Source: Mumia sp. zg.B17
Lineage (GTDB): Bacteria > Actinomycetota > Actinomycetes > Propionibacteriales > Nocardioidaceae
NCBI RefSeq assembly: GCF_019550915.1
Contig: NZ_JAHWCI010000001.1
Location: 1 to 64,000 of the forward strand
Length of the DNA: 64,000 nucleotides
Direction of reading: 5' to 3'
Shown here: positions 1-64,000 of the stretch, one piece after another
Layout: each line of letters starts with the position of its first letter
How positions within the stretch are numbered: the first letter of the stretch is position 1
The notes under the pieces: model-generated
Seen by the model: the letters and a program-made list of their open reading frames with translations, nothing else
Databases searched by the model: none
Told to the model about the DNA's origin: nothing
Translations under genes and position numbers: made by a program

Positions 1-32
1 GCTCGCAGCGGGCCATCGACGACCTGAAGTAG
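1..32 (+). CDS. C-terminal tail of an upstream gene (partial)
   Basis: The first bases read as an open frame ending ...AIDDLK and a TAG stop, with no start inside the window. With only about ten codons no family can be named. The GNAT gene begins 37 bases downstream on the same strand. The frame could also be chance, hence the low confidence. Confidence 0.35.
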   Translation, partial: SQRAIDDLK

Positions 33-69
33 AACAATCCTCCTCGCGGGGCTGCGCCAGACTGGGCAC

Positions 70-522
70 GTGCAGCTCCGCGAGGCAGGACCCGAGGACG
101 CCGATGCGCTGACCGACTGTGAGGAGGTGGCGTACGGCACCGGGCTGGCGCACGTGTTCGGTGACCTGCCGTGGCCGCGCGAGGGGATCTGGCGGCGATG
201 GGTCGCCGAGCTGGCTGATCCGGGCGTGACGACGCTCGTCGTGGACGACTCCGGCGGCCGCATCCTCGGGTTCGCGACGTACGACGACCAGGTGCTCCGG
301 CACCTCGGCGTGGTGCCGGAACGGTGGGGGAGCGGCCTCGCCGGCCGCCTGCACGACGAGGTGCTGCGGCGCCGCGGCGCTCAACCGATCCGGCTCTGGG
401 TGCTGGAGGAGAACACCCGCGCCCGCCGGTTCTATGCGCGGCGTGGCTGGATCGAGGACGGGCGGCGGTCGATCAGCGAGTGGCCCCCGCACCCGGTCGA
501 GGTCGGCTACTCGAAGCGATGA
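70..522 (+). CDS. GNAT-family N-acetyltransferase
   Basis: A 150-residue protein of the usual single-domain GNAT length, expected to move an acetyl group from acetyl-CoA to an unknown amine. The centre carries the strand then loop LGVVPERWGSGLAGRLHDEV (about residues 79-98), an R/Q-x-x-G-x-G/A pyrophosphate-binding motif variant. The segment LWVLEENTRARRFYARRGW (about 117-135) is the typical 'N-x-x-A-x-x-F/Y-Y-x-x-x-G' end of the fold. The start is GTG; no strong ribosome site is visible. It is followed by a bidirectional terminator, so it is probably transcribed alone or with the gene entering from the left. The substrate cannot be read from the sequence. Confidence 0.85.
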   Translation: MQLREAGPEDADALTDCEEVAYGTGLAHVFGDLPWPREGIWRRWVAELADPGVTTLVVDDSGGRILGFATYDDQVLRHLGVVPERWGSGLAGRLHDEVLRRRGAQPIRLWVLEENTRARRFYARRGWIEDGRRSISEWPPHPVEVGYSKR

Positions 523-555
523 ATCGATCCGCCGTACTGCGCCGCTGAACGACGA

Positions 556-590
556 CGGACCCGGCTCGCATCGTGCACGAGCCGGGTCCG
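556..590. terminator. Hairpin terminator between convergent genes
   Basis: Arms CGGACCCGGCTCG (556-568) and CGAGCCGGGTCCG (578-590) pair perfectly over 13 bp around a 9-base loop. There is no long T-run, as is usual in actinomycetes. It lies between the rightward GNAT gene and the leftward small membrane protein and could serve both. Confidence 0.75.
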
Positions 591-615
591 CCGCGAGTTC
601 ACCGGGTGGGGTGAC

Positions 616-840
616 TCACTTGCTGGGTTCGATGTCGCAGTCGACCTTCGGGTTGGCGCCCACGTAGTTGAGCGGGCCGGCGACGATGGTGACGGCGATC
701 GTGCTGACCTTGGTGCAGTCGGCATCGGTGCCGCGGAAGTAGCCGCGCTGCGCTGCTGCCAGCGCACCGATCACGAGCCACACCACCACGAGGACGGTGA
801 CGATCTGACTAACGGAGGTCTTGCGAGACGAACGGACCAT
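616..840 (-). CDS. Small single-pass membrane protein, function unknown
   Basis: A 74-residue protein with a basic N-terminus (MVRSSRK), one hydrophobic helix (about 11-29, IVTVLVVVWLVIGALAAA) and an extracytoplasmic tail with two cysteines (DADC and VDC) that could form a disulfide. The frame extends further upstream, but the ATG used here has AGGAGG six bases ahead of it, which fixes the start. It stands alone between two terminator or promoter regions. I do not recognise the family. Confidence 0.7.
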   Translation of the reverse strand: MVRSSRKTSVSQIVTVLVVVWLVIGALAAAQRGYFRGTDADCTKVSTIAVTIVAGPLNYVGANPKVDCDIEPSK

Positions 841-927
841 GGATGGCCTCCTGGGAGACGGTCCGCCGCGGGGTCGGCGGACGCCCATCAAGGTAGTGAT
901 AACAGGCGTCCGCCGCAGATTGCGGGG

Positions 928-2160
928 TCAGCGACGCGCCTGGGACGCCGGTCCTCCGGCGACACGGGCGCCGCGCGCGGTCGGGTCGACGAGCGTGCGG
1001 TACGTCGCCGTCACGCGCAGCCACTTCACGTCGTACCGTCCGCCCTCGAAGGTGGCGATGCCGAACGTGATGAACCCGTCGCTGTCGACGAAGCGCTGGA
1101 GGCTGCGGCCGGAGGCGGAGAAGACCGTACGGGTGCCGTACGCGGGCTTGAGGCGACGCACGCGGCTGATGTCGCTCCAGTCGCTGGTGATCCCAAAGCC
1201 GACGGCAGCGTTCTTGCGTGCCTTCGTGTGGCCGGCCCCGACCGCCTTGAACGTGATCGCGCTGTAGTCGTACGCGCCGCGCATGCCGACGCTGAAGCGC
1301 GCCTCGGTGCCCGAGCGCGAGGGCTTGCTCTTGCAGCGGTGGTTGCTGGAGACCGAGATCGACTTCTTCCACGCCTTGCCCTTGCGGGCAGGCTTCACGA
1401 TCTTGCCGCACCTACCGACGTACGGGCGGTACAGGAAGGCCTTGGGCGAGATCCGCTCGGTGACCTTCCGGGTCACCAGGCGCTTGGCCGACACGGTGAC
1501 GGCGCGGGGAGCGCTGTAGCCGACGAGGCCGTCGGCGTCGACGTACCGCGAGCGGACGCGGTAGGTGCCGGCGGGCACGATGGCGCCCACGCTGGAGCGG
1601 CCCGTCCAGCGCGCGGTACGGCCGACAGCCGACCAGACCACGGCACCCGAGGCGTTGAGCACCTGCACGGCGGCGGACGCAGGCGTCTCGGTCGTCGGCG
1701 TGACGCCGGTGAGCGTGATCGCGTCGCGGTAGCCGTCGTTCCACGGGAACACGCTCGTGGCCGAGAACGCCGGGGCCGCGGCGGACTTCGGCGCGACGAG
1801 GTTCACTCGGACGGTCGACTCGTCGGCGAGCGGGGTCGCGGCGTCGGAGGCGCGCAGCGTGGCGACGTACGACCCGTCGGCGACCGCAGTGCCCGAGGTC
1901 GTGCGCGCGTCCCACGTGGCGCTGGTCGTGCCGGCGGCCAGGTCGCCCAGGTCGGTCGAGGCGACGACGGCGGACGAGCCGACCCGACGGATCTCGAGGA
2001 GCACGGCGGTCATCGCCTCCGGCACCTCGAACGAGAAGGCGGCCGGTCCGCTGGTCGGCGTGACGACGCCCGGTGTCGCCGGGCCGGCGACCGCGGGAGC
2101 CGGCAACGAGGCCAGGGGGACGAGAGCAAGGGCGAGAGCTGGGACAAGGGCGCGACGCAT
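928..2160 (-). CDS. Secreted protein with FlgD-Ig-like repeats
   Basis: A 410-residue exported protein. It has a clear signal peptide (MRRALVPALALALVPLASLP, cleavage probably after the AVAG/GPA region near residue 26). Two FlgD_ig-like beta repeats follow, recognisable by TSATWDARTTSGTAVADGSY and the later GRTARWTGRSSVGAIVPAGTYRV. The C-terminal half (about 220-400) has paired cysteines (GRCGK, NHRCK) and looks like a jelly-roll-type domain, but I cannot name it. An upstream in-frame start exists; the ATG chosen begins the signal peptide and has GAGG nearby. Cell-surface or secreted role inferred; substrate unknown. Transcribed divergently from the ssu operon. Confidence 0.75.
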   Translation of the reverse strand: MRRALVPALALALVPLASLPAPAVAGPATPGVVTPTSGPAAFSFEVPEAMTAVLLEIRRVGSSAVVASTDLGDLAAGTTSATWDARTTSGTAVADGSYVATLRASDAATPLADESTVRVNLVAPKSAAAPAFSATSVFPWNDGYRDAITLTGVTPTTETPASAAVQVLNASGAVVWSAVGRTARWTGRSSVGAIVPAGTYRVRSRYVDADGLVGYSAPRAVTVSAKRLVTRKVTERISPKAFLYRPYVGRCGKIVKPARKGKAWKKSISVSSNHRCKSKPSRSGTEARFSVGMRGAYDYSAITFKAVGAGHTKARKNAAVGFGITSDWSDISRVRRLKPAYGTRTVFSASGRSLQRFVDSDGFITFGIATFEGGRYDVKWLRVTATYRTLVDPTARGARVAGGPASQARR

Positions 2161-2389
2161 GGCCACCTCGGGTGGTAGGGCCCGCCGGAGTTGGCGGGCG
2201 GACACACACTAGGGGACCCGGACGGCGTTCCAACGGGTTCGTTCTCCGATCGTGACCACGCGATCCGGCGGGAGCCGCCGATCGACGCGTCCCTCGGTGT
2301 TTCTCCCGCGGCGAGCGCAACCCTGCCGGTGACGCGAAGTCCTCGCAAGACTGGCCGCCGTCGCTTCGTCGAGACCTCCGAGGACCCTC

Positions 2390-3334
2390 ATGCGCAGAAC
2401 CACCGCCACCCTGACCGCCGCCGTCGCGCTGCTGATGTCGAGCTGGCTGAGCGCGTGCGGCGGCGGGGACGACGCCGACGCCGACGAGCCGCTCCAGGTC
2501 GGCTACCAACGCTTCGGCGGTCTGAGCCTCGTGAAGGCGCGCAACGCCGCTCGTGGTGCGGAGTGGTCGCTCTTCGAGAGCGGCCCGGCGCTGACCGAGG
2601 CGCTGAAGGCCGGGGCGGTCGACATCGGGCAGACCGGCGAGGCGCCGCCCATCTTCGCCGCCGCCGGCAAGACCGACTTCACCATCATCGCGACCTCCGC
2701 ACCCGTCCCGAAGGGCGAAGCGGTGCTCGTGAAGGAGAAGAGCGGCTTCACGTCGTTCGAGGATCTCAAGGGCAAGACCGTCGCCCTCAACAAGGGCTCC
2801 AACGTCCACTGGCTCCTCGTGAAGCTCCTCGAGGCGCACGACATGACGATCGACGACATCGACGTGAAGTACCTCAAGCCCGCTGAGGCGCGACCCGCGT
2901 TCGACAACGACCAGGTCGACGCCTGGATCATCTGGGACCCGTACTTCGCGCTCGCAGAGCAGCCCGGCGTGAAGGTGCTCGCGGACGCGACGGGCCTGGC
3001 GAACAACCGCGAGTACGTGCTCGTCTCCCCGGAGGCGCTCGAGGAGAAGCCGGAGCAGATCGAGGAGTTCCTCCGGACGTACCGCGAGGTCACCGACTGG
3101 GGCATCGCGAACCCCGAGGAGCGGGCCGACCTGCTCGCTCCGGAGCTCAAGATCCCGCGGGAGACGGCGGCACGTGCGCTCGCCCGCAGCGCCCAGCCGT
3201 TGGCGGCGCTCACCCCGGAGATCGGTGCCGAGATCCAGACGATCGCCGACGGTTTCGCGGACCTCGACCTGATCCCTGGCCCCGTCGATGTCGCCGGCCG
3301 CGTGGACGACAGGTACTCGGAGATCCTCGAGTGA
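2390..3334 (+). CDS. ssuA: Sulfonate/nitrate-type ABC transporter substrate-binding lipoprotein
   Basis: A 314-residue SsuA/NMT1-like binding protein that captures an aliphatic sulfonate or similar anion outside the membrane and hands it to the permease. The signal peptide ends in a lipobox LSAC (Cys 23) followed by a GGGDDADADE linker, so it is a lipoprotein. Domain hallmarks include VGYQRFG near the N-terminus, the GALTEALKAGAVDIGQTGEA-type segment, VALNKGSNVHWLLVKLLE, and WIIWDPYFALAE. GAGGA lies 5 bases before the ATG. The stop overlaps the permease start in GTGA, so the three genes form one coupled operon. Taurine, alkanesulfonate or another ligand cannot be separated by reading alone. 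Confidence 0.85.
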   Translation: MRRTTATLTAAVALLMSSWLSACGGGDDADADEPLQVGYQRFGGLSLVKARNAARGAEWSLFESGPALTEALKAGAVDIGQTGEAPPIFAAAGKTDFTIIATSAPVPKGEAVLVKEKSGFTSFEDLKGKTVALNKGSNVHWLLVKLLEAHDMTIDDIDVKYLKPAEARPAFDNDQVDAWIIWDPYFALAEQPGVKVLADATGLANNREYVLVSPEALEEKPEQIEEFLRTYREVTDWGIANPEERADLLAPELKIPRETAARALARSAQPLAALTPEIGAEIQTIADGFADLDLIPGPVDVAGRVDDRYSEILE

Positions 3335-4221
3335 CCGAGGCGCCGACCGCCGTGACCGGCGGGGTGACCCTGCCCGAAGCCGCCAGGTCGGTCTCCGCGG
3401 GGTCCACGGGCCAGGCCCCGGGGGGACGACCGACCGCGGCCCGTCGACGTGCCCGCACGGAGGCGTGGTTGCGCCGACTGCGGCTGGTCACCCCGCTGGT
3501 CCTGGCGGGCGCCTGGGAGCTGCTGGCACAGACCCGCATCGTGTCGCCCGACAAGCTGCCTCCGCCGAGCGAGGTCCTGGCGGCGGGTTGGCGTCTGACG
3601 CAGGACGGCAGCCTGCCCGCGCACGTGTACGAGTCCCTCACCCGCGCGCTCGTCGGACTGTTGATCGGCGGCGGACTGGCGCTCGTGCTCGGGGCATTCG
3701 CAGGGCTGGTCCGCGTCGGCGACGCGCTCGTCGACCCGACCGTGCAGATGGCCCGGATGCTTCCTCACCTGGGCCTCGTCCCGCTGCTCATCATCTGGCT
3801 CGGCATCGGGGAGCCGCTCAAGATCACGCTGGTGGCGCTCGGCGCCTTCTTCCCGATCTACCTGAATCTCTACGCCGGGATACGCAACATCGACGAGCGA
3901 CTGGTGGAGGCGGCACGCACCTGTGGGTTGTCGGCAGCGGAGCGGATCCGGCACGTGGTGATCCCGGGCACGATGCCGTCGCTGTTCCTGGGTCTGCGGC
4001 TCGCGTTCGCCGCCGGGTGGCTGAGCCTGGTGGTCGGCGAGCAGGTCAACACCGACTCGGGGCTCGGTTTCATGATGATGGAGGCGCGCGAGTTCTCCCA
4101 GACGGAGATCGTGCTTCTCGGCCTTCTGGCGTACGCCGTCCTCGGGCTGCTGTCCGACCTCGTGCTGCGGGTCGCGGAGAGGAGGGCGCTGTCGTGGCGA
4201 CGGGGACTGCAGGCTTCGTGA
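3331..4221 (+). CDS. ssuC: Sulfonate-type ABC transporter permease
   Basis: A 296-residue inner-membrane permease of the SsuC/TauC (BPD_transp_1) type. A long basic, proline-rich cytoplasmic N-terminus (about 50 residues) precedes six predicted helices starting at LVTPLVLAGAWELL. The EAA-like coupling loop is seen in ERLVEAARTCGLSAAERIRH (about residues 190-209), which should dock on the ATPase. The GTG start overlaps the ssuA stop (GTGA), implying translational coupling. Confidence 0.9.
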   Translation: MTEAPTAVTGGVTLPEAARSVSAGSTGQAPGGRPTAARRRARTEAWLRRLRLVTPLVLAGAWELLAQTRIVSPDKLPPPSEVLAAGWRLTQDGSLPAHVYESLTRALVGLLIGGGLALVLGAFAGLVRVGDALVDPTVQMARMLPHLGLVPLLIIWLGIGEPLKITLVALGAFFPIYLNLYAGIRNIDERLVEAARTCGLSAAERIRHVVIPGTMPSLFLGLRLAFAAGWLSLVVGEQVNTDSGLGFMMMEAREFSQTEIVLLGLLAYAVLGLLSDLVLRVAERRALSWRRGLQAS

Positions 4222-4907
4222 CAGCACGAGACGTACGCCGGAGCTTCGGCGACGTGGTCGTGCTGGACGGAGTCGACCTCGACCTGGAGCGCGGCGAGGT
4301 CGTCGTGCTGCTCGGCGCGAGCGGTTCCGGAAAGAGCACACTGTTGCGCATCCTCGCGGGACTCGACCGCGAGGCGACCGGGACGCTCGACGTACCGCCG
4401 TCGCACGCTGTCGTCTTCCAGGAGCACCGCCTCCTGCCCTGGAAGCGGGTCTCGGCCAACGTCGCGCTGGGGGTCCGCGGTCCGAACGTGGCCCAGCGGG
4501 TCTCAGGGGCACTGTCCGAGGTCGGGCTCGTCGACCGCGGTGAGGCGTGGCCGGGGGAGCTCTCAGGCGGCCAGTCGCAACGCGTCGCGATCGCACGAGC
4601 GCTCGTCCGACGCCCCGACCTGCTGTTGTTGGACGAGCCGTTCGGAGCACTCGACGCCCTGAACCGCCTCAAGATGCAGCGGCTGTTCCGCGAACTGCAG
4701 TCGGCGCACGAATTCGCCGCGCTGCTGGTCACGCACGACGTCGACGAGGCGGTCCTGCTGGCGGACCGTCTGCTGGTGCTGGAAGACGGTCGGATCATCG
4801 AGGAGATCGACGTCCCCCTCGCGCACCCGCGCACGGTGGACGACCCGCGGTTCGGCGCACTGAGGCGGCGCCTGCTGACCTTGCTCAACGTGCCGCTGGA
4901 CGTCTAG
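4194..4907 (+). CDS. ssuB: Sulfonate-type ABC transporter ATP-binding protein
   Basis: A 237-residue ATPase that powers SsuA/SsuC uptake. Walker A is GASGSGKST, the Q-loop is VVFQEHRLLPW, the signature is LSGGQSQR, Walker B is LLLLDEPFGALD, and the switch His is LLVTHDVDEA. The chosen GTG has a strong GGAGAGGAGGG seven bases upstream but overlaps ssuC by 28 bases. A second in-frame GTG at 4218 would give the four-base GTGA overlap seen between the other two genes. The Q-loop with LLPWKRVSANV is typical of the SsuB/TauB branch. Confidence 0.9.
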   Translation: MATGTAGFVTARDVRRSFGDVVVLDGVDLDLERGEVVVLLGASGSGKSTLLRILAGLDREATGTLDVPPSHAVVFQEHRLLPWKRVSANVALGVRGPNVAQRVSGALSEVGLVDRGEAWPGELSGGQSQRVAIARALVRRPDLLLLDEPFGALDALNRLKMQRLFRELQSAHEFAALLVTHDVDEAVLLADRLLVLEDGRIIEEIDVPLAHPRTVDDPRFGALRRRLLTLLNVPLDV

Positions 4908-4919
4908 GCGCGCCCGGCG

Positions 4920-5831
4920 TCAGTCGAGACCGGCGAGCTTCGCCAGCAGGTACGGCTCGGTGCCGGCGAGGCCGACCGAGTAGAAGAGGCAGATCTGGTC
5001 GCGCGAGCTGCGTCCCGTCGCGGCTCCGTCGAGGACCGCGCCGAGCTCGACCAGGTGGTCCTCGACCCGTGTCCCGACGACGGTGCTCGGCGGGTCGTAG
5101 CCGACAGCCTGCGCCCGTGAGTCGGTCACCACCACGTCGGCCGACTCCAGCAGGCCGGTCTCGATCTCGTGACGGCCCATCTGCTTGGGACCGAGCGTCG
5201 CGACGTACGCACCGGGGACGAGCCACTCGGCGGCGATCACCGGAGTCGGGCTCGTGGTCGCGCAGACGACGAGGTCGGCGCCGTCCACGGCGTCGCGGGC
5301 GGAGGTGGCGGGGACGCAGGCGACGCCGTGCTCTTCTCGCACCCGTCGGGCGAACGCGGCACGGTGGCCCTGGTCGCGGGCGAACACCCGCACCTCCGCC
5401 AGGTCGCGGACCGCGGCGATCGCCCACAGCTGCGTCCACGCCTGCGTGCCCGCCCCGATCAACGCGAGGCGGGACGCGTCGGGGTTTGCGAGGACGTCGG
5501 CGGCAGCACCGCCGAGGGCACCCGTACGACGCGGGCCGAGCTCGGCGCCGATCGCGACCGCGTGGACCCGGCCGGTCTCCGCGTCGTGCACGACCACGAC
5601 CTGCTCGCCGGTGACCAGTCCGAACGTGTCGTAGGCCCGGTAGCCGTACCAGGACCCGTCGAGGTGGCCCGCGGTGACCACGAGGGCCCCGCCTCCGAGG
5701 TCGGCTCGTACCCGAGCCGGTGCGTGGAGATCGCCGCGGTGCGCTGCCACCGCCGCGTCCTTCATCCAGGTCACGGCGTCCCGGGCGCGCACGGTCGCGA
5801 GCACCGTGGAGTCGGTCATCAGCTGGGCCAT
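4920..5831 (-). CDS. Ornithine cyclodeaminase / mu-crystallin family protein
   Basis: A 303-residue NAD(P)-dependent protein of the OCD/mu-crystallin family, which includes ornithine cyclodeaminase, alanine dehydrogenase and ketimine reductases. The Rossmann motif is LALIGAGTQAWTQLWAI, and VRVFARDQGHRAAFA follows as the second strand. The conserved substrate-side segment PARVRADLGGGALVVTAGHL is present. The start ATG has GAGAGG just upstream; a longer frame upstream lacks family similarity. It converges on ssuB with only 12 bases between, and is divergent from helD. The reaction is not assigned because the family is catalytically diverse. Confidence 0.85.
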   Translation of the reverse strand: MAQLMTDSTVLATVRARDAVTWMKDAAVAAHRGDLHAPARVRADLGGGALVVTAGHLDGSWYGYRAYDTFGLVTGEQVVVVHDAETGRVHAVAIGAELGPRRTGALGGAAADVLANPDASRLALIGAGTQAWTQLWAIAAVRDLAEVRVFARDQGHRAAFARRVREEHGVACVPATSARDAVDGADLVVCATTSPTPVIAAEWLVPGAYVATLGPKQMGRHEIETGLLESADVVVTDSRAQAVGYDPPSTVVGTRVEDHLVELGAVLDGAATGRSSRDQICLFYSVGLAGTEPYLLAKLAGLD

Positions 5832-5925
5832 GCGACATCCTCTCGGGAGGCGCGTGGGAATGTCCCGCCCCCCGGATAGACTTGTGTGTTCTGTCCCCAG
5901 GTGTGTGACGTTATCGAGGAGCTCC

Positions 5926-8058
5926 GTGTCGGACCAACCCAACTCGTCGTCGGCCGAGCAGCGCGAGATCGCTGACGAGCAGGCGTACGTCGACGTCGTC
6001 TACGGCCGGCTCGAGGAGTCGACGAAGGCTGCGCAGGCACTCGCTCGGGAGGGGTACGCCCGTGGCCACGTCGGCCACGAGGGCGGGCTGGTCGAGCGCG
6101 ACGCGATGGTCTACCAGGCGTCCAAGCGGATTGCGGCGCTCAACGCCGCCCACGAGGGCCTGGTCTTCGGCCGGCTCGACCTGGTCGACGGCGTCAAGCG
6201 CTACATCGGCCGCATCGGCGTCCGGGACGCCGAGCGTGAGGTGTTGCTCATCGACTGGCGAGCACCGGCGGCATCGGTCTTCTACCAGGCGACGGCGCAG
6301 GACCCTGCCGGTGTCGTACGCCGCCGCGTCCTCCGCAGCCGGGGTGCGACCGTGGTGGGTGTCGAGGACGAGCTGCTCGACGGCGACAACGCACCCGCTG
6401 ACATGGTCGTCGTGGGGGAGGGCGCGCTGCTCGCGAGCCTGAGCCGGGCTCGCGACGCGTCGATGCACTCCGTCGTCGCGACCATCCAGAAGGAGCAGGA
6501 CGAGGCGATCCGCGCACCCAGCCGTGGCGCGACCACCATCGGTGGTGGCCCTGGCACGGGCAAGACGGTCGTGGCGCTGCACCGCGCGGCCTACCTCCTC
6601 TACGTCGACCGCCGTCGCTTCGAGTCCGGTGGCGTCCTTGTCGTCGGGCCGTCCGGCGTCTTCATGGGCTACATCGAGCGCGTCCTCCCCAGCCTTGGCG
6701 AGACCTCGGTGACGCTGCGATCGCTGGGTGAGGTGGTCGACGGCGTCTCGGGTCGGCGCCACGACGCCCCCGCCGTGGCCGCGGTCAAGGGATCCGCACG
6801 GATGCTCCAGGTGCTGTCCCGGGTGGCCCGCAGCGCCCAGCCGGGTGAGCCGACCGCGTTCCGCTACTTCTACCGCGACGACGTGCTGCGCCTCGACGCG
6901 CAGGCGCTCGACCGCCTGCGGCGCCAGCTCCTCTCGGGCCAGCAGCGCAACCGGGCGTACGGCAAGGTCCAGCAGACCCTGCTCGACGCGCTCTGGTCGC
7001 AGGTGGAGGGCGAGCGGGCGCTCGAGAAGGAGCGGGACGAGTTCGACAAGGTGCTCACCACCGACGACGCGTTCCTCGACTTCGCCACCGCGTGGTGGCC
7101 GCCGCTCGACGCCGTCGACGTGTGGGAGACCCTCGGTGATCCCGAGACGCTGCGGCGCTCCGCCGAGGGCATCCTCAAGCGCAGCGAGATCGACCTGCTC
7201 GCCACGTCGTGGCGCAGCGCCGACGGCACCCCGTCCGTCGAGGACGTGCCCTTGATCGACGAGCTGCGCTACCTGCTCGGCGAGGTCTCGGCCGCCGACG
7301 GCGACGACGACCCGTACGACGTCAAGCAGCTCATGTCGTTCGAGCGTGAGGAGGCTGCGGTCCGCAAACAGCGGTCGACGCAGTCCATCGAGGACGACTC
7401 GTACGCGCACGTGCTCGTCGACGAGGCGCAGGACCTGTCGCCGATGCAGTGGCGGATGCTCGGCCGTCGTGGGAAGTACGCCAGCTGGACCATCGTCGGC
7501 GATGCCGCGCAGTCGTCCTGGCCATACCCCGACGAGGCCGCCCGGGCGCGGACCGCGGCCCTGGACGGCAAGGAGGAGCACCACTTCCGGCTCTCCACGA
7601 ACTACCGCAACTCCGCCGAGATCTACGACCTCGCCGCCCAGGTGGCGCGGGTCGCGATCCCGGGGGCCGACACCCCCGACGCCGTGCGCCGTACGGGCGA
7701 GGAGCCCCGGCACGAGGTCGTCGAGGCTGCCGCGGTGTGGTCGGCCGTCCGCAGAGGCGTGCGCGACCTCGCCGAGCGGGTGGAGGGCACGATCGCCGTC
7801 GTCGTCCCGACCGGCCGCCGTGAGGAGGGCACCGCCGAGCTCGCCGAGGAGCTGCACGACCTGGACCGGCTGCGGGTGCTCGACGGTCTGGACACCAAGG
7901 GTCTGGAGTTCGACGCGGTGGTCCTGGTCGAGCCGGACGAGGTCGTCGCCGAGTCGGAGGCCGGGTGGCGCACGCTGTACGTCGTGCTGACCCGTGCGAC
8001 CCAGCTCCTGCTCACCGTCGGGTCCACCCGCCACTGGTTGGACCGCGTCGAGGCCTGA
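5926..8058 (+). CDS. helD: RNA polymerase recycling helicase-like ATPase HelD
   Basis: A 710-residue UvrD/Rep-like (superfamily 1) protein of the HelD type, which binds RNA polymerase and removes it from stalled complexes. In some actinobacteria the related HelR also displaces rifamycins. The N-terminus (about 10-75) is a charged antiparallel coiled-coil arm, as expected for insertion into the polymerase secondary channel. Walker A is GGGPGTGKT (206-214). Walker B is HVLVDEAQDLS (about 494-504). Motif FRLSTNYRNS and a C-terminal LYVVLTRAT (motif VI-like) are present. GTG start with GAGGAG 5 bases upstream. A TAGACT -10-like hexamer lies at 5877-5882. The 19-bp rifamycin-associated inverted repeat known from some helR promoters was looked for and not seen. 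Confidence 0.9.
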   Translation: MSDQPNSSSAEQREIADEQAYVDVVYGRLEESTKAAQALAREGYARGHVGHEGGLVERDAMVYQASKRIAALNAAHEGLVFGRLDLVDGVKRYIGRIGVRDAEREVLLIDWRAPAASVFYQATAQDPAGVVRRRVLRSRGATVVGVEDELLDGDNAPADMVVVGEGALLASLSRARDASMHSVVATIQKEQDEAIRAPSRGATTIGGGPGTGKTVVALHRAAYLLYVDRRRFESGGVLVVGPSGVFMGYIERVLPSLGETSVTLRSLGEVVDGVSGRRHDAPAVAAVKGSARMLQVLSRVARSAQPGEPTAFRYFYRDDVLRLDAQALDRLRRQLLSGQQRNRAYGKVQQTLLDALWSQVEGERALEKERDEFDKVLTTDDAFLDFATAWWPPLDAVDVWETLGDPETLRRSAEGILKRSEIDLLATSWRSADGTPSVEDVPLIDELRYLLGEVSAADGDDDPYDVKQLMSFEREEAAVRKQRSTQSIEDDSYAHVLVDEAQDLSPMQWRMLGRRGKYASWTIVGDAAQSSWPYPDEAARARTAALDGKEEHHFRLSTNYRNSAEIYDLAAQVARVAIPGADTPDAVRRTGEEPRHEVVEAAAVWSAVRRGVRDLAERVEGTIAVVVPTGRREEGTAELAEELHDLDRLRVLDGLDTKGLEFDAVVLVEPDEVVAESEAGWRTLYVVLTRATQLLLTVGSTRHWLDRVEA

Positions 8059-8069
8059 CCGCACCGAGC

Positions 8070-8579
8070 TCACCGCACGACGGCGGCGAGCTCGGTGCCC
8101 CACGCTCGGGCGCTGTCGAGCTCTCCGTCGGCGAGCGGCCCCTCGTACCCGTGGACGCCGAACGTCCGCGCCTTCGCGGCCGGTTCGAAACCGCGTGCCA
8201 CCAACCGCTTGAGCGCCTTCTTGGCGGCCGACCCGGGCAGTCGGGGCGAGACCGTACGGGTGTCGAAGGCCGCGACGCGAACGGCTCTGCCGGGTGACGG
8301 GAGTGCGTCGATCCACTCTCTGATTCCCCAGTCAGGGAGGTGTGGCGCGCCACGCTCGCGCCCGGACTCACGGGTGGCCCCACTCGACATGCCGAACGCG
8401 TGGGTCGGACCGCCGACCACGAGGAGGGCGAGATCTGGGTCGAGACCGACGTCCGGCCCGGCTTCGGCGACCGTGACCGCGTCGTCGCCGAACGTGGAGG
8501 CGATGCCGTCGGCGATCGCGCGTGCGACCGACTCGGTGTTGCCCCAGAGAGACTCGTAGACCACCAGCGCCAGCACCAT
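8070..8579 (-). CDS. Flavodoxin-like protein
   Basis: A 169-residue single-domain flavodoxin fold expected to bind FMN as an electron carrier. The phosphate loop is VVYESLWGNTESVARAIADG (residues 7-26; canonical T-x-x-x-N-T replaced by S-L-W-G-N-T). The 50s-type loop is LLVVGGPTHAFGMSS. The frame continues far upstream, but this ATG sits directly before the first beta strand and fits the family. It converges on helD with an 11-base gap. The redox partner is unknown. Confidence 0.85.
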   Translation of the reverse strand: MVLALVVYESLWGNTESVARAIADGIASTFGDDAVTVAEAGPDVGLDPDLALLVVGGPTHAFGMSSGATRESGRERGAPHLPDWGIREWIDALPSPGRAVRVAAFDTRTVSPRLPGSAAKKALKRLVARGFEPAAKARTFGVHGYEGPLADGELDSARAWGTELAAVVR

Positions 8580-8685
8580 GACGACCTCCCGGAGCCCAGC
8601 GTAGGGTGCCGCCGAGGATCTGCACCACAGATCAGGACGGACACCGCCGCCCCTGCGCGTGGTGCGGTGCGAGAGACTTGAGGCG

Positions 8686-10359
8686 ATGCCTGAGCAGAAC
8701 GACCGACCCGCTCCCGCCGGCTCCCCGTCGATGCCCGCGCGCCGTCGCCGACGCGCGTGGCTGCCCATCCTCGCCCTGGTGCTCGTCGGCCTCGTGGTCT
8801 CCGGCGGTGTGGCACTGACGACCTTCACCAACGCCCACCGCACCGTGGTCGTGGGTGCGCACACCGGTGTCGTCACGCCGACGTTCGACGGGCACGCGAC
8901 GCTCGACTTCGGGTCGGTGCTCCCGCAGATCCGGATGCCGATCGACACACCGCTGTCGGTCGGCGTGACCATCGACATCGGCGACACCCAGGCCAACGAC
9001 CTCAACGAGCTCGTCGCCCGCGACGCCGTCATCGCCTCCCAGCCCGAGGCCGAGATCGACCAGATCAGCGGGGTGGTCCGCGACATCGCGGTCGCCTCGG
9101 CGCTGCGCGGGCTCGGGGCCGGTCTCGCCGTCGCGCTCCTCCTCGTCGCCGGATGGGTGCTGCTCGGGCGTCGTCGCCGCCACGAGGTCGCCGAGCGCGT
9201 CCGGGGCTTCGTCGCTCGCCGTACGGTTCCGCACGCGCCGCTGCGGACCATGGTCGCGTTCGGTCTCGTGACCGTCCTGGCCGTGGTCCTGCTGACCTGG
9301 CCCGAGCCGGCCGACGAGTCGGTGACGCAGACCCGCTGGCGTCCGCTGACGGAGGTCTATCCGCAGATCCCCGACGACCTCGCGCTCGACAGGCTCCAGA
9401 TCTCCTCCGGGAGCGCGACCGACGCCAGCCGGGCGATCGTCGAGTCGGCGATCACGACGTACGAGACGTCGGTGACCTTCTACGGCGCCCTCGCGGACCG
9501 CGTGCCGGAGGTCGCCGAGCAGCTCCGCAAGCCCGCGGACGGGGAGATCGTGGCGGTCCTCGTCGCCGACCGGCACGACAACATCGGCATGGACAAGGTC
9601 GTCCGGGCGGTTGCCGACGAGGTCGACGCCTCCTTGCTCATCGACGCCGGCGACGACACGTCGACCGGGGGGTCGTGGGAGGGCTTCAGCATCCGCTCGC
9701 TCGCTCAGCAGTTCCGCGACGTGCCCACCGTGGCCGTCGCCGGCAACCATGACGAGGGCGACTTCGTCGCCGAGCAGATGAAGAAGGACGGCTTCGAGGT
9801 CCTCGACGGCAAGCCGGTCGACGTCGAGGGCATCCGGTTCCTCGGATACAGCGACCCGCGCAGCTCGGGATTCACCGCGGGATGGTCCCAGGGCTCGTCC
9901 TCGATCATCGAGCAGGGACGCGAGCTCACCGAGACGGCGTGCGAGGACGGCTCCATCAGCACGGTCGTCGTCCACAGCCCTACCACCGGCGAGGAGGTCG
10001 CGCGCTCAGGGTGCGTCGACCTGGTGCTGTCCGGCCACCTCCACGTCCAGCGCGGGCCTACCGTTCTCACGGCTGAGGACGGTCGGCGCACCGTGACGTT
10101 CACCAATGCCAGCACTGGTGGCGCTGCGTTCGCCTTCGCCCTCGGGAGCAAGCTCAGGCGACAGGCGCAGGCCACGCTGATCACCTACCGGGATGGACGG
10201 CCCGTGGGGCTGCAGCCGGTGAACTTCATCCCCGACGGCACCATCCAGGTCACGCCGTACGTGCCGGTCGACGTCACTTCCGACGCGCCGGCTCCGACGA
10301 CGTCGACGACGCCGGCTCCGACGCCGACCTCGGCGCCCACACCCGCTCCTGCCGGGTAG
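8686..10359 (+). CDS. Membrane-anchored calcineurin-like metallophosphoesterase
   Basis: A 557-residue protein with three membrane segments (about 26-46, 145-165 and 190-210) followed by an extracytoplasmic metallophosphoesterase domain. Metal-ligand motifs run in the expected order: DRH (295-297, in place of the usual D-x-H), DAGDD, GNHDE (353-357), VVHSP and SGHLH. A proline/threonine-rich tail (about 520-557, repeated TTST/PAPTPTSAP units) ends the protein. The start ATG is preceded by TTGAGG. The substrate is unknown; membrane phospholipid or cell-wall intermediates are possible but not shown. Only weakly linked to its neighbours. Confidence 0.8.
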   Translation: MPEQNDRPAPAGSPSMPARRRRRAWLPILALVLVGLVVSGGVALTTFTNAHRTVVVGAHTGVVTPTFDGHATLDFGSVLPQIRMPIDTPLSVGVTIDIGDTQANDLNELVARDAVIASQPEAEIDQISGVVRDIAVASALRGLGAGLAVALLLVAGWVLLGRRRRHEVAERVRGFVARRTVPHAPLRTMVAFGLVTVLAVVLLTWPEPADESVTQTRWRPLTEVYPQIPDDLALDRLQISSGSATDASRAIVESAITTYETSVTFYGALADRVPEVAEQLRKPADGEIVAVLVADRHDNIGMDKVVRAVADEVDASLLIDAGDDTSTGGSWEGFSIRSLAQQFRDVPTVAVAGNHDEGDFVAEQMKKDGFEVLDGKPVDVEGIRFLGYSDPRSSGFTAGWSQGSSSIIEQGRELTETACEDGSISTVVVHSPTTGEEVARSGCVDLVLSGHLHVQRGPTVLTAEDGRRTVTFTNASTGGAAFAFALGSKLRRQAQATLITYRDGRPVGLQPVNFIPDGTIQVTPYVPVDVTSDAPAPTTSTTPAPTPTSAPTPAPAG

Positions 10360-10438
10360 CCCGGCCCGGGGCGGCTCCGGGTCGTCTCCGGGGCTTCACC
10401 GGTGGTGCCTGCGCACGGCGCGGACCGACCGTGGACAG

Positions 10439-11032
10439 ATGACACCGTTCGTGGCACCCCGCCCCCGCCAGCCGCTCGTCGTCGGCCCGGCGATCGTCGC
10501 ACCGCTGCTCCTCGTGCTGTCGGGGCTCCTGCGGGTCGTCGACGGCCTCGACGGGTCGTACGGCGGCGCGGTGCGCGAGGTCGGCCTCGCGATGCTGCTC
10601 TTCGCGTTCGTGCTGCTCGGTCTGGTCGCGATCGGGCTCGCGCGGGTCCTCGCCGGACGACGGTCGCCCGTACCGTCCGGGCTGCGTACCGCGGCGCTGG
10701 TGTCGGGGACCAGCGGCGCCGCCGCGTCTGCGTGGACGGTGCTGGGACACCTCTATCCCGCCATCGCCGACGTGACACCGCCGGCGGTGCCCGTGGGCGT
10801 CGTCGGCCCGGGGCTTCTCGGACTCGGAGCGGTGGGCATGCTCGTGCTCCTGACCGCCGTCCCAAGAGGCGGGCAGGACGCCAGGACGGAGCCAGGCGTG
10901 CGCTACGCTCTCGCCTATGAACGCACGGACCACACTCGGTTGGTGGCGCCACCTCTAGGTGGCGTCTCGTGCACATCCCAGACCCCGCCTCCTCGGCCGT
11001 GTCTGGTGAGCCCGTCGGCCGACGAACCCTAG
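10439..11032 (+). CDS. Predicted four-helix membrane protein overlapping the trp leader
   Basis: A 197-codon frame whose first about 145 residues form up to four hydrophobic helices (about 14-33, 46-68, 85-105, 120-141). I do not recognise the family. The last about 50 residues are polar and proline-rich and are read from DNA that also encodes the trp leader peptide in another frame. The natural C-terminus may thus be unconserved, or a frameshift may have removed an earlier stop. No strong ribosome site is seen. It could be a real gene co-oriented with trpEG. Confidence 0.5.
   Translation: MTPFVAPRPRQPLVVGPAIVAPLLLVLSGLLRVVDGLDGSYGGAVREVGLAMLLFAFVLLGLVAIGLARVLAGRRSPVPSGLRTAALVSGTSGAAASAWTVLGHLYPAIADVTPPAVPVGVVGPGLLGLGAVGMLVLLTAVPRGGQDARTEPGVRYALAYERTDHTRLVAPPLGGVSCTSQTPPPRPCLVSPSADEP
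10917..10958 (+). CDS. trpL: trp operon leader peptide
   Basis: A 13-residue open frame MNARTTLGWWRHL with tandem tryptophan codons (TGG TGG at 10941-10946) ends in TAG 82 bases before the TrpEG start. Short leaders with consecutive Trp codons ahead of anthranilate synthase genes are the sensing element of trp attenuation, and attenuators of this kind are known before fused anthranilate synthase genes in Streptomyces. A TACGCT -10-like hexamer ends 7 bases before the ATG, so the leader may be translated from an almost leaderless transcript. Confidence 0.85.
   Translation: MNARTTLGWWRHL
10942..10992 (+). promoter_or_regulatory. trp attenuator with competing hairpins
   Basis: Starting in the Trp codons, CGCCACC (10947-10953) pairs with GGTGGCG (10958-10964) in a 7-bp hairpin with a TCTA loop that includes part of the leader stop codon. 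The same GGTGGCG can instead pair with CGCCTCC (10986-10992) with one mismatch. A further hairpin CCAGAC/GTCTGG (10978-10983 with 11001-11006) lies just beyond. Which fold terminates is inference; the mutually exclusive pairings and their position relative to the Trp codons are directly visible. Confidence 0.6.
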
Positions 11033-11040
11033 GACCGACG

Positions 11041-12951
11041 ATGCCCTCTCCTCACGACTCGGCTGCCGAGACCGCTGCGGCGCTCGAGCAGCTGATGGCT
11101 CTGCCGTCGTACGCGATCATCCGTGTCCGCGACTCCGACCGGGTCGTCCTGATCGGCGGAGCCCGTACCGATGTCGACTCGTTGATGGACGTCCCGCTGA
11201 GCGACCCGGTCGACGGCGCACCCGCTTCGTACGACAGCCTCGTGCTCGTTCCCTACCGGCAGGTCCGCGAGCGCGGGTTCGAGGCTCACGACGACGGCAC
11301 CCCGTTGTCGGTGATCGCGGCCGAGACGTCGACCGACGTGGCGCTGGACGAGCTCCTCGCCGTCCTCCCCGACGGAGAGCTCGCTCCCGCCGACAAGGGC
11401 GGCTTCGAGACCGACGACGCGACGTACGCCGAGATGGTCCGGACCGTGATCGACGCCGAGATCGGTCAGGGCGAGGGCGCCAACCTGGTGATCGGCCGAC
11501 ACTACCGGGCGCGGCTCGCCGACTGGGGCCCGGCCGCCGCTCTGACGGTCCTGCGCCGTCTGCTGGAGCGGGAGCGGGGCGCCCACTGGACGTTCCTGGT
11601 GTTCACCGGCGACCGCTACCTGATCGGTGCGAGCCCCGAGCGTCACGTCAGTGTCGACGCCGGGCAGGTCAGGATGAACCCGATCTCGGGCACGTTCCGG
11701 CTGCGCGGGCTGGAGAGCCAGGCCGACCGCAAGCGCGAGCTGCTGCGGTTCCTCGGCGACGAGAAGGAGATCTACGAGCTCTTCATGGTCGTCGACGAGG
11801 AGCTCAAGATGATGTGCGACATCTGCTCGGAGGGCGGCCTGGTGCTGGGCCCGTACCTGAAGCCGATGACCCACCTCGTCCACACCGAGTACCTGCTCGC
11901 CGGGCGGACCCACCGTGACGTCCGTGAGGTGCTTCGCGATTCGATGTTCGCGGCGACCGTCACTGGCAGCCCGGTCGAGAACGCCTGCCGGCTCATCACC
12001 AAGTACGAGCAGGAGGGCCGCGGCTACTACGCGGCGGCGGCGGCGCTGCTCGGACGCGACGCGCAGGGGCGTCCGACAGCCGACTCTCCGATCCTCATCC
12101 GGACCGCCGACGTGGACCTCGAGGGCAACCTCACCGTGACCGCGGGGGCGACGCTGGTCCGCGACTCCGACCCGGACCACGAGACGGCGGAGACGCACGC
12201 CAAGGCCGCAGGGGTGCTGAGCGCCTTCGGCCTCGTGCCCGCGGCCCCGGCGCCGATCGAGGGCTTCGACGCGTTCGCCCACGACGACGAGGTCCTGATC
12301 GCGCTCGGATCGCGCAACCAGCGGTTGAGCCAGTTCTGGCTGTCGGACCAGTCGGACACTGCGCCGGCCGACTCCCTGGCGGGCACCCGGGCGGTCGTCC
12401 TCGACAACGAGGACGACTTCGTCAACATGCTGTCGCACCTGCTCGGCGTGCTGGGGATCAGCACCGACGTCGTCCGCCACGAGGACTACGACGGCCCGGA
12501 GACCTTCGACGGGTACGACTTGGTCGTCATCGGACCCGGTCCCGGTGACCCCCGCGACCTCGACGATCCCAAGATCGCGACCGTACGACGCGCCGTCGAC
12601 GACCTGCTGGAGACAGGTCGTCGGTTCCTCGCGGTCTGCCTCGGCCACCAGGTGCTGTGCGGCGCGCTCGGTCTGGACCTCGCCTACAAGGACATCGTGT
12701 TCCAGGGGACGCAGTCGGCGCTGCCGCTCCGCGGTCGTACGGAGACCGTCGGCTTCTACAACACGTTCGTGGCGCGTGAGCCGGGCGACGGGCTGCCCGA
12801 CCGCGTCACCGTGGAGGTCGACCCGGTGTCCGGCGACGTCCACACGGTGGCTGGGCCGACGTTCCGCGGGATCCAGTTCCACGCGGAGTCGATCCTCACC
12901 CAGCACGGCGACCGGGTCATCGGTGAGCTGGTGTCCGAGCTGCTCGGCTGA
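11041..12951 (+). CDS. trpEG: Anthranilate synthase, fused components I and II (TrpE-TrpG)
   Basis: A 636-residue fusion making anthranilate from chorismate and glutamine, the first step of tryptophan synthesis. The chorismate-binding half (about 1-440) has the GNYRARL-like start GRHYRARLADWG, GASPERHVSV, MNPISGTFRLRG and the EKEIYELFMVVDEELKMM region. The glutamine amidotransferase half (about 450-636) has the VVIGPGPGDPRD segment, nucleophile LAVCLGHQVLCG (Cys 533) and the terminal IQFHAES. An upstream in-frame start is ignored because this ATG has AGGA 6 bases ahead and follows the leader. Such fusions serve either primary Trp supply or antibiotic precursor supply; the trp attenuator argues for regulation by charged tRNA-Trp. 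Confidence 0.93.
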   Translation: MPSPHDSAAETAAALEQLMALPSYAIIRVRDSDRVVLIGGARTDVDSLMDVPLSDPVDGAPASYDSLVLVPYRQVRERGFEAHDDGTPLSVIAAETSTDVALDELLAVLPDGELAPADKGGFETDDATYAEMVRTVIDAEIGQGEGANLVIGRHYRARLADWGPAAALTVLRRLLERERGAHWTFLVFTGDRYLIGASPERHVSVDAGQVRMNPISGTFRLRGLESQADRKRELLRFLGDEKEIYELFMVVDEELKMMCDICSEGGLVLGPYLKPMTHLVHTEYLLAGRTHRDVREVLRDSMFAATVTGSPVENACRLITKYEQEGRGYYAAAAALLGRDAQGRPTADSPILIRTADVDLEGNLTVTAGATLVRDSDPDHETAETHAKAAGVLSAFGLVPAAPAPIEGFDAFAHDDEVLIALGSRNQRLSQFWLSDQSDTAPADSLAGTRAVVLDNEDDFVNMLSHLLGVLGISTDVVRHEDYDGPETFDGYDLVVIGPGPGDPRDLDDPKIATVRRAVDDLLETGRRFLAVCLGHQVLCGALGLDLAYKDIVFQGTQSALPLRGRTETVGFYNTFVAREPGDGLPDRVTVEVDPVSGDVHTVAGPTFRGIQFHAESILTQHGDRVIGELVSELLG

Positions 12952-12965
12952 GCACCCCAGGTTGA

Positions 12966-13004
12966 CAGAAGGGCCGTACGCATCTTGTGCGTACGGCCCT
13001 TCTG
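12966..13004. terminator. Strong bidirectional hairpin terminator
   Basis: A perfect 17-bp stem (12966-12982 with 12988-13004) around a 5-base loop TCTTG, containing GGGCCGTACGCA and its complement. It lies between the convergent trpEG and pepD-like genes and can stop transcripts from either side. Confidence 0.85.
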
Positions 13005-13015
13005 AGCGTTCTGGA

Positions 13016-14341
13016 TCAGGAGCCCAGCGACCCACCGTCGCTGTCGAGCGTGATCTCGGTCTTCTCCTGCTGCCCGCCGCGGGTGTAGGTCACCTGGACC
13101 TTCTCGCCCGGCTGGTAGCCGCGGATCGTCGCGACCAGCGCGTCGGAGGAGGCGATCGGCTGGTCACCGAGGCGGACGATCACGTCGCCTGCCTTGAGGC
13201 CGGCCTTGGCCGCGGCGCTGTTGTCGCTGACCGACTTCACCTCGGCACCGATGGTCGTCATGCCGTCGGACTCGACCGCGTCGGACACGGTGACGCCGAT
13301 GCGGGCGTGCTCGACGGTCTTGCCCTCGACGAGCTGCGCGGCGACGTTCTTGGCGACGTCGATCGGGATCGCGAACCCGAGGCCGATGGAGCCCGACTCG
13401 CCGCTGCCGCTGGTGCGGATCGCGCTGTTGACGCCGATCACCGCGCCGTTGGCGTCGACGAGGGGACCACCGGAGTTGCCCGGGTTGATCGCCGCGTCGG
13501 TCTGGATCGCCGGGAAGACGTGGCTCGTCTCGGCGGTCTGACCGGCCTGCACCGGACGGTTCAGCGCGGAGATGATGCCGGAGGTGACCGTGCTCTCCAG
13601 TCCGTACGGCGAGCCGATCGCGATGACATCCTGGCCCACGCGCAGGTCCGCAGAGTTGCCCAGCCTGGCGGGCTTGAGGCCGCTCTTGCCCTCCGCCTTG
13701 ACGACCGCGAGGTCGGTGACCGGATCCCTGCCGACGATCTGGGCACGGGCGATCGAGCCGTCGCTGAACGAGACGGTGATCTCACCGGAGTCGGCGGCGG
13801 CCTCGATGACGTGGTTGTTCGTCAGGATCTCGCCGTCGCTGCTGATGATGATGCCGGTGCCGCTCCCGCTGGCCTGGCCGCCCTTCACGTTGAGCTGGAC
13901 CGTGGAGGGGAGGACCGTCTGGGCGACCTTCTCGACCTGCCCCTCGGGCAGCGACGCGGTGGACGCGTTCGAGGCGGTGTCCAGCGAGGACTGTGCGGTC
14001 GTCGGATTGGAGTCGTCGTTCAGCGCGTGGTAGCCGGCGGCTCCGCCGATCCCGCCGACGAGACCGGCCACGAGCGCGCCCGCGACCACCGCAGCGGCGA
14101 ACCCGCCGCGTCGCTGGTTCTTCTCCGGCGGCGTGACGGACTGCGGCGTGAACCCGAAGGGGTACGCCTGCGTGTGCTCGCCGGGGCGGTCCTGCGTGCC
14201 GGTGGCCGAGTCGTAGCGGTGCGTGTACGAGGAGCTGCCGGGAAGTCCCGTGCTGCTCGGCGCCGCGTAGGAAGGGGTGGGCTGCGACGCCGGCTGCGGA
14301 GCCGGCCCCACAGGCTCTGTTGGTCGGGACTCATCGTTCAT
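13016..14341 (-). CDS. pepD: HtrA/DegP-family membrane serine protease with PDZ domain
   Basis: A 441-residue envelope quality-control protease. A proline-rich cytoplasmic N-terminus (1-77) leads into one membrane helix (about 81-103). The trypsin-like domain has His177 (TNNHVIE), Asp210 (TDLAVVKA) and Ser290 (GNSGGPL). A PDZ domain follows (about 345-435, GLKAGDVIVRLGDQPIASSD). It lies downstream of a two-component pair in the order mprA-mprB-pepD, as in mycobacteria, where PepD acts with the MprAB/SigE envelope-stress response; the symbol is assigned from that synteny. There are 62 bases between mprB and this gene, enough for its own promoter. Confidence 0.88.
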   Translation of the reverse strand: MNDESRPTEPVGPAPQPASQPTPSYAAPSSTGLPGSSSYTHRYDSATGTQDRPGEHTQAYPFGFTPQSVTPPEKNQRRGGFAAAVVAGALVAGLVGGIGGAAGYHALNDDSNPTTAQSSLDTASNASTASLPEGQVEKVAQTVLPSTVQLNVKGGQASGSGTGIIISSDGEILTNNHVIEAAADSGEITVSFSDGSIARAQIVGRDPVTDLAVVKAEGKSGLKPARLGNSADLRVGQDVIAIGSPYGLESTVTSGIISALNRPVQAGQTAETSHVFPAIQTDAAINPGNSGGPLVDANGAVIGVNSAIRTSGSGESGSIGLGFAIPIDVAKNVAAQLVEGKTVEHARIGVTVSDAVESDGMTTIGAEVKSVSDNSAAAKAGLKAGDVIVRLGDQPIASSDALVATIRGYQPGEKVQVTYTRGGQQEKTEITLDSDGGSLGS

Positions 14342-14403
14342 GCCTCTAGCATGACCGCCGCGACTAAGAGCGTGCTGAGATCACCCTGGGAGCTGCAGAA
14401 TAG

Positions 14404-15819
14404 TCACCGCTCGGCGCTCGTGGAGCGGTCCTGGTCGCCGTCGCCGCGGCGGCCGGGGATGTGCAGGGTCATGAGCGCGCCTCCGCCGGGTCCGCGCGAC
14501 GCGGTGACCGTCCCGCCGTGCCGGTGGGCCGCCTGGGCGACGATCGCGAGGCCCAGTCCCGAGCCGGGCAGGCGTCGAGCCTCCCGCGAGCGGTAGAAGC
14601 GGTCGAAGACGTGCGGGAGGTCCTCGTCGCTGATGCCGGGACCCGCGTCCTGCACCGTGAGCACACCGTCCTTCAGTCGCACCTGCACCTCCCCGAGCGG
14701 CGGGCTCCACTTGGCCGCGTTGTCGAGCAGGTTGGTGACCGCGCGCTCGAGCGTGCGGGACTCGCCGATCACGATCCAGGGCTCGGTCGAGACCTCGAAC
14801 GCCACGCCGGGAGCCCGCCGCTGCACGCGGTCGACCGCCGTCTCGACGACCTCCGCGAGGTCGATCGGCTCGGGGTCGGGGTCGCCGGGGTCGCGGGCGA
14901 GCTCGACGAGGTCGCCGACGAGCGTGGTGAGCTCGTCGAGCTGGGCACGGACGTCGTCGATCAGCTCCTGGCGGGCCCGGCGGGACATCCCCCCGCGCTG
15001 TTCGGCCTGGCCGAGCAGCTCGATGTTGGTCCGGAGCGAGGTCAGGGGAGTCCGCAGCTCGTGTCCCGCGTCGGCCACCAGCTGCCGCTGCCGCTCCTGG
15101 GAACCCTTGAGCGCGACCATCATCTGGTTGTAGGCGACGGTGAGGCGCGCGAGGTCGTCGTGCCCGTACACCGCGATGGGACGAAGGTCCTCGGTGCGCG
15201 CGACCTGCTCGACGGCGGTCGTGAGGCGGCGCACCGGGCGCAGTCCGCCGGTGGCCACGACCGAGCCGAGCAGGCCGGCGACGAGCACGCCGAAGCCGCT
15301 CACCGCCCACAGCACGACCTGGAGCCGGGAGAGCGCCGTCTCCATGTTGGCCATCGACTGACCCACCACGAGCGCCGTGCCCGGTGCGGCTCCGACGGCG
15401 ACGACGCGGTAGTGGACGCCACCGATGGTGGCCGTGCGCAGCGAGTGCGACACCCGCCCCTCGGCGACCGCCTCCTCGTCCGGCCCGATGAAGTCCCCGA
15501 AATCGCGAGACGGCGCGCCAGCGTAGATCAGCGCCATCTGGACGTCTGCGGCGGCAAGGGCCGCCTTGGGGAAGCTTCCGGAGTTGAGCTGGTCGGCGAT
15601 CCCGGCACGTACGGCCGCGGCCGCCCGGAGCTTGAGGTTCTCGTCGACGCTGGACGTGAACTCGGACTCGACGCTGACGTAGATGATGGCGCTGACGAAC
15701 GCGAGGGTCACGCCGACCGCGGCGGTCGTGAGGAGCGAGACGCGGGTGGCCAAGGAGACGCGCTGGGCGCGGTCGCCGACCCAACGGCGCCACGAGCGGG
15801 TGTGGGCTGCGGCCTCCAT
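14404..15819 (-). CDS. mprB: MprB-like sensor histidine kinase
   Basis: A 471-residue membrane kinase. Helix 1 (about 26-48) and helix 2 (about 170-192, VVLWAVSGFGVLVAGLLGSV) flank an extracytoplasmic sensor domain of about 120 residues. A HAMP domain follows (GLRPVRRLTTAVEQVA), then the H-box ADAGHELRTPLTSL with the autophosphorylated His. The ATPase lobe has NLLDNAAKWSPP (N-box), DAGPGISDEDLPHVFDRFY (G1/F) and GSGLGLAIV (G2). The chosen ATG removes about 36 upstream codons that overlap the regulator gene. It is 16 bases behind mprA in one operon. Identification as MprB rests on fold plus synteny with the HtrA protease. Confidence 0.88.
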   Translation of the reverse strand: MEAAAHTRSWRRWVGDRAQRVSLATRVSLLTTAAVGVTLAFVSAIIYVSVESEFTSSVDENLKLRAAAAVRAGIADQLNSGSFPKAALAAADVQMALIYAGAPSRDFGDFIGPDEEAVAEGRVSHSLRTATIGGVHYRVVAVGAAPGTALVVGQSMANMETALSRLQVVLWAVSGFGVLVAGLLGSVVATGGLRPVRRLTTAVEQVARTEDLRPIAVYGHDDLARLTVAYNQMMVALKGSQERQRQLVADAGHELRTPLTSLRTNIELLGQAEQRGGMSRRARQELIDDVRAQLDELTTLVGDLVELARDPGDPDPEPIDLAEVVETAVDRVQRRAPGVAFEVSTEPWIVIGESRTLERAVTNLLDNAAKWSPPLGEVQVRLKDGVLTVQDAGPGISDEDLPHVFDRFYRSREARRLPGSGLGLAIVAQAAHRHGGTVTASRGPGGGALMTLHIPGRRGDGDQDRSTSAER

Positions 15820-15835
15820 CAGCGGGATCCTCCGG

Positions 15836-16528
15836 TCACGGTGCTGTCTCGCGCAGGACGTAGCCGACACCGCGCACCGTGTGGAGGAGGCGAGGCTCGC
15901 CGTCGGCCTCGAGCTTGCGGCGGACATAGCCGACGTAGACCTCCAGCGAGTTGGCGGTGGTCGGGAAGTCGAACCCCCACACCTCCTCGAGGATGAACGA
16001 GCGTTCGAGCACCCGCTTGGGGCGCTCCATGAAGAGCTCCAGCAGGGCGAACTCGGTCCGGGTCAGCGAGATGGGCCGCTCGCCCCGCATCACCTCCCGG
16101 GTGGCGGTGTTCATGGTGAGGTCGGCGAACTCGAGGACCACCTCCTCCTCGTCGGAGTCACCGGTGCGCCTCGAGCGGCGCAGCAGCGCCCGGACCCTCG
16201 CGAGGAGCTCGGCCAGCGCGAACGGCTTGGTGAGGTAGTCGTCCGCTCCGGCGTCCAGCCCGTCGACGCGCTCGTCCACGGCGTCCTTGGCCGTGAGGAC
16301 GAGGATCGGGACCTCGTTGCCCGCTGCCCGCAGGGCGCGCGTCGCCTCGAGCCCGTCGAGCCGCGGCATCATCACGTCCATCACGATCGCGTCGGGGTCG
16401 ATCATCGGGACGCGTGCCAGCGCCTCTGCACCGTCGGCGGCGACATCGACGTCGTAGCCGTTGAACTCCAACGACCGGCGCAGCGAGTCACGGACCGCCC
16501 GGTCGTCGTCCACCACGAGGATGCGCAT
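15836..16528 (-). CDS. mprA: MprA-like OmpR-family response regulator
   Basis: A 230-residue DNA-binding response regulator and partner of the adjacent kinase. The receiver domain has the acidic pair DDD (7-9), phospho-acceptor Asp51 ([12 protein letters not shown]) and the TKPF lysine. The winged-helix output domain (about 130-228) carries [16 protein letters not shown] and the recognition-helix region [17 protein letters not shown]. The start is the ATG beginning MRILVVDDD; the frame runs further upstream without similarity. First gene of the mprA-mprB(-pepD) cluster. Confidence 0.9.
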
Positions 16529-16628
16529 GGGGCCAGGGTGCCAGGTCTGGCCCAGCAGCACCCGACCTCGTGCAGCCGGCCGGCACTCAGCGGCAGCCCT
16601 CGGTTGCCGTGCTCGGCCCCACCAGCGC

Positions 16629-17513
16629 TCAGCCCGTGGCCCTCGGCGCCTCGCCGTCCAGGAGCTGCTCGGCCGCGGCCCGTGCCCTGGCGCCGTACCC
16701 ACCACCGAACAGGGCGGCGTGCACGAGCAGGGGATGGAGCTGGTGGAGCGGCACCCGCTCGTGCCACCCGTCGGCGAGCGGGAACGTCTCGATGTAGGCA
16801 TCGAGGATCCGCTGGAGGTGCTGGATGCCGAACAGGGCGAGCATCGCCAGGTCGGTCTCGCGGTGGCAGCCGTGCGCGGCGGGGTCGATGAGGAAGGCGC
16901 GGTCCTCGGTCGACCACACCACGTTGCCGGACCAGAGGTCACCATGGATCCGCGCGGGCGGCTCGGGTGGGCCGGCGAAGTCGTCGATGCGACGCACGAC
17001 CTCCTCGACCGGTGCCGCGTCCTCCGTGGTCATCGCGCCGCGGTCGACGGCCACCTTGAGGTAGGGCAGGATGCGCCGGGTCGTGTAGAACTCCGTCCAC
17101 GTGGGCGCCGGCTTGTTGGGCAGCGGAGCCAGCCCGATGTATCCGTCACGGGGATAGCCGAACTCGTCGGCACCGGCGCGGTGGGTGGCGGCGAGTGCGC
17201 GACCGAGGCTCTCCGCCGCGTCGGCGGTCGCCTTGCCCGGCTCGATCCACGAGACGACGAGGCAGTCCGCGGACACCCCCAGCACCTGCGGCACGGGCGC
17301 CCCGGCCTCGCCGAGCCACTGCAGGCCCTCGGCCTCCGCCGTGTAGAAGTCGTGCGGCACCTGCGGACGGGTCTTCAGGACGGCGCTGCGGCCGTCGGTC
17401 AGACGCAGCCGGGTCGCGGTGTTGGTGTCCCCGCCGGCCACGGGCGTCGTCGCGACGACGGCCACACCCAGCAGTGCCTCAGCCTTCGCTGCGATGCCCC
17501 CCATGCGCGCCAT
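16629..17513 (-). CDS. Fructosamine kinase family protein
   Basis: A 294-residue kinase-fold protein of the fructosamine-3-kinase/ketosamine kinase family, which phosphorylates sugars attached to amines so that glycated molecules can be repaired. Seen are the N-lobe [21 protein letters not shown] with the ATP-binding lysine, the catalytic loop [13 protein letters not shown] and the metal-binding [25 protein letters not shown] lies exactly six bases upstream of the ATG, the spacing of a leaderless promoter (-10 at 17520-17525). It lies 36 bases downstream of the phosphatase gene on the same strand. Confidence 0.88.
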
Positions 17514-17549
17514 GTGCTGACGCTACACACGGTCGGGCTCGCCTGCCCC

Positions 17550-18065
17550 TTATCTGGCAAGCTCCTCGACGAGCCTCGGAGCGCTGGCGACGATCGCGTC
17601 CGACGTCCGCTCGATCAGCCTGAGGACGTGCTCGAACCCTGAGGGACCTCCGTACCAGGGGTCGGGGACCTCGTCGTCGCCCGGCGTCGCCACGGGATCG
17701 TACGAGCGGAACATCTGGACCTTGCTGCGGTCGCGCGGCGTCCGGGCGAGGGCGCGCACGGCGTCGAAGTTGGACCCGTCCATGGTGAGGACCAGGTCGT
17801 GGTCGTCGAACCAGCGGCTGGTGATCTGCTGCGCACGGTGCCGGGTCGGGTCGTAGCCGTGCTCCTCGAGGATCGCGGCGGCACGGGGGTCCATCGGCTC
17901 GCCGCGGTGCCAGTCGCCGGTGCCGGCGGAGTCGACGTGCACCTCGTCGGCCAGACCCGCGTCGGCGAGCTTCTTCTCCAGCACGACGTCGGCCATCGGG
18001 GAGCGGCAGATGTTGCCGAGGCAGACGAGGGCGATGCGGAGCGGGTGCCCGGAGCCGGTGGTCAT
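17550..18065 (-). CDS. Low-molecular-weight protein tyrosine phosphatase
   Basis: A 171-residue LMW-PTP, somewhat longer than the usual about 150 residues. The catalytic P-loop is VCLGNICRSP with Cys15 and Arg21 (C-x5-R), and the general acid lies in EVPDPWYGG (Asp about 127). The family dephosphorylates phosphotyrosine in capsule- or host-directed signalling, or phospho-arginine in some Gram-positives; the target here is unknown. TACCGT sits six bases before the ATG, implying a leaderless transcript (-10 at 18072-18077). Confidence 0.92.
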   Translation of the reverse strand: MTTGSGHPLRIALVCLGNICRSPMADVVLEKKLADAGLADEVHVDSAGTGDWHRGEPMDPRAAAILEEHGYDPTRHRAQQITSRWFDDHDLVLTMDGSNFDAVRALARTPRDRSKVQMFRSYDPVATPGDDEVPDPWYGGPSGFEHVLRLIERTSDAIVASAPRLVEELAR

Positions 18066-18089
18066 GGCTTCACGGTAGCGGTGCGGACT

Positions 18090-18467
18090 CTAGTCGGCGT
18101 CGACGAAGATGCGCAGCACCATGTTGACGAGCGAGATCACGATGGAGCCTCCCACCGCGACCCAGAACCCGTCGATGTTGAACTCGACCGGCAGCGCGTC
18201 GGTCACCCAGGCGGTGAACCGCAGGAGCAACGCGTTGAGCACCAGGAGCAGGAGCCCCAGCGTCAGGACGATGAAGGGGATCGAGAGGAGCTTGAGGAGG
18301 CGTCCGACGGTCAGGTTGATGACCGTGAAGACGGCCGCGATGACCAGGAGGGTGCCGGCCTTCTCCCACCAGTCCTGCCCCGACTCGCCGATGCTGATCC
18401 CGGCGAAGATCCCGGCGGCGACCGCGATGGCCGCAGCGTTGCACAACCACGTCAGCACGAGCTTCAT
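18090..18467 (-). CDS. Phage-holin-4-family small membrane protein
   Basis: A 125-residue protein with four hydrophobic helices and the SIPFIVLTLGLLLLVLNALL block typical of the Phage_holin_4_2 (DUF360-like) family. These are chromosomal membrane proteins of unknown role, not true phage holins. The start is the ATG before KLVLTW with GGATGGGG upstream; another ATG nine bases earlier is possible. It is 33 bases from the DMT transporter and may share its transcript. Confidence 0.8.
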   Translation of the reverse strand: MKLVLTWLCNAAAIAVAAGIFAGISIGESGQDWWEKAGTLLVIAAVFTVINLTVGRLLKLLSIPFIVLTLGLLLLVLNALLLRFTAWVTDALPVEFNIDGFWVAVGGSIVISLVNMVLRIFVDAD

Positions 18468-18499
18468 GCGCCCCATCCAACCAGATCGGGGTCCCCTGA

Positions 18500-19453
18500 T
18501 CAGCCCGCCACCTCGGGCACCGCAGGTGGCGGTACGGCGCGTGACGCCTGCGCGAGGACGATGCCCGCGACCACGAGAAGCCCGCCGACCACCTGCAGCG
18601 CGTCGAGCGACTCGCCGAACCACGCCCACCCGAGGGCCGCGGCTCCCACCGGCTCGAGGGTCGCCACCATCGTGACGACCGTGGCGGGGAGGTGCTGCAG
18701 CGCACTGAGCTCCATGAAGAACGGCGTGAGGGTGCCGAGGACGACCACCCAGCCGATCGCGAGCCACAGCGGGACCTCGTACGCGTCGAGCGCGCCGAGG
18801 AGGTTGGCCGAGCCGTCCAGGTCGGGCGACGTCCAGAGCGGACGCACGACGTTCATGGCGATCGCGGCGAAGACGAACGCCCAGACGACGACCCGGATCG
18901 GGTCTGCCTCGCTCACTCCCTGCTCGCCCACGAGGAAGTAGGTGGCCAGGCACGCCGCTGCGGCGAGCCCGGCGAGCATGCCGAGCCCGTCGAACGCCAG
19001 GCCGCTCGCGATCTGCGCCACGAGCGCCAGACCGACCAGCGTCAGCGCGACGGCCAGCCACATCGTGCGTCGGACGTGCTGCCGCTGCACGAACCGCGCC
19101 CAGAGCACCACCAGGACGGGCGCGAGGTACTCGAGGAGCAGCGCCATGCCGACCGGGATGCGGTCGATCGCGATGTTGTACGTCCACTGCACGCTCGCGA
19201 TCCCCACGACGCCGAGCAGCAGCAGGAGGGCGAGCTCGCGTCCTCGGGGCAGGCGCAGCGCGCTGCGGTCGGCGACGACGGCGAAGAGGACGAAGAGGAG
19301 CGCCGAGCCCGTGGTCCGGAACGTCGTCAGGAGGGCCGGGTCGATCCCTGCCCGCAGGACGACCCGGGAGACACCGGCGTTGAGGACGAAGAAGCAGGCC
19401 CCGCCGACGACGAGGGCGTAGCCGAGGCTTGGCCTGGACTGTGTGCGCGCCAC
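18500..19453 (-). CDS. EamA/DMT-superfamily transporter
   Basis: A 317-residue permease with ten predicted helices arranged as two five-helix EamA repeats; the second begins near ACLATYFLVGEQGVSEAD. The typical LLEYLAPVLVVLWARF and LEPVGAAALGWAWFGESLDALQ segments are present. The family exports amino acids, nucleosides or other small metabolites (RhaT/RarD/YdcZ-like); the substrate is not predictable. GTG start. Confidence 0.88.
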   Translation of the reverse strand: MARTQSRPSLGYALVVGGACFFVLNAGVSRVVLRAGIDPALLTTFRTTGSALLFVLFAVVADRSALRLPRGRELALLLLLGVVGIASVQWTYNIAIDRIPVGMALLLEYLAPVLVVLWARFVQRQHVRRTMWLAVALTLVGLALVAQIASGLAFDGLGMLAGLAAAACLATYFLVGEQGVSEADPIRVVVWAFVFAAIAMNVVRPLWTSPDLDGSANLLGALDAYEVPLWLAIGWVVVLGTLTPFFMELSALQHLPATVVTMVATLEPVGAAALGWAWFGESLDALQVVGGLLVVAGIVLAQASRAVPPPAVPEVAG

Positions 19454-19492
19454 GTCGGGATGCTCTCACGCGTGTGGCGCGGCCCGCAGATG

Positions 19493-20008
19493 CTAGGCGG
19501 GCGCCGCCGGGGAGGTCCAGACGGTCCCTCGTCGGGAGTCGGTGGTGGACGTCAGGGCGCCGGTCTCCGTCTCGTGCGTCGTGACTCCCGCCTTCCGCGC
19601 GGCCTTCGCGACCCGGTCGCGGAAGTCGAGCCACGCCGAGCCGTCCGGAGCGCCGTCCCGGTCGGGCGCGGTGAGGGCCGCGAGCGCGATCTCTCCCGAC
19701 GCGGTGCGTATCCACCCCGCGGAGGCGGCGTGCTCCTCGAAGCCGGTGAGGAGCGCCCACCGTCGCGGGCCGACGGGCTTGCTCATCGTCGCGGTCACGA
19801 CCCGGTCGACGATCGCGTCCGCGGTGTCCGGGTCGGTCTCGAGCACGAGCCCGGTGGCCAGCCACTCGCGATGGGTCGCGGAGCGGCGCTCGCGGTCGCG
19901 CTGCCCGGCCCGACCGCGGTCGCGCAGGAGGCCGTGACGGCGCCACCGCTCGAGGGCGACGATCACGACGAAGAGCGCCACGCCGGCGAGGAGGGTCGAG
20001 ACGGGCAC
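19493..20008 (-). CDS. Membrane-anchored hypothetical protein
   Basis: A 171-residue protein with one N-terminal membrane helix (about 4-20, STLLAGVALFVVIVALE) and a soluble domain that I do not recognise. The middle contains VVTATMSKPVGPRRWALLTG. GTG start with AGGAAGGTG upstream, a good ribosome site. Divergent from pat. Confidence 0.7.
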   Translation of the reverse strand: MPVSTLLAGVALFVVIVALERWRRHGLLRDRGRAGQRDRERRSATHREWLATGLVLETDPDTADAIVDRVVTATMSKPVGPRRWALLTGFEEHAASAGWIRTASGEIALAALTAPDRDGAPDGSAWLDFRDRVAKAARKAGVTTHETETGALTSTTDSRRGTVWTSPAAPA

Positions 20009-20100
20009 GGAGACACCTTCCTCGGGACGGAGCTGGCTGGCCGCAGCACGGTAGCACCGGGGGCCTGCCGCGACCCGGCTCGGCTGGCTAGGGTGCGGCC

Positions 20101-21186
20101 ATGGGAGAACCCCGCATCAGACAAGCCCTCGACGGAGTGCCGGACTACCGTCCCGGCCGCCCGCCGACCACGACCGACGACCGTGTGCCGTACAAGCTGT
20201 CGAGCAACGAGAACCCGTACCCTCCGCTGCCGAGCGTCCTGGACGCGATCGACGACGCCGCCCGCCGGGTGAACCGTTATCCCGACATGGGTGCGGTGGG
20301 GCTGTACGCCGCGCTGGCACAGCACCACGCTGTCCCGACCACCGACCTTGCGGCGGCGACGGGATCCGTGGCCGTGCTCTACCACCTGCTGCAGGCGACG
20401 TGCGAGGCCGGCGACGAGGTGGTCTATGCGTGGCGGTCGTTCGAGGCCTACCCGATCGCGGTTCGGCTCGTCGGCGCCACCCCTGTCGAGGTGCCGCTCA
20501 CGGCGGCCGCCGAGCACGACCTGGAGGCGATGCTCGCGGCGATCACGCCGCGCACGCGGGTCGTGATCGTGTGCACTCCGAACAACCCCACCGGGCCCGC
20601 CGTGGAGCCCGACGCTCTCGCGGCGTTCGTGGACGCGGTCCCCGACAACGTGCTGGTCGTCGTCGACGAGGCGTACGCCGAGTTCGTCCGGCGCGCGGGG
20701 GACTCCTCCGGCCCCGAGGCGCTCGAGCACTATCGCGCCCGGGACAACGTGGTCGTCCTGCGGACCTTCTCCAAGGCGTACGGGCTGGCGGGTCTGCGGG
20801 TCGGCTATGCGGTGGCGCCCGCCCGGATCGCCTCCGCGGTGCGCAAGGTGGCGCTCCCGTTCGGCGTCTCCGACGTGGCTCAGGCGGCCGCGGTCGCCTC
20901 CTTGGCGGCAGAGAAGGAGCTGTTCGAACGCGTCGACGCCATCGTTGCCGAGCGCGACCGGACGGTCGACGCGGCGCGGGCGGCCGGGTGGCCTGTGCCA
21001 GACACCCAGGCGAACTTCTTCTGGCTGCCGACCGGCGCGAGGACGCTCGAGGTCGCGGAGGCCTTCGGGCGCGACGGGCTTGCCGTGCGTCCGTTCGCCG
21101 GCGACGGCATGCGGATCACGATCGGGGAGCCCGGCGCGAACGACCGCGTGCTCGACGTGCTGCGCCGGCAGTCGGCCGGCAGCTAG
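20101..21186 (+). CDS. pat: Aromatic amino acid aminotransferase Pat / HisC-like
   Basis: A 361-residue fold-type I PLP aminotransferase of the HisC family. Motifs include SSNENPYPPLPS, NRYPDMG, VCTPNNPTGP, the VVDEAYAEF Asp/Tyr pair, the PLP lysine FSKAYGLAGLRVGYA, and the C-terminal arginine GMRITIG. The wording WRSFEAYPIAVRLVGATPVE is closer to mycobacterial Pat (phenylalanine/aromatic transaminase) than to biosynthetic HisC, and there are no his genes nearby. TAGGGT lies exactly six bases before the ATG, so the mRNA is probably leaderless. Histidinol-phosphate activity remains possible. Confidence 0.85.
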   Translation: MGEPRIRQALDGVPDYRPGRPPTTTDDRVPYKLSSNENPYPPLPSVLDAIDDAARRVNRYPDMGAVGLYAALAQHHAVPTTDLAAATGSVAVLYHLLQATCEAGDEVVYAWRSFEAYPIAVRLVGATPVEVPLTAAAEHDLEAMLAAITPRTRVVIVCTPNNPTGPAVEPDALAAFVDAVPDNVLVVVDEAYAEFVRRAGDSSGPEALEHYRARDNVVVLRTFSKAYGLAGLRVGYAVAPARIASAVRKVALPFGVSDVAQAAAVASLAAEKELFERVDAIVAERDRTVDAARAAGWPVPDTQANFFWLPTGARTLEVAEAFGRDGLAVRPFAGDGMRITIGEPGANDRVLDVLRRQSAGS

Positions 21187-21211
21187 ACCTGCGTCCGTCC
21201 GGTCCGGCCCC

Positions 21212-22531
21212 TCAGCTCATGTCGAGGGGCTGGGCCGTCGACTCCAGGACGCTGAGCCACAGGTCGCCGTCGGGGGCCACCGAGTGCCGTCGCTCGATCA
21301 CCAGGGGGATCGGGACGTGCACGAAGCGGTGGCGGCGGCGTCCGACGACCATGTCGGTGCGCCCGGACATCGCCGCGTGCACGGCGATCTGGGCGAGCCG
21401 CGCGCAGTAGACGGAGTCGGCGGCGTCGGCGGGGACCGCCCGGATGCCGTAGCCGGGATCGAGGTACTTCAGGGTCAACGGCTCGCCTCGGTCGTGGAAG
21501 TCCTTCTCGATGGCGGCGCGGACGACGGCCGCGATGTCGCCGAGGCGCCTGTTGCCGGACGCGTCCGACTTCCCGGTGGCGGGCATGAGCTCCTGGCCGG
21601 CGCCCTCCGCGAGCACGACGACGGCGCTGCCGTGGGCGCGGACCCGGCGGGCGAGGGTGCGCAGCAGCCCGTTCTCGCCGTCGAGGGCGAACGGCACCTC
21701 GGGGATGAGGACGAAGTCGGCGTCGTGGTTGGCGAGCGCGGCGTAGCACGCGATGAACCCTGCGTGGCGTCCCATCACCTTGACGAGTCCGACACCGTTG
21801 TAGGCCGACTCGGCCTCGACGTGGGCGGCGGTGATCGCCTTCGACGCCTCGGAGAAGGCGGTGGCGAACCCGAAGCTCTGGCCGATGTGGGGGATGTCGT
21901 TGTCGATGGTCTTCGGGATCCCGACCACGCCGATGGCGAGGCCCCGGCGCCCGATCTCCTCGACGATCTTGTGGGCGCCGTGCATCGAGCCGTCGCCGCC
22001 GATCACGATCAGCGCGTCGATCTCGAGCTCGACGAGGCGGTCGACGATGACGGAGGGGTCCTGGGCGCCACGGGAGGTCCCGAGGACGGTGCCGCCGCGC
22101 TTGTTGATGGACCCGACCAGCCCGGGGGTGAGAGAGACGGGTTCGAAGCCCAGCTGAGGGACGAGTCCGGCGTAGCCGTTTTGGAAGCCGGTGACCTGCG
22201 TGACGCCGTAGTGGGTGTAGAGCTCGAGCGTCACGGCGCGGATCACGTCGTTGAGACCGGGGCACAGCCCGCCGCAGGTGACGACCCCGACGTGCGTCGT
22301 GGCGGGATCGTGGAAGATCCGGGCGCGGGGGCCTCCCGGTTCGAAGGAGGGCGACCGCTCGACCGGCTCCGCGCGCCGCTCGAGGAGGTCGATCGTGTCG
22401 TCGTAGAGGACGCGGTCACCCTCGGAGACGTAGTACTCGTTGGTCTGGCGGTCGGCGACGTAGGACGCGAGGGGGGAGTCGTACCGGCAGGGCCCGAGTG
22501 AGGAGACCTGGAGGTCGGCGAGGGTGATCAC
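21212..22531 (-). CDS. ATP-dependent 6-phosphofructokinase family protein
   Basis: A 439-residue phosphofructokinase of the longer (clade X-like) group. It has the nucleotide-binding GVVTCGGLCPGLNDVIRAV, IGGDGSMHGAHKI and catalytic IPKTIDNDIPHI. The GGDGS next to the ATP site and the length of about 440 are shared with ATP-using plant/trypanosome-type enzymes; PPi use would need testing. GTG start with TACCCT exactly six bases upstream (-10 at 22538-22543), so probably leaderless. It converges on pat. Confidence 0.88.
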   Translation of the reverse strand: MITLADLQVSSLGPCRYDSPLASYVADRQTNEYYVSEGDRVLYDDTIDLLERRAEPVERSPSFEPGGPRARIFHDPATTHVGVVTCGGLCPGLNDVIRAVTLELYTHYGVTQVTGFQNGYAGLVPQLGFEPVSLTPGLVGSINKRGGTVLGTSRGAQDPSVIVDRLVELEIDALIVIGGDGSMHGAHKIVEEIGRRGLAIGVVGIPKTIDNDIPHIGQSFGFATAFSEASKAITAAHVEAESAYNGVGLVKVMGRHAGFIACYAALANHDADFVLIPEVPFALDGENGLLRTLARRVRAHGSAVVVLAEGAGQELMPATGKSDASGNRRLGDIAAVVRAAIEKDFHDRGEPLTLKYLDPGYGIRAVPADAADSVYCARLAQIAVHAAMSGRTDMVVGRRRHRFVHVPIPLVIERRHSVAPDGDLWLSVLESTAQPLDMS

Positions 22532-22723
22532 GTGTCGAGGGTAGGCAACGGCGACGCCGAGGCGGCGGTCCGGGTGCCGGCGCTCGGGTATTCACGCTGG
22601 CAAGTGACCTGCGTCATATCGCGAATAATTGCCTACTGACCGGGGGCTTAGATTGTGCATCCTGTTAGGCTGTAAGCCGATCAGCCAGTCACTCTGCCAA
22701 TGATGTTGGTTCTCAGGAAAAAA

Positions 22724-23344
22724 ATGGATCCCTCCCTTCTCGTGGCCTTTGCCGGGCTGTGCCTTCTCTTGGCGCTGACCCCTGGGCCCGACACCTTCCT
22801 TGTCCTCCGCTTCAGCCTGGGCGGGACCCGCGCGGGCCTTGCTGCCGCCGCCGGCTCGTCCACCGGGTCGTTGCTCTGGGCGCTCGCGGTCGCCGCCGGT
22901 CTCGCGACGCTCCTGGAGCAGTCGGCCGAGGCGTTCCGTGCCGTGAAGATCGCCGGCGGGCTCTACCTGCTCTGGCTCGGCCTGCGGGCGCTGCTGCGGC
23001 GAGGGAAGGGACTCGGTGAGATCGAGGGTGCGTACGGCGTGCGCGCCGGCGCGGCGATGCGCGCCGGTCTGCTCTCCAACGTGCTCAACCCCAAGGTCGG
23101 GCTCTTCTTCATCGCTGTCGTCCCGCAGTTCCTCCCCGGCCACGACGCGACGCTCGGAGCGACCCTGCTCCTGGGGGTCATCTTCGCCGCGATCGGACTG
23201 GTCTACTTCGCCCTCATCGCCGTCGTCGCGGGGCGTGCCGTCGACTGGTTGCGTCGTCCGCGGGTGGAGCAGGCCATCGACCGCGGGACGGCCGGGATCA
23301 TCGCCACTCTGGGTGTCTCGACCCTCGTGTCCGCCACGCGCTGA
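22724..23344 (+). CDS. LysE/RhtB-family amino-acid exporter
   Basis: A 206-residue exporter with six predicted helices. The LALTPGPDTFLVLR signature near residue 15-28 and the LSNVLNPKVGLFFIAVVPQF helix define the LysE/RhtB family, which removes excess amino acids or homoserine lactones. An ATG 24 bases further upstream is in frame, but CAGGAAA before this ATG favours it. The upstream 100 bases are notably A/T-rich for this genome, and GGCTTA/TAAGCC form an inverted repeat (22645-22650 with 22673-22678). Confidence 0.88.
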   Translation: MDPSLLVAFAGLCLLLALTPGPDTFLVLRFSLGGTRAGLAAAAGSSTGSLLWALAVAAGLATLLEQSAEAFRAVKIAGGLYLLWLGLRALLRRGKGLGEIEGAYGVRAGAAMRAGLLSNVLNPKVGLFFIAVVPQFLPGHDATLGATLLLGVIFAAIGLVYFALIAVVAGRAVDWLRRPRVEQAIDRGTAGIIATLGVSTLVSATR

Positions 23345-23427
23345 CCGTGTGAACGAGTCGGTCCCCTGTCACCAGGCGGCAGCTCACGAGCGAAGACAAG
23401 ACCTTCCGGCCTGGCACGATGCTCGCC

Positions 23428-23775
23428 ATGACAGAACCACAGCGCAAAGACGTCGGCGCGCAGTGGCGCTGGTGGGCCGGCAAGCTCGTCATGGCACCCG
23501 TCTTGGCTGCCGCCGCCGCAGGCTTGTACGTCGTCGGCGAAGACACTGCGACCGGGCTGTGCCTCCTCCTCGCCGCCGTCACCGTCGTCAACGCCATCAC
23601 CAACAAGGTCACCTTCCAAGCCGGGGTCGCGCGCGGGCATGCGGCGACCCTCTACGCGCTCTCGCGAGACCCCGCCCTCGAGGACGACACCCTCACCACG
23701 ACGATGGCAGGCATCCAGCCCTGGACCACCGACGACGACATCCGGGACACCGTGGACCGCGTCACGCGCCCATGA
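23428..23775 (+). CDS. Small two-helix membrane protein, unknown
   Basis: A 115-residue protein with two hydrophobic helices (about 18-38 and 45-65) and a soluble acidic tail (DDTLTTTMAGIQPWTTDDD). No family recognised. A second ATG three codons upstream is possible. Weak ribosome site. Confidence 0.6.
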   Translation: MTEPQRKDVGAQWRWWAGKLVMAPVLAAAAAGLYVVGEDTATGLCLLLAAVTVVNAITNKVTFQAGVARGHAATLYALSRDPALEDDTLTTTMAGIQPWTTDDDIRDTVDRVTRP

Positions 23776-23829
23776 GGGCCTCCGGCGGTGCTCGCAGCGG
23801 GTTGCTCGGCCAGGCGCTGACCGTCGCAG

Positions 23830-24819
23830 TCACGGGCCGATCGGGTGCGGCTCCTCGCGGACGACCTCTCGCGGGTCCTTGTCGTCGCGCAGCCCCTGGT
23901 AGCGCGGGTGGCGGAGCCGGCCCGCTCCCGTCCACTCGCTGAAGCCGATCTGCACGACGAGGCGGGGCTCCACCCAGTGCGTCTGCGCCGCCGCCGTCCG
24001 ACTGGTCCTGCGGATCTCGTCGGCGGAGTCGGCGAACGGGTTGGTGGAGCGGGACAGCGGTGCGAGCAGGGAGCCCAGGTGGGCCAACGTCTTCTCGTCG
24101 AACCCCGTCCCGACCTTGCCGGCGTAGCGGAGGTCGTCGCCCTCGTAGTAGCCCAGCAGCAGCGCGCCGAGGCCGCTGCGGGCGCCCTGCGGGTCGGTCC
24201 ATCCGCCGACCACGAGCTCCTGCCCGCGCACCACCTTGAGCTTCAGCCAGTCGGGTGAGCGTCGTCCCGCCTGGTACGTCGAAGCGGCCCGCTTGGCCAT
24301 CACCCCTTCCCACCCGACGCTCTCCGCGTGGTGGAACATCGCCGTCCCGGCGCCCGCCTGGTGCTCGCTGAAGCGGAGCGTCGGGGAGAACGTGTACGCG
24401 TCACGGAGCGCGTCCTTGCGGGTGGTGAGCGGCAGGCGCTGGAGGTCGTGCCCGTCGTAGCGGGGGAGGTCGAAGACGACGTAGGCGAGCGTGACATGGG
24501 CCGAGGCGATCGCTCGCGCGTCGGTGACGTGCATCCGCTTCTGCAGGTCCTCGAAGCTGGTCTGGTCTCCTCGCATCGCGCACAGCTCGCCGTCGAGCAC
24601 CCAGTCCGAGGCGGAGTCGAAGGGCCGAAGAGCCTCGATGATCTCGGGATAGCTGACGCTGACGTCGATCCGGTTGCGCGTCCACAGGCGCACCTCGCCA
24701 TCCTCGCGGATCGCCATCAGGCGCTCGCCGTCCAGCTTCCGCTCGAACACCCACGCCGGGTCGTCGAAGCGTCGCGACGTGAGCGTGGCGAGCATCGGGG
24801 CGATCCAGATCGGTGGCAC
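23830..24819 (-). CDS. ATP-dependent DNA ligase (LigC/LigD ligase-domain type)
   Basis: A 329-residue enzyme that seals DNA nicks using ATP. The adenylation motif I is FERKLDGERLM with nucleophile Lys28. Other motifs are LDGELCAM (III), WEGVMAKRA (IV) and WLKLKV (V). A C-terminal OB domain follows (VGGWTDPQGARSGLGALLLG, VVQIGFSEWT). It is a stand-alone ligase without the polymerase or nuclease domains of full LigD and without a Ku gene next to it. GTG start with TACGGT six bases upstream (24826-24831), so leaderless. Confidence 0.9.
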   Translation of the reverse strand: MPPIWIAPMLATLTSRRFDDPAWVFERKLDGERLMAIREDGEVRLWTRNRIDVSVSYPEIIEALRPFDSASDWVLDGELCAMRGDQTSFEDLQKRMHVTDARAIASAHVTLAYVVFDLPRYDGHDLQRLPLTTRKDALRDAYTFSPTLRFSEHQAGAGTAMFHHAESVGWEGVMAKRAASTYQAGRRSPDWLKLKVVRGQELVVGGWTDPQGARSGLGALLLGYYEGDDLRYAGKVGTGFDEKTLAHLGSLLAPLSRSTNPFADSADEIRRTSRTAAAQTHWVEPRLVVQIGFSEWTGAGRLRHPRYQGLRDDKDPREVVREEPHPIGP

Positions 24820-24940
24820 GGTCCGACCGTACGCCGGAGCGGGTTCCCACCCCGGCGCCTGTGCCTCTTGACGGTGGGCGCGAGGGGGGCCACGGTGGGC
24901 ACCACCCGCTGGAACGTCGTTCCACACCCTTGGAGGATTC

Positions 24941-25867
24941 GTGCCCCTGAAGCGTGCCGCCCACCTCGCCCTGACCGCCGCCCTGACCGGGGGAATCCTG
25001 TCGGTCGTCCCGACGACCTCCGCCGCCGCTGCCCCCCCGCCCGCCGTCGCCCACTACTCGAGCGAGATCGTCAACGACGGCACCGACGTCTACTACCCCG
25101 CCGGTGCACAGGGCGAGCTCCCCGTCGCCCTGCTAATGCAGGGTGCGCAGGTCCACCGCATGCACTACGCGGCCTACGCGCGCGCCGTCGCCGCGTACGG
25201 CTTCGTGGTCGTCGTCCCCAACCACAAGCGTCTCGTCTTCTTCGACAGCGACTACTACCCGTCGCAGAAGATGCCGGCGCAGGCGATCGACTGGATGGCT
25301 GCGGAGAACGCCACGGCGTCGTCGCCGCTCGCCGGACGGATCGACACCGACACTCTCGTCCTGCTCGGGCACTCCTTCGGCGGCGCTGCTGCCCTCGGGG
25401 TCGCCGAGGAGTCCTGCGGGATCCCGTTCTGCACCACTCTCGGCTACTCCCTCCCCGACGAGGTGAAGGCTGCCTCGCTGTTCGGCACCAACAACAAGTC
25501 CCCGCTGCTCGGCTCGTCGGCGAGCATGGACAACCAGATCCCCGTGCAGCTCGTCCAGGGGACGGTCGACGGCGTGGCGCTGCCCGCCGACGCGGAGACC
25601 TCGTACACCAAGCTCGAGAACGGCCCGAAGCAGATCGTCCGGGTGGCCGGTGCCAACCACTACGGCATCACCGACACGCAGAACCCGGCAGGTGCCGACC
25701 CCGACGCGAGCGTGCAGCCGATCAGCCAGGCGGCGAGCATCGCGACGTCGGCACGCTGGGCCGCGACGTTCCTCAAGGCGCAGCTCGGCGACGGTGCGGC
25801 CGCCGACTACGTGTACTCCACCGGCGACGCCGCCGATCCGGGCGTGACGGTGACCAGCACACGGTGA
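24941..25867 (+). CDS. Secreted alpha/beta hydrolase (dienelactone-hydrolase/chlorophyllase-like)
   Basis: A 308-residue exported hydrolase. The signal peptide (about 1-30) ends near TSAAAA. The fold shows DVYYPAG, VALLMQGAQVHR, the nucleophile elbow LLGHSFGGAAAL and a late His in GANHYGITD; the acid is probably Asp in VQGTVDGVA. Cysteines in EESCGIPFCT could form a disulfide. GTG start with GGAGGA just upstream. Ester or amide substrate unknown. Followed by a hairpin terminator. Confidence 0.82.
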   Translation: MPLKRAAHLALTAALTGGILSVVPTTSAAAAPPPAVAHYSSEIVNDGTDVYYPAGAQGELPVALLMQGAQVHRMHYAAYARAVAAYGFVVVVPNHKRLVFFDSDYYPSQKMPAQAIDWMAAENATASSPLAGRIDTDTLVLLGHSFGGAAALGVAEESCGIPFCTTLGYSLPDEVKAASLFGTNNKSPLLGSSASMDNQIPVQLVQGTVDGVALPADAETSYTKLENGPKQIVRVAGANHYGITDTQNPAGADPDASVQPISQAASIATSARWAATFLKAQLGDGAAADYVYSTGDAADPGVTVTSTR

Positions 25868-25892
25868 CCCGCGCACGATGACCGGCGTCCGC

Positions 25893-25938
25893 CCCGCAGG
25901 GCCTGGAGGACGTGGAGGCACCCCCCGGGCCCTGCGGG
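25893..25938 (+). terminator. Hairpin terminator after the secreted hydrolase
   Basis: CCCGCAGGGCC (25893-25903) pairs with GGCCCTGCGGG (25928-25938) in an 11-bp stem with a 24-base loop, 26 bases after the hydrolase stop. Confidence 0.6.
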
Positions 25939-25960
25939 CCGGTGCTAGCCTGGCTCCACG

Positions 25961-25976
25961 TGTGAGCCCGCTCACA
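25961..25976. promoter_or_regulatory. Consensus CRP-type operator upstream of bkdABC
   Basis: TGTGAGCCCGCTCACA matches the CRP/GlxR consensus TGTGA-N6-TCACA at all ten fixed positions. The palindrome extends one pair each side (GTGTGAGC..GCTCACAC). It lies about 100 bases before the E1-alpha start. A TAGCCT hexamer (25946-25951) just upstream could be a -10, which would place the site downstream of the start point and favour repression; that part is inference. Confidence 0.65.
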
Positions 25977-26076
25977 CCCCGTCGACAGCCTGCCCGGCTA
26001 CCGTCCGGTTGGCGTTCGACGACTCACATCCGCCGGCCGCGGAGACCCCGAGGTCGCCGAACGCGAGGAGTGCCTC

Positions 26077-27186
26077 ATGGCCGATCCTGTCGACCCTCCG
26101 CTCGTCCAGCTGCTCAGCCCTGAGGGCGAGCGCGTCGAGCACCCCGACTACCACTTCGACGGTGACGACGACACCATCGCGAGTCTCTACCGCGACCTCG
26201 TCCTCACCCGCCGGATCGACACCGAGGCCACCGCGCTCCAGCGTCACGGGGAGCTCGGCATCTGGGCCTCGCTCCTCGGGCAGGAAGCCGCACAGATCGG
26301 GTCCGGTCGAGCCCTCGCCCCGCAGGACTACGCGTTCCCGACCTACCGCGAGCACGGCGTCGCCTGGTGCCGCGAGGTCGACCCGATCGCGCTGCTGCGA
26401 CTCTTCCGCGGCACCGACCAGGGCACCTGGGATCCCGACGAGCACAACTTCGGCCTCTACACGATCGTGATCGGCGCTCAGACGCTGCACGCCACGGGCT
26501 ACGCGATGGGCATCCAGCGTGACGGTGCGGTCGGCACCGGCGAGCCCGGCCGCGACGCCGCCGTCGTCGCCTACTTCGGCGACGGCGCGACGAGCCAGGG
26601 CGACGTCAACGAGGCCTTCATCTACGCCGCGGTGATGAACGCGCCCGTCGTGTTCTTCTGCCAGAACAACCAGTGGGCCATCTCCGAACCCACGAGCCGG
26701 CAGACCCGCGTGCCGCTCTACCAGCGTGCGGCCGGTTTCGGCTTCCCCGGCGTCCGCGTCGACGGCAACGACGTCCTCGCCGTGCACGCGGTCACCCAGG
26801 AAGCCCTTCAGCGCGCTCGCGAGGGCAGCGGACCGACCTTGATCGAGGCGTTCACCTACCGGATGGGTGCGCACACGACGACCGACGACCCGACGCGCTA
26901 CCGCCTCTCGGACGAGGTCGAGCGGTGGAGGCTGCGCGACCCGCTCGAGCGGGTCCGCGCCTACCTGCGTCGTGTCAATGCGGTCGACGACCAGTTCTTC
27001 AGCGACATCGAGGAGGAGGCCGACGCCCTCGGCGAACGCCTGCGCGCCGACGTACGCGCGCTGCCCGACCCCGACCCCGTAGACCTGTTCGCCAACGTGT
27101 TCGTCGAGCAGACCGCCGAGATCGCGGCCGAGCAGGAGGAGTTCCGCTCCTGGACGGAGACGTTCGAGACGGAGGTGGCCCGGTGA
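26077..27186 (+). CDS. bkdA: Branched-chain 2-oxoacid dehydrogenase E1 alpha subunit
   Basis: A 369-residue thiamine-diphosphate enzyme subunit that decarboxylates branched-chain 2-oxoacids (or pyruvate) and passes the acyl group to E2. The ThDP motif is GDGATSQGDVNEAFIYAAV...NNQW (from about residue 168). RMGAHTTTDDPTRYR carries the conserved active-site histidine loop with phosphorylation-loop-like residues. Start ATG preceded by GAGGAG. The stop overlaps bkdB (GTGA). Three adjacent genes E1a-E1b-E2 without E3 match the mycobacterial bkdABC layout, hence the symbol; a pyruvate or acetoin specificity is possible. Confidence 0.9.
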   Translation: MADPVDPPLVQLLSPEGERVEHPDYHFDGDDDTIASLYRDLVLTRRIDTEATALQRHGELGIWASLLGQEAAQIGSGRALAPQDYAFPTYREHGVAWCREVDPIALLRLFRGTDQGTWDPDEHNFGLYTIVIGAQTLHATGYAMGIQRDGAVGTGEPGRDAAVVAYFGDGATSQGDVNEAFIYAAVMNAPVVFFCQNNQWAISEPTSRQTRVPLYQRAAGFGFPGVRVDGNDVLAVHAVTQEALQRAREGSGPTLIEAFTYRMGAHTTTDDPTRYRLSDEVERWRLRDPLERVRAYLRRVNAVDDQFFSDIEEEADALGERLRADVRALPDPDPVDLFANVFVEQTAEIAAEQEEFRSWTETFETEVAR

Positions 27187-28163
27187 GCACGACGATGACG
27201 ATGGCCAAGGCGCTGAACGCCGGCCTGCGGCACGCGATGGACGACGACGCCAAGGTCATCCTCATGGGCGAGGACATCGGCCGCCTCGGTGGCGTCTTCC
27301 GCATCACGGACGGCCTGCAGAAGGACTTCGGCGAGGACCGGGTGATGGACACGCCGCTCGCAGAGGCCGGCATCCTCGGGACGGCCGTGGGCCTCGCGCT
27401 GCGTGGATACCGACCGGTGGTGGAGATCCAGTTCGACGGTTTCGTCTATCCGGCCTACGACCAGATCGTCAGCCAGGTCGCCAAGTACCGCTACCGCTCC
27501 GGCGGGCGGGTGGTGATGCCGCTGGTGATCCGGATCCCGTTCGGCGGCGGCATCGGCGCGGTGGAGCACCACTCCGAGAGTCCCGAGGCGCAGTTCGCGC
27601 ACACGCCGGGCCTCAAGGTGGTGGCGTGCTCCAACCCGCGTGACGCCTACTGGATGATCCAGCAGGCCGTCGCCGCGCCGGACCCGGTGGTGTTCCTCGA
27701 GCCCAAGCGGCTCTACCACTCGACGAAGGCCGAGATCGACCTCGACGTGGCGCCGCCCCCGCTGTTCTCCTCGCAGGTCGTCAGGTCCGGCACGTCGGCG
27801 ACCGTCCTCGCGTACGGGCCGTCGGTCGCGGTCGCCATGGGTGCCGCCGAGGCCGGCATCGCCGACGGTCTCGACCTCGAGGTCATCGACCTGCGGACGC
27901 TGTCGCCGCTCGACATGGCGCCGGTCCACGCGTCGGTCCGCAAGACCGGGCGCGCCGTCGTCGTGCACGAGGCGCACCGCAACCTGGGCATGGGCGCGGA
28001 GCTGGCGGCGCGGATCGCCGAGGAGTGCTTCTACTCGCTCGAGGCCCCGGTGCTGAGGGTCGGCGGGTTCGACACGCCGTACCCGCCGAGCCGCGTCGAG
28101 GAGACGTGGCTGCCAGACCTGGACCAGGTCCTGGACGCCGTCGACCGCAGCCTGGCGTGGTGA
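27183..28163 (+). CDS. bkdB: Branched-chain 2-oxoacid dehydrogenase E1 beta subunit
   Basis: A 326-residue transketolase-like subunit that pairs with E1 alpha. Typical segments are VILMGEDIGRLGGVFRITDG, DTPLAEAGILGTAVGLAL, VEIQFDGFVYPAYDQI, RIPFGGGIGAVEHHSESPEA and a C-terminal transketolase domain (VLAYGPSVAVAM to VLRVGGFDTPYP). GTG start in a GTGA overlap with bkdA, with GGAGG about 10 bases ahead. Confidence 0.92.
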   Translation: MSTTMTMAKALNAGLRHAMDDDAKVILMGEDIGRLGGVFRITDGLQKDFGEDRVMDTPLAEAGILGTAVGLALRGYRPVVEIQFDGFVYPAYDQIVSQVAKYRYRSGGRVVMPLVIRIPFGGGIGAVEHHSESPEAQFAHTPGLKVVACSNPRDAYWMIQQAVAAPDPVVFLEPKRLYHSTKAEIDLDVAPPPLFSSQVVRSGTSATVLAYGPSVAVAMGAAEAGIADGLDLEVIDLRTLSPLDMAPVHASVRKTGRAVVVHEAHRNLGMGAELAARIAEECFYSLEAPVLRVGGFDTPYPPSRVEETWLPDLDQVLDAVDRSLAW

Positions 28164-29557
28164 GGGCGGTGGCGACGAACGAGTACAAGCTGCCCGATCC
28201 CGGCGAGGGGCTGACCGAGGCCGAGATCGTCTCGTGGCACGTCGCGGTCGGAGACACGCTCAAGGTCAACGACATCGTCTGCGAGATCGAGACCGCCAAG
28301 TCCATCGTCGAGCTGCCCACCCCGTACGCGGGGACGGTCGCCGCTCTCCTGGTCGCCGAGGGTGACACCGTCGCCGTCGGCACCCCGATCATCGCGGTCT
28401 CCGACGGCGCCGACGAGCCTGTTGCGCCGCCCTCGGGGACGGCGGAGCCGCCTCCGGTCGAGGAGCGGGCGGAGACGGGGGCCGAGCTGCCACCGGAGGC
28501 GGAGGCTGCGCCGGTCGCGACCCTCGTCGGGTACGGCCCGCGCGAGCGTCACTCCGTACGCCGGCGCCGCCGCGGCACCGTCTCCTCGCCGGCACCGGCA
28601 CCGGCAGCCGCACCGGCTCCCGCGGCTGCACCGGCTCCGGCAGCGGCGCCGCCCGCCGCGGTCCGGACCCTCGCGAAGCCCCCTGTCCGCAAGCTGGCCA
28701 AGGACCTCGGCGTCGACCTCCGCCAGGTGCCGCCCGGCGACGGCGGAGTGGTACGCCGTCCGGACGTGGAGGCCTACGCGCGCCAGATCTCGACGCCGAC
28801 CGCACCTGGGTCAGCCGCCCCGACCGTCGTCGCCGCGGCGACCGCATCCGGCGGTGGCGACCGGGAGACCCGCATCCCCATGAAGGGGGTGCGCAAGGCC
28901 ACCGCGGAGGCGATGGTCGCCTCGGCGTTCACGGCACCCCACGTCACCGAATGGCTGACGGTCGACGTCACACGCTCGATGGAGCTGCTGGAGCGCATGC
29001 GCTCCGATCGCGCGCTGTCGGAGGTCAAGCTGTCGCCGCTCCTGCTCGTGGTCCGCGCGGTGTGCCTCGCGCTGCGACGCACGCCAGAGATGAACGCGTC
29101 GTTCGACAGCGAGCGGCAGGAGGTCGTGCTCAAGCACGACGTCAACCTCGGTATCGCCGCGGCCACTCCGCGCGGTCTGCTCGTCCCGGTCGTGCGTGAC
29201 GCCGACCGCCGCTCGATGCCCGACCTCGCCGCCGAGATCGGAGACGTCGTCCGGACGGCACGCGACGGCAAGACACAACCGTCGGACCTTGCAGGAGGGA
29301 CGTTCAGCATCACCAACGTCGGCGTCTTCGGGGTCGACGCCGGCACGCCCATCCTGGTGCCCGGTCAGACGGGGATCCTTGCCGTCGGGGCGATCAACCG
29401 CCGCCCCTGGGTGGTCGACGACGACATCGTGGCGCGGTGGGTGACGACCCTCGCGGTGTCGTTCGACCACCGGGTCGTCGACGGTGAACAGGGCTCGCGA
29501 TTCCTCGCCGACGTCGGTCGGCTGCTGGAGGATCCCGCGAGCGCACTCGCCCTCTGA
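28160..29557 (+). CDS. bkdC: Branched-chain 2-oxoacid dehydrogenase E2 (lipoyl acyltransferase)
   Basis: A 465-residue E2 core subunit. The N-terminal lipoyl domain has the modified lysine in CEIETAKSIVEL (Lys47). An Ala/Pro linker rich in PAPAAAP units (about 150-170) follows, then a peripheral-subunit-binding domain (RKLAKDLGVDLRQVPPGDG), and the catalytic domain with SFDHRVVDGEQG (His437, Asp441). GTG start in a GTGA overlap; a second GTG nine bases on is also usable. No E3 gene is adjacent, so dihydrolipoyl dehydrogenase must come from elsewhere. Confidence 0.92.
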   Translation: MRAVATNEYKLPDPGEGLTEAEIVSWHVAVGDTLKVNDIVCEIETAKSIVELPTPYAGTVAALLVAEGDTVAVGTPIIAVSDGADEPVAPPSGTAEPPPVEERAETGAELPPEAEAAPVATLVGYGPRERHSVRRRRRGTVSSPAPAPAAAPAPAAAPAPAAAPPAAVRTLAKPPVRKLAKDLGVDLRQVPPGDGGVVRRPDVEAYARQISTPTAPGSAAPTVVAAATASGGGDRETRIPMKGVRKATAEAMVASAFTAPHVTEWLTVDVTRSMELLERMRSDRALSEVKLSPLLLVVRAVCLALRRTPEMNASFDSERQEVVLKHDVNLGIAAATPRGLLVPVVRDADRRSMPDLAAEIGDVVRTARDGKTQPSDLAGGTFSITNVGVFGVDAGTPILVPGQTGILAVGAINRRPWVVDDDIVARWVTTLAVSFDHRVVDGEQGSRFLADVGRLLEDPASALAL

Positions 29558-29583
29558 GAGTGACCCGCGGCGTCTGAGCCGTG

Positions 29584-29609
29584 GCGCATCGGTTCCGGAG
29601 CCGATGCGC
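29584..29609 (+). terminator. Hairpin terminator after bkdABC
   Basis: GCGCATCGG (29584-29592) and CCGATGCGC (29601-29609) form a 9-bp stem with an 8-base loop, 27 bases after the E2 stop. Confidence 0.6.
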
Positions 29610-29682
29610 TGCGGCATGTCGGAAATGCGCCAAATTCTCAGAACCCGTCCACTCAGACCCTCCGGGTCGTTACGTTCGCGTG

Positions 29683-31197
29683 ATGACCGCTGCCGGGGGA
29701 AGGGGTGATCCGGTGACAGGCGAGTCGCGGGAGATCAGCGCCTACGAACGCGTGGGATGGCTCCTGCGCCAATGGCGGCTGATGTCGGCAGACACTGATC
29801 TGCGCAAGCTCCAGCCGTACGCCGAGGAGCTCGCGCGGCACGGCCACCGGGCCGACGCCTCGCGGGTCAGCAGGTGGGAGTCGGGACGCCTGCGGGTCCC
29901 CGAAGCCGTCCTGCGGTCGTACGAGGAGATCCTCGGTCTGCCGCGAGCCGGCCTCGCAGCGACCTGCGAGGGACTGGCGCGGTCGTGGGGTGCGCGGCCT
30001 CCCGCCCGCAGCGTCGACGTCTCCGGTGCCCGGCTCGACGAGGCCTTCGCCACCGTCCAGGGGCCGGTCGTCGAGGGTGTCGACTGGTTCGAGTGGGCGG
30101 GGTGCGTCGCCGCGTCGGACCCGTTCGACGACCCCTACCTGAGCGCCCTCGACCCCCTCCTCTGTCGACTGGTCAGCGAGGCGTCGCGTGCCAACGGCCT
30201 GGCACTCGTGACCCGCTACGAGGCGCTCCGCCGCCTGATCGAGGCGCCGCTGCACCAGCCGCGCGTCATGCGCGCGGTGGGTGCCCAGGTGATCGAGCCG
30301 CGCGCCCAGGCCACTCTCGTCCCCGTCCTCCTCATCGCCGACGTCCGCGCGGAGAAGGCGGTCAACACCCTCATCTCGCTGCTCACGCAGCCGTCGGCCC
30401 AGCTCCAGCTCGGTGCCACCTGGGGATTGCACCGCAAGCTCGTCCGTCACGAGGTCACGCCGTCCTCGATGGCGGCTCTGGAGGCGCAGCTGGCCCACAT
30501 GCTCTTCGACGGGGCCAGCGAGACCTCGTTGCACAGGATCGTGCCGCTGCTGGAGGTGCTTCCCGTCCAGACCGCCGACCGGCTCCGACGCCTCCGGCCG
30601 CAGCTCTTCCCGTCGCGTCCGCGCGCGCTCTCCAACTCGGCGACCAGTCGCGCCACGATGCTCGCGACCGCGGTCCGGGGTGCGACGGCGCGGATCGAGT
30701 CGTTCACCGGGCGGGAGGTCGACCCCGTCGGTCGCACGATCGTCGAGGACGCCTACAGCGCGACGAGCCACGACGTGCGCCACCAGTCCGCCCTGGTGCT
30801 GTCGCGCAGCCCGTACGCCGCCGCGCTGGGGGAGGTGCTGATCGAGCAGACCCAGCCCAACCGGTGCTTCGAGGGAGCGCCGGGTGTGCTGCCGTACGTC
30901 GTCGGCAAGGCCGAGCGGGACGCCTTGATCAACCGTCTGAGCCTGAGCGGCGCCGACGTCCGCCAGACTCTCATCGCCCTCGCCCACGTGCCGGGAGGTC
31001 CCGTGCCCAGCGTCGCCGACCTGCTCGGCCATGCCGACCTGAGCGTCGCGCACGCGGCGTTGTACACGGCCGGGATGCAGCGCGACCCGATCCTCGAACG
31101 GGTCAGCAAGGACCGCCGGCGCTCGTCGGCGATGCGCCACGGTGCCCAGTGGTGGCTGGACCACGGCGGACGGGTCGACGACGTCCGGGTGAGGTGA
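29683..31197 (+). CDS. Large XRE-type regulator with helical-repeat C-terminal domain
   Basis: A 504-residue protein. An N-terminal XRE-like helix-turn-helix is suggested by YERVGWLLRQWRL through ADASRVSRWESGRLRVPEAV (about 20-80). The remaining about 400 residues are leucine/alanine-rich helices with HEAT-like runs (TLVPVLLIADVRAEKAVNTL; VRHQSALVLSRSPYA), suggesting a scaffold or sensing domain. I do not know a named family. ATG start with TACGTT exactly six bases upstream (29671-29676), a leaderless pattern; a GTG 30 bases downstream with AAGGGG ahead is the alternative. It is isolated between bkdC and the GntR gene, and its targets are unknown. Confidence 0.7.
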   Translation: MTAAGGRGDPVTGESREISAYERVGWLLRQWRLMSADTDLRKLQPYAEELARHGHRADASRVSRWESGRLRVPEAVLRSYEEILGLPRAGLAATCEGLARSWGARPPARSVDVSGARLDEAFATVQGPVVEGVDWFEWAGCVAASDPFDDPYLSALDPLLCRLVSEASRANGLALVTRYEALRRLIEAPLHQPRVMRAVGAQVIEPRAQATLVPVLLIADVRAEKAVNTLISLLTQPSAQLQLGATWGLHRKLVRHEVTPSSMAALEAQLAHMLFDGASETSLHRIVPLLEVLPVQTADRLRRLRPQLFPSRPRALSNSATSRATMLATAVRGATARIESFTGREVDPVGRTIVEDAYSATSHDVRHQSALVLSRSPYAAALGEVLIEQTQPNRCFEGAPGVLPYVVGKAERDALINRLSLSGADVRQTLIALAHVPGGPVPSVADLLGHADLSVAHAALYTAGMQRDPILERVSKDRRRSSAMRHGAQWWLDHGGRVDDVRVR

Positions 31198-31240
31198 CGC
31201 CGTAGGGCTCCGGTCGGAGCCTGTCGCAGGCGCGTGCCAT

Positions 31241-31255
31241 CATGTATGCAACATG
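31241..31255. promoter_or_regulatory. Candidate autoregulatory operator at the GntR start
   Basis: CATGT-ATGCA-ACATG is an inverted repeat with 5-bp arms that runs into the ATG of the GntR gene. The near direct repeats ATGTATGCAA and ATGTGTGCAA overlap it. GntR/FCD proteins commonly bind such short palindromes next to their own gene. Confidence 0.4.
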
Positions 31256-31939
31256 TGTGCAAGCCGCCTCCCTGACGCTGCCCCCACCGTTCCTGCTCGT
31301 CCCTCCGCGACGGAGCGGGCGTACGCGACCCTGAAGCGAGAGATCCTCGTCGGCGACCTTCCCGGTGGGGAGGAGCTCGGAGAGGTCGCGCTCGCGGAGC
31401 GTCTTGGATGCTCGCGGACGCCGGTGCGTGAGGCGCTGCTGCGCCTGCAGACGGAGGGACTCGTACGCATCTATCCCAAGCGCGGTGCGATCGTCCTGAC
31501 GGTGACCAGTGCCGAGGCGGAGTCGGTCTGGGAGGCGCGCGCTCTCGTCGAGCAGTGGGCCGCCCCGCGTGCGTTCGCCGCAGGGGGCCGGATCCGTGCC
31601 GAGCTCGACGCGCTCGTCGACTCCGCCGAGGAGCACCGTGTGCAGCGCGACCTGGCCGCCTTCACCGAGGCCGACCGCCGCTTCCACGAGGTCGTCGTCG
31701 CTGCGGCCGGCAACCCGCACGTCTGCCGCTTCTACCGCAGCCTCCGTGAGCGGCAGATGATGGTCAACGCCACCGCGATGGGTCTGTCTCCTGAGCGCAT
31801 GGAGGCCGCCGTACGCGACCACCGCGAGCTCGCGCGCCTGATCGCCGGCGACGATCTCGACGCATTCCTGACCGCGACCGACGCCCACCTCTCAGCGAGC
31901 CGCCACGCGGTCCTGGGTCTTGGCGGAGCGTCGGCGTGA
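31253..31939 (+). CDS. GntR-family (FCD domain) transcriptional regulator
   Basis: A 228-residue FadR/VanR-type regulator. The winged helix (about 20-85) has GEELGEVALAERLGCSRTPVREALLRL with the classic recognition helix. The FCD effector domain (about 95-220) shows ADRRFHEVVVAAAGN, where the His is a likely metal ligand. The stop overlaps the MFS gene start (GTGA), so it probably controls that transporter. Confidence 0.9.
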   Translation: MCASRLPDAAPTVPARPSATERAYATLKREILVGDLPGGEELGEVALAERLGCSRTPVREALLRLQTEGLVRIYPKRGAIVLTVTSAEAESVWEARALVEQWAAPRAFAAGGRIRAELDALVDSAEEHRVQRDLAAFTEADRRFHEVVVAAAGNPHVCRFYRSLRERQMMVNATAMGLSPERMEAAVRDHRELARLIAGDDLDAFLTATDAHLSASRHAVLGLGGASA

Positions 31940-33264
31940 TCGCCCGGGTCTCGCGCCGGCTCGGCCTGCGCCGCAACGCCTACGTGGTGTGGCTCGTCGC
32001 CCTCTCGGTCTACGTGCTCGCGGTGTTCCACCGATCGTCGCTCGCGGTCGCCGGGCTCGAGGCCACCGAACGGTTCGACATCGGCGCGGCCCAGCTCTCG
32101 ACGTTCACCGTCCTCCAGCTGGTCGTCTACGCGGGGATGCAGATCCCGGTCGGCCTCGCGCTGGACCGGTTCGGACCTCGTGCGGTGATCCTCACCGGTG
32201 TCCTCACCCTGAGCGCCGCGCAGGTCGTGTTCGCCCTCGCCACGTCCTACCCCGTGGCCCTGGTCGCGCGCATCGCCGTCGGCGCCGGTGACGCGATGGT
32301 GTTCGTCTGCGTGCTGCGGCTCGTCGCCTACTGGTTCGCGCCCCGCACGGTGCCGCTCATGACGCAGCTGACCGGGATCAGCGGCCAGCTCGGGATGATC
32401 CTGGCCGCGGTGCCGATGACGTGGGCGCTCCACCGGCTGGGCTGGACCTGGGCCTATCTCACGACCGCCGTGGCCGGGCTCGTTCTCGCCGCCGCGCTCC
32501 TCCTCGTCGTGCACGACCGTCCTGGCGTCCGGCGGCACCTCGGTGCGCCGCTCCAGATCCGAGGGCTGGCAAGCCGCATCCGTGACGCGTGGAGCGACGA
32601 CGGGACTCGGCTCGGGTTCTGGACGCACTTCTCGACCCAGTTCAGCGCCACGGTCCTCGGCATCCTCTGGGGCTACCCGTTCTTCGTCCGCGGCGAGCAC
32701 ACCACTCCGGCGTTCGCGGCGTTCCTGCTGACCCTGCTCACCCTCGCCACGATGGCGAGCGGACCGTTCCTCGCGTGGCTCACCGCCCACCGGCCGTACC
32801 ACCGGTCGTCGACCACCCTCACCATCGTGGCCGCGATCGCGAGCTCGTGGGCCGCCGTGCTGCTCTGGCCGGGTGACGCGCCGCCGTGGCTGCTGGTCAC
32901 GATGGTCGTGGTGACGGCCGTCGGGGGGCCTGCATCGATGGTCGGCTTCGACTTCGTGCGCACCTTCGGCAGTGCCGAGCGCGCCGGCCTGGCGACAGCC
33001 CTGGTCAACACCGGTGGCTTCATCGCGTCGCTGTGCACGATCCTCGCGATCGGGGTGGTGCTCGACCTGCTCACACCCGCGGGCTCCGACGTCTACGCCT
33101 CCAGCGCCTTCCGAGGCGCGATGGCGGTCCAGGTCGTCCCGTGGCTCCTCGGTGCAGCGATGATCGTGCGCCACCGCCGCAGGATCCGGCGCAAGCTCGC
33201 CGAGACCGCGCCCGACGTCCTGGCGGCGATGAGGCGCGGCGAGTCCGTCAGCGTCGGTGCCTGA
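31936..33264 (+). CDS. MFS transporter co-transcribed with GntR
   Basis: A 442-residue major facilitator with twelve predicted helices. The first loop contains LALDRFGPRAVILTG (the D-R-F-G-x-R motif A). A long central loop (about 195-220, HDRPGVRRHLGAPLQIRGLA) divides the halves. A basic tail (HRRRIRRKLAETAP) ends it. GTG start coupled to the GntR stop. The family wording resembles nitrate/sugar-phosphate MFS antiporters but the substrate cannot be assigned. Confidence 0.87.
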   Translation: MIARVSRRLGLRRNAYVVWLVALSVYVLAVFHRSSLAVAGLEATERFDIGAAQLSTFTVLQLVVYAGMQIPVGLALDRFGPRAVILTGVLTLSAAQVVFALATSYPVALVARIAVGAGDAMVFVCVLRLVAYWFAPRTVPLMTQLTGISGQLGMILAAVPMTWALHRLGWTWAYLTTAVAGLVLAAALLLVVHDRPGVRRHLGAPLQIRGLASRIRDAWSDDGTRLGFWTHFSTQFSATVLGILWGYPFFVRGEHTTPAFAAFLLTLLTLATMASGPFLAWLTAHRPYHRSSTTLTIVAAIASSWAAVLLWPGDAPPWLLVTMVVVTAVGGPASMVGFDFVRTFGSAERAGLATALVNTGGFIASLCTILAIGVVLDLLTPAGSDVYASSAFRGAMAVQVVPWLLGAAMIVRHRRRIRRKLAETAPDVLAAMRRGESVSVGA

Positions 33265-33267
33265 GGC

Positions 33268-33750
33268 TCAACCGACCTGCTTCGTCATCATCGCGGCCTT
33301 CTTGCCGTCGGCCTGGTCGAGCCGCCCCACCTCGGCGTAGCCGCGCGAGCCGTGGAAGGCCAGGGACGCATCGTTGCGCGGCTCCACGTAGACCTCCAGA
33401 GCCATCAGCTCACGCGCACGCGCACGCTCCTCGAGCACGTTGTAGAGCATCGTCGCGATGCCACGCCGTCGGAAGCCGGGCGCGACGACAGCCCGGTCGA
33501 CGTAGGAGAAGTCGTCCAGCTCGTCACAGAACCAGCGGTAGTTGATGCTGTCGTAGGCGGTGCCTGGCGGCAGCGTGAGGGCGAAGCCTCCCAGCGCCCC
33601 GTCGGCGTCCTGCGCCACCACGGCCTGCTCGGCGTACCCGAGGATCTCCTCGAGCCGCTCCATGGTCAGGGGCCCGACGCCTTCGAGCGCGCCCTGGTTG
33701 AGGGCGAGCACGGCGTCGAGATCGGGGTCGTCGATCCGGCGTACCAGCAT
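33268..33750 (-). CDS. GNAT-family N-acetyltransferase
   Basis: A 160-residue acetyltransferase. The acetyl-CoA motif is VVAPGFRRRGIATMLYN (R-R-x-G-I-A), followed by LEVYVEPRNDASLAFHGSRGY, the standard C-terminal part of the fold. Leaderless arrangement: TAGGCT ends six bases before the ATG (33757-33762). Substrate unknown. Confidence 0.85.
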   Translation of the reverse strand: MLVRRIDDPDLDAVLALNQGALEGVGPLTMERLEEILGYAEQAVVAQDADGALGGFALTLPPGTAYDSINYRWFCDELDDFSYVDRAVVAPGFRRRGIATMLYNVLEERARARELMALEVYVEPRNDASLAFHGSRGYAEVGRLDQADGKKAAMMTKQVG

Positions 33751-33800
33751 GGCGGGAGCCTAACCTGTGCTGAGCCCAGGCGGGAGTTCTTCGCTGGCGC

Positions 33801-34757
33801 TCAGCCGATGGTGAACCTCACCCCGGCCGCGGTCTCCGAGGCATCCCAGAGCTCGGCGGCGAGCTCGGGATCACGGGCCAGCGCCGTCATCCCGACCGGC
33901 TTCGGCCGGCCACGGAGCTGGCGGAAGCCTGACGGCCCGACGTACGCGCCGCCCTCGAGCGTCGGGTCCGTCGCCGCGCGCTCGATCGGCCACGCCCCTG
34001 CGGAGGCGGACTGAGCGACCGCTCGGCTGACCTGGTGGACGACGGCCCCCTGGAGGCTGCGGCCGCCGAGCTGGAGGCCCGACCGGGAGAGCTGCGTCAG
34101 CGCATAGCCCGGGTGTGCCCCGAGGCTCGTGACGTCGATCCCGGCGGCGCGGACCCGTCGGTCCAGCTCGCGCATGAAGAGAAGATTCGCGAGCTTCGAC
34201 TGCGCGTACGCCCCCCAGCGGTCGTAGCGGGCGAGCGCCGCACCCGGTTCCAGCGACCTCAGGTCGAGTTTGCGGGCGAACGAGTGCATCAGCGACGAGA
34301 CCGACACGACCCGCGCACGGCTCGTCGTCAGGGTCGGCCAGAGGTGCGCGGTGAGCGCGAAGTGGCCGAGGTGGTTGGTCGCCATCTGCAGCTCGAACCC
34401 CTGCGCGGAGGTGCGGAAGGGCGCCGCCATGATGCCGGCGTTGTTGATCAGCACGTCGATCCGCCCGGCGCGCTCGGCGATCTCGGTGGCAGCCGCGGCG
34501 ACCGAGTCCAGGTCGGCGAGGTCCAGCCGGACGGCGAGCGCCTGCGCGTCACGCACCCCGTGCCGCAGCGCTGACAGTGCGTCCTCCACCGTGGCGAGAT
34601 CGCGCCCGGCGGCGACGATCTTCGCGCCGTGGTGCGCGAGCTGAAAGGCCACCTCGGTGCCCAGGCCTCCGGTGACCCCGGTGAGGACGACCGTGGTGCC
34701 GTGGAGGTCACCGATGTCGTCAGTGGTCCAGGAACCCGCCGCGGGCGCCGGCCTCAC
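33801..34757 (-). CDS. Short-chain dehydrogenase/reductase
   Basis: A 318-residue classical SDR with cofactor motif TGVTGGLG, the NAG motif in NNAGIMAAPFRT, and catalytic Ser plus YAQSKLANLLF (Tyr-x-x-x-Lys). The arrangement and length resemble retinol-dehydrogenase/WW-domain-oxidoreductase-like SDRs. GTG start overlaps the stop of the upstream DinB-fold gene (GTGA), so the two are co-translated. Substrate unknown. Confidence 0.88.
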   Translation of the reverse strand: MRPAPAAGSWTTDDIGDLHGTTVVLTGVTGGLGTEVAFQLAHHGAKIVAAGRDLATVEDALSALRHGVRDAQALAVRLDLADLDSVAAAATEIAERAGRIDVLINNAGIMAAPFRTSAQGFELQMATNHLGHFALTAHLWPTLTTSRARVVSVSSLMHSFARKLDLRSLEPGAALARYDRWGAYAQSKLANLLFMRELDRRVRAAGIDVTSLGAHPGYALTQLSRSGLQLGGRSLQGAVVHQVSRAVAQSASAGAWPIERAATDPTLEGGAYVGPSGFRQLRGRPKPVGMTALARDPELAAELWDASETAAGVRFTIG

Positions 34758-35557
34758 GGCGTGACCGCGATCTCGGCGAGGAGGTCACCTACCAGGCTGG
34801 AGTCGCCGGTCCAGGTGACCGAGAGGGGATGGAGCGCCTCGCGCCCCGAGACGAGCATCAGGAACGTCTCGGCGGCCATGCTGACCCGCGCCGTCGGCTG
34901 CGGGGACGTGCCGTCGTGGAGCCGTCCCCGTCCGCCGTCGCCGACCTCGACCCAGACCGAGCGCCTCACGCCGCCGGTGAGCTCGACGTCCAGCTCGGTG
35001 CCTGGCTCGGCCTTCAGCCGCTTGGCGAGGACATAGGGCAACGCGGTCAGGAAGCTTCCGACCACGAGGGCGCCGGCGCGGCCGTCGTACCCGCCCGGGG
35101 CGCCGACGGCGCCGCGCAGGTCCTGCTCGTGCACGAACATGTCGACCATCCGGTTGCGCAGCAGCGTCTCGTTGCTCCAGCCGATGCCTCCGGGCGTGAC
35201 CCCCGCGGCGGCCGACGGGTCGTCGGGGAGAGACGCGAGGGCCTTCTTGCGGACCTCGACGGCCTCGCGGAGCTCGTCGACCACCTCGCGGGGCGTGGCG
35301 TCGTCGCGCTCACGCACCCCGGCCTCGGTGTACGCCGACGTGAACTCGCCGCCGTCGACACGTCCCTGCGCGGGGCCACCGCGGCCGGTGCCCGCGAGCT
35401 CCGACTCCAGCGCAGCGAGGTGAGCGACCACGTCACGGACGCGCCAACCCGGGCAGCCGGTCGGCAGCTCCCACGCGTCGTCCACCACGGCGTCGAGGAG
35501 CGCCAGGGTCCGGTCGGCGGACTCGGCCCAGGCGTCGACGTACAGCGAGAGATCCAT
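34754..35557 (-). CDS. Maleylpyruvate isomerase family / mycothiol-dependent DinB-fold protein
   Basis: A 267-residue protein of the TIGR03083 type: an N-terminal DinB-like four-helix bundle with the hallmark PTGCPGWRVRDVVAHLAALE and a second metal-ligand-bearing stretch RMVDMFVHEQDLRGA, and a C-terminal SCP2-like part. Members use mycothiol as cofactor, which fits an actinomycete. TAGGCT lies seven bases upstream of the ATG. It leads a two-gene unit with the SDR. Confidence 0.82.
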   Translation of the reverse strand: MDLSLYVDAWAESADRTLALLDAVVDDAWELPTGCPGWRVRDVVAHLAALESELAGTGRGGPAQGRVDGGEFTSAYTEAGVRERDDATPREVVDELREAVEVRKKALASLPDDPSAAAGVTPGGIGWSNETLLRNRMVDMFVHEQDLRGAVGAPGGYDGRAGALVVGSFLTALPYVLAKRLKAEPGTELDVELTGGVRRSVWVEVGDGGRGRLHDGTSPQPTARVSMAAETFLMLVSGREALHPLSVTWTGDSSLVGDLLAEIAVTP

Positions 35558-35608
35558 GCGCGAAAGCCTAGGGGAGCCGGGACGGTGCTGGACCCGACCT
35601 TCGAGAAA

Positions 35609-36112
35609 TCACCCGCGTCTCGAGCGACGCGACCGCATCTCGGCGTCGAACGTCTCCATCGCCGTCGTCATCTGCTGCTGGTACGCGGGCTCAGCGAGGC
35701 GTGCCGCCATCTCGTCCGGTGTGACGTCCTCGACGTGCGACGCGAGCCACCAGACGTTGCCGAAGGGGTCGCGGATGCGGCCCCCTCGGTTGCCGAAGGC
35801 GTCGTCGGCCAGTGGAGTCACCTCCTGAGCTCCGGCATTCAGCGCCGAGACGAACGTCGCGTCCACGTCCTCGACGTAGAGGCTGAGCAGGGCGATGCAG
35901 TCTGGCCACTCCGGTGCTGCGTCGAACGCCATGACGACACGGTCGCCGATGAGCACCTCGGCGTGCCCGAGCCGTCCGTCGGGGAGCGCGAACCGCCCGC
36001 GTTCGACCGCCCCGAAGGCGGCCACCATGAAGTCGACGAACTCTGAAGCACCTCGCACGGAGACGTAGGGGGTCAGCGTGCCGTAGTCGGGAGGAATGGG
36101 TGATGTCGTCAT
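35609..36112 (-). CDS. VOC-family (PhnB/glyoxalase-like) protein
   Basis: A 167-residue vicinal-oxygen-chelate protein. TLTPYVSVRGASEFVDFMVAAFG opens the first beta-alpha-beta-beta-beta module, and GGRIRDPFGNVWWLASHVEDV is the metal-site-bearing second module. Basic tail RSRRSRRG. PhnB-like members are often described as resistance or isomerase proteins; function unknown here. TAACGT six bases before the ATG (36119-36124) indicates a leaderless mRNA. Confidence 0.85.
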   Translation of the reverse strand: MTTSPIPPDYGTLTPYVSVRGASEFVDFMVAAFGAVERGRFALPDGRLGHAEVLIGDRVVMAFDAAPEWPDCIALLSLYVEDVDATFVSALNAGAQEVTPLADDAFGNRGGRIRDPFGNVWWLASHVEDVTPDEMAARLAEPAYQQQMTTAMETFDAEMRSRRSRRG

Positions 36113-36201
36113 GACCCGACGTTAAGGTCGATTGCGGACATTTCCTGTCCTGATTCTGGCGGGCCCCTCCGCGCTGGGGTCGCCGTGCCTACTCTCGGAG
36201 C

Positions 36202-37971
36202 GTGAACGAGAAGCGTCGCGTCCGTGTCAGGGCGCCCGAGCTGGTGGGTCGCGGCTGGCTGAACACGGGGGGCGCGGACCTCGGGCTCGCCGACCTGCGC
36301 GGACGGTTCGTCGTCCTCGATTTTTGGACCTCAGGCTGCATCAACTGCCTGCACGTCCTGGACGAGATGCGCCCGCTGGAGGAGAAGTACGCCGACGCGC
36401 TGGTGGTCGTGAGCGTGCACTCGCCCAAGTTCGCCCACGAGGCGACCGCCGACGCGCTCGCCGCGGCGGTCCAGCGCAACGGCGTCACCCACCCGGTCCT
36501 CGACGACCCCGACCTGACGACGTGGCAGGCGTACGCCGTGCGCGCCTGGCCGACCCTGGTCGTGGTCGACCCGGAGGGCTACGTCGTCGCCCAGTACGCC
36601 GGGGAGGGCCACGTGCACGCCATCGACGCGCTGCTCGCGACGCTCGTCCCCGAGTACGAGGAGCGAGGCTCGCTCACGCGAGGCCGGTCGCCGTACGTCG
36701 CTCCCGATCCCGAGCCGGGCGACCTCCGCTTTCCCGCGACCGCGATCCGGCTCCCGTCCGGCAACGTCCTCGTCGCGGACGCCGGCAGCGGGAGCGTCGT
36801 CGAGCTCGCGGCGGACGCCGCGACCGTCGTCGGCCGCCACGAGGGGTTCCGCGAGCCGAACGGACTCGTGCTCCTCCCCGAGGGCGTACGGGACACCGTC
36901 GCGTACGACGTGGTCGTCGCCGACACGGTGGCGCACCAGCTCGTCGGACTCCGGCTCGACGACGGTGCGGCGGAGCCGCTCGCGGGTGACGGTCGGCAGT
37001 GGATGCAGGGCGACGGGACCACGTCGCTGTCGTCACCGTGGGACGTGGCCTGGTGGCGCGGCCGGGTCTGGGTCGCGATGGCCGGGATCCATCAGCTCTG
37101 GACCTTCGACCCGGCCACCGGAACCGTCGAGGTGGTCGCCGGCACCACCAACGAAGGACTGGTCGACGGGCCGCTGATCGACGCGTGGTTCGCCCAGCCG
37201 TCGCGCCTCGCCCCCGACGGGGAGGTGCTGTGGCTGGCCGACCCGGAGGCGAGCGCGCTTCGCCGCATCGTCGAGCGCGACGGTGAGCTCGTCGTGGAGA
37301 CGGTCGTGGGGCAAGGCCTCTTCGACTTCGGGTTCGTCGACGGCCCGGCCGACGAGGCGCTCCTCCAGCACCCGCTCGGTCTTGCGGTCCTCCCCGACGG
37401 CTCGGTGGCGATCGCGGACACCTACAACGGCGCCGTGCGCCGCTACGACCCGGCGACCGACGAGGTGAGCACCCTGGCCACCGGCCTCGCCGAGCCGTCC
37501 GGCCTGCTCGTGGACGGTGACACCGTGCTCGTCGTCGAGTCGACGGGGCACCGGCTCACCCGAGTGGCGGTCGGGTCCTCCGCGGCCGCCAGCGGCGCCA
37601 GCCACACGACCGGCCGCCCGACCACCGACGTCCGCGGCGGCGAGGTCGAGCTGGTGGTCGCGTTCACGCCGCCACCGGGGCAGCACCTCGACGAGCGGTA
37701 CGGCCCCGCGACGCGGCTGGTCGTCACGTCGACGCCGCCGGCACTCCTCCGCGAGGGCGAGGGCCGGGAGACCGGACTCGACCGTCGGTTGGTCCTCGAT
37801 CCCGCGGTCGGTGACGGAGTCCTCCACGTGGCCGCCATGGCGGCGTCCTGCGACGACGACGGCGGAGTCGGCGCCGCCTGCTACATCCATCAGCAGGACT
37901 GGGGGGTCCCGGTCCGGGTCACACCAGACGGCGAGGCTCGGATCGTGCTCCCGCTCGGCGGTACGGCCTAG
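36202..37971 (+). CDS. Thioredoxin-fold plus NHL beta-propeller protein
   Basis: A 589-residue NHLRC2-like protein. The N-terminal thioredoxin fold (about 10-150) has redox pair Cys46-x-x-Cys49 in WTSGCINCLHV and the cis-proline region RAWPTLVVVDPEG. A six-bladed NHL propeller follows (about 165-460; VLVADAGSGSVVEL, VAIADTYNGAVRRYDP). A C-terminal beta domain (about 470-585) resembles the DsbD-gamma/Ig-like end of this family. No signal peptide, so it is cytoplasmic. GTG start with TACTCT six bases upstream (36190-36195). Confidence 0.87.
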   Translation: MNEKRRVRVRAPELVGRGWLNTGGADLGLADLRGRFVVLDFWTSGCINCLHVLDEMRPLEEKYADALVVVSVHSPKFAHEATADALAAAVQRNGVTHPVLDDPDLTTWQAYAVRAWPTLVVVDPEGYVVAQYAGEGHVHAIDALLATLVPEYEERGSLTRGRSPYVAPDPEPGDLRFPATAIRLPSGNVLVADAGSGSVVELAADAATVVGRHEGFREPNGLVLLPEGVRDTVAYDVVVADTVAHQLVGLRLDDGAAEPLAGDGRQWMQGDGTTSLSSPWDVAWWRGRVWVAMAGIHQLWTFDPATGTVEVVAGTTNEGLVDGPLIDAWFAQPSRLAPDGEVLWLADPEASALRRIVERDGELVVETVVGQGLFDFGFVDGPADEALLQHPLGLAVLPDGSVAIADTYNGAVRRYDPATDEVSTLATGLAEPSGLLVDGDTVLVVESTGHRLTRVAVGSSAAASGASHTTGRPTTDVRGGEVELVVAFTPPPGQHLDERYGPATRLVVTSTPPALLREGEGRETGLDRRLVLDPAVGDGVLHVAAMAASCDDDGGVGAACYIHQQDWGVPVRVTPDGEARIVLPLGGTA

Positions 37972-37986
37972 CGGACCGGTCGCGGC

Positions 37987-38571
37987 TCAGGGCCGCAGCG
38001 TCCGCCTCCGCGCGAGCCACACCAGGAGCGCCGCGAGCGTCCCGACGACGACGCCGCCGACGCCGAACGCGAGCGCACCGAGGGACAGCGCGACGACGCC
38101 GAGCACCTGCGGCTGCTTGCCCGTGCCCCACGTGGCCGTCGCCAGCCGTGGGTCGGTCGCGTCGCACGACAGCGTGGCCTCCGTGCCGACCCAGCCGGTC
38201 GTCGAGTCTCGTGCCGACAGCGCCACGAGGTGCCACCCACCGACCGCCGCGGACTGGTTGCGCAGCGCGGGAACCTCGATGACGGGCCCGCCTTGGGGGA
38301 TCAGGTCGCACGCGACACCGAGGTCGGCACCCGTGGCTTCCGCGGGGACGTCGGCTCGCACCCACACCGCGAGCCGGTTCTTGGTCACGGTGACGGAGCT
38401 GTCGTCGGGCAGCGCCGTCACGGCTGCGTCGCGGGCGACGCCCACGGCGCCGAGACCGAGGACGAGTGCGCCGGCGACCCCGACGAGGGCGATCACCGCG
38501 CCGACGGCGTACCAGCCTCGAGAGAGCCGCCGCGGGCGTCGTGGCTCGCGCGAGGTGACTGGCTGGACCAT
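37987..38571 (-). CDS. Two-helix membrane protein, unknown
   Basis: A 194-residue protein with one N-terminal helix (about 22-44), an extracytoplasmic domain with a Cys pair (GVACDLI and LSCDATDP), and a second helix (about 160-182) before a basic tail (ARRRTLRP). No family recognised. Start chosen at the ATG with TACGCT exactly six bases upstream (38578-38583); the longer upstream frame is arginine-rich noise. It converges on the NHL gene. Confidence 0.7.
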   Translation of the reverse strand: MVQPVTSREPRRPRRLSRGWYAVGAVIALVGVAGALVLGLGAVGVARDAAVTALPDDSSVTVTKNRLAVWVRADVPAEATGADLGVACDLIPQGGPVIEVPALRNQSAAVGGWHLVALSARDSTTGWVGTEATLSCDATDPRLATATWGTGKQPQVLGVVALSLGALAFGVGGVVVGTLAALLVWLARRRTLRP

Positions 38572-38609
38572 GGCGCGAGCGTATCGGTGCCCTCTCCGGG
38601 CCGGAGGCG

Positions 38610-39413
38610 CTAGGGCGTCAGCGGGATCCAGGTGCCGTGGTCGGCGATGCGCACGACGGCAGCGAGGCCGGCGTCGTCGAACGCGGAGACGATGGCGTCG
38701 CGACCCTCGGTGAAGTGCGCCCACCCGTCGTAGTGGACGGGGATGGTGACCGGGTCGGACAGGATCGCAGCTGCCGCAGCCGTGCGGACGCTGTCGAGAC
38801 TGACCGGGCGCCCCCGGAACTTTCCCGGGACGCGGGCCGCGCCGGCGTGGAGGACCGCCGCGTCGATGCCGGGGACGCGCCGGGCGATCTCGGCGACGGT
38901 CCGGACCGACGCGTTGTCACCGCTGACGTAGACGGTCGGCAGACCGGCTCCGGCGAGGACGAATCCGACGACCTGGCAGTTGACGTTGCCCTCCGCGTCC
39001 CGCTCGCCGTCCTCGGGGCCGTGCACGGCCGGTACGGCGGTGACAGTCAGCTCACCGTCGTAGGGCCGGGGGAACCTCCGTGTCTCCCAGGCGGCGAGGC
39101 CTTGCGCTGGAGAGCCGAGGCGTTCTGCGCCACCGGTCGTGGTGAGCAGCAGCGGAGCCGCCATCGCAAAGGCACGGCCACGGTCGTCGAGGTTGTCGGC
39201 GTGGTCGTCGTGGCTCACCAACACCATGTCGACGTCGGCCAGCTGGCCCTCGGTCACGACCGGGCCCGAGGTCTTCGTGAGGTAGCCGTGCGGTCCCGGG
39301 TCGTCGAAGGTGGGGTCGCTGACGATGCGCAACCCGCCCAGGTCCATCACCAGCGTCGGGCCTCCGACCACCAGCACCTCGCCGTCATGACGGGGCAGGA
39401 GGGACGGCATCAT
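38610..39413 (-). CDS. Metallo-beta-lactamase-fold hydrolase (UlaG-like)
   Basis: A 267-residue MBL-fold enzyme. The metal motif is VSHDDHADNLDD (S-H-D-D-H-x-D), typical of UlaG/RNase-Z-like branches with D in place of the first H. Further ligands lie in AVHGPEDG, YVSGDNAS and IPVHYDGWAHF. The start ATG overlaps the LysR stop (ATGA), so it is translated with the regulator. Likely a phosphodiesterase or lactonase; substrate unknown. Confidence 0.85.
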   Translation of the reverse strand: MMPSLLPRHDGEVLVVGGPTLVMDLGGLRIVSDPTFDDPGPHGYLTKTSGPVVTEGQLADVDMVLVSHDDHADNLDDRGRAFAMAAPLLLTTTGGAERLGSPAQGLAAWETRRFPRPYDGELTVTAVPAVHGPEDGERDAEGNVNCQVVGFVLAGAGLPTVYVSGDNASVRTVAEIARRVPGIDAAVLHAGAARVPGKFRGRPVSLDSVRTAAAAAILSDPVTIPVHYDGWAHFTEGRDAIVSAFDDAGLAAVVRIADHGTWIPLTP

Positions 39414-40315
39414 GACCCGGCCGCGCTCGCCCCGAGCAGCCCTCGGGCGCAGACCTGCAGGCGCTCCATCAACGCGCGGATGACGGGGACGGCCTCCGCG
39501 CCTCTGCGGTGGACCATCCCGACGTGCCGCTCGCCGAACAGTGTGGACCGCCGTACCTCGACATCGGGGTGTCGGAACGCCGAGAGGGCGAGCTGCGGCA
39601 GGACGGTCACTCCGAACCCGTGCGCCACCAGGTTCTGGACCGCGACGTAGTCGTCGCTCTCGTGGAGCAGTCGCGGTTCGAAGCCTGCGCCGTGACAGCA
39701 GGCCACGAGGTGCTGACGGCATCGAGCGCAGCCGGCGACCCAGTCCTGCTCGGCGAGCCACGGGGTGTCGAGCTCGGTGGGCGCGGTCCCGGGCGGGATC
39801 ACGAGGTGGATCGGCTCCACTCCGAGCGGCGCCCAGCTGAGCGAGCCGTCGTCGTCCGGCGGGCCGTCGTAGCCGAAGACCAGGGCTACGTCGGTCTCGC
39901 CGGCAAGCACCGACGCCCACGCCTCGGGCGGCTCGGTCTCGACCAGGGAGACCCCCACACCGGGGTGGTCGGCGCGCAGCGAGCGTACGGCCGGTGGCAC
40001 GAGGGTCGCGACACCCGAGGGGAAGGACGCGAGGCGTACGACCCCGCTGTGCCTCTGCGCCAGCGCACCGAGCTCCTCGCCGGCGAGGTGCAGGGCCCCG
40101 TGCATGACGTCGGCGTGCCCCAGCAGGGAGGCGCCGGCCTCGGTGAGCTGTGTCCCCCGCGCGGTCCGCAGCAGGAGCGGGCCGCCGGCCTCGCGCTCCA
40201 GCTGTCTCAGCTGCTGGCTGACGGCCGACTGCGTGGTGCCGAGCTCGCGGGCCGCGGCACTGAGCGAGCCCGTACGAGCGACGACACGGAACATGAGCAC
40301 ACGTCGTGGGTCCAT
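39410..40315 (-). CDS. LysR-family transcriptional regulator
   Basis: A 301-residue LysR protein. The N-terminal helix-turn-helix runs VLMFRVVARTGSLSAAAREL...TQSAVSQQLRQLE (about 6-45), followed by a periplasmic-binding-protein-like effector domain (about 90-290). Cysteines CARCRQHLVACC (about 198-209) in that domain are unusual and could sense thiols or metal. Divergent from the racemase gene with a T-N11-A site between; its stop overlaps the MBL hydrolase start. Confidence 0.9.
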   Translation of the reverse strand: MDPRRVLMFRVVARTGSLSAAARELGTTQSAVSQQLRQLEREAGGPLLLRTARGTQLTEAGASLLGHADVMHGALHLAGEELGALAQRHSGVVRLASFPSGVATLVPPAVRSLRADHPGVGVSLVETEPPEAWASVLAGETDVALVFGYDGPPDDDGSLSWAPLGVEPIHLVIPPGTAPTELDTPWLAEQDWVAGCARCRQHLVACCHGAGFEPRLLHESDDYVAVQNLVAHGFGVTVLPQLALSAFRHPDVEVRRSTLFGERHVGMVHRRGAEAVPVIRALMERLQVCARGLLGASAAGS

Positions 40316-40324
40316 CTCGACCCA

Positions 40325-40337
40325 TTAGAGGCGCTAA
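40325..40337. promoter_or_regulatory. LysR-type T-N11-A operator candidate
   Basis: TTAGAGGCGCTAA is a T-N11-A box with 4-bp dyad TTAG-N5-CTAA, the standard LysR recognition pattern. It lies 10 bases upstream of the lysR start and 59 bases before the racemase start, where an autoregulatory site is expected. Confidence 0.6.
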
Positions 40338-40396
40338 GAGATGCCCTCGGCAAGTGTGGGCTTCCGGGGACGTCAGGGTCGGAACAGCATGGAGGC

Positions 40397-41107
40397 ATGG
40401 AGACCTTAGGACTGATCGGCGGCATGAGCTGGCACTCGACCGCGACCTACTACCGGATCATCAACGAGATCGTGGCCGCCGCGAGAGGCGGTCACGCCTC
40501 CGCGCGGATCACGCTCGAGTCGCTCGACTTCGAGGAGATCCGCCAGTGCCAGATCCGCGGTGACTGGGCTTCGGCCGCGGCTCTGCTGACCGAGGCAGGG
40601 CAGCGCTGCGTCCGCAGCGGAGCGACCACGGTGGCGATCTGCACGAACCTGATGCACAAGGTCGCCCCCGAGGTCGAAGCCGGCATCGACGTCCCGCTCG
40701 CTCACATCGCGGACGCCGTCGCGGCGGAGGCGGCCCGCAACGGGTGGCGGACGCTCGGCATCCTGGGCACCCGGTGGGTGATGGAGGAGGACTTCTACGC
40801 CGGGCGGCTGGCTCGGCACGGGATCGACTCTGTCATCCCCGACGAGGCTGACCGCGAGATGTCCGACACCATCATCTTCGACGAGCTGACCAAGGGGATC
40901 GTGCAGGTCGCCTCCCGGTCGGCGTACATCGACACCATCCAGCGGTTGGCTGACCAGGGTGCGGATGCGGTCGTGCTCGCCTGCACCGAGATCGGTCTGC
41001 TGATCCAGCCCCACGACGTCCCAGTTCCCCTCGTCGACAGTGTCGAGGTGCACGCACGGGAGCTCGGCCGCCTGGCCTTGGGGACGGTGGCCGCGACTCG
41101 CTGGTGA
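40397..41107 (+). CDS. Aspartate/glutamate racemase family protein
   Basis: A 236-residue cofactor-independent racemase. LGLIGGMSWHSTATYYRIIN is the N-terminal hallmark. The catalytic cysteine pair is CTN in VAICTNLMHK (about residue 79) and CTE in VVLACTEIGLL (about 195). The pairing with a divergent LysR gene suggests regulation by its substrate or product. The GGAGG near the start is too close to the ATG for ideal use. Aspartate, glutamate or hydantoin racemization cannot be told apart by reading. Confidence 0.88.
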   Translation: METLGLIGGMSWHSTATYYRIINEIVAAARGGHASARITLESLDFEEIRQCQIRGDWASAAALLTEAGQRCVRSGATTVAICTNLMHKVAPEVEAGIDVPLAHIADAVAAEAARNGWRTLGILGTRWVMEEDFYAGRLARHGIDSVIPDEADREMSDTIIFDELTKGIVQVASRSAYIDTIQRLADQGADAVVLACTEIGLLIQPHDVPVPLVDSVEVHARELGRLALGTVAATRW

Positions 41108-41157
41108 CGTCCGATATCCGCCAGCCCGGAGTGCTGTGATCCCGGTGTACTAGGGCG

Positions 41158-42012
41158 ATGAACGCGACGAGCAACGACAAGGCCGCCCGCTTCCGCTCAC
41201 TCCATGAAGGGACGCGGCCGCTGGCCCTGACCAACGTCTGGGACGTGGCGAGCGCGGTCGTCGCCGAGGAGGCCGGTGCGCCGGCGGTCGCGACGACCAG
41301 CGCGGGAGTCGCCTGGGCCTTGGGGAGGCCGGACGGCGACCAGCTGGACCGTGCAAGGGGTACGGCCGTCGTGTCCGCGATCGCTGCCGCGGTCGACGTG
41401 CCCGTCACCGTCGACGTCGAGGGCGGCTACGCGGCGTCGGCCGACGGCGTCGGCGAGACCGTGGCTGTGATCCTGGACGCGGGGGCCGTGGGCATCAACA
41501 TCGAGGACGGCGACCGCGGTCCGGAGGAGCTCGTCGCGAGGATCGTCGCGGCGAGACGCGCTGCCGACGCCGCCGGCGTGCCGATGTTCATCAACGCTCG
41601 TACGGACGTCTTCCTCGCAGCGGTCGGCTCCCCCGACGAGCAGCTCGCCGAGGCGCTCGCGCGCGCCGACCGCTACATCGAGGCCGGTGCGGACGGCATC
41701 TTCGTCCCCGGTGCCTCCACCGCTGAGTGCATCGGTGCCCTCACGGCCGCGCTCCCCGTCCCCGTCAACGTCATGGTCGGACCCGGAGCACTCAGCATCG
41801 ACGACCTCGGCCGTCTCGGGGTGGCACGGGTGAGTCTGGGGTCGAGCGTGGCGCAGGCCGCCTACGCCGTGGTCCAGCGCGCGGTCGAGGAGATGGCGTC
41901 GAGCGGCACCTACGGCGCGACCGCGGGCGCGGTCGACTACGGATGGCTCAACGATCTGATCGCGGGGCGTCGAGGGAACCCGATCGTCGGTGGTGGACTC
42001 TCCAGGGTGTGA
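41158..42012 (+). CDS. Isocitrate lyase / PEP mutase superfamily protein
   Basis: A 284-residue enzyme of the PEP-mutase/ICL family. LALTNVWDVASAVVAEEAG is the family opening. VTVDVEGGYAAS and GINIEDGDRGPE carry the Mg2+-binding acidic residues, and FINARTDVFLAA the substrate loop. No catalytic KKCGH of isocitrate lyase, so it is more like oxaloacetate decarboxylase/2-methylisocitrate-lyase-type members. Its stop overlaps the start of an ECF sigma gene (GTGA), an unusual partnership. Confidence 0.85.
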   Translation: MNATSNDKAARFRSLHEGTRPLALTNVWDVASAVVAEEAGAPAVATTSAGVAWALGRPDGDQLDRARGTAVVSAIAAAVDVPVTVDVEGGYAASADGVGETVAVILDAGAVGINIEDGDRGPEELVARIVAARRAADAAGVPMFINARTDVFLAAVGSPDEQLAEALARADRYIEAGADGIFVPGASTAECIGALTAALPVPVNVMVGPGALSIDDLGRLGVARVSLGSSVAQAAYAVVQRAVEEMASSGTYGATAGAVDYGWLNDLIAGRRGNPIVGGGLSRV

Positions 42013-42611
42013 GCAGCCAGGTGGAGGACCGCATCGACCCGCACGCCGATCACGAGGTGTGGGCGCAGCTGCGGTCGGGGAGCGAGCACGCCTTCGCCGA
42101 GCTGTTCACCCGGTACGGCGATGCGGTCTACAACTTCGCGTTCCGCCGGGTGGCGTGCTGGGCGACCGCCGAGGACGTCGCGCAGGCCACGTTCGTCGCC
42201 CTGTGGCGGCGGGCCGCTGACGGACGGGTCGACGAGCTCAGGGGCGAGTCCGCTCGCGGCGTCCTGCTCGCGATGGCGTCGCAGGAGTGCGCCAACGCCT
42301 TGCGTGGGCGTCGGCGGCTGGCGGCGCTGAGGCGCAAGGTGCCGTTGAACGAGATCGACCACGACCACGCCGACGGGGTAGCGGCCGACGTCGACAGCGA
42401 ACGACGGATGCGTGAGATCCGCGCCGTCGTGGGTCGACTGCCCGCCGGCCAGCGGGTCGTCGTGGAGCTGGTGTGGTGGTCGGGCTGCTCGATGCAGGAG
42501 GCCGCCGAGGCGCTCGGGCTGCCTGTCGGCACGGTGAAGTCCCGGCTCGCTCGCGCCCGTGCGCGCCTCGGCGAGCAGTCAGTCATCCTGCAACGTGAGG
42601 AGCGGTCATGA
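42009..42611 (+). CDS. ECF-type RNA polymerase sigma factor
   Basis: A 200-residue group-4 sigma factor. Region 2 is AFAELFTRYGDAVYNFAFRR...AEDVAQATFVALW (about 25-70). Region 4 is LPAGQRVVVELVWWSGCSMQEAAEALGLPVGTVKSRLARAR (about 140-185). The GTG start overlaps the PEP-mutase gene, and the stop overlaps the following membrane protein (ATGA), so all three are translated together. The downstream gene is the probable membrane partner. Confidence 0.9.
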   Translation: MSSQVEDRIDPHADHEVWAQLRSGSEHAFAELFTRYGDAVYNFAFRRVACWATAEDVAQATFVALWRRAADGRVDELRGESARGVLLAMASQECANALRGRRRLAALRRKVPLNEIDHDHADGVAADVDSERRMREIRAVVGRLPAGQRVVVELVWWSGCSMQEAAEALGLPVGTVKSRLARARARLGEQSVILQREERS

Positions 42612-43567
42612 GGATCGAGCTTCCGACCGAGCGAGTGCTCACCGACAAGGACGAGCGCGCCGCGCAGATCGTCGCGACGGCATCCCGGGGCCGCCGCCCG
42701 ATCACACGTGGCTGGGCGGGCCCGGCCGTGGCGTCCGTGGCGGCGGCGGCGGTCATCGGCCTGAGCCTGGCCTTCGCCGGCGACGACCCTGCGACCTCGC
42801 CGCCCGCCGTCCCGGAGTCCGAGGTCGCGGCGTCGCCGACGGCGCGACCGGAGCCCGCCCAGCCTGATGTCGAGCTGTGGCTGCGTGACCTCCCGCGCGA
42901 GGAGGCAGCCGCTCTCGCCACCGACTGCGCGAAGGGGATGGGGAGCAGACGCTCGGTGTTCGAGCCGGAGGAGGTGCTGTCCGCCCACGTTCAACGTGGA
43001 ATGACCGGCCTCGGCCGGACGGCGGTCGTCGTCGCCGAGGACTCCGCGACGGGGCAGCGCATCGGGTGCGAGATCCCGCTGCGCTACCGGGGCACCACCG
43101 TCGGGATGGATTCCGCGCTGATGCGTGGGCCGGGGAGCAAGTCGACCAGGAACGCCAACGACACGACGCATCCTGCGGTCCCGGTCGACGGTCCGGGCGG
43201 CTACGCCCTCGGGTACGCCGGGGACACCTACCAGGTCGACGAGCGGGTGGCGTCCATGCGCCGGCGCTTCGTCGTCGACGGGCAGGCCGGTCCGTGGCAC
43301 GTGGCTCGGGCTGTCGACGGCTACGTCTTCCTCCAGGCGCGGATTGCGAAGCGTGATCTCGTCGGGGTGCGCGCGTTGACCCTCGAGACGCAGGTGCTCG
43401 ACGACGACGGCAACCTGCTGGACGCGCCGGGAGACCAGGAGAACGGTGGCGGGATCAGCAAGAGCCCGGGCACCACTCGTACGGACGACCGCAGCTCGGA
43501 TCTGTGCGAGCTGGTCCGACCCAAGGACGTGATCAGCTCGCGCACCTGCTCAGGTCCGTCGTCCTGA
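42608..43567 (+). CDS. Membrane-anchored protein in the sigma-factor operon (possible anti-sigma)
   Basis: A 319-residue protein with a short cytoplasmic N-terminus (about 36 residues), one membrane helix (about 38-58, GPAVASVAAAAVIGLSLAFAG) and a large extracytoplasmic domain with four cysteines (ATDCAKG, RIGCEIP, SDLCELV, RTCSG). The position after an ECF sigma and the topology suggest an anti-sigma role, but the usual zinc-binding HxxxCxxC motif is missing, so this is inference only. ATGA overlap with the sigma gene. Followed by a strong terminator. Confidence 0.72.
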   Translation: MRIELPTERVLTDKDERAAQIVATASRGRRPITRGWAGPAVASVAAAAVIGLSLAFAGDDPATSPPAVPESEVAASPTARPEPAQPDVELWLRDLPREEAAALATDCAKGMGSRRSVFEPEEVLSAHVQRGMTGLGRTAVVVAEDSATGQRIGCEIPLRYRGTTVGMDSALMRGPGSKSTRNANDTTHPAVPVDGPGGYALGYAGDTYQVDERVASMRRRFVVDGQAGPWHVARAVDGYVFLQARIAKRDLVGVRALTLETQVLDDDGNLLDAPGDQENGGGISKSPGTTRTDDRSSDLCELVRPKDVISSRTCSGPSS

Positions 43568-43578
43568 GACGAGGACCC

Positions 43579-43632
43579 GACAGAAGGACCCGACGTCCCG
43601 CCGTCTCCGGCGGACAGTCGGGTCCTTCTGTC
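43579..43632. terminator. Bidirectional terminator with nested hairpin
   Basis: GACAGAAGGACCCGA (43579-43593) pairs perfectly over 15 bp with TCGGGTCCTTCTGTC (43618-43632). Inside the loop CCGCC (43598-43602) and GGCGG (43609-43613) form a second stem. It lies between the convergent sigma operon and the acyl-CoA dehydrogenase. Confidence 0.85.
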
Positions 43633-43650
43633 GAGATGTGCGTCAGGTCG

Positions 43651-45522
43651 TCAGAACGCAGCCTCGTCGAGCTCCATCACGTCGAGGTCGATCGCCTCGG
43701 CGATGGCCTTTTCGGCGGCGAGCTTCGGGAGGACCTGGCGCGCGAAGAACTGCGCCGCGGCGATCTTGCCCTCGTAGAAGTGCTTGTCCGCTGGCGAGAC
43801 GGCGCCCTCGAGCTTCGCGAGGGCGACTTCGGCGCCGCGCAGCAGCAGCCACGCGCAGACCACGTCACCGAGCGCCATGAGCAGGCGGGTGCTGTTGAGC
43901 CCCACCTTGTAGACGTTCTTCGGATCGCCACCGTCGGCCGGGTTGGCCGACATCATCTGACCGAAGACCGCACCGAGGATGCCCTGGGCGTCCTCGAGAC
44001 CCTTGGCGAGGAGCTCGCGCTCAACCTTGAGGCGGCCGTTGCCCGCCTCCGAGCCGATGAACGACTGGATCTCCTGCGCCATGTGGGCGATCGCCTGGCC
44101 CTGGTCCTTGACGATCTTGCGGAAGAAGAGGTCCTGCCCCTGGATCGCGGTGGTGCCCTCGTACAGGGTGTCGATCTTGGCGTCACGGACGTACTGCTCG
44201 ACCGGGTAGTCCTGAAGGAAGCCCGAGCCGCCGAAGGTCTGGAGCGACTCCGTCCCGAGCAGGACCCACGAGCGCTCGGAGCCGTAGCCCTTGACGATCG
44301 GCAGCAGCAGGTCGTTGACGCGCTCGGCGAGCGTGTCCTCCTCGCCGGCCGCCTCGGACATCATCACGCGGTCCTGCCAGGTCGCGGTGTAGATGACCAG
44401 CGAGCGCAGCGCCTCGGAGTACGACTTCTGAGTCATCAGCGAGCGACGCACGTCCGGGTGGTGGGTGATCGTCACCCGCGGCGCGTCCTTGGCCGGGTCG
44501 AGCATGTCGGCACCCTGGATGCGCTCCTTGGCGTACTCGAGGGCGTTGAGGTAGCCGGTCGAGAGCGTCGCGATGGCCTTGGTGCCGACCAGCATGCGGG
44601 CGTTCTCGATGACCTGGAACATCTGGGCGATGCCGTTGTGCACCTCACCGAGCAGCCAGCCCTTGGCCGGAGCGCCGTTGCCGACCGACGGATCGCCGAA
44701 GGTGACCTCGCAGGTCGTCGAGACCTTGATGCCCATCTTCTTCTCGACGTTGGTGACGTAGGCGCCGTTGCGGGTGCCGTCGAGCTCACCGGTGTCGAGG
44801 TCGAAGCCGTACTTGGGGACGATGAAGAGCGACAGCCCCTTGGTGCCGGGGCCGCCGACGCCCTCGATGCCGACCGGGCGCGCGAGCACCAGGTGGATGA
44901 TGTTCTCGCTCATGTCGTGCTCGGCGGAGGTGATGAAGCGCTTGACACCCTCGATGTTCCAGGTGCCGTCCTCCTGGAGGTACGCCTTCGTGCGGCCGGC
45001 GCCGACGTCGGATCCGGCGTCGGGCTCGGTGAGGACCATCGTGGCGCCCCACTTGCGGTCGACCATGTGCTGCGCGATCTTCTTGTCACGGTCGGTGCCG
45101 TTGCGGTGCAGGATGGAGCCGAAGTTCGGGCCGGCCGAGTACATCCAGACCGGGGGGTTGGCACCGAGCACCAGCTCCGCGGTGGACCACACGAGCGACG
45201 CGGGAGCAGGCTGACCGCCGAGCTCGACCGGGAGCTGGAGGCGGTACCACTCCGAGTCCATCCACGTCTTGTAGCTCTTGGCGAAGCCGGCCGGCATCGT
45301 GACGGTGCAGGCCTCGGGATCGTAGACCGGGGGGTTGCGGTCGGCCTCGGCGAAGGACACGGCGAGGTCCTCGCGCGCCATCCGGTCGATCTCGCTCAAG
45401 ATGCTCTTGGCGGTGTCGACGTCGAGGTCCTCGAACAGGCCCTTCCCCAAGACTTCGTCGCGGCCGAAGACCTCGAAGAGGTTGAACTCGATGTCGCGAA
45501 GGTTGCTCTTGTAGTGGCTCAC
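43651..45522 (-). CDS. fadE5: FadE5-like acyl-CoA dehydrogenase
   Basis: A 623-residue FAD enzyme for the first step of fatty-acid beta-oxidation. It is far longer than the usual about 390 residues and matches mycobacterial FadE5 in plan: start [111 protein letters not shown] with catalytic-site EGTTAIQ, and the terminal [11 protein letters not shown] start. The upstream region carries two copies of a palindromic operator-like motif. Electrons should pass to ETF and then to the EtfD-like protein encoded about 13 kb away. Confidence 0.92.
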
Positions 45523-45565
45523 GGCGACAGGTCCTTAGTCTTTCGTGCTGCCTCGCACGCAGCGG

Positions 45566-45581
45566 ATTACTCGCGAGTAAT
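45566..45581. promoter_or_regulatory. Perfect 16-bp palindrome in the fadE5-Rrf2 intergenic region
   Basis: ATTACTCGCGAGTAAT is a perfect 16-bp palindrome, 43 bases upstream of the acyl-CoA dehydrogenase start. Its core TTACTCGCGAGTAA resembles sites of TetR-type repressors. A second, slightly imperfect copy lies 25 bp away centre to centre. Confidence 0.7.
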
Positions 45582-45591
45582 AACAAGTGTC

Positions 45592-45606
45592 CTACTCGCG
45601 GGTAAC
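45592..45606. promoter_or_regulatory. Second operator copy, shared with the etfD region
   Basis: CTACTCGCGGGTAAC has the same half-sites TAC-TCGC/GCGGGTA as the palindrome next door, with one mismatch in the dyad. Twelve of fifteen bases match the motif upstream of the EtfD-like gene (58238-58252). Confidence 0.65.
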
Positions 45607-45664
45607 CGATGCAACCCCGGGGCGCCGAACCGGGGTACGTCGAGGGATCTGGGAGACTTCAGCC

Positions 45665-46123
45665 ATGCGGGTCTCCACCAAGTCCGACTACGCCCTCCGG
45701 GGCCTGATCGAGATCACCAGCCGCGACGATGCCTCCCCGGTCTCTGCCGAGGAGATCGGGCGCAAGCAGGAGATCCCCCACGGCTTCCTCCAGGCGATCC
45801 TCGCCGACCTCCGCCGTTCGGGGATCGTCGTCAGCCAGCGCGGCCAGTCCGGTGGCTGGCGCCTTGCCCGGGCCGCCACCGAGATCACCGTCGCCGACGT
45901 CATCCGTGCGGTCGACGGCCCTCTCGTGAGCGTGTACGGACTACGGCCCGAGTCCGTGGCCTACACCGGGTCGGCAGAGGTGCTGCAGCACGTGTGGATC
46001 GCGGCCCGGGCGAGTCTCCGTGAGGTCTTCGAGTCGGTGACGATCCAGCACCTCGCCGACGGGGTCCTCCCGGACGCGGTGGAGGCGATGACCACGGACG
46101 AAGACGCGTGGCAGCCGCACTGA
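45665..46123 (+). CDS. Rrf2-family regulator without cysteines
   Basis: A 152-residue Rrf2 protein with opening MRVSTKSDYALRGLIEI, helix-turn-helix EEIGRKQEIPHGFLQAILADL and wing SGIVVSQRGQSGGWRLAR. It contains no cysteine at all, so it cannot bind the Fe-S cluster of IscR/NsrR and should act as a CymR-like or cofactor-free regulator. The C-terminal helix (LQHVWIAARASLREVFESVT) is the usual dimer helix. Divergent from fadE5, which is one possible target. Confidence 0.88.
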   Translation: MRVSTKSDYALRGLIEITSRDDASPVSAEEIGRKQEIPHGFLQAILADLRRSGIVVSQRGQSGGWRLARAATEITVADVIRAVDGPLVSVYGLRPESVAYTGSAEVLQHVWIAARASLREVFESVTIQHLADGVLPDAVEAMTTDEDAWQPH

Positions 46124-46154
46124 GTCGTTGAGACGACGGGCCGAGCGGGCCCGC

Positions 46155-46376
46155 TCACGGCTCGAGGCGCGCGGGCTCCTCGATCAGCCCGGGGACCGGG
46201 ACGCGGCGGCGCTCGCGCGCCATCACCGCGCGCGTCACGAGGAGGGACGAGGTGATGAGTCCCATCGCGAGAAGGGCCACCTCCATCGGGATCGCCCGGA
46301 AGCCGAGCGCCGAGAGCGCCGCGATCCACACCGCGACGACAGCGGCGTTGGCCGCGAGGATTCGCAGGACGAGCAA
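46155..46376 (-). CDS. Small two-helix membrane protein
   Basis: A 73-residue protein with two hydrophobic helices (about 3-24 and 31-50) and a basic end of helix two (ARERRRVPVPG), like a DUF4229-type or accessory membrane protein; family not certain. The start is TTG, but GAGGAGG five bases upstream is among the strongest ribosome sites of the window and decides it. It converges on the Rrf2 gene. Confidence 0.68.
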   Translation of the reverse strand: MLVLRILAANAAVVAVWIAALSALGFRAIPMEVALLAMGLITSSLLVTRAVMARERRRVPVPGLIEEPARLEP

Positions 46377-46459
46377 GGGGGACCTCCTCAGGGAGAAGTC
46401 CCGCCGAGTCTAGCGACGGCGCCCTGCGCGGGGCCTCTGGGGGCGGCTACCGTGCACCC

Positions 46460-47206
46460 ATGCCCCCCGCGAACCCCTGGCGCGACGCGCTCAACACAGT
46501 CGGCAGCACCTTCATGACGTCGACCATGATCCGGTCGACCTCCAAGGAGGCCGGCATGCCGGCCTCAGCCCTCTACTTCCGCGGGCGCGTCGGCGTCCTC
46601 GGCGACGTCTCGACGGACGCGGCCTTCGACGTCCTGGGGATCTTCTCCCGGCGTGTGGTCGACAGCGTCTGGGAGCGCAGTGCCGAGACGGCGCCACAGG
46701 CCGCGGTGGACGCCTACCTCGACGTGTGTCACCGGTGGGGCCGCGAGAACCTCGTGGACGACAAGGCGGCAGCGCGCGCCACGGTCCTGCTCGAGCAGGT
46801 GCTCGACGAGGCCGACCTGGCGCCGATGCTGCTGGCTCAGGGCTGGCAGCGGGCCGAGCGCCCGAACGACGTCCCGGCACGGTTGGCGCAAGCGGCGATG
46901 GCGGTGCGGGAGATCCGTGGGGGTCAGTACTTCGCCGCCCTCGGCCTGGTCGGGCTCTCCGTCCCGCGCGCGATGCTCGTCGATCCGGGCGCAGGCGCCG
47001 AGCGCATGTCCACGCTCGGGTGGAACGACGACGAGATCGCCGAGGCGAGACTGCGCCAGCGGCCCAGCGACTCCGGCCGCTGGCGCGATGCGCAGAGCGC
47101 GCTCGAAGGCGCGTTCCTGGGTCTCCTCGGTGACGTCGTCGGCGAGGATGGTGTGAGGGCTCTCGGCGAGGCGCTCCTCGCGGTCCAGCGCGTGCCGAAC
47201 GACTGA
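46460..47206 (+). CDS. SCO6745/SalK-type protein
   Basis: A 248-residue helical protein of the actinobacterial SalK/SCO6745 family, in which no biochemical role is established to my knowledge. Recognised from the pattern AAFDVLGIFSRRVVDSVWER near the N-terminus, RGGQYFAALGLVGLSVPRAML in the middle and LGWNDDEIAEARLR in the C-terminal third; this identification is by recall of the family and is moderate. TACCGT ends six bases before the ATG (46448-46453), a leaderless pattern. A terminator follows. Confidence 0.72.
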   Translation: MPPANPWRDALNTVGSTFMTSTMIRSTSKEAGMPASALYFRGRVGVLGDVSTDAAFDVLGIFSRRVVDSVWERSAETAPQAAVDAYLDVCHRWGRENLVDDKAAARATVLLEQVLDEADLAPMLLAQGWQRAERPNDVPARLAQAAMAVREIRGGQYFAALGLVGLSVPRAMLVDPGAGAERMSTLGWNDDEIAEARLRQRPSDSGRWRDAQSALEGAFLGLLGDVVGEDGVRALGEALLAVQRVPND

Positions 47207-47210
47207 GGAC

Positions 47211-47250
47211 ACCGATGCCCCTCCGCCCGAGGGAGCGGAGGGGCATCGGT
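47211..47250. terminator. Bidirectional hairpin terminator
   Basis: ACCGATGCCCCTCCGC (47211-47226) and GCGGAGGGGCATCGGT (47235-47250) form a perfect 16-bp stem with an 8-base loop, between convergent genes. Confidence 0.85.
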
Positions 47251-47274
47251 CAGATGGTGAACCGGTCGGTCGGC

Positions 47275-48849
47275 TCAGCGCGTCGCCGCGTGACCCTGAT
47301 GCCGTGCCGGGGCCGGCGCGGACAGGGCCTGGGCCTTCGCCGACGCCGCAGCGTTCGCCTTGCGGCTGCCGTCGGGGAAGAGACCGGACTTCGACTTCGT
47401 CAACGTCAAGGTCGCGTGCGCAGCGGCGTCGCCGAGCTCGTTGAGCGCCTTCACGCTGAGGTTGGTGATGTCGTCGCAGGCCTGGTGGTAGCACGGGTCG
47501 TACCACTCGCCGGCCGTACCGCCGTAGACGGCTGCCTCCTCCGGCGTCTTCACACCCTCGGCGCCCGAGAAGAGACCGCCCGCCGGGATGCCGGCCGCGA
47601 TGAACGGCCCGTAGTCGGAGCGTCCGTCGAAGTCGGTCGGCTCGCTCGCCAGACCCTGGCTCTCGAAGTAGTCCGTGAAGATCGTCTCGATGACGTCGGA
47701 TCCGGGCGGACCGACCGGACCGCCGGAGGAGCCGTCGCCGTCGTAGACGAAGCGGACGTAGTTCGGCGACCCGATCATGTCGAAGTTGAGGTTCGCGTAG
47801 ATCTTCGAGCGCTGCTGATCGCTCAGCGACGCGACGTAGTGCTCGGCTCCGAGCAGACCGGACTCCTCAGCACCCCAGAACGCGAAGCGCACCGGGCGGG
47901 ACAGCTTCTTGGTCAGCTTGAGGTCCGACATCGCCTGTGCGATCGCGAGCGTGCCGGCCGAGCCGCTGCCGTTGTCGTTGATGCCGGGGCCCTCGGGGAC
48001 GGAGTCGAGGTGAGCGCCCACGACGACGACCTGGTCCTTGTTCTTGACCTTCTTGAGGTCCTTCGGCGAGAGGTCCGCGATCACGTTCCACGTGGTGCGG
48101 TTGGGATCGGTCTCCACCTCGGTCGAGACCGAGAGCGTCACGGGGCCTGCGGCGGCCTGCTCGAGCAGTGCCACGGCGTCGGCGTAGGACAGCCCGACGA
48201 CCGGGATGTCCTTGGGATCGCCGAGGGTCCCGATGGACAGCTCGGTACGGCCCGGGTTGCCCTCGTTGAAGATGATCACGGCGTCGTAGCCCGCCGCCGC
48301 GGCGTTGTCGACCTTGACGGCGAAGTCGCAGCCGCCGCGTTGGACGAGCGCGATCGCGTCCTCGGCCGGCGCGGGATCGAAGCTGCCCGGGGTGCATCCG
48401 GCGGTGCTGCTCGGCTCCTCGGTCGCGGGGATGACGTTGTCGTTCGCGGGCACGACGACGCCGGTCACCTCACCGCCGCCGGAGTAGCTGTAGATGTCGG
48501 TCTCGTAGTCGGTGGCCGTCGGCGACACCTGCGAGAGGGTCGGCTCGGAGAGCGACCGGAAGAACGAGAACGTGAAGGCCTGCTTCTTGACCGAGTAGCC
48601 CGATCGGCGGAGCTGCTTGGTGACGTAGTCGACGGATGCCTCGTAGCCGGGGAGCCCGGAGGCGCGCGTCCCCTCGTTCTGGTTGGCGATGACCTGCAGT
48701 GCACGCGCGTGCTTCAGGATGCCGTTGACGGTGACTGCCTTGCGGAGCTGCGTCGTGTTGACGTCGTCGATTGCCGCCGCGGGTGTCGCAGTGGTCACCA
48801 GGGTGGCGGCGACCGCTGCTCCCAGGGCTCCGGTGAGTGCTCTTCGCAC
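47275..48849 (-). CDS. Secreted M28 aminopeptidase with PA domain
   Basis: A 524-residue zinc aminopeptidase (PepY / Streptomyces griseus aminopeptidase type). The signal peptide (1 to about 26) ends near TPAAAI. A protease-associated domain is inserted (about 130-240, IALVQRGGCDFAVKVDNAA). The M28 core has metal ligands in VVVGAHLDSVPEGPGINDNG (His, Asp), the catalytic-base pair FAFWGAEESGLLG (Glu-Glu), NFDMIG, and late His in YHQACDDI. GTG start with GAGGAGG eight bases upstream. It releases N-terminal residues from extracellular peptides. Confidence 0.9.
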   Translation of the reverse strand: MRRALTGALGAAVAATLVTTATPAAAIDDVNTTQLRKAVTVNGILKHARALQVIANQNEGTRASGLPGYEASVDYVTKQLRRSGYSVKKQAFTFSFFRSLSEPTLSQVSPTATDYETDIYSYSGGGEVTGVVVPANDNVIPATEEPSSTAGCTPGSFDPAPAEDAIALVQRGGCDFAVKVDNAAAAGYDAVIIFNEGNPGRTELSIGTLGDPKDIPVVGLSYADAVALLEQAAAGPVTLSVSTEVETDPNRTTWNVIADLSPKDLKKVKNKDQVVVVGAHLDSVPEGPGINDNGSGSAGTLAIAQAMSDLKLTKKLSRPVRFAFWGAEESGLLGAEHYVASLSDQQRSKIYANLNFDMIGSPNYVRFVYDGDGSSGGPVGPPGSDVIETIFTDYFESQGLASEPTDFDGRSDYGPFIAAGIPAGGLFSGAEGVKTPEEAAVYGGTAGEWYDPCYHQACDDITNLSVKALNELGDAAAHATLTLTKSKSGLFPDGSRKANAAASAKAQALSAPAPARHQGHAATR

Positions 48850-49095
48850 CTCGGACCTCCTCGTTGAGTCGTGTCGGACCCGCTTCAACCTAGGCGAGCC
48901 GACCAGACAGCGACAGGGGCAGCAGCCGAAAAATCCCGTTCGTGGCAGCAACTCGCCGCGCGAGCCAGGCGGCGCGGGCGAGAACCTGGCGAATCGCTGC
49001 CAGCGACGAATGAACTGATCGCGCGGTGGGCACCACGTCTTGCTCGACGAACGACGATGGCCCCGAAGTGGCCCGGCGGTCGGTACGGTCTCCGC

Positions 49096-49632
49096 ATGAC
49101 CGACGTCGTCGTGATCCCCGGCGCTCGATTCGGACCGGGCGCGCCGCTGCTGATGCATGCCGGTGACGTCGCAGAGCGGCGGGGCGCGACCGTGCACCGG
49201 CACTCGTGGTCCCGACAGCCCTCGGCTCTCGATCAGCCGGGGATCGAGCACTGGGTCTGCGGCGAGATCGTTCCTCTCATCGACCACGTGGGCGGCCGAC
49301 CGCTGCTGATCGGCAAGTCCCTGGGCACGAATGCCGCGGCGATCGCCGCGGAAAGATCGTTGTCCGCCGTGTGGATCACGCCGCTACTCACCCTCCCGTG
49401 GGTGGTCGACGCCCTGAGCCGCGCAACCGCGCCGTTCCTGCTCGTGGGCGGCACGGCGGACGCACTGTGGGACGGCGACGCCGCGCGCCGCCTCTCGGCG
49501 CGGGTGCTCGAGGTCGAGGGCGCAGATCACGGCATGTACGTCCCCGGCCCGCTGACCGACTCGGTCGCTGTCCTGGGTCGCGTCGTGACCGCGGTGGAGG
49601 AGTTCGTCGACGGCCTCGGTTGGTCGAGCTAA
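49096..49632 (+). CDS. Small alpha/beta hydrolase
   Basis: A 178-residue compact hydrolase with VVVIPGARFGPGAPL (oxyanion region), nucleophile elbow LLIGKSLGTNAAAIA (Ser about 74), acid in GGTADALWDG and terminal His GADHGMYV. The short form without lid resembles KANL3/Tex30-like or dienelactone-type esterases. TACGGT lies exactly six bases before the ATG (49084-49089), suggesting leaderless translation. Substrate unknown. Confidence 0.83.
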   Translation: MTDVVVIPGARFGPGAPLLMHAGDVAERRGATVHRHSWSRQPSALDQPGIEHWVCGEIVPLIDHVGGRPLLIGKSLGTNAAAIAAERSLSAVWITPLLTLPWVVDALSRATAPFLLVGGTADALWDGDAARRLSARVLEVEGADHGMYVPGPLTDSVAVLGRVVTAVEEFVDGLGWSS

Positions 49633-49640
49633 CTCGCAGC

Positions 49641-49683
49641 GAAGGCCCTGGCCGGGACTGTTGTCGTCTCGGCCAGGGCCTTC
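49641..49683. terminator. Hairpin terminator between hydrolase and tRNA-Gly
   Basis: GAAGGCCCTGGCCG (49641-49654) pairs with CGGCCAGGGCCTTC (49670-49683), 14 bp perfect with a 15-base loop. It can stop both the rightward hydrolase transcript and the leftward tRNA transcript. Confidence 0.8.
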
Positions 49684-49691
49684 GTGAAGGG

Positions 49692-49762
49692 AGCGGGCGA
49701 CGGGAATCGAACCCGCACTATCAGCTTGGGAAGCTGATGTTCTGCCATTGAACTACGCCCGC
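49692..49762 (-). tRNA. tRNA-Gly (anticodon CCC)
   Basis: Read on the minus strand, the acceptor arms GCGGGCG and CGCCCGC pair over 7 bp. The anticodon arm is TCAGC-TTCCCAA-GCTGA, giving anticodon CCC. The T arm holds GGTTCGATTCC. The discriminator base is U and CCA is not encoded, as usual in actinomycetes. A 71-base gene. Confidence 0.95.
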
Positions 49763-49790
49763 GGGCGTCGTCGCCGAGGCGACGCCGACC

Positions 49791-49796
49791 ACTATA
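49791..49796 (-). promoter_or_regulatory. Promoter -10 of tRNA-Gly
   Basis: On the minus strand TATAGT stands about 28 bases before the tRNA, within CCTATATAGTGG, an unusually A/T-rich spot. A TGACGG-like -35 lies 17-18 bases further upstream, inside the end of the neighbouring gene. Confidence 0.6.
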
Positions 49797-49806
49797 TAGG
49801 TGCCGC

Positions 49807-50649
49807 TCAGCTCACCGTCACGTGGACGTGGTCGTAGTGGTTCGCTGTCGACGAGCCGCGGTCCTCCATCGGGCGCCAGCCCTCGGAGGCACGCTGGGTA
49901 GTCCAGATCTTCTGCGCCCAGAGGACCTCTGAGACGCCGAGCTTGGAGGCGTTCGCGCGCACGAAGGCGGCGATCGCGTCACCGGTCGAGCCGCTCACCA
50001 TGATGTCGAGCGCGCGTCCGGTGCCGTGCTCGCCGCCGTCTCCCGCGCGGACCCCGCCGTACGAGGAGACGCTGGGGAACTCGGCGCACACCGCCCGGTG
50101 GACGGCGATCGCGTTCGAGGAGAGACCGCTCTCGACCGAGGAGCCGCTGGCGCACGGCTTGCCCGAGACCGATCCGCTCGGCGTGCTGGCATCGGGGCTT
50201 TCGGAGTCTGCGCCCTCGGTCTCGGCCGCGTCCTCCTCCTCCGGCTCTGCGGTGGCCTCGGCGACGCCGGCGACCACCTGCTTGCCGGGGGCGGTGAGGG
50301 CCGCACGTCCGCTCGAGCGCGTGACGGCGATCTCACGACGCTCGGCGATGTGCTGCTCGAGGCTAGGTGCGGACCGGATCACGATGCCGCTGGTCGACGC
50401 GCCCTCGACGTTGGCAGCGGTCGTGCTGATCGCCTGCGGGGCAGAAGCGGCCACGGTCGCCACTCCTGCGAGCAGAAGACCGGCCAGCGCGGCGGGTCGG
50501 CGACGGGCGGAGCGCAGAGGCAGAGCCTCCAGGCGCTCGTGCGGGGTCTCGGGCGTGACCGTCACGGAAGGACGGATCCTGGACGACGTCGGGCTCGTCT
50601 TGCGCTTGCGGGGGGCGCGGTGAGCCTTCCTGCGGCCGGGGGTAGCCAC
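49807..50649 (-). CDS. Exported protein with ARB_07466/VanY-like C-terminal domain
   Basis: A 280-residue protein. A long basic N-terminus (KAHRAPRKRKTSP) precedes a membrane/signal helix (about 50-75, PAALAGLLLAGVATVAAS). A charged Glu-rich linker (AEATAEPEEEDAAETEG) follows. The C-terminal domain (about 180-280) has HGTGRALDIMV and HYDHVHVTVS, the H-x6-D...H-x-H metal site of D-Ala-D-Ala peptidase-like (M15) folds, suggesting a peptidoglycan-related role. Cysteines in GKPCASG and RAVCAEF may pair. GTG start with GGAAGG seven bases upstream. Confidence 0.8.
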   Translation of the reverse strand: MATPGRRKAHRAPRKRKTSPTSSRIRPSVTVTPETPHERLEALPLRSARRRPAALAGLLLAGVATVAASAPQAISTTAANVEGASTSGIVIRSAPSLEQHIAERREIAVTRSSGRAALTAPGKQVVAGVAEATAEPEEEDAAETEGADSESPDASTPSGSVSGKPCASGSSVESGLSSNAIAVHRAVCAEFPSVSSYGGVRAGDGGEHGTGRALDIMVSGSTGDAIAAFVRANASKLGVSEVLWAQKIWTTQRASEGWRPMEDRGSSTANHYDHVHVTVS

Positions 50650-50751
50650 AAGTTCACCTTCCGTGGAGAGCAGGGGGGACCTCGGAAGTGAAGCACATCC
50701 ACCGGGGGTCAGCCAAGGCCTCCGTCCACAGACCTGCGCTACCGTCGGTCT

Positions 50752-51327
50752 GTGCTGCTCTCCGACCGCGACATCCGAGCCGAGCTCGACGAAGGACGGA
50801 TCGTCCTCGATCCCTACGACGAGGAGATGATGCAGCCGTCCAGCATCGACGTCCGCCTGGACAAGTTCTTCCGGGTCTTCGAGAACCATCGCTATCCGCA
50901 CATCGACCCCGCAGAGGACCAGTCCGATCTCACCAAAGAGGTCACGGCGGCCGACGGTGGACCGTTCATCCTGCACCCCGGCGAGTTCGTCCTAGGGTCG
51001 ACGTACGAGCGGGTCGCCCTCCCTGTCGACGTCGCCGCCCGGGTCGAGGGCAAGTCGTCGCTCGGGCGTCTCGGCCTCCTGACCCACGCCACGGCAGGGT
51101 TCGTCGACCCCGGGTTCGACGGGCACGTCACGCTCGAGCTCGCCAACGTGGCGACGCTCCCGATCAAGCTCTACCCCGGCATGAAGATCGGCCAGCTCTG
51201 CTTCTTCCGGCTCTCGTCGCCGGCCGAGCACCCGTACGGCTCCGAGAAGTACGGGTCGCGCTACCAGGGCCAACGCGGTCCCACGCCCTCGCGTTCCTTC
51301 GCCAACTTCTATCGCGCCACGATCTGA
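50752..51327 (+). CDS. dcd: dCTP deaminase (bifunctional dCTP deaminase/dUTPase type)
   Basis: A 191-residue trimeric enzyme supplying dUMP/dUTP for thymidylate synthesis. [11 protein letters not shown] opens the protein, [18 protein letters not shown] and [35 protein letters not shown] form the active site, and [16 protein letters not shown] follows. The HATAGF wording matches the bifunctional M. tuberculosis enzyme, so direct dCTP-to-dUMP conversion is likely (inference). GTG start with TACCGT six bases before it (50740-50745): a leaderless pattern. Confidence 0.93.
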
Positions 51328-51342
51328 GGAGAGACCGCTCGG

Positions 51343-52248
51343 ATGAGGATCCACCCCGACGTCGCCGCTGCCTGCGAGGCCGGCCGACCTGTCGTCGCGC
51401 TCGAGTCGACGATCATCTCCCACGGCCTGCCACGACCCCGCAACCTGCAGGCGGCCCGTGACTTCGAGGAGATCCTGCGCAAGCGCGACGTCGTCCCCGC
51501 GACGATCGCCGTGCTCGACGGGGAACCGCACGTGGGGCTCGACGACGCCGCGCTCGAGCGGATCGCCCTCGACGACTCCGTGGTGAAGGTGTCCGTACGC
51601 GACCTTCCGGTCGCGATGGCGACCCGGACCTCCGGTGCCACGACGGTCGCGGCCACGGCCTTCCTCGCGGCCCGGGCGGGGATCCGCGTGTTCTCCACCG
51701 GCGGCCTGGGTGGGGTGCACCGAGGGGCGAGCGCCACGTTCGACGAGTCGGCCGACCTCACCACGCTCGCCGGCACACGCATCACGGTGGTGTCGGCCGG
51801 CGTGAAGTCGATCCTCGACATCCCGGCGACCCTGGAGCGCCTCGAGACTCTCGGCGTCACGGTGCTGGGCTACGGGACGGACCAGTTCCCGAGCTTCTGG
51901 CTGACGGAGTCGGGGGAGACTCTGGACTGGGCGGTCCCCGACGCCGCGACGGTCGCTGCGGTGATGGCCGCCAACGACGCCCTCGGTCGTGAGAGCGCGG
52001 TGCTGGTGGCCAACCCCCTGCCGTCCGGCAAGCAGCTGGACCCGCGGGTCCACGACGAGGCGCTGCGGCAGGCGCTCGCCGAGGCCGAGCGCGATGCGAT
52101 CACCGGCAAGGACGTCAGCCCCTACCTGCTCGCCCGGATCGTCGAGCTGACCCACGGCTCGAGCCTCGAGGTCAACCTCGACATCGCGGCCAACAACATC
52201 ACGGTCGGCGCCGAGATCGCCACTGCCTGGAGCGCACGAGACCGGTGA
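51343..52248 (+). CDS. psuG: Pseudouridine-5'-phosphate glycosidase
   Basis: A 301-residue PsuG that splits pseudouridine 5'-phosphate to uracil and ribose 5-phosphate. Hallmarks are VALESTIISHGLPRPRN, GATTVAATAFLAARAGIRVF, STGGLGGVHRG, VVSAGVKSILDIPATLE, LGYGTDQFPSFW and NPLPSGKQLD. It is 15 bases behind dcd and probably co-transcribed, making a small pyrimidine-salvage unit. The expected kinase partner (PfkB) is encoded 660 bases downstream beyond two small opposite-strand genes. Confidence 0.92.
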   Translation: MRIHPDVAAACEAGRPVVALESTIISHGLPRPRNLQAARDFEEILRKRDVVPATIAVLDGEPHVGLDDAALERIALDDSVVKVSVRDLPVAMATRTSGATTVAATAFLAARAGIRVFSTGGLGGVHRGASATFDESADLTTLAGTRITVVSAGVKSILDIPATLERLETLGVTVLGYGTDQFPSFWLTESGETLDWAVPDAATVAAVMAANDALGRESAVLVANPLPSGKQLDPRVHDEALRQALAEAERDAITGKDVSPYLLARIVELTHGSSLEVNLDIAANNITVGAEIATAWSARDR

Positions 52249-52282
52249 CACCGGTCTCGGTGCCACCGGTCTCGGTGGTGTC
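52247..52282 (+). terminator. Repeat-based terminator after psuG
   Basis: Two tandem CACCGGTCTCGGTG units, each a CACCG/CGGTG hairpin, are framed by GACACC (52247-52252) and GGTGTC (52277-52282). The structure begins at the psuG stop codon. Confidence 0.5.
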
Positions 52283-52300
52283 GGCTCTGACGGTCGTCGG

Positions 52301-52465
52301 TCACGACTGGCCGTCGAGGCGGTCAGCGACCCTGTGCAGCGTCCTGGCCGTCCGGTTGCGCAGCGAGGGGCGGTAGGTCGTACCGAGGTGCTCTCGCTGC
52401 TCGAGTCGGCGGGTGAGCTCTCGTTCACGCATGTTCGTGAGCAGGAGATGGGTGTACTCGTTCAT
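52301..52465 (-). CDS. Very small basic protein, paralogue of the next small gene
   Basis: A 54-residue frame starting MNEYTHLLLTNMRERELTRR and ending ADRLDGQS. It aligns with the 63-residue protein 150 bases upstream on the same strand: M-x-x-x-TH at the start, then T, R-E, R-x-L-E and later R-x-A-D. It is rich in Arg and Glu with a predicted long helix and no membrane segment. AGGGGC lies about 8 bases before the ATG. Too short for standard gene calling, but the match to its neighbour makes it credible. Confidence 0.7.
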   Translation of the reverse strand: MNEYTHLLLTNMRERELTRRLEQREHLGTTYRPSLRNRTARTLHRVADRLDGQS

Positions 52466-52496
52466 GTCATTGCCCCTATGCCTGTGCAGGCGTCGT

Positions 52497-52519
52497 CGAC
52501 GTGCCCGTACGGGACGTCG
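52497..52519. promoter_or_regulatory. Extended imperfect palindrome between the two small genes
   Basis: CGACGT-g-CCCGTACGGG-ACGTCG: a perfect 10-bp palindrome flanked by matching 6-bp arms with a single bulged base. It lies 31 bases upstream of the 54-residue gene and is a candidate operator. Confidence 0.4.
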
Positions 52520-52617
52520 ATGATGTGTGGTTCGTGCGGTAGACGGGGAGGATTCACCGTCGTGGCGGCGCCGCGTCTGCGGCGCTCGGCGTCACGTCGA
52601 TCCGGGGCGACCGAGGG

Positions 52618-52809
52618 TCACATCGGACGAGTGGGCGCGGTCGTCCCCGCTGGGCGGGAGTCGACCGAGTCGGCGAGCCGGCGCACCGCGCCGGCTGCCC
52701 GGGCCCGCCAGGAGGCCTGGTGGATCGTCCCGGGCCGGCGGCGCTCCAGCGTGCGGCGTACGTGGGCCTCGCGCTGACGCGTCATGATGTCGTGCGTGCA
52801 GTCGTCCAT
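52618..52809 (-). CDS. Very small basic protein (paralogue pair member)
   Basis: A 63-residue frame starting MDDCTHDIMTRQREAHVRRT. GGAGGGAGG ends five bases before the ATG, one of the best ribosome sites in the window, and fixes a start later than the longest frame. The charged helical body (RRTLERRRP, AAGAVRRLADSVD) matches the neighbouring 54-residue protein. Function unknown. It and its sister separate psuG from the PfkB kinase on the opposite strand. Confidence 0.75.
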   Translation of the reverse strand: MDDCTHDIMTRQREAHVRRTLERRRPGTIHQASWRARAAGAVRRLADSVDSRPAGTTAPTRPM

Positions 52810-52910
52810 CTCTGCCTCCCTCCGCGGCTCGTTCGTTGGCAACTGGCTCCGACACTAGGGCGAGGGGCAGGTCCGGCGCACCCGATTATCCGGGCGGTAG
52901 CGTTCGACGC

Positions 52911-53819
52911 ATGGCACGCATCCTCGTGGTCGGTGACGTGGTCGACGACCTCATCGTCCGGCCCCTCTCGACTGTCACCCCAGCGAGCGACACCCCCGCG
53001 GTGATCCGCAGGCGCGATGGCGGTTCCGCGGCGAACGTCGCGGCGTGGCTGGGGTCGCTCGGTGCCGATGTGATGTTCGTCGGACGTGCCGGCAGGGACG
53101 GCGCACGCCGGCACACGGAGTCGCTCGAGCGCTTCGGCGTGCAGGCGCGCATCGCCGCCGACGGGGAGCACGACACCGCCACGATCGTCATCACCCTCGA
53201 CGAGGCGGGAGAGCGGACGATGTTCGTCGACCGCGGCGCGAACAGCGCCCTGTCGACCAAGGACGTCCCCCTGTCCGCCTGGAAGGACGTCCGGTGGGTA
53301 CACCTCACCGGCTACTCGTTCTTCGATCCCGCGACGCGTCCGGTCGCGCAGGAGATCGTCGCCCGTGCACGCGACCGCGGCGCTGTGGTGTCGGTCGACC
53401 CGGGGTCGGTGGCGTTCCTGCGCGAGGCCGGGGTCGAGGAGTTCGTGGACTGGACGTCCGGGGTCGACGTGATTCTGCCCAACGCCGACGAGCTGCGATG
53501 CATGACCGGGGAGGACGAACCCGACAGGGCGCTGCTGGCGCTGGGCCGGTGGTATCCGACCGCGGTCGCCACCCTCGGCGCCTCTGGGGCGGTCCAGATG
53601 ACCCCCGACGGCTTCCTCGTACGCCAGCGGGCCGAGAAGACGGAGGTCGAGGACCTCACCGGCGCGGGTGACGCGTTCGCCGCCGGCTTCCTCTCCGCGA
53701 GCGTGGACGGCCTCGACGCGCAGCAGGCGCTGCGCCGGGGGGCGGAGACGGCCGCTCTCGCGGTGTCTCGTACCGGCGCACGCCCCGCGCTGGGGGAGTC
53801 ACGCCCCGTCATCGGCTGA
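52911..53819 (+). CDS. PfkB-family carbohydrate/nucleoside kinase (possible pseudouridine kinase)
   Basis: A 302-residue ribokinase-like kinase. The N-terminal GDVVDDLIVRP and GGSAANVAAWLGSLGADVMFVG (di-Gly hinge) and the C-terminal EVEDLTGAGDAFAAGFLSA (catalytic Asp and anion hole) are clear. ILPNADELRCMTGE is the typical adenosine/ribokinase segment. Proximity to psuG suggests pseudouridine kinase (PsuK), but inosine, ribose or other sugars remain possible. TAGCGT stands seven bases before the ATG. Confidence 0.85.
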   Translation: MARILVVGDVVDDLIVRPLSTVTPASDTPAVIRRRDGGSAANVAAWLGSLGADVMFVGRAGRDGARRHTESLERFGVQARIAADGEHDTATIVITLDEAGERTMFVDRGANSALSTKDVPLSAWKDVRWVHLTGYSFFDPATRPVAQEIVARARDRGAVVSVDPGSVAFLREAGVEEFVDWTSGVDVILPNADELRCMTGEDEPDRALLALGRWYPTAVATLGASGAVQMTPDGFLVRQRAEKTEVEDLTGAGDAFAAGFLSASVDGLDAQQALRRGAETAALAVSRTGARPALGESRPVIG

Positions 53820-53945
53820 CGCCGTACGACGGCGGTCTCCAGGGTCGGCTCAGGGGACGGCCGGGGTGTTTCCCCGATGCCCCCAGGCGCCACTGCCCGT
53901 GACTCTGAGCGCATGGACAGCTCAGACATCGGGGCGGGCGATCGG

Positions 53946-54875
53946 ATGATCCGCGCCCAGGCACTCACCAAGACGTTCGGCGACAAGGTCGCCGTCGACG
54001 CCATCGACTTCACGGTCAGACCAGGTCGCGTGACCGGATTCCTCGGCCCCAACGGTGCGGGGAAGTCGACCACCATGAGGATGATCCTCGGTCTGGACGC
54101 CCCGACGGCGGGCTCGGTGACGGTCAACGGTCATCGGCACCAGACGTCACCTGCGCCGCTGCGCTCGGTCGGCGCGCTCCTCGACGCCCACGCCTTCCAC
54201 CCAGGCCGATCAGCGCGTGACCACCTGCGCTGGCTCGCCGCGAGCAACGGCATCCCGGCCACCCGCGTCGGTGAGGTGCTCGAGCTCGTCGGTCTGGAGT
54301 CCGTGGCTCGTCAGCGGGCGGGACGCTACTCGCTGGGGATGGGGCAGCGGCTCGGGATCGCCGCTGCGCTGATCGGCGATCCGCCGGTCGTCATCCTCGA
54401 CGAGCCGGTCAACGGGCTCGACCCCGAGGGCATCAGGTGGGTCCGCGCACTCGCGCGCCGGCTCGCCGACGAAGGCCGTACGGTCTTCATCTCCAGCCAC
54501 CTCATGTCGGAGATGGCGATGATGGCCGACCACCTGATCGTCATCGGGCGCGGACAGATCCTCGCCGACATGTCGACCGAGGACTTCATCGCCGCGCACG
54601 CCACCTCGTACGTCCGGGTCAAGTCACCGGCACGCACGGCCGTGGCCGAGCTGCTGACGAGGAGCGGGCTCGACGTGGAGGGCGTCGGCGACGCGCTCCA
54701 CGTCCAGGGCCTCGACGCGTCGGCGATCGGCGATCTCCTGCACCACGACAGCCTCCCGCTGCACGAGCTCACGCTGGTGCGGTCCTCGCTCGAGGACGCC
54801 TTCATGAGGTTGACCGCCGACAGTGTCGAGTACCGCTCGAAGGTTGGCGCCGTCACGGCAGGAGCAGCGGCATGA
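53946..54875 (+). CDS. ABC-2-type exporter ATP-binding protein
   Basis: A 309-residue ATPase of the drug/antibiotic exporter group. Walker A is GPNGAGKSTTM, the Q-loop region SVGALLDAHAFHPGRSAR, the signature YSLGMGQRLGIA, Walker B VVILDEPVNGLDPEG and the switch FISSHLMSEMAMM. A C-terminal extension (about 220-309) is the usual regulatory part of this subfamily. Another in-frame ATG at 53913 is possible. The stop overlaps the permease (ATGA). Confidence 0.9.
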   Translation: MIRAQALTKTFGDKVAVDAIDFTVRPGRVTGFLGPNGAGKSTTMRMILGLDAPTAGSVTVNGHRHQTSPAPLRSVGALLDAHAFHPGRSARDHLRWLAASNGIPATRVGEVLELVGLESVARQRAGRYSLGMGQRLGIAAALIGDPPVVILDEPVNGLDPEGIRWVRALARRLADEGRTVFISSHLMSEMAMMADHLIVIGRGQILADMSTEDFIAAHATSYVRVKSPARTAVAELLTRSGLDVEGVGDALHVQGLDASAIGDLLHHDSLPLHELTLVRSSLEDAFMRLTADSVEYRSKVGAVTAGAAA

Positions 54876-55687
54876 GCACCGCGACGCAGACCGTCGCGGT
54901 CGGGTCGGAGCAGGCGGTCCACCGGCAAGGGTTCGGCGACGTGCTCAGCGCCGAGTGGATCAAGCTGCGCTCGGTCCGCGCGACGTGGTGGACCCTCGCC
55001 GCTCTGGTCGGCCTGGGAGCCGGCCTGACGGTCGTCGTGTGCTGGGGCAATGCCGACTGGCTCGCGAGCCCGGAGGCCGACGAGTCGCCCGGCGCCTTCC
55101 TCACCTGGGGCATGATGATCGCCCAGATCACGGCCGTCGTGCTGGGGGTGCTCGCCGTCACCAGCGAGTACGGCACCGGGATGGTCCGGGCGACGTTCGC
55201 CGCCGTTCCCCGACGAGGGCGCGTGCTCGCAGCGAAGTCGCTGCTGGTCGCGAGCCTGCTGTTCGTCGTCGGCACGCTGACGGCCCTGATCGGCTACTTC
55301 GGCGGCAACTACTTCCTCGACCGCGAGGGCATCGGCATGGCGCTCGAGGGGGACGTTCTGCGGGCGATGTACGGCAGCGGCCTCTTCATGGCGGGTCTGG
55401 GGCTGCTCTCGATCGCGATCGGGACCCTGCTGCGCCACACCGCGGCGGCCATCACGATCACCATCGGGCTGTGCTTCGTGGTGAGCAACATGGTCGCGCT
55501 GATCCCCGGTGCCATCGGCCTGTTCCTCGAACGGGTCATGCCGGGCAGCGCCGGAACGGTGATCGCGACGCCCGTGTCGTTCAACCCGAACCTGCTGGAC
55601 GCCTGGCCGAGCTTCGCGATCTTCGCGGCGGAGATCGCCGTGCTGATGACGCTCGCAGCTGTCGCGCTCCGCCGCCGCGACGCGTGA
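54872..55687 (+). CDS. ABC-2-type exporter permease
   Basis: A 271-residue membrane protein with six predicted helices and the typical opening FGDVLSAEWIKLRSVRATWWTL. EYGTGMVRATFAAVPRRGRVLAAK is the coupling region shared by bacitracin/daunorubicin-type and spore-associated ABC-2 permeases. It pairs with the coupled ATPase. The substrate (peptide, lipid or drug) is not evident. Confidence 0.88.
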   Translation: MSTATQTVAVGSEQAVHRQGFGDVLSAEWIKLRSVRATWWTLAALVGLGAGLTVVVCWGNADWLASPEADESPGAFLTWGMMIAQITAVVLGVLAVTSEYGTGMVRATFAAVPRRGRVLAAKSLLVASLLFVVGTLTALIGYFGGNYFLDREGIGMALEGDVLRAMYGSGLFMAGLGLLSIAIGTLLRHTAAAITITIGLCFVVSNMVALIPGAIGLFLERVMPGSAGTVIATPVSFNPNLLDAWPSFAIFAAEIAVLMTLAAVALRRRDA

Positions 55688-55704
55688 CCCCGCCCACCAA
55701 GACG

Positions 55705-55766
55705 GCGATTCGGTGAGGAAATCGGGACTCGGCCGTCGACGGCCCCCGATCTCCTCACCGAATCGC
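55705..55766. terminator. Long bidirectional terminator
   Basis: Arms 55705-55726 and 55745-55766 (outer part GCGATTCGGTGAGGA with its complement) pair over 22 positions with one mismatch. The loop contains GGCCGTCGACGGCC, itself palindromic. It lies between the convergent exporter operon and the EtfD-like gene. Confidence 0.85.
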
Positions 55767-55779
55767 GCGAGGGCGGGCG

Positions 55780-58158
55780 TCAGGGCTTGGAGTGGCCGTG
55801 GCCCTCGTCGTCGACGGGGATGTCGGACTCCTCGGCGATCTTGCGGTTCTCCTCCGGCGTGCCCGCCTCGGGCTCGTCGAGGTCCTCACCGGGGCCCTCG
55901 GGCCGCTCGAGGACGGCGGTCGCCGTCGCCGCCATGCCGGCGTCGGCGGCGGTCGCGTCGGGCCCGGGCTCGGTCGCGGGGTCGGCGGCCGCCTTGCGCT
56001 TGACACCGGCGAGGAGGAGCTGCGCCACGTCGAGCACCTCGACCTCTTCGCGAGCAGCGCCGTCGGCCTGCTTCGCGGTCAGGCCGTCGGCCAGCATCAC
56101 CCGGCAGAACGGACAGCCGACCGCGATCTGGTCGGCACCGGTGTCGATGGCCTCCTGGGTGCGGTTGAGGTTGATCCGCTCGCCGAGCGTCTCCTCCATC
56201 CACATCCGGGCGCCACCAGCACCGCAGCAGAACGAGCGCTCGGAGTTGCGCGGCATCTCCTTGAGCTCGGCGTTGGGGATCACGTCGAGCAGCTCGCGGG
56301 GCGCCTCGTACACCTTGTTGTGGCGGCCGAGGAAGCACGGGTCGTGGTAGGTGATCGTCTTGCCGGCGACCTTCTCGTCGGCCGGTGCGAGCGGTGTGAG
56401 CCGGCCCTCGCGCACGAGCCGGTTGAGCAGCTGCGTGTGGTGCACGACCTCGAGCTCGATGCCGAAGTCCTTGTACTCGTTCTTGAGCGTGTTGAAGCAG
56501 TGGGCGCAGGTCGAGACGACCTTCTTGACCTTCGTCTCCTTGAAGACCTCGACGTTCTGCGCCGCGAGCTGGGCGAACACGATCTCGTTGCCGGCGCGGC
56601 GGGCAGGATCACCCGAGCACGTCTCGCCGTCACCCAGGACGGCGAACGAGACGCCCGCGGTGTCGAGCAGCTCGGCGACCGCCTGCGTGGTCTTCTTGGC
56701 GCGGTCCTCGTACGCCCCGGCGCAGCCGACCCAGAACAGCCAGTCGACCTCGTCCAGGTCCTCGATGTCGACGCCGACCTGCTTCACCTCGAAGTCGAGG
56801 TCCTTCGCCCAGTCCATCCGGTTCTTGGGCGACATGTTCCAGGGGTTCCCCTTGCGCTCGAGGCCCTTGAAGATGTTGTTGAGCTCGGTGGGGAAGTTGG
56901 ACTCCACGAGCACCTGGTAGCGGCGCATGTCCATGATGTGGTCGACGTGCTCGATGTCGACCGGGCACTGCTGGACGCAGGCGCCGCAGTTGGTGCAGGA
57001 CCAGAGGACGTCGGGGTCGATGACGCCGTAGACCGACTCGTCGCCAATCAGCGGACGCTCCGCCTCCGTGGTGACCGCCTCGGAGAGACCGTCGCGACCG
57101 TCCTCGCCGGCGAGGACGTACGGCGCCTTGGCGTACGCGTGGTCGCGCAGACCCATCACGAGCAGCTTGGGCGAGAGCGGCTTGTCGGTGTTCCAGGCGG
57201 GGCACTGCGACTGGCAGCGGCCGCACTCGGTGCAGGTGGTGAAGTCGAGGATGCCCTTCCAGGAGAAGTCCTCGACCTTGCCGACGCCGAGCTTCTCGAA
57301 CGCGTCCTCGTCGAGGTCCTCCATCGTCTCGATCGTGACCGGCGTGTCGTCCACGTAGATCGGCTTCAGCCCACCGAGGGCGGGAGCGCCGGAGGCCTCG
57401 CGCTTGAACCAGATGTTGACCCAGGCGGTGAAGCGGTGCCAGGCGACACCCATGGTGATGTTGAGCGAGATCGTGATCAACCAGGTCATCGAGATGGCGA
57501 TCTTCACCATCGCGACGGCGTAGATGGTCGTCTCGAGCGCTCCGGCCGACATCCCGGAGAAGAGATCGCCGAGCCAGAAGGTGCCGGGGAAGTGGGCGAA
57601 CGTCGCCTGGGCGGGGTCGTCGTGCGAGAACAGCGCGTACTCGAGGCCGCGGAGCAGGAAGCCGCAGACGACGACCGACAGGATGACAGCCTCGACGAAG
57701 TAGGCCTGCCAGAACGTGGAGCCGAAGAAGCGGGACTTGCGGCCGAGCTTGTTGGGCTTGTTCCGCTGGCGGACGAAGATCAGGTACAGGATGCCGATCA
57801 GGGTCAGCCACGACAGGAGGTCGCTCACCCACTGGTAGACGACCCAGTGCCCGATGATCGGAAGCACCGCGTGGGCGTCGAAGATCTGGAAGTAGGCCGC
57901 GGCGACCATCGTGGACAGCAGGATGAATCCCGCGAACACGAACCAGTGCATGATGCCGATCCAGTGCCACTGGAGCATCCGCGTGTGGCCGAGGGTCTCG
58001 ACCAGCATGTTCTTCCAGCGCGTCCCCGGGTTGTCGGTCCGGTTGTGCGTCTGCCGGCCCATCCTCACCACGCGCACCATCGAGGCGACCGCCCTGGCGG
58101 CGAGCGCGACGGCGACGGCGGTGATGGCCAGCGAGACGACGATCGCGACGACCTGCAT
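55780..58158 (-). CDS. etfD: EtfD-like membrane iron-sulfur oxidoreductase
   Basis: A 792-residue protein that should take electrons from ETF during beta-oxidation and pass them to menaquinone. N-terminal five-helix membrane part (about 1-240, NarI/HdrE-like, His residues in MLQWHWIGIMHWFVF as heme ligand candidates). Two 4Fe-4S motifs CTECGRCQSQCP and CTNCGACVQQCP (about 300-420). Two CCG-type domains (CX-n-C with FCCGAGGARMW and the earlier GDGETCSGDPARR/STCAHCFNTL) as in HdrD/GlpC. The acidic tail (PEENRKIAEESD) is non-conserved. The architecture equals mycobacterial EtfD (Rv0338c). ATG start with AGGAG six bases upstream. The promoter region carries the motif shared with fadE5. Confidence 0.88.
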   Translation of the reverse strand: MQVVAIVVSLAITAVAVALAARAVASMVRVVRMGRQTHNRTDNPGTRWKNMLVETLGHTRMLQWHWIGIMHWFVFAGFILLSTMVAAAYFQIFDAHAVLPIIGHWVVYQWVSDLLSWLTLIGILYLIFVRQRNKPNKLGRKSRFFGSTFWQAYFVEAVILSVVVCGFLLRGLEYALFSHDDPAQATFAHFPGTFWLGDLFSGMSAGALETTIYAVAMVKIAISMTWLITISLNITMGVAWHRFTAWVNIWFKREASGAPALGGLKPIYVDDTPVTIETMEDLDEDAFEKLGVGKVEDFSWKGILDFTTCTECGRCQSQCPAWNTDKPLSPKLLVMGLRDHAYAKAPYVLAGEDGRDGLSEAVTTEAERPLIGDESVYGVIDPDVLWSCTNCGACVQQCPVDIEHVDHIMDMRRYQVLVESNFPTELNNIFKGLERKGNPWNMSPKNRMDWAKDLDFEVKQVGVDIEDLDEVDWLFWVGCAGAYEDRAKKTTQAVAELLDTAGVSFAVLGDGETCSGDPARRAGNEIVFAQLAAQNVEVFKETKVKKVVSTCAHCFNTLKNEYKDFGIELEVVHHTQLLNRLVREGRLTPLAPADEKVAGKTITYHDPCFLGRHNKVYEAPRELLDVIPNAELKEMPRNSERSFCCGAGGARMWMEETLGERINLNRTQEAIDTGADQIAVGCPFCRVMLADGLTAKQADGAAREEVEVLDVAQLLLAGVKRKAAADPATEPGPDATAADAGMAATATAVLERPEGPGEDLDEPEAGTPEENRKIAEESDIPVDDEGHGHSKP

Positions 58159-58237
58159 GCTCTGCTCCTGCCGGTAGTACTGACTAGCGCACCTTAGCCC
58201 CAGCGAAGGGCGTTCTCTGGGTAAGGTACGCCAAACA

Positions 58238-58252
58238 CTACCGGTGGGTAAC
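58238..58252. promoter_or_regulatory. Operator-like motif shared with the fadE5 region
   Basis: CTACCGGTGGGTAAC matches CTACTCGCGGGTAAC (45592-45606) at 12 of 15 bases, keeping the outer TAC...GTA half-sites. On the minus strand it overlaps a plausible -35 TTACCC (58246-58251), 17 bases from a TACCTT -10 (58223-58228) driving the EtfD-like gene. A rightward -10 TACGCT (58267-58272) for the riboswitch gene lies on its other side, so either transcript could be affected. Confidence 0.6.
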
Positions 58253-58290
58253 TTCGAGGCGTCTCGTACGCTGTGATCAGCCACCCGGCT

Positions 58291-58331
58291 CCGGACGAGA
58301 AGCGACGTACCCGGTCATGCGAAGACGTCGA
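58291..58331 (+). promoter_or_regulatory. Guanidine-III riboswitch (ykkC-III class)
   Basis: The class signature is present base for base in the conserved places: CCGGACGAG, then ACGTACCCGGTCA, then GAAGACGTCG. CGACGT (58303-58308) pairs with ACGTCG (58325-58330), and CCGG (58291-58294) pairs with CCGG (58311-58314), forming the class pseudoknot. It lies 23 bases before an SMR-family exporter, the usual gene for this switch. It binds free guanidinium. Confidence 0.9.
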
Positions 58332-58354
58332 CACCACGTGGTCAGGAGCCCGTC

Positions 58355-58669
58355 ATGGCATGGCTGGTCCTCGTCGTCTCCGGCGTCCTCGAAGCGGTCT
58401 GGGCGACCGCGCTCGGGCGATCGGCCGGTCTCACCCGACTCGTCCCGTCGGTCGTGTTCGGCGTGGCGGTGGTCCTCAGCATGGTCGGGCTGGCGTACGC
58501 CATGCGGAGCCTGCCGACCGGCACCGCGTACGCCGTGTGGGTCGGCATCGGCGCCTCGCTCACCGTCGCGTACGCGATGGCGACCGGTGTCGAGCCGGTC
58601 TCCGTGGTGCGCCTGCTGTTCCTCGCGATGATCATCGGCGGGGTGGTGGGGCTCAAGGCGGTGGGCTGA
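58355..58669 (+). CDS. gdx: SMR-family guanidinium exporter (Gdx/SugE)
   Basis: A 104-residue four-helix proton-coupled exporter of the small multidrug resistance family. The essential membrane Glu13 sits in SGVLEAVWATALG. GTAYAVWVGIGAS is the SugE/Gdx-type helix-three segment. The guanidine riboswitch upstream makes guanidinium export the most likely role; quaternary ammonium export is the alternative. AGGAG is 6 bases before the ATG and sits inside GGAGCC, which can pair with GGCTCC at the aptamer's 5' edge. Confidence 0.93.
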   Translation: MAWLVLVVSGVLEAVWATALGRSAGLTRLVPSVVFGVAVVLSMVGLAYAMRSLPTGTAYAVWVGIGASLTVAYAMATGVEPVSVVRLLFLAMIIGGVVGLKAVG

Positions 58670-58674
58670 GGCGG

Positions 58675-59220
58675 TCAGCCGCCGAGGACCCCCAGGTAGC
58701 CCAGCGCCTGCCGCAGCAGGGCCCCGCGACCGCCCTCCATCTCGGCCGCGACCGCGTCGGTCGACGCCTCGCCCGGGGTGAGCCACGTCAGCTCCAGCGC
58801 GTCCTGGCGCGGCTGGCACTCGCCCGAGACCGGCACCACGTACGCGAGCGCGACGGCGTGCTGGCGGGCGTCGAAGAACTGCGACGCCCCCGGGTAGGGG
58901 AAGTACTCGGTGACCGCGAACGGCACGGTGCTGACCGGCAACACCGGGAAGGCGGTCGGGCCCAGGTCCTTCTCGAGGTGGCGCATCAGAGCGTCGCGGA
59001 CGCGCTCGCCGTGCATGACGCGCCCGGAGACGAACGAGCGCGAGATCGCGCCGGTGTGCGCGGAGCCCCGCAGCAGCAGCCCGATCTCGGCGACGAGCCC
59101 GTCAGGATCCATGCGGACCGGGATCGCCTCGACGTAGAGGATCGGGACCCGGCCGCGGGTCTCGTCGAGCGCGTGATCGGAGAGCCAGCCGGGGTTGGGG
59201 TCGGGCGTGCGTACCGTCAT
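58675..59220 (-). CDS. NUDIX-fold protein (DUF4916 type)
   Basis: A 181-residue protein of the DUF4916 NUDIX-like group. NPGWLSDHALDETRGRVPIL opens it and LLLRGSAHTGAISRSFVSGR to RDALMRHLEKDLG replaces the classical Nudix box GX5EX7REUXEEXGU, which is degenerate here; hydrolase activity is therefore uncertain. PGASQFFDARQHAVALAYVV and ALELTWLTPGEA follow the family. A second ATG 18 bases upstream is possible. It converges on gdx and is divergent from the MFS exporter. Confidence 0.8.
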   Translation of the reverse strand: MTVRTPDPNPGWLSDHALDETRGRVPILYVEAIPVRMDPDGLVAEIGLLLRGSAHTGAISRSFVSGRVMHGERVRDALMRHLEKDLGPTAFPVLPVSTVPFAVTEYFPYPGASQFFDARQHAVALAYVVPVSGECQPRQDALELTWLTPGEASTDAVAAEMEGGRGALLRQALGYLGVLGG

Positions 59221-59250
59221 GACGCCAGTCTTCCCCATGAGGCCCCATCG

Positions 59251-60720
59251 GTGCGTACGGTGTCGCACGTGGACGAGCCCGTCCGTCTCCGCAGCGCCGC
59301 AGGCCGCTGGCTCCTGCTCGCCACCGTGCTCGGGTCGAGCATGGCGATGCTCGACGGCACCGTGGTCAACGTCGCCCTCCCCACGATCGGCGACGACCTC
59401 GACGCCGACATCGGCGGTCTGCAGTGGGTCGTCAACGGCTACACGCTGAGCCTCGCGTCGCTGATCCTGCTCGGCGGCGCACTCGGTGACCGCTTCGGCC
59501 GGCGGCGGGTGTTCGTGATCGGCGTGCTCTGGTTCGCGGTCGCCTCGCTGCTGTGCGGCGTCGCTCCGGACGTCTCCACGCTGATCGCCGCCCGCGTCCT
59601 CCAGGGCATCGGCGGGGCTCTGCTGACACCGGGGAGCCTGGCGCTGATCTCCGCGTCGTTCGACCCCGAGGACAGAGGAGCGGCGATCGGGGCGTGGTCG
59701 GGACTTGGCGGAGTCGCTGCGGCCGTGGGCCCCCTCCTCGGGGGATGGCTCGTGGAGGCGGTGAGCTGGCGTGCGGTGTTCCTGCTCAACCTGCCGCTCG
59801 CGGTGCTGGTGGTCTGGGTGTGCGCCCGGCACGTGCCCGAGAGTCGGGACCCGCGGGCGCCGAAGCATCTCGACCTCCTCGGGGTGGCGCTGGCCGCGGG
59901 CGGACTGGCCGTCCTGACCTACGGCCTCATCGCCTCCAGCGACTGGCTGGCCGTCGGCGGTCTCGTCGTCCTGCTGCTCTTCGTCGTGCAGGAGCGTCGC
60001 AGTCCTGACCCGCTCGTGCCGCTGGGCCTCTTTCGCGACCGGGTGTTCAGCGGCGCGAACCTGGTGACGTTCGTCGTGTACGGCGCGCTGGGCGCGGTCT
60101 TCTTCCTGCTCGTGGTGCAGCTGCAGGTCGTCGCCGGCTACTCGCCGCTGGCGGCGGGGGCGGCGACGCTCCCGGTCACGTTCCTGATGCTTCTCTTCTC
60201 CTCCGACGCCGGCGCCGTGGCGACCCGCATCGGGCCGCGGATCCCCATGACCGTGGGGCCGGTCGTCGCGGCGGCTGGGCTGCTGCTGATGCTGCGGATC
60301 GGTCCGGACGCGGCGTACCTGAGCGAGGTGGCGCCGGGAGTCGTCGTCTTCGGGATCGGTCTCACGGTGCTGGTGGCGCCGCTGACCACGGCGGTTCTGG
60401 CCGCGGCGCCCGACCGCCTCGCCGGGATCGCGTCGGGGGTGAACAACGCGGTGGCGCGTACGGCGCAGCTGCTCGCGGTGGCCGCGCTGCCGCCCCTGGT
60501 CGGGATCGTCGGCGGTGCACTGTCGGACCCGGGAGTGTTCGACGCGGGCTTCGACCAGGCGATGGTCATCTGTGCGGCGATGCTGGGACTCGGCGCGATC
60601 GTGGCCTGGGCGACGATCCGTACCAGGCCGAGAGCGCACACCATCCCCGTCGAGAGGCAGCCGGGATGCGACCTGGGTGCGCCCCGCGCGTATCCGAGGT
60701 CACGGGGACCCGAGGGCTGA
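59251..60720 (+). CDS. DHA2-type MFS drug exporter
   Basis: A 489-residue exporter with fourteen predicted helices (EmrB/QacA group). Motif A is GALGDRFGRRRVF, motif C ARVLQGIGGALLTPGSLALI / GGVAAAVGPLLGGWL, and the DGTVVNVALPTI opening is typical. Several in-frame GTGs lie at the start; the one used has GAGG eight bases ahead. Substrates are probably hydrophobic drugs but unknown. Confidence 0.9.
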   Translation: MRTVSHVDEPVRLRSAAGRWLLLATVLGSSMAMLDGTVVNVALPTIGDDLDADIGGLQWVVNGYTLSLASLILLGGALGDRFGRRRVFVIGVLWFAVASLLCGVAPDVSTLIAARVLQGIGGALLTPGSLALISASFDPEDRGAAIGAWSGLGGVAAAVGPLLGGWLVEAVSWRAVFLLNLPLAVLVVWVCARHVPESRDPRAPKHLDLLGVALAAGGLAVLTYGLIASSDWLAVGGLVVLLLFVVQERRSPDPLVPLGLFRDRVFSGANLVTFVVYGALGAVFFLLVVQLQVVAGYSPLAAGAATLPVTFLMLLFSSDAGAVATRIGPRIPMTVGPVVAAAGLLLMLRIGPDAAYLSEVAPGVVVFGIGLTVLVAPLTTAVLAAAPDRLAGIASGVNNAVARTAQLLAVAALPPLVGIVGGALSDPGVFDAGFDQAMVICAAMLGLGAIVAWATIRTRPRAHTIPVERQPGCDLGAPRAYPRSRGPEG

Positions 60721-60732
60721 CCCGCCGGCGCC

Positions 60733-61413
60733 TCAGACCGAGGCGGTCCGCCTGGACGTGCGCGAGGCTCTCGGACCGGGAGCAGAGAGCTCGCTGAGCG
60801 CGGCGTGCACGGCGCAACGGAGGTCGTCACCCTCGTCGGGCCGCGGTGTCTGGCACCACGAGCGCACCTGTGTCGTGTCCGGCTGCGACGGGCTCACCAG
60901 CTCGAGAAGATCGGCCCCGTCGAGGACGGTGAGGAGGCCGGCCGCCCGTGGCTCGAGGTCGGTGCCGGGCTCAGGTGCCGAGCCGCCGACAGCCGCGAAG
61001 ATCGTCTCCAGGTCGGCGCGGACGGAGTCGCTCGTGTCGGGTGACGCGGTGTACCACCGGACGAGGATCTTGAGCACCAGGCTGCGGTGAATCTCGCGCC
61101 GCAGCATGCCGCGCTCGGCCATGCTCTCGAGCACCGTGGCCCGCAGCGTGGGCGCGAGGTGCCGGATCGCATCACGCACGCCGACGGGGAGCTGGCCGGT
61201 CAGCAAGGAGAGGCCGCCGCCGAGCAGCGGCGACCTCGGTGACGTGTCACCGAGGACGAGCATCGTGTCGTCGTCGAGACGGAGGTGGCCGGCCGCGGCG
61301 AGGTCGAGGAGGACGGCACCGGCGAGGGCGTGGTCGACGCACGCCTCACGTCCCCGGAGCATTCCCGTCTCCGGGTCGAGAGCGAGCAGCGTGAGTTCCT
61401 CGGCGAGCAGCAT
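60733..61413 (-). CDS. GPP34-family protein (GOLPH3-like)
   Basis: A 226-residue bacterial relative of the Golgi phosphoprotein GOLPH3/GPP34. LLAEELTLLALDPETGMLRG is the N-terminal hallmark, followed by ALAGAVLLDLAAAGHLRLDDDTMLV and the central ERGMLRREIHRS. In eukaryotes the fold binds PI4P; the bacterial role is unknown. Leaderless pattern TAGCCT six bases before the ATG (61420-61425). It converges on the MFS gene. Confidence 0.88.
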   Translation of the reverse strand: MLLAEELTLLALDPETGMLRGREACVDHALAGAVLLDLAAAGHLRLDDDTMLVLGDTSPRSPLLGGGLSLLTGQLPVGVRDAIRHLAPTLRATVLESMAERGMLRREIHRSLVLKILVRWYTASPDTSDSVRADLETIFAAVGGSAPEPGTDLEPRAAGLLTVLDGADLLELVSPSQPDTTQVRSWCQTPRPDEGDDLRCAVHAALSELSAPGPRASRTSRRTASV

Positions 61414-61438
61414 GCGGTGAGGCTACTCGTGATGTTGA

Positions 61439-62071
61439 TCACATGCCAAGATCATCGTCGGACGGCAGGCCCCACGACCCCCGGTGGACGACCTCGTCGA
61501 GTCCACGGCGCGCACGTCCGCGCGAGGACGGCACGTGGTCCTCGGCGCGGTATCCGACCGTGACCGCGCCGATCGGGTCGTACGCCTCAGGGACGCCGAA
61601 GGTGCTGCGGAACGCGGCCGTACGCGTCGGGGGGATCCCGAAGAAGCACGCGCCGAGGCCCTCGTCGACGGCGGTCAGCAGGATGAGCAGCGACGCCATG
61701 GCGGTGTCCACGTACCAGTACGGCACCGCCCAGCGTGCCTCGTCGCGGTCGGTCCATCCTTTGTCGGGCTCGGCGTAGCGCTCGAGGTAGGCGTCCTTGT
61801 GCGCCAGCGGCACGATCACCACCGGAGCGGTCCGCATGCCGCGCTGCCACCGTGACGGCGCGGCCGCCCGGTCCGGGGGCGTCGTCGCCTCCCAGAACCG
61901 GGTGACGTCCTCGGGGGAGTCCAGGACGAGGAAGGCCCATCCCTGGCTGAACCCCGCGCTCGGAGCGTGGGTCGCGTGCTCGAGCATCCGGTCGACGAGT
62001 GCCCGCGGCACCGGTCGTCCGTCGTAGGCCCGCACCATCCGTCGCCTCCGGACGACGTCCCCGAACTCCAT
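61439..62071 (-). CDS. Nitroreductase-family protein
   Basis: A 210-residue FMN-binding nitroreductase/BluB-like fold. RRRRMVRAYDGRPVPRALVDR (FMN phosphate arginines), HAPSAGFSQGWAFLVLD and the C-terminal GACFFGIPPTRTAAFRSTFG / PIGAVTVGY are present. It is one base behind the upstream 193-residue gene, so the two are translated together. Oxidoreductase substrate unknown. Confidence 0.87.
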   Translation of the reverse strand: MEFGDVVRRRRMVRAYDGRPVPRALVDRMLEHATHAPSAGFSQGWAFLVLDSPEDVTRFWEATTPPDRAAAPSRWQRGMRTAPVVIVPLAHKDAYLERYAEPDKGWTDRDEARWAVPYWYVDTAMASLLILLTAVDEGLGACFFGIPPTRTAAFRSTFGVPEAYDPIGAVTVGYRAEDHVPSSRGRARRGLDEVVHRGSWGLPSDDDLGM

Positions 62072-62072
62072 G

Positions 62073-62654
62073 TCAATCGCTCTCGTCGCTGTCGATCGCG
62101 ACGTGCGTGTCGGCGGCCTCTGCCTCCTCGTCGTACCCGTCCTTGGGGCGGCCGAGGCGTGCGCGCAGGTTGCGGCGGGACAGGAGCAGAAGGTCCCAGG
62201 TGCTCGTGTCCACCATGTCGGGGTCGAGGTGCTCGAGCGCCCGGATCCCGATGTTGAGCCACCGCTCGGCCGCCAGCGGCTCGCCGGCCTCGTCGTAGAG
62301 GTCGGCCATGTAGTGGGCCGACAGTGGCGTGATGCGTCCCGACCGGCGGTAGCGGTCGGCGTACTCCGACGGGTCGAGACCACGTGCGAGCGCAGCGCCG
62401 ACCCGCACGACGTCGGGGTGGATGGCCGAGGCGCCCGCGGCCGTGTCCGCCATCGCCAGCACCTCCTCCTGCCGGTCCCAAGAGCCGTCGAACCCGAGGA
62501 ACTCCGAGGCGGCGACCAGGAGCGAGCGCGGTGTGACGTCGTCGGCGAGCTCGTAGCCCGCGCCGGTGGCGAGCTCGACCAGCTTCTCGGCCTTCTGGCG
62601 GGCGGTGAGGTCGGACTCCTCGACAGCGTCGGTGTCGTCCCGGGTGATGCGCAT
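62073..62654 (-). CDS. Helical (tetratricopeptide-like) hypothetical protein
   Basis: A 193-residue mostly helical acidic protein. A TPR-like helix pair is suggested by PLSAHYMADLYDEAGEPLAAERWLNIGIRALE, and the C-terminus is acidic (DEEAEAADTHVAIDSDESD). No catalytic motif. It is coupled to the nitroreductase. GATACT sits six bases before the ATG, close to a leaderless -10. Confidence 0.7.
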   Translation of the reverse strand: MRITRDDTDAVEESDLTARQKAEKLVELATGAGYELADDVTPRSLLVAASEFLGFDGSWDRQEEVLAMADTAAGASAIHPDVVRVGAALARGLDPSEYADRYRRSGRITPLSAHYMADLYDEAGEPLAAERWLNIGIRALEHLDPDMVDTSTWDLLLLSRRNLRARLGRPKDGYDEEAEAADTHVAIDSDESD

Positions 62655-62714
62655 GGCGCCAGTATCCCGTGCAGGTGTCGCGCTCCTCGTGCCAGACCCG
62701 GCAGGATGGCCGTC

Positions 62715-63383
62715 ATGGACGGTGCGTCGGTGGTGGAGCAGGGGCCTGGGTGGACCTGGTGGCGCACACCCTCGGGCGTCTGGGTCGAGGTCGCCGACGA
62801 CCTCGCCTGCGTGCTCCCACCCGAGGCCGCGGCGGGGGTCGTCTCAATCGCCTGGCCACGCGGTCGGTGGAGGTTCACCTTCCGCGGCGACCCCGTGCCG
62901 TACGAGGCGCCCATGGCGGTACGCGCCGACCCCTCGCTGACCTGTGCGATGACGGTCCTGGCGGCAGCGAAGCAGGCCAAGGTGCACGGAGATGCCGACG
63001 TACGCGCCACCTTCGGCGAACTCACGTCCCGCGAGCCCGCCGACGGCCTCACCGCCGGGGAGACCGCCGGCGTCCTCGACGTGCGGGCCCCGACCGAGCC
63101 GGAGCGTGACTCGCTCGTGGACGTCGTCGTGGCTCAGGCGCGCGCTCGTGCGACCCGCGACCGCACGCGGGTGGAGGTCGACCGCGACGAGATCCACGGG
63201 CCGCTCGTCCTCGATGCCCTCGCCGTACGCACGCTGACCGACGAGGTGGGCGCGGTGGAGATCGGGTCGCCCGGCGCGGACCGGGCCGCCCGAGCGGTCC
63301 GACGCGGCGAGCGTGCGGTCACCCTCGTGGTGCGTGAGCGGGACGAACGGCTGATCCGCGCCGCGCTGGCCGCACTCTCCTAG
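62715..63383 (+). CDS. Hypothetical protein, peptidyl-tRNA hydrolase-like C-terminus possible
   Basis: A 222-residue protein. Its first half is a beta-rich domain (PGWTWWRTPSGVWVEVADDLACVLPP; WRFTFRGDPVPYEAPMAVRAD). The second half has alternating strands and helices (DRTRVEVDRDEIHGPLVLDALAVRTL; RAVTLVVRERDERLI), weakly like PTH2 or aminoacyl-tRNA hydrolase folds, which I cannot confirm. An in-frame ATG nine bases upstream is an alternative start. It overlaps the MarR gene by four bases tail to tail. Confidence 0.6.
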   Translation: MDGASVVEQGPGWTWWRTPSGVWVEVADDLACVLPPEAAAGVVSIAWPRGRWRFTFRGDPVPYEAPMAVRADPSLTCAMTVLAAAKQAKVHGDADVRATFGELTSREPADGLTAGETAGVLDVRAPTEPERDSLVDVVVAQARARATRDRTRVEVDRDEIHGPLVLDALAVRTLTDEVGAVEIGSPGADRAARAVRRGERAVTLVVRERDERLIRAALAALS

Positions 63384-63910
63384 GTGTCGGAACGGGGAGC
63401 CGGGACGTCGCTCGCGGGCCCGCGCACGGGCTCGTCAGCGCCTCCGTGGTCGGCGTACTCGCGCAGGATCGCGATGGCGTCGTCGAGGAACGTCGAGATC
63501 GTGCGGGCCGACTCGTCATCGAGGTCGGAGGTGAGCTCGCGGATGGCGGAGATCAGCGGAGAGAGAGCACGTCGGGCGTCGGAGTAGGCGGAGCCGGTCG
63601 GCTGGAGGCTGGTGCGACGCCGGTCGGTCGGGTGCGGAGTGCGCTCCATGTGACCCGACGAGACCAGGCGGTCGACCGCGACGGTCGCCGAGGCGGACCG
63701 GATTCCGAGCCGGTGGGCCAGGTCGCCGACGCCCAGGGGTCGCGGCAGTGCCGCCATGGCGTTGTCGAGCGCCAGGGCGTCGGTGACGCCGATCCCGATC
63801 TCGGAGGCGAGGCGGGCGTGCACCGATGGTGCGACGCGCAAGAGCTCTCGCAACTGCATCCCGAGCGTGAACCGGATGTCGGTCTGGTCGACCGGAGGCA
63901 GCGAGTCCAC
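63380..63910 (-). CDS. MarR-family transcriptional regulator
   Basis: A 176-residue winged-helix regulator. VGDLAHRLGIRSASATVAVDRLVSSGHMER is the recognition helix, and TPHPTDRRRTSLQPT is the wing with the D-R-R motif of MarR proteins. GTG start with TAACAT exactly six bases before it (63917-63922), a leaderless promoter. A short palindrome lies about 28 bases upstream. The regulated gene is probably the one that begins to the right, outside the window. Confidence 0.88.
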   Translation of the reverse strand: MDSLPPVDQTDIRFTLGMQLRELLRVAPSVHARLASEIGIGVTDALALDNAMAALPRPLGVGDLAHRLGIRSASATVAVDRLVSSGHMERTPHPTDRRRTSLQPTGSAYSDARRALSPLISAIRELTSDLDDESARTISTFLDDAIAILREYADHGGADEPVRGPASDVPAPRSDT

Positions 63911-63937
63911 AGACCTATGTTATACGCCCGTCAACAG

Positions 63938-63950
63938 ATAGACCTTCTAT
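63938..63950. promoter_or_regulatory. Candidate MarR operator
   Basis: ATAGA-CCT-TCTAT is an inverted repeat with 5-bp arms and a 3-base spacer, 28 bases upstream of the MarR GTG, where it would cover the -35 region of the TAACAT promoter. Confidence 0.45.
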
Positions 63951-64000
63951 GCAATCCCCCCGCTTTGCTGAAGTGCCGCCGGTCACACCCCCATGACGGT

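Follow-up and report, generated by a model that had tools for sequence, protein, structure and literature searches.

A guanidine-III riboswitch ahead of a Gdx/SugE-like exporter gene in Mumia sp. zg.B17 and candidate pairings that may mask its start region

The window, that is, the whole 64,000-nucleotide stretch of Mumia sp. zg.B17 DNA that was analysed, carries a guanidine-III riboswitch aptamer directly ahead of an SMR exporter gene (matches to RF01763 and PF00893, respectively), an arrangement that an earlier, sequence-only reading of this DNA had described correctly. The start codon of the gene lies 20 nt past the end of the Rfam match. The features of the leader, including three candidate pairings designated helices A, B and C, are listed in Table 1.

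Table 1. Positions of the features of the leader and of the exporter gene in the window, with the basis of each assignment.
Feature	Position	Strand	Basis and remarks
Probable -10 box, TACGCT (TANNNT)	58267..58272	+	Box pattern among leaders of relatives
Guanidine-III riboswitch aptamer (RF01763)	58275..58334	+	38.9 bits, gathering score 36, full model 1-67
Hairpin P1, AGCC 58279-58282 / GGCU 58287-58290, loop ACCC	58279..58290	+	Sequence; hairpin search gives a 4-bp stem from 58279
Candidate helix A, GGCUCC 58287-58292 / GGAGCC 58345-58350	58287..58350	+	Predicted folding; formation would disrupt P1 and the pseudoknot
Pseudoknot strands CCGG 58291-58294 (5') and CCGG 58311-58314, core ACGAG 58295-58299	58291..58314	+	Rfam alignment
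Helix P2, CGACGU 58303-58308 / ACGUCG 58325-58330	58303..58330	+	Sequence and Rfam alignment
Candidate helix B, CCGGUCAUGC 58311-58320 / GCAUGGCUGG 58358-58367 (early codons)	58311..58367	+	Predicted folding; would disrupt the pseudoknot
Candidate helix C, GACG 58324-58327 (P2 3' side) / CGUC 58351-58354 (SD-AUG spacer)	58324..58354	+	Predicted folding
Shine-Dalgarno (SD) core, GGAG	58345..58348	+	Sequence
SMR exporter gene, 104 aa, Gdx/SugE-like	58355..58669	+	ORF, ATG 58355; PF00893, 66.5 bits

The exporter resembles the Gdx/SugE guanidinium exporters (PF00893) in its full-length SMR match and in five retained residues. Its closest solved chain was 6wk5_B (E 5.7e-23), which we take to be Gdx-Clo, with 8vxu_A also among the best solved relatives; in the alignment with 6wk5_B, E13, W16, S42, Y59 and W62, presumably the residues of the Gdx pocket, were identical. 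It differs from these exporters in its score with the top NCBIfam model, SugE NF008512, which was 95.4 bits and thus under the curated cut-off of 126; the gene is therefore called only Gdx/SugE-like, with guanidinium as a putative substrate. Named SMR proteins related to the exporter numbered 80 (L151-L230); an aptamer core was present in the fetched stretch of 71 and absent by the core pattern from 9, some of the stretches ending at contig edges.

A covariance-model search with the Rfam guanidine-III family, proposed with the sequence-only reading, gave a single match across the 3.86-Mb genome, at 38.9 bits against a gathering score of 36. The pseudoknot strands, P2 and the ACGAG core were all included in the alignment, and one outer P2 model pair was flagged as non-standard. 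Judged from its sequence, the element at 58275-58334 is an ordinary guanidine-sensing RNA switch of a known class, placed before a guanidine-type exporter gene. Its 5' edge had been put at 58287, which is too far in: this omits the 5' strand of P1 (AGCC, 58279-58282), and the Rfam match opens at 58275. A scan of 58150-58700 found no terminator-like site, as expected from the claim that the switch works without one. RF01763 matches were present in all six genomes searched from the genus, in 146 of 245 genomes of the family Nocardioidaceae and in 174 of 393 genomes of the class sample. In some relatives the two pseudoknot strands were, by eye, altered jointly (CCCG/CGGG, GCGG/CCGC, TCGG/CCGA). 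Four leaders of group f20 (L304, L313, L315 and L323) seemingly lack P1, and in these CCCG/CGGG replaces CCGG/CCGG on both sides of the pseudoknot (also by eye).

The structure from Thermobifida fusca and its class are described in PMC5696562, and the Mumia element is like them in its full-length model match, pseudoknot, ACGAG core, downstream SMR gene, SD shortly past the aptamer and proposed action as an ON switch. It departs from the class in its short P1 (4 bp), in a start codon 38 nt past the core against the usual 28-34 nt, and in a score of 38.9 bits, which is below nearly all of the family matches listed. Translational ON logic for guanidine-III is already published as a proposal. PMC5696562 proposes a translational ON switch acting via SD exposure and describes the action of guanidine-III switches as less well established; PMC12186494 repeats the proposal and adds protection from RNase E; and the discovery of the ykkC-III motif is described in PMC2864571. 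No text naming the masking helix of guanidine-III was found in the literature searched; such a text may be in print in Sherlock and Breaker 2017. The candidate helices with their coordinates render this masking step testable by probing.

Among 271 leaders, 117 have a box of the form TANNNT that begins 19-32 nt 5' of the pseudoknot, whereas a control stretch yielded such a box in 4 of 271; of 142 boxes counted, 98 are followed by a P1 that starts 7-9 nt past their end. A full sigma-70 consensus was not found in the scan of 58150-58700. From the spacing between box and P1 across leaders, the mRNA probably begins at P1, at about 58279-58280 in this leader, and the folding results for this leader rest on that inferred start. 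Placed at 58267-58272, the probable -10 box would put P1 at the extreme 5' terminus of the predicted mRNA, as is common in the class sample.

For the masking step, the sequence-only reading had pointed to helix A. The positions that it gave for GGCTCC and GGAGCC are right, the hexamers are exact complements, and bases 58291-58292 do fall within the pseudoknot, whose 5' strand is CCGG (58291-58294). In the folded aptamer all six bases of GGCTCC are occupied by P1 or the pseudoknot, and the aptamer fold and helix A therefore exclude each other, as had been claimed. When the 60-nt aptamer was shuffled 5000 times with dinucleotides preserved, 188 of the shuffles also held a run of at least six Watson-Crick pairs with the 13-nt SD stretch, so that the match by itself carries little weight. 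In predicted folding from 58279, the probability (P) of helix A was 0.97 for transcripts to +3, 0.80 to +15, 0.75 to +18 and at most 0.01 from +21. With the transcript start placed 40 or 60 nt 5' of the pseudoknot, P was 0.36-0.38 at +15 and 0.15-0.19 at +45 and +90.

With the start at 58279, helix B was predicted with P of 0.97-0.99 at +21 and beyond, and helix C, whose GACG and CGUC are separated by a 23-nt stretch, was predicted together with it at P of 0.98-0.99 once helix A was replaced. In the genus, L006 has a similar helix B (−15.3 kcal/mol) and the other four genomes have weaker ones (−4.4 to −10.3 kcal/mol). For the PK3+L3 segment of the window, its own coding start ranked first among the 136 compared. 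In the family, the PK3+L3 segments showed no preference for their own coding sequences (z 1.14, n = 136), and helix B as a conserved design was rejected on this result.

The cost of opening the region from −13 to +13 was calculated for the free leader and for a 'locked' state in which the aptamer strands were left out, using an energy model without pseudoknots or ligand. From 58279, the free and locked costs were 9.2 and 4.4 kcal/mol at +3, and 15.7 and 8.6 kcal/mol at +15; at +30, +45 and +90 (starts 58279 and 58275) they were 19.6-20.5 and 11.0-13.9 kcal/mol. Forbidding helix A brought the cost at +3 to 3.4 kcal/mol and left it unchanged at +30 and beyond (start 58279); with the start at 58275 the cost dropped at +15, +18 and +21 (from 18.6 to 14.6 kcal/mol at +21). 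When helix B was forbidden, the cost from +30 to +90 came to 12.2-13.2 kcal/mol (start 58279) or 14.9-16.9 kcal/mol (start 58275). Forbidding helices A and B together gave a free cost of 10.8-11.7 kcal/mol at +30, +45 and +90 for both starts.

Of 354 leaders, 318 had a free cost more than 1 kcal/mol above the locked cost and 9 had one more than 1 kcal/mol below it. Swapping aptamers within a group reduced the free-locked difference by 0.2 to 1.5 kcal/mol in each of the six groups; the energy change with swapped versus own aptamers was 6.50 versus 6.71 kcal/mol in the family (n = 127) and 3.43 versus 4.97 kcal/mol in the genus (n = 6). Much of the energy change is therefore generic to GC-rich aptamers and start regions, and the predicted drop in opening cost on removal of the aptamer strands would be mostly independent of which pairing masks the start region. 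The 91-nt leader was not unusually stable relative to shuffles (z 0.18). When whole-leader folding was scored by SD pairing alone, SD exposure for transcripts to +30 was higher in the free (0.71) than in the locked state (0.30), with a sign that varied with transcript length; this score was rejected as uninformative on account of that length dependence.

The reading that we favour, with a probability of roughly 0.6, is a guanidine-III riboswitch that would turn on translation of the Gdx-type SMR exporter, with an OFF state formed by helix A and subsequently by helices B and C. Without guanidinium, pairings in the leader would recruit aptamer strands and bury the start region. The first OFF pairing would be helix A, between the P1-3'/pseudoknot strand and the SD; after about 20 coding nucleotides have emerged, a long hairpin of helices B and C would form, in which the 3' pseudoknot strand pairs with codons 2-5 and the 3' strand of P2 with the SD-AUG spacer. 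Guanidinium, if bound here, would stabilise P1, P2 and the pseudoknot, so that these strands are withdrawn and the start region opens more easily. Early in this leader, helix A is a plausible OFF state, and probably just one among several pairings by which the gene is kept off; in the full mRNA, the coding-region hairpin is at least as likely as helix A to maintain that state. We regard it as unlikely that helix A alone is the switch, with GGCUCC masking the SD and guanidinium releasing it. Helix A dominates the prediction up to about +18 and persists in part with the more distant transcript starts, but its near-disappearance from +21 with the start at 58279, and the lack of any effect of forbidding it from +30, argue against a sole role. 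The sequence-only reading is supported in class, gene type, ON logic, lack of a terminator and mutual exclusion; a role of helix A as the only switching helix is not supported.

Several sets of relatives were compared. The family set started from 150 loci, of which 7 without the core pattern were left out (143, used for one SD-pairing fold) and 7 more with odd starts were dropped; the remaining 136 served for the helix B test and a further SD-pairing fold. The larger set comprised 334 loci, 302 cores, 280 SMR leaders and 271 distinct leaders (270 in the linker-length tests, L145 being dropped), and the set for the group-wise helix A tests comprised 419 loci, 411 cores, 383 SMR leaders and 358 distinct leaders without L145. 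The first sister-pair tree held 357 of 358 leaders, the helix C tests and opening costs were based on 354 of 358, and the final tree held 400 of 401. A held-out set of 56 new loci contained 54 cores, 52 of them in SMR leaders; 22 and 21 of these leaders had not been in the set before, and helix C could be scored in 17 of the 21. The p and z values of the cognate and sister-pair tests are uncorrected for about 175 comparisons.

Conservation of the GGCTCC/GGAGCC pairing, which had been proposed as a check of helix A, was found only in part. Among the six genomes of the genus, all six pairs are possible in three (G-U allowed), five in L006 and four in L004, and L002 loses the register; cognate and swapped duplex energies did not differ in the genus (z 0.28, n = 6). 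A cognate preference was likewise absent in the rest of the family (z 1.34, n = 127), in the mixed class set (z −1.02, n = 113), in f20, a group that also has long linkers (z 0.89, n = 37), and in a held-out genus (z −0.62, n = 22). A modest preference of the helix A segment for its own SD was seen in genus g105 (z −2.64, n = 30, 22/4000; linker to the start of at least 36 nt in 25 of 30) and in the rest of family f18 (z −3.15, n = 45, 6/4000; at least 36 nt in 34 of 45), in both of which the other segments and controls stayed within z 1.7. Sorted by linker length, leaders with at least 36 nt gave z −3.31 (n = 45, 3/5000) and compact ones z 0.59 (n = 223). These z values call for caution because unrelated segments stood out elsewhere too (core+P2_5 in the family, z −2.98; a reversed segment in the mixed set, z −2.04).

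Phylogenetically independent sister pairs from the first coding-sequence tree gave p 0.019 where both linkers were long (45 pairs), 0.0026 where any was long (59) and 0.92 for compact leaders (116); with the held-out leaders added, these values were 0.08 (57 pairs), 0.018 (71) and 0.91 (124). The reversed-segment control for long pairs was near significance in the first tree (p 0.06-0.09) and flat in the enlarged one. The long-linker results favour helix A as the switch in its own right, and the nulls in the genus, compact leaders, f20 and the held-out genus count against it. As a family-wide design, helix A was rejected for compact leaders (sister pairs p 0.91). Loss of the helix among relatives, which the earlier reading had said would speak against it, is partly seen, since the register is eroded in the genus and compact leaders have no preference. 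By eye, helix A covariation fits in L267, L249, L254 and L381.

A different pairing stands out among compact leaders. The start codon lies 28-34 nt past the end of the core in 232 of 280 leaders, a tight spacing that would be explained if helix C were the main device of the class, with the GACG of the P2 3' strand pairing with CGUC in the spacer, the SD held in a small loop, and P2 folding freeing the SD. The P2 3' strand plus linker indeed favoured its own SD-AUG spacer (z −5.07, n = 127, 0/4000; z −3.37, n = 109, 3/4000), with null reversed controls. The base after the aptamer GAC tracked the base at −4, G being matched by C in 112 of 172 cases and T by A in 14 of 39 (Fisher p 7e-8, kinship ignored). 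GTC stood just before the start in 191 of 352 leaders; a mere background habit was rejected as its source from its occurrence before 2 of 24 other window genes (3 of 25 including the exporter), a small control with rule-chosen start codons.

Against this, the spacer preference was null in the window's genus (g1, n = 6), f18, g105 and f20, and not significant in a held-out family (z −1.16, n = 17). In the enlarged tree, sister pairs gave p 0.013 for all leaders and 0.0495 for compact ones with the AUG included, and 0.054 and 0.22 with the spacer only; the modest compact values had weakened with more data (spacer only from 0.039 to 0.22; with AUG from 0.014 to 0.0495). Segments trimmed to either the P2 strand or the linker were not significant in sister pairs (p 0.22-0.29) and went in the opposite direction in two groups (f18, z 2.85; f20 linker, z 3.96), and of three sister pairs informative for a single covarying base pair, one was for and two were against. 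We therefore consider helix C a doubtful candidate for the main device of the class.

A quite improbable alternative, in our view, is that the aptamer acts mostly on mRNA life, its folded 5'-terminal form obstructing RNase E without any masking of the SD. P1 does lie at the predicted 5' end of the mRNA, and PMC12186494, with reference to Richards and Belasco 2021, ascribes such an obstacle to guanidine-III; the idea leaves the tight start-codon distance and the drop in opening cost unexplained. An RNase E obstacle and masking of the start region could also act together.

For the class as a whole, we put forward tentatively, as a rather unlikely generalisation of the favoured masking mechanism, that guanidine-III switches share a principle and not a helix, the start region being masked by whichever aptamer strand is in reach. 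In compact leaders this would be the P2 3' strand against the SD-AUG spacer, with the SD in the loop, which would fix the 28-34 nt distance. In some long-linker lineages, perhaps including the window's genus, the SD itself would be covered, by the P1-3'/pseudoknot strand, and in this leader the coding-region hairpin would take over afterwards.

Aptamers were also found before non-SMR genes, with 27-34 nt from core to start (L016, L017, L111, L146, L150, L231, L234-L237, L241, L409 and L417). The products are small membrane-like proteins (that of L016 had no Pfam match), proteins that carry NAEGAWAQQ close to their start, and proteins with HGSPSAKHNTDPD in common. In L297, L308, L310 and L390, GCUCC stands right after the P2 3' strand, opposite GGAGC at the SD, which by eye is apparently a local SD hairpin of a different design.
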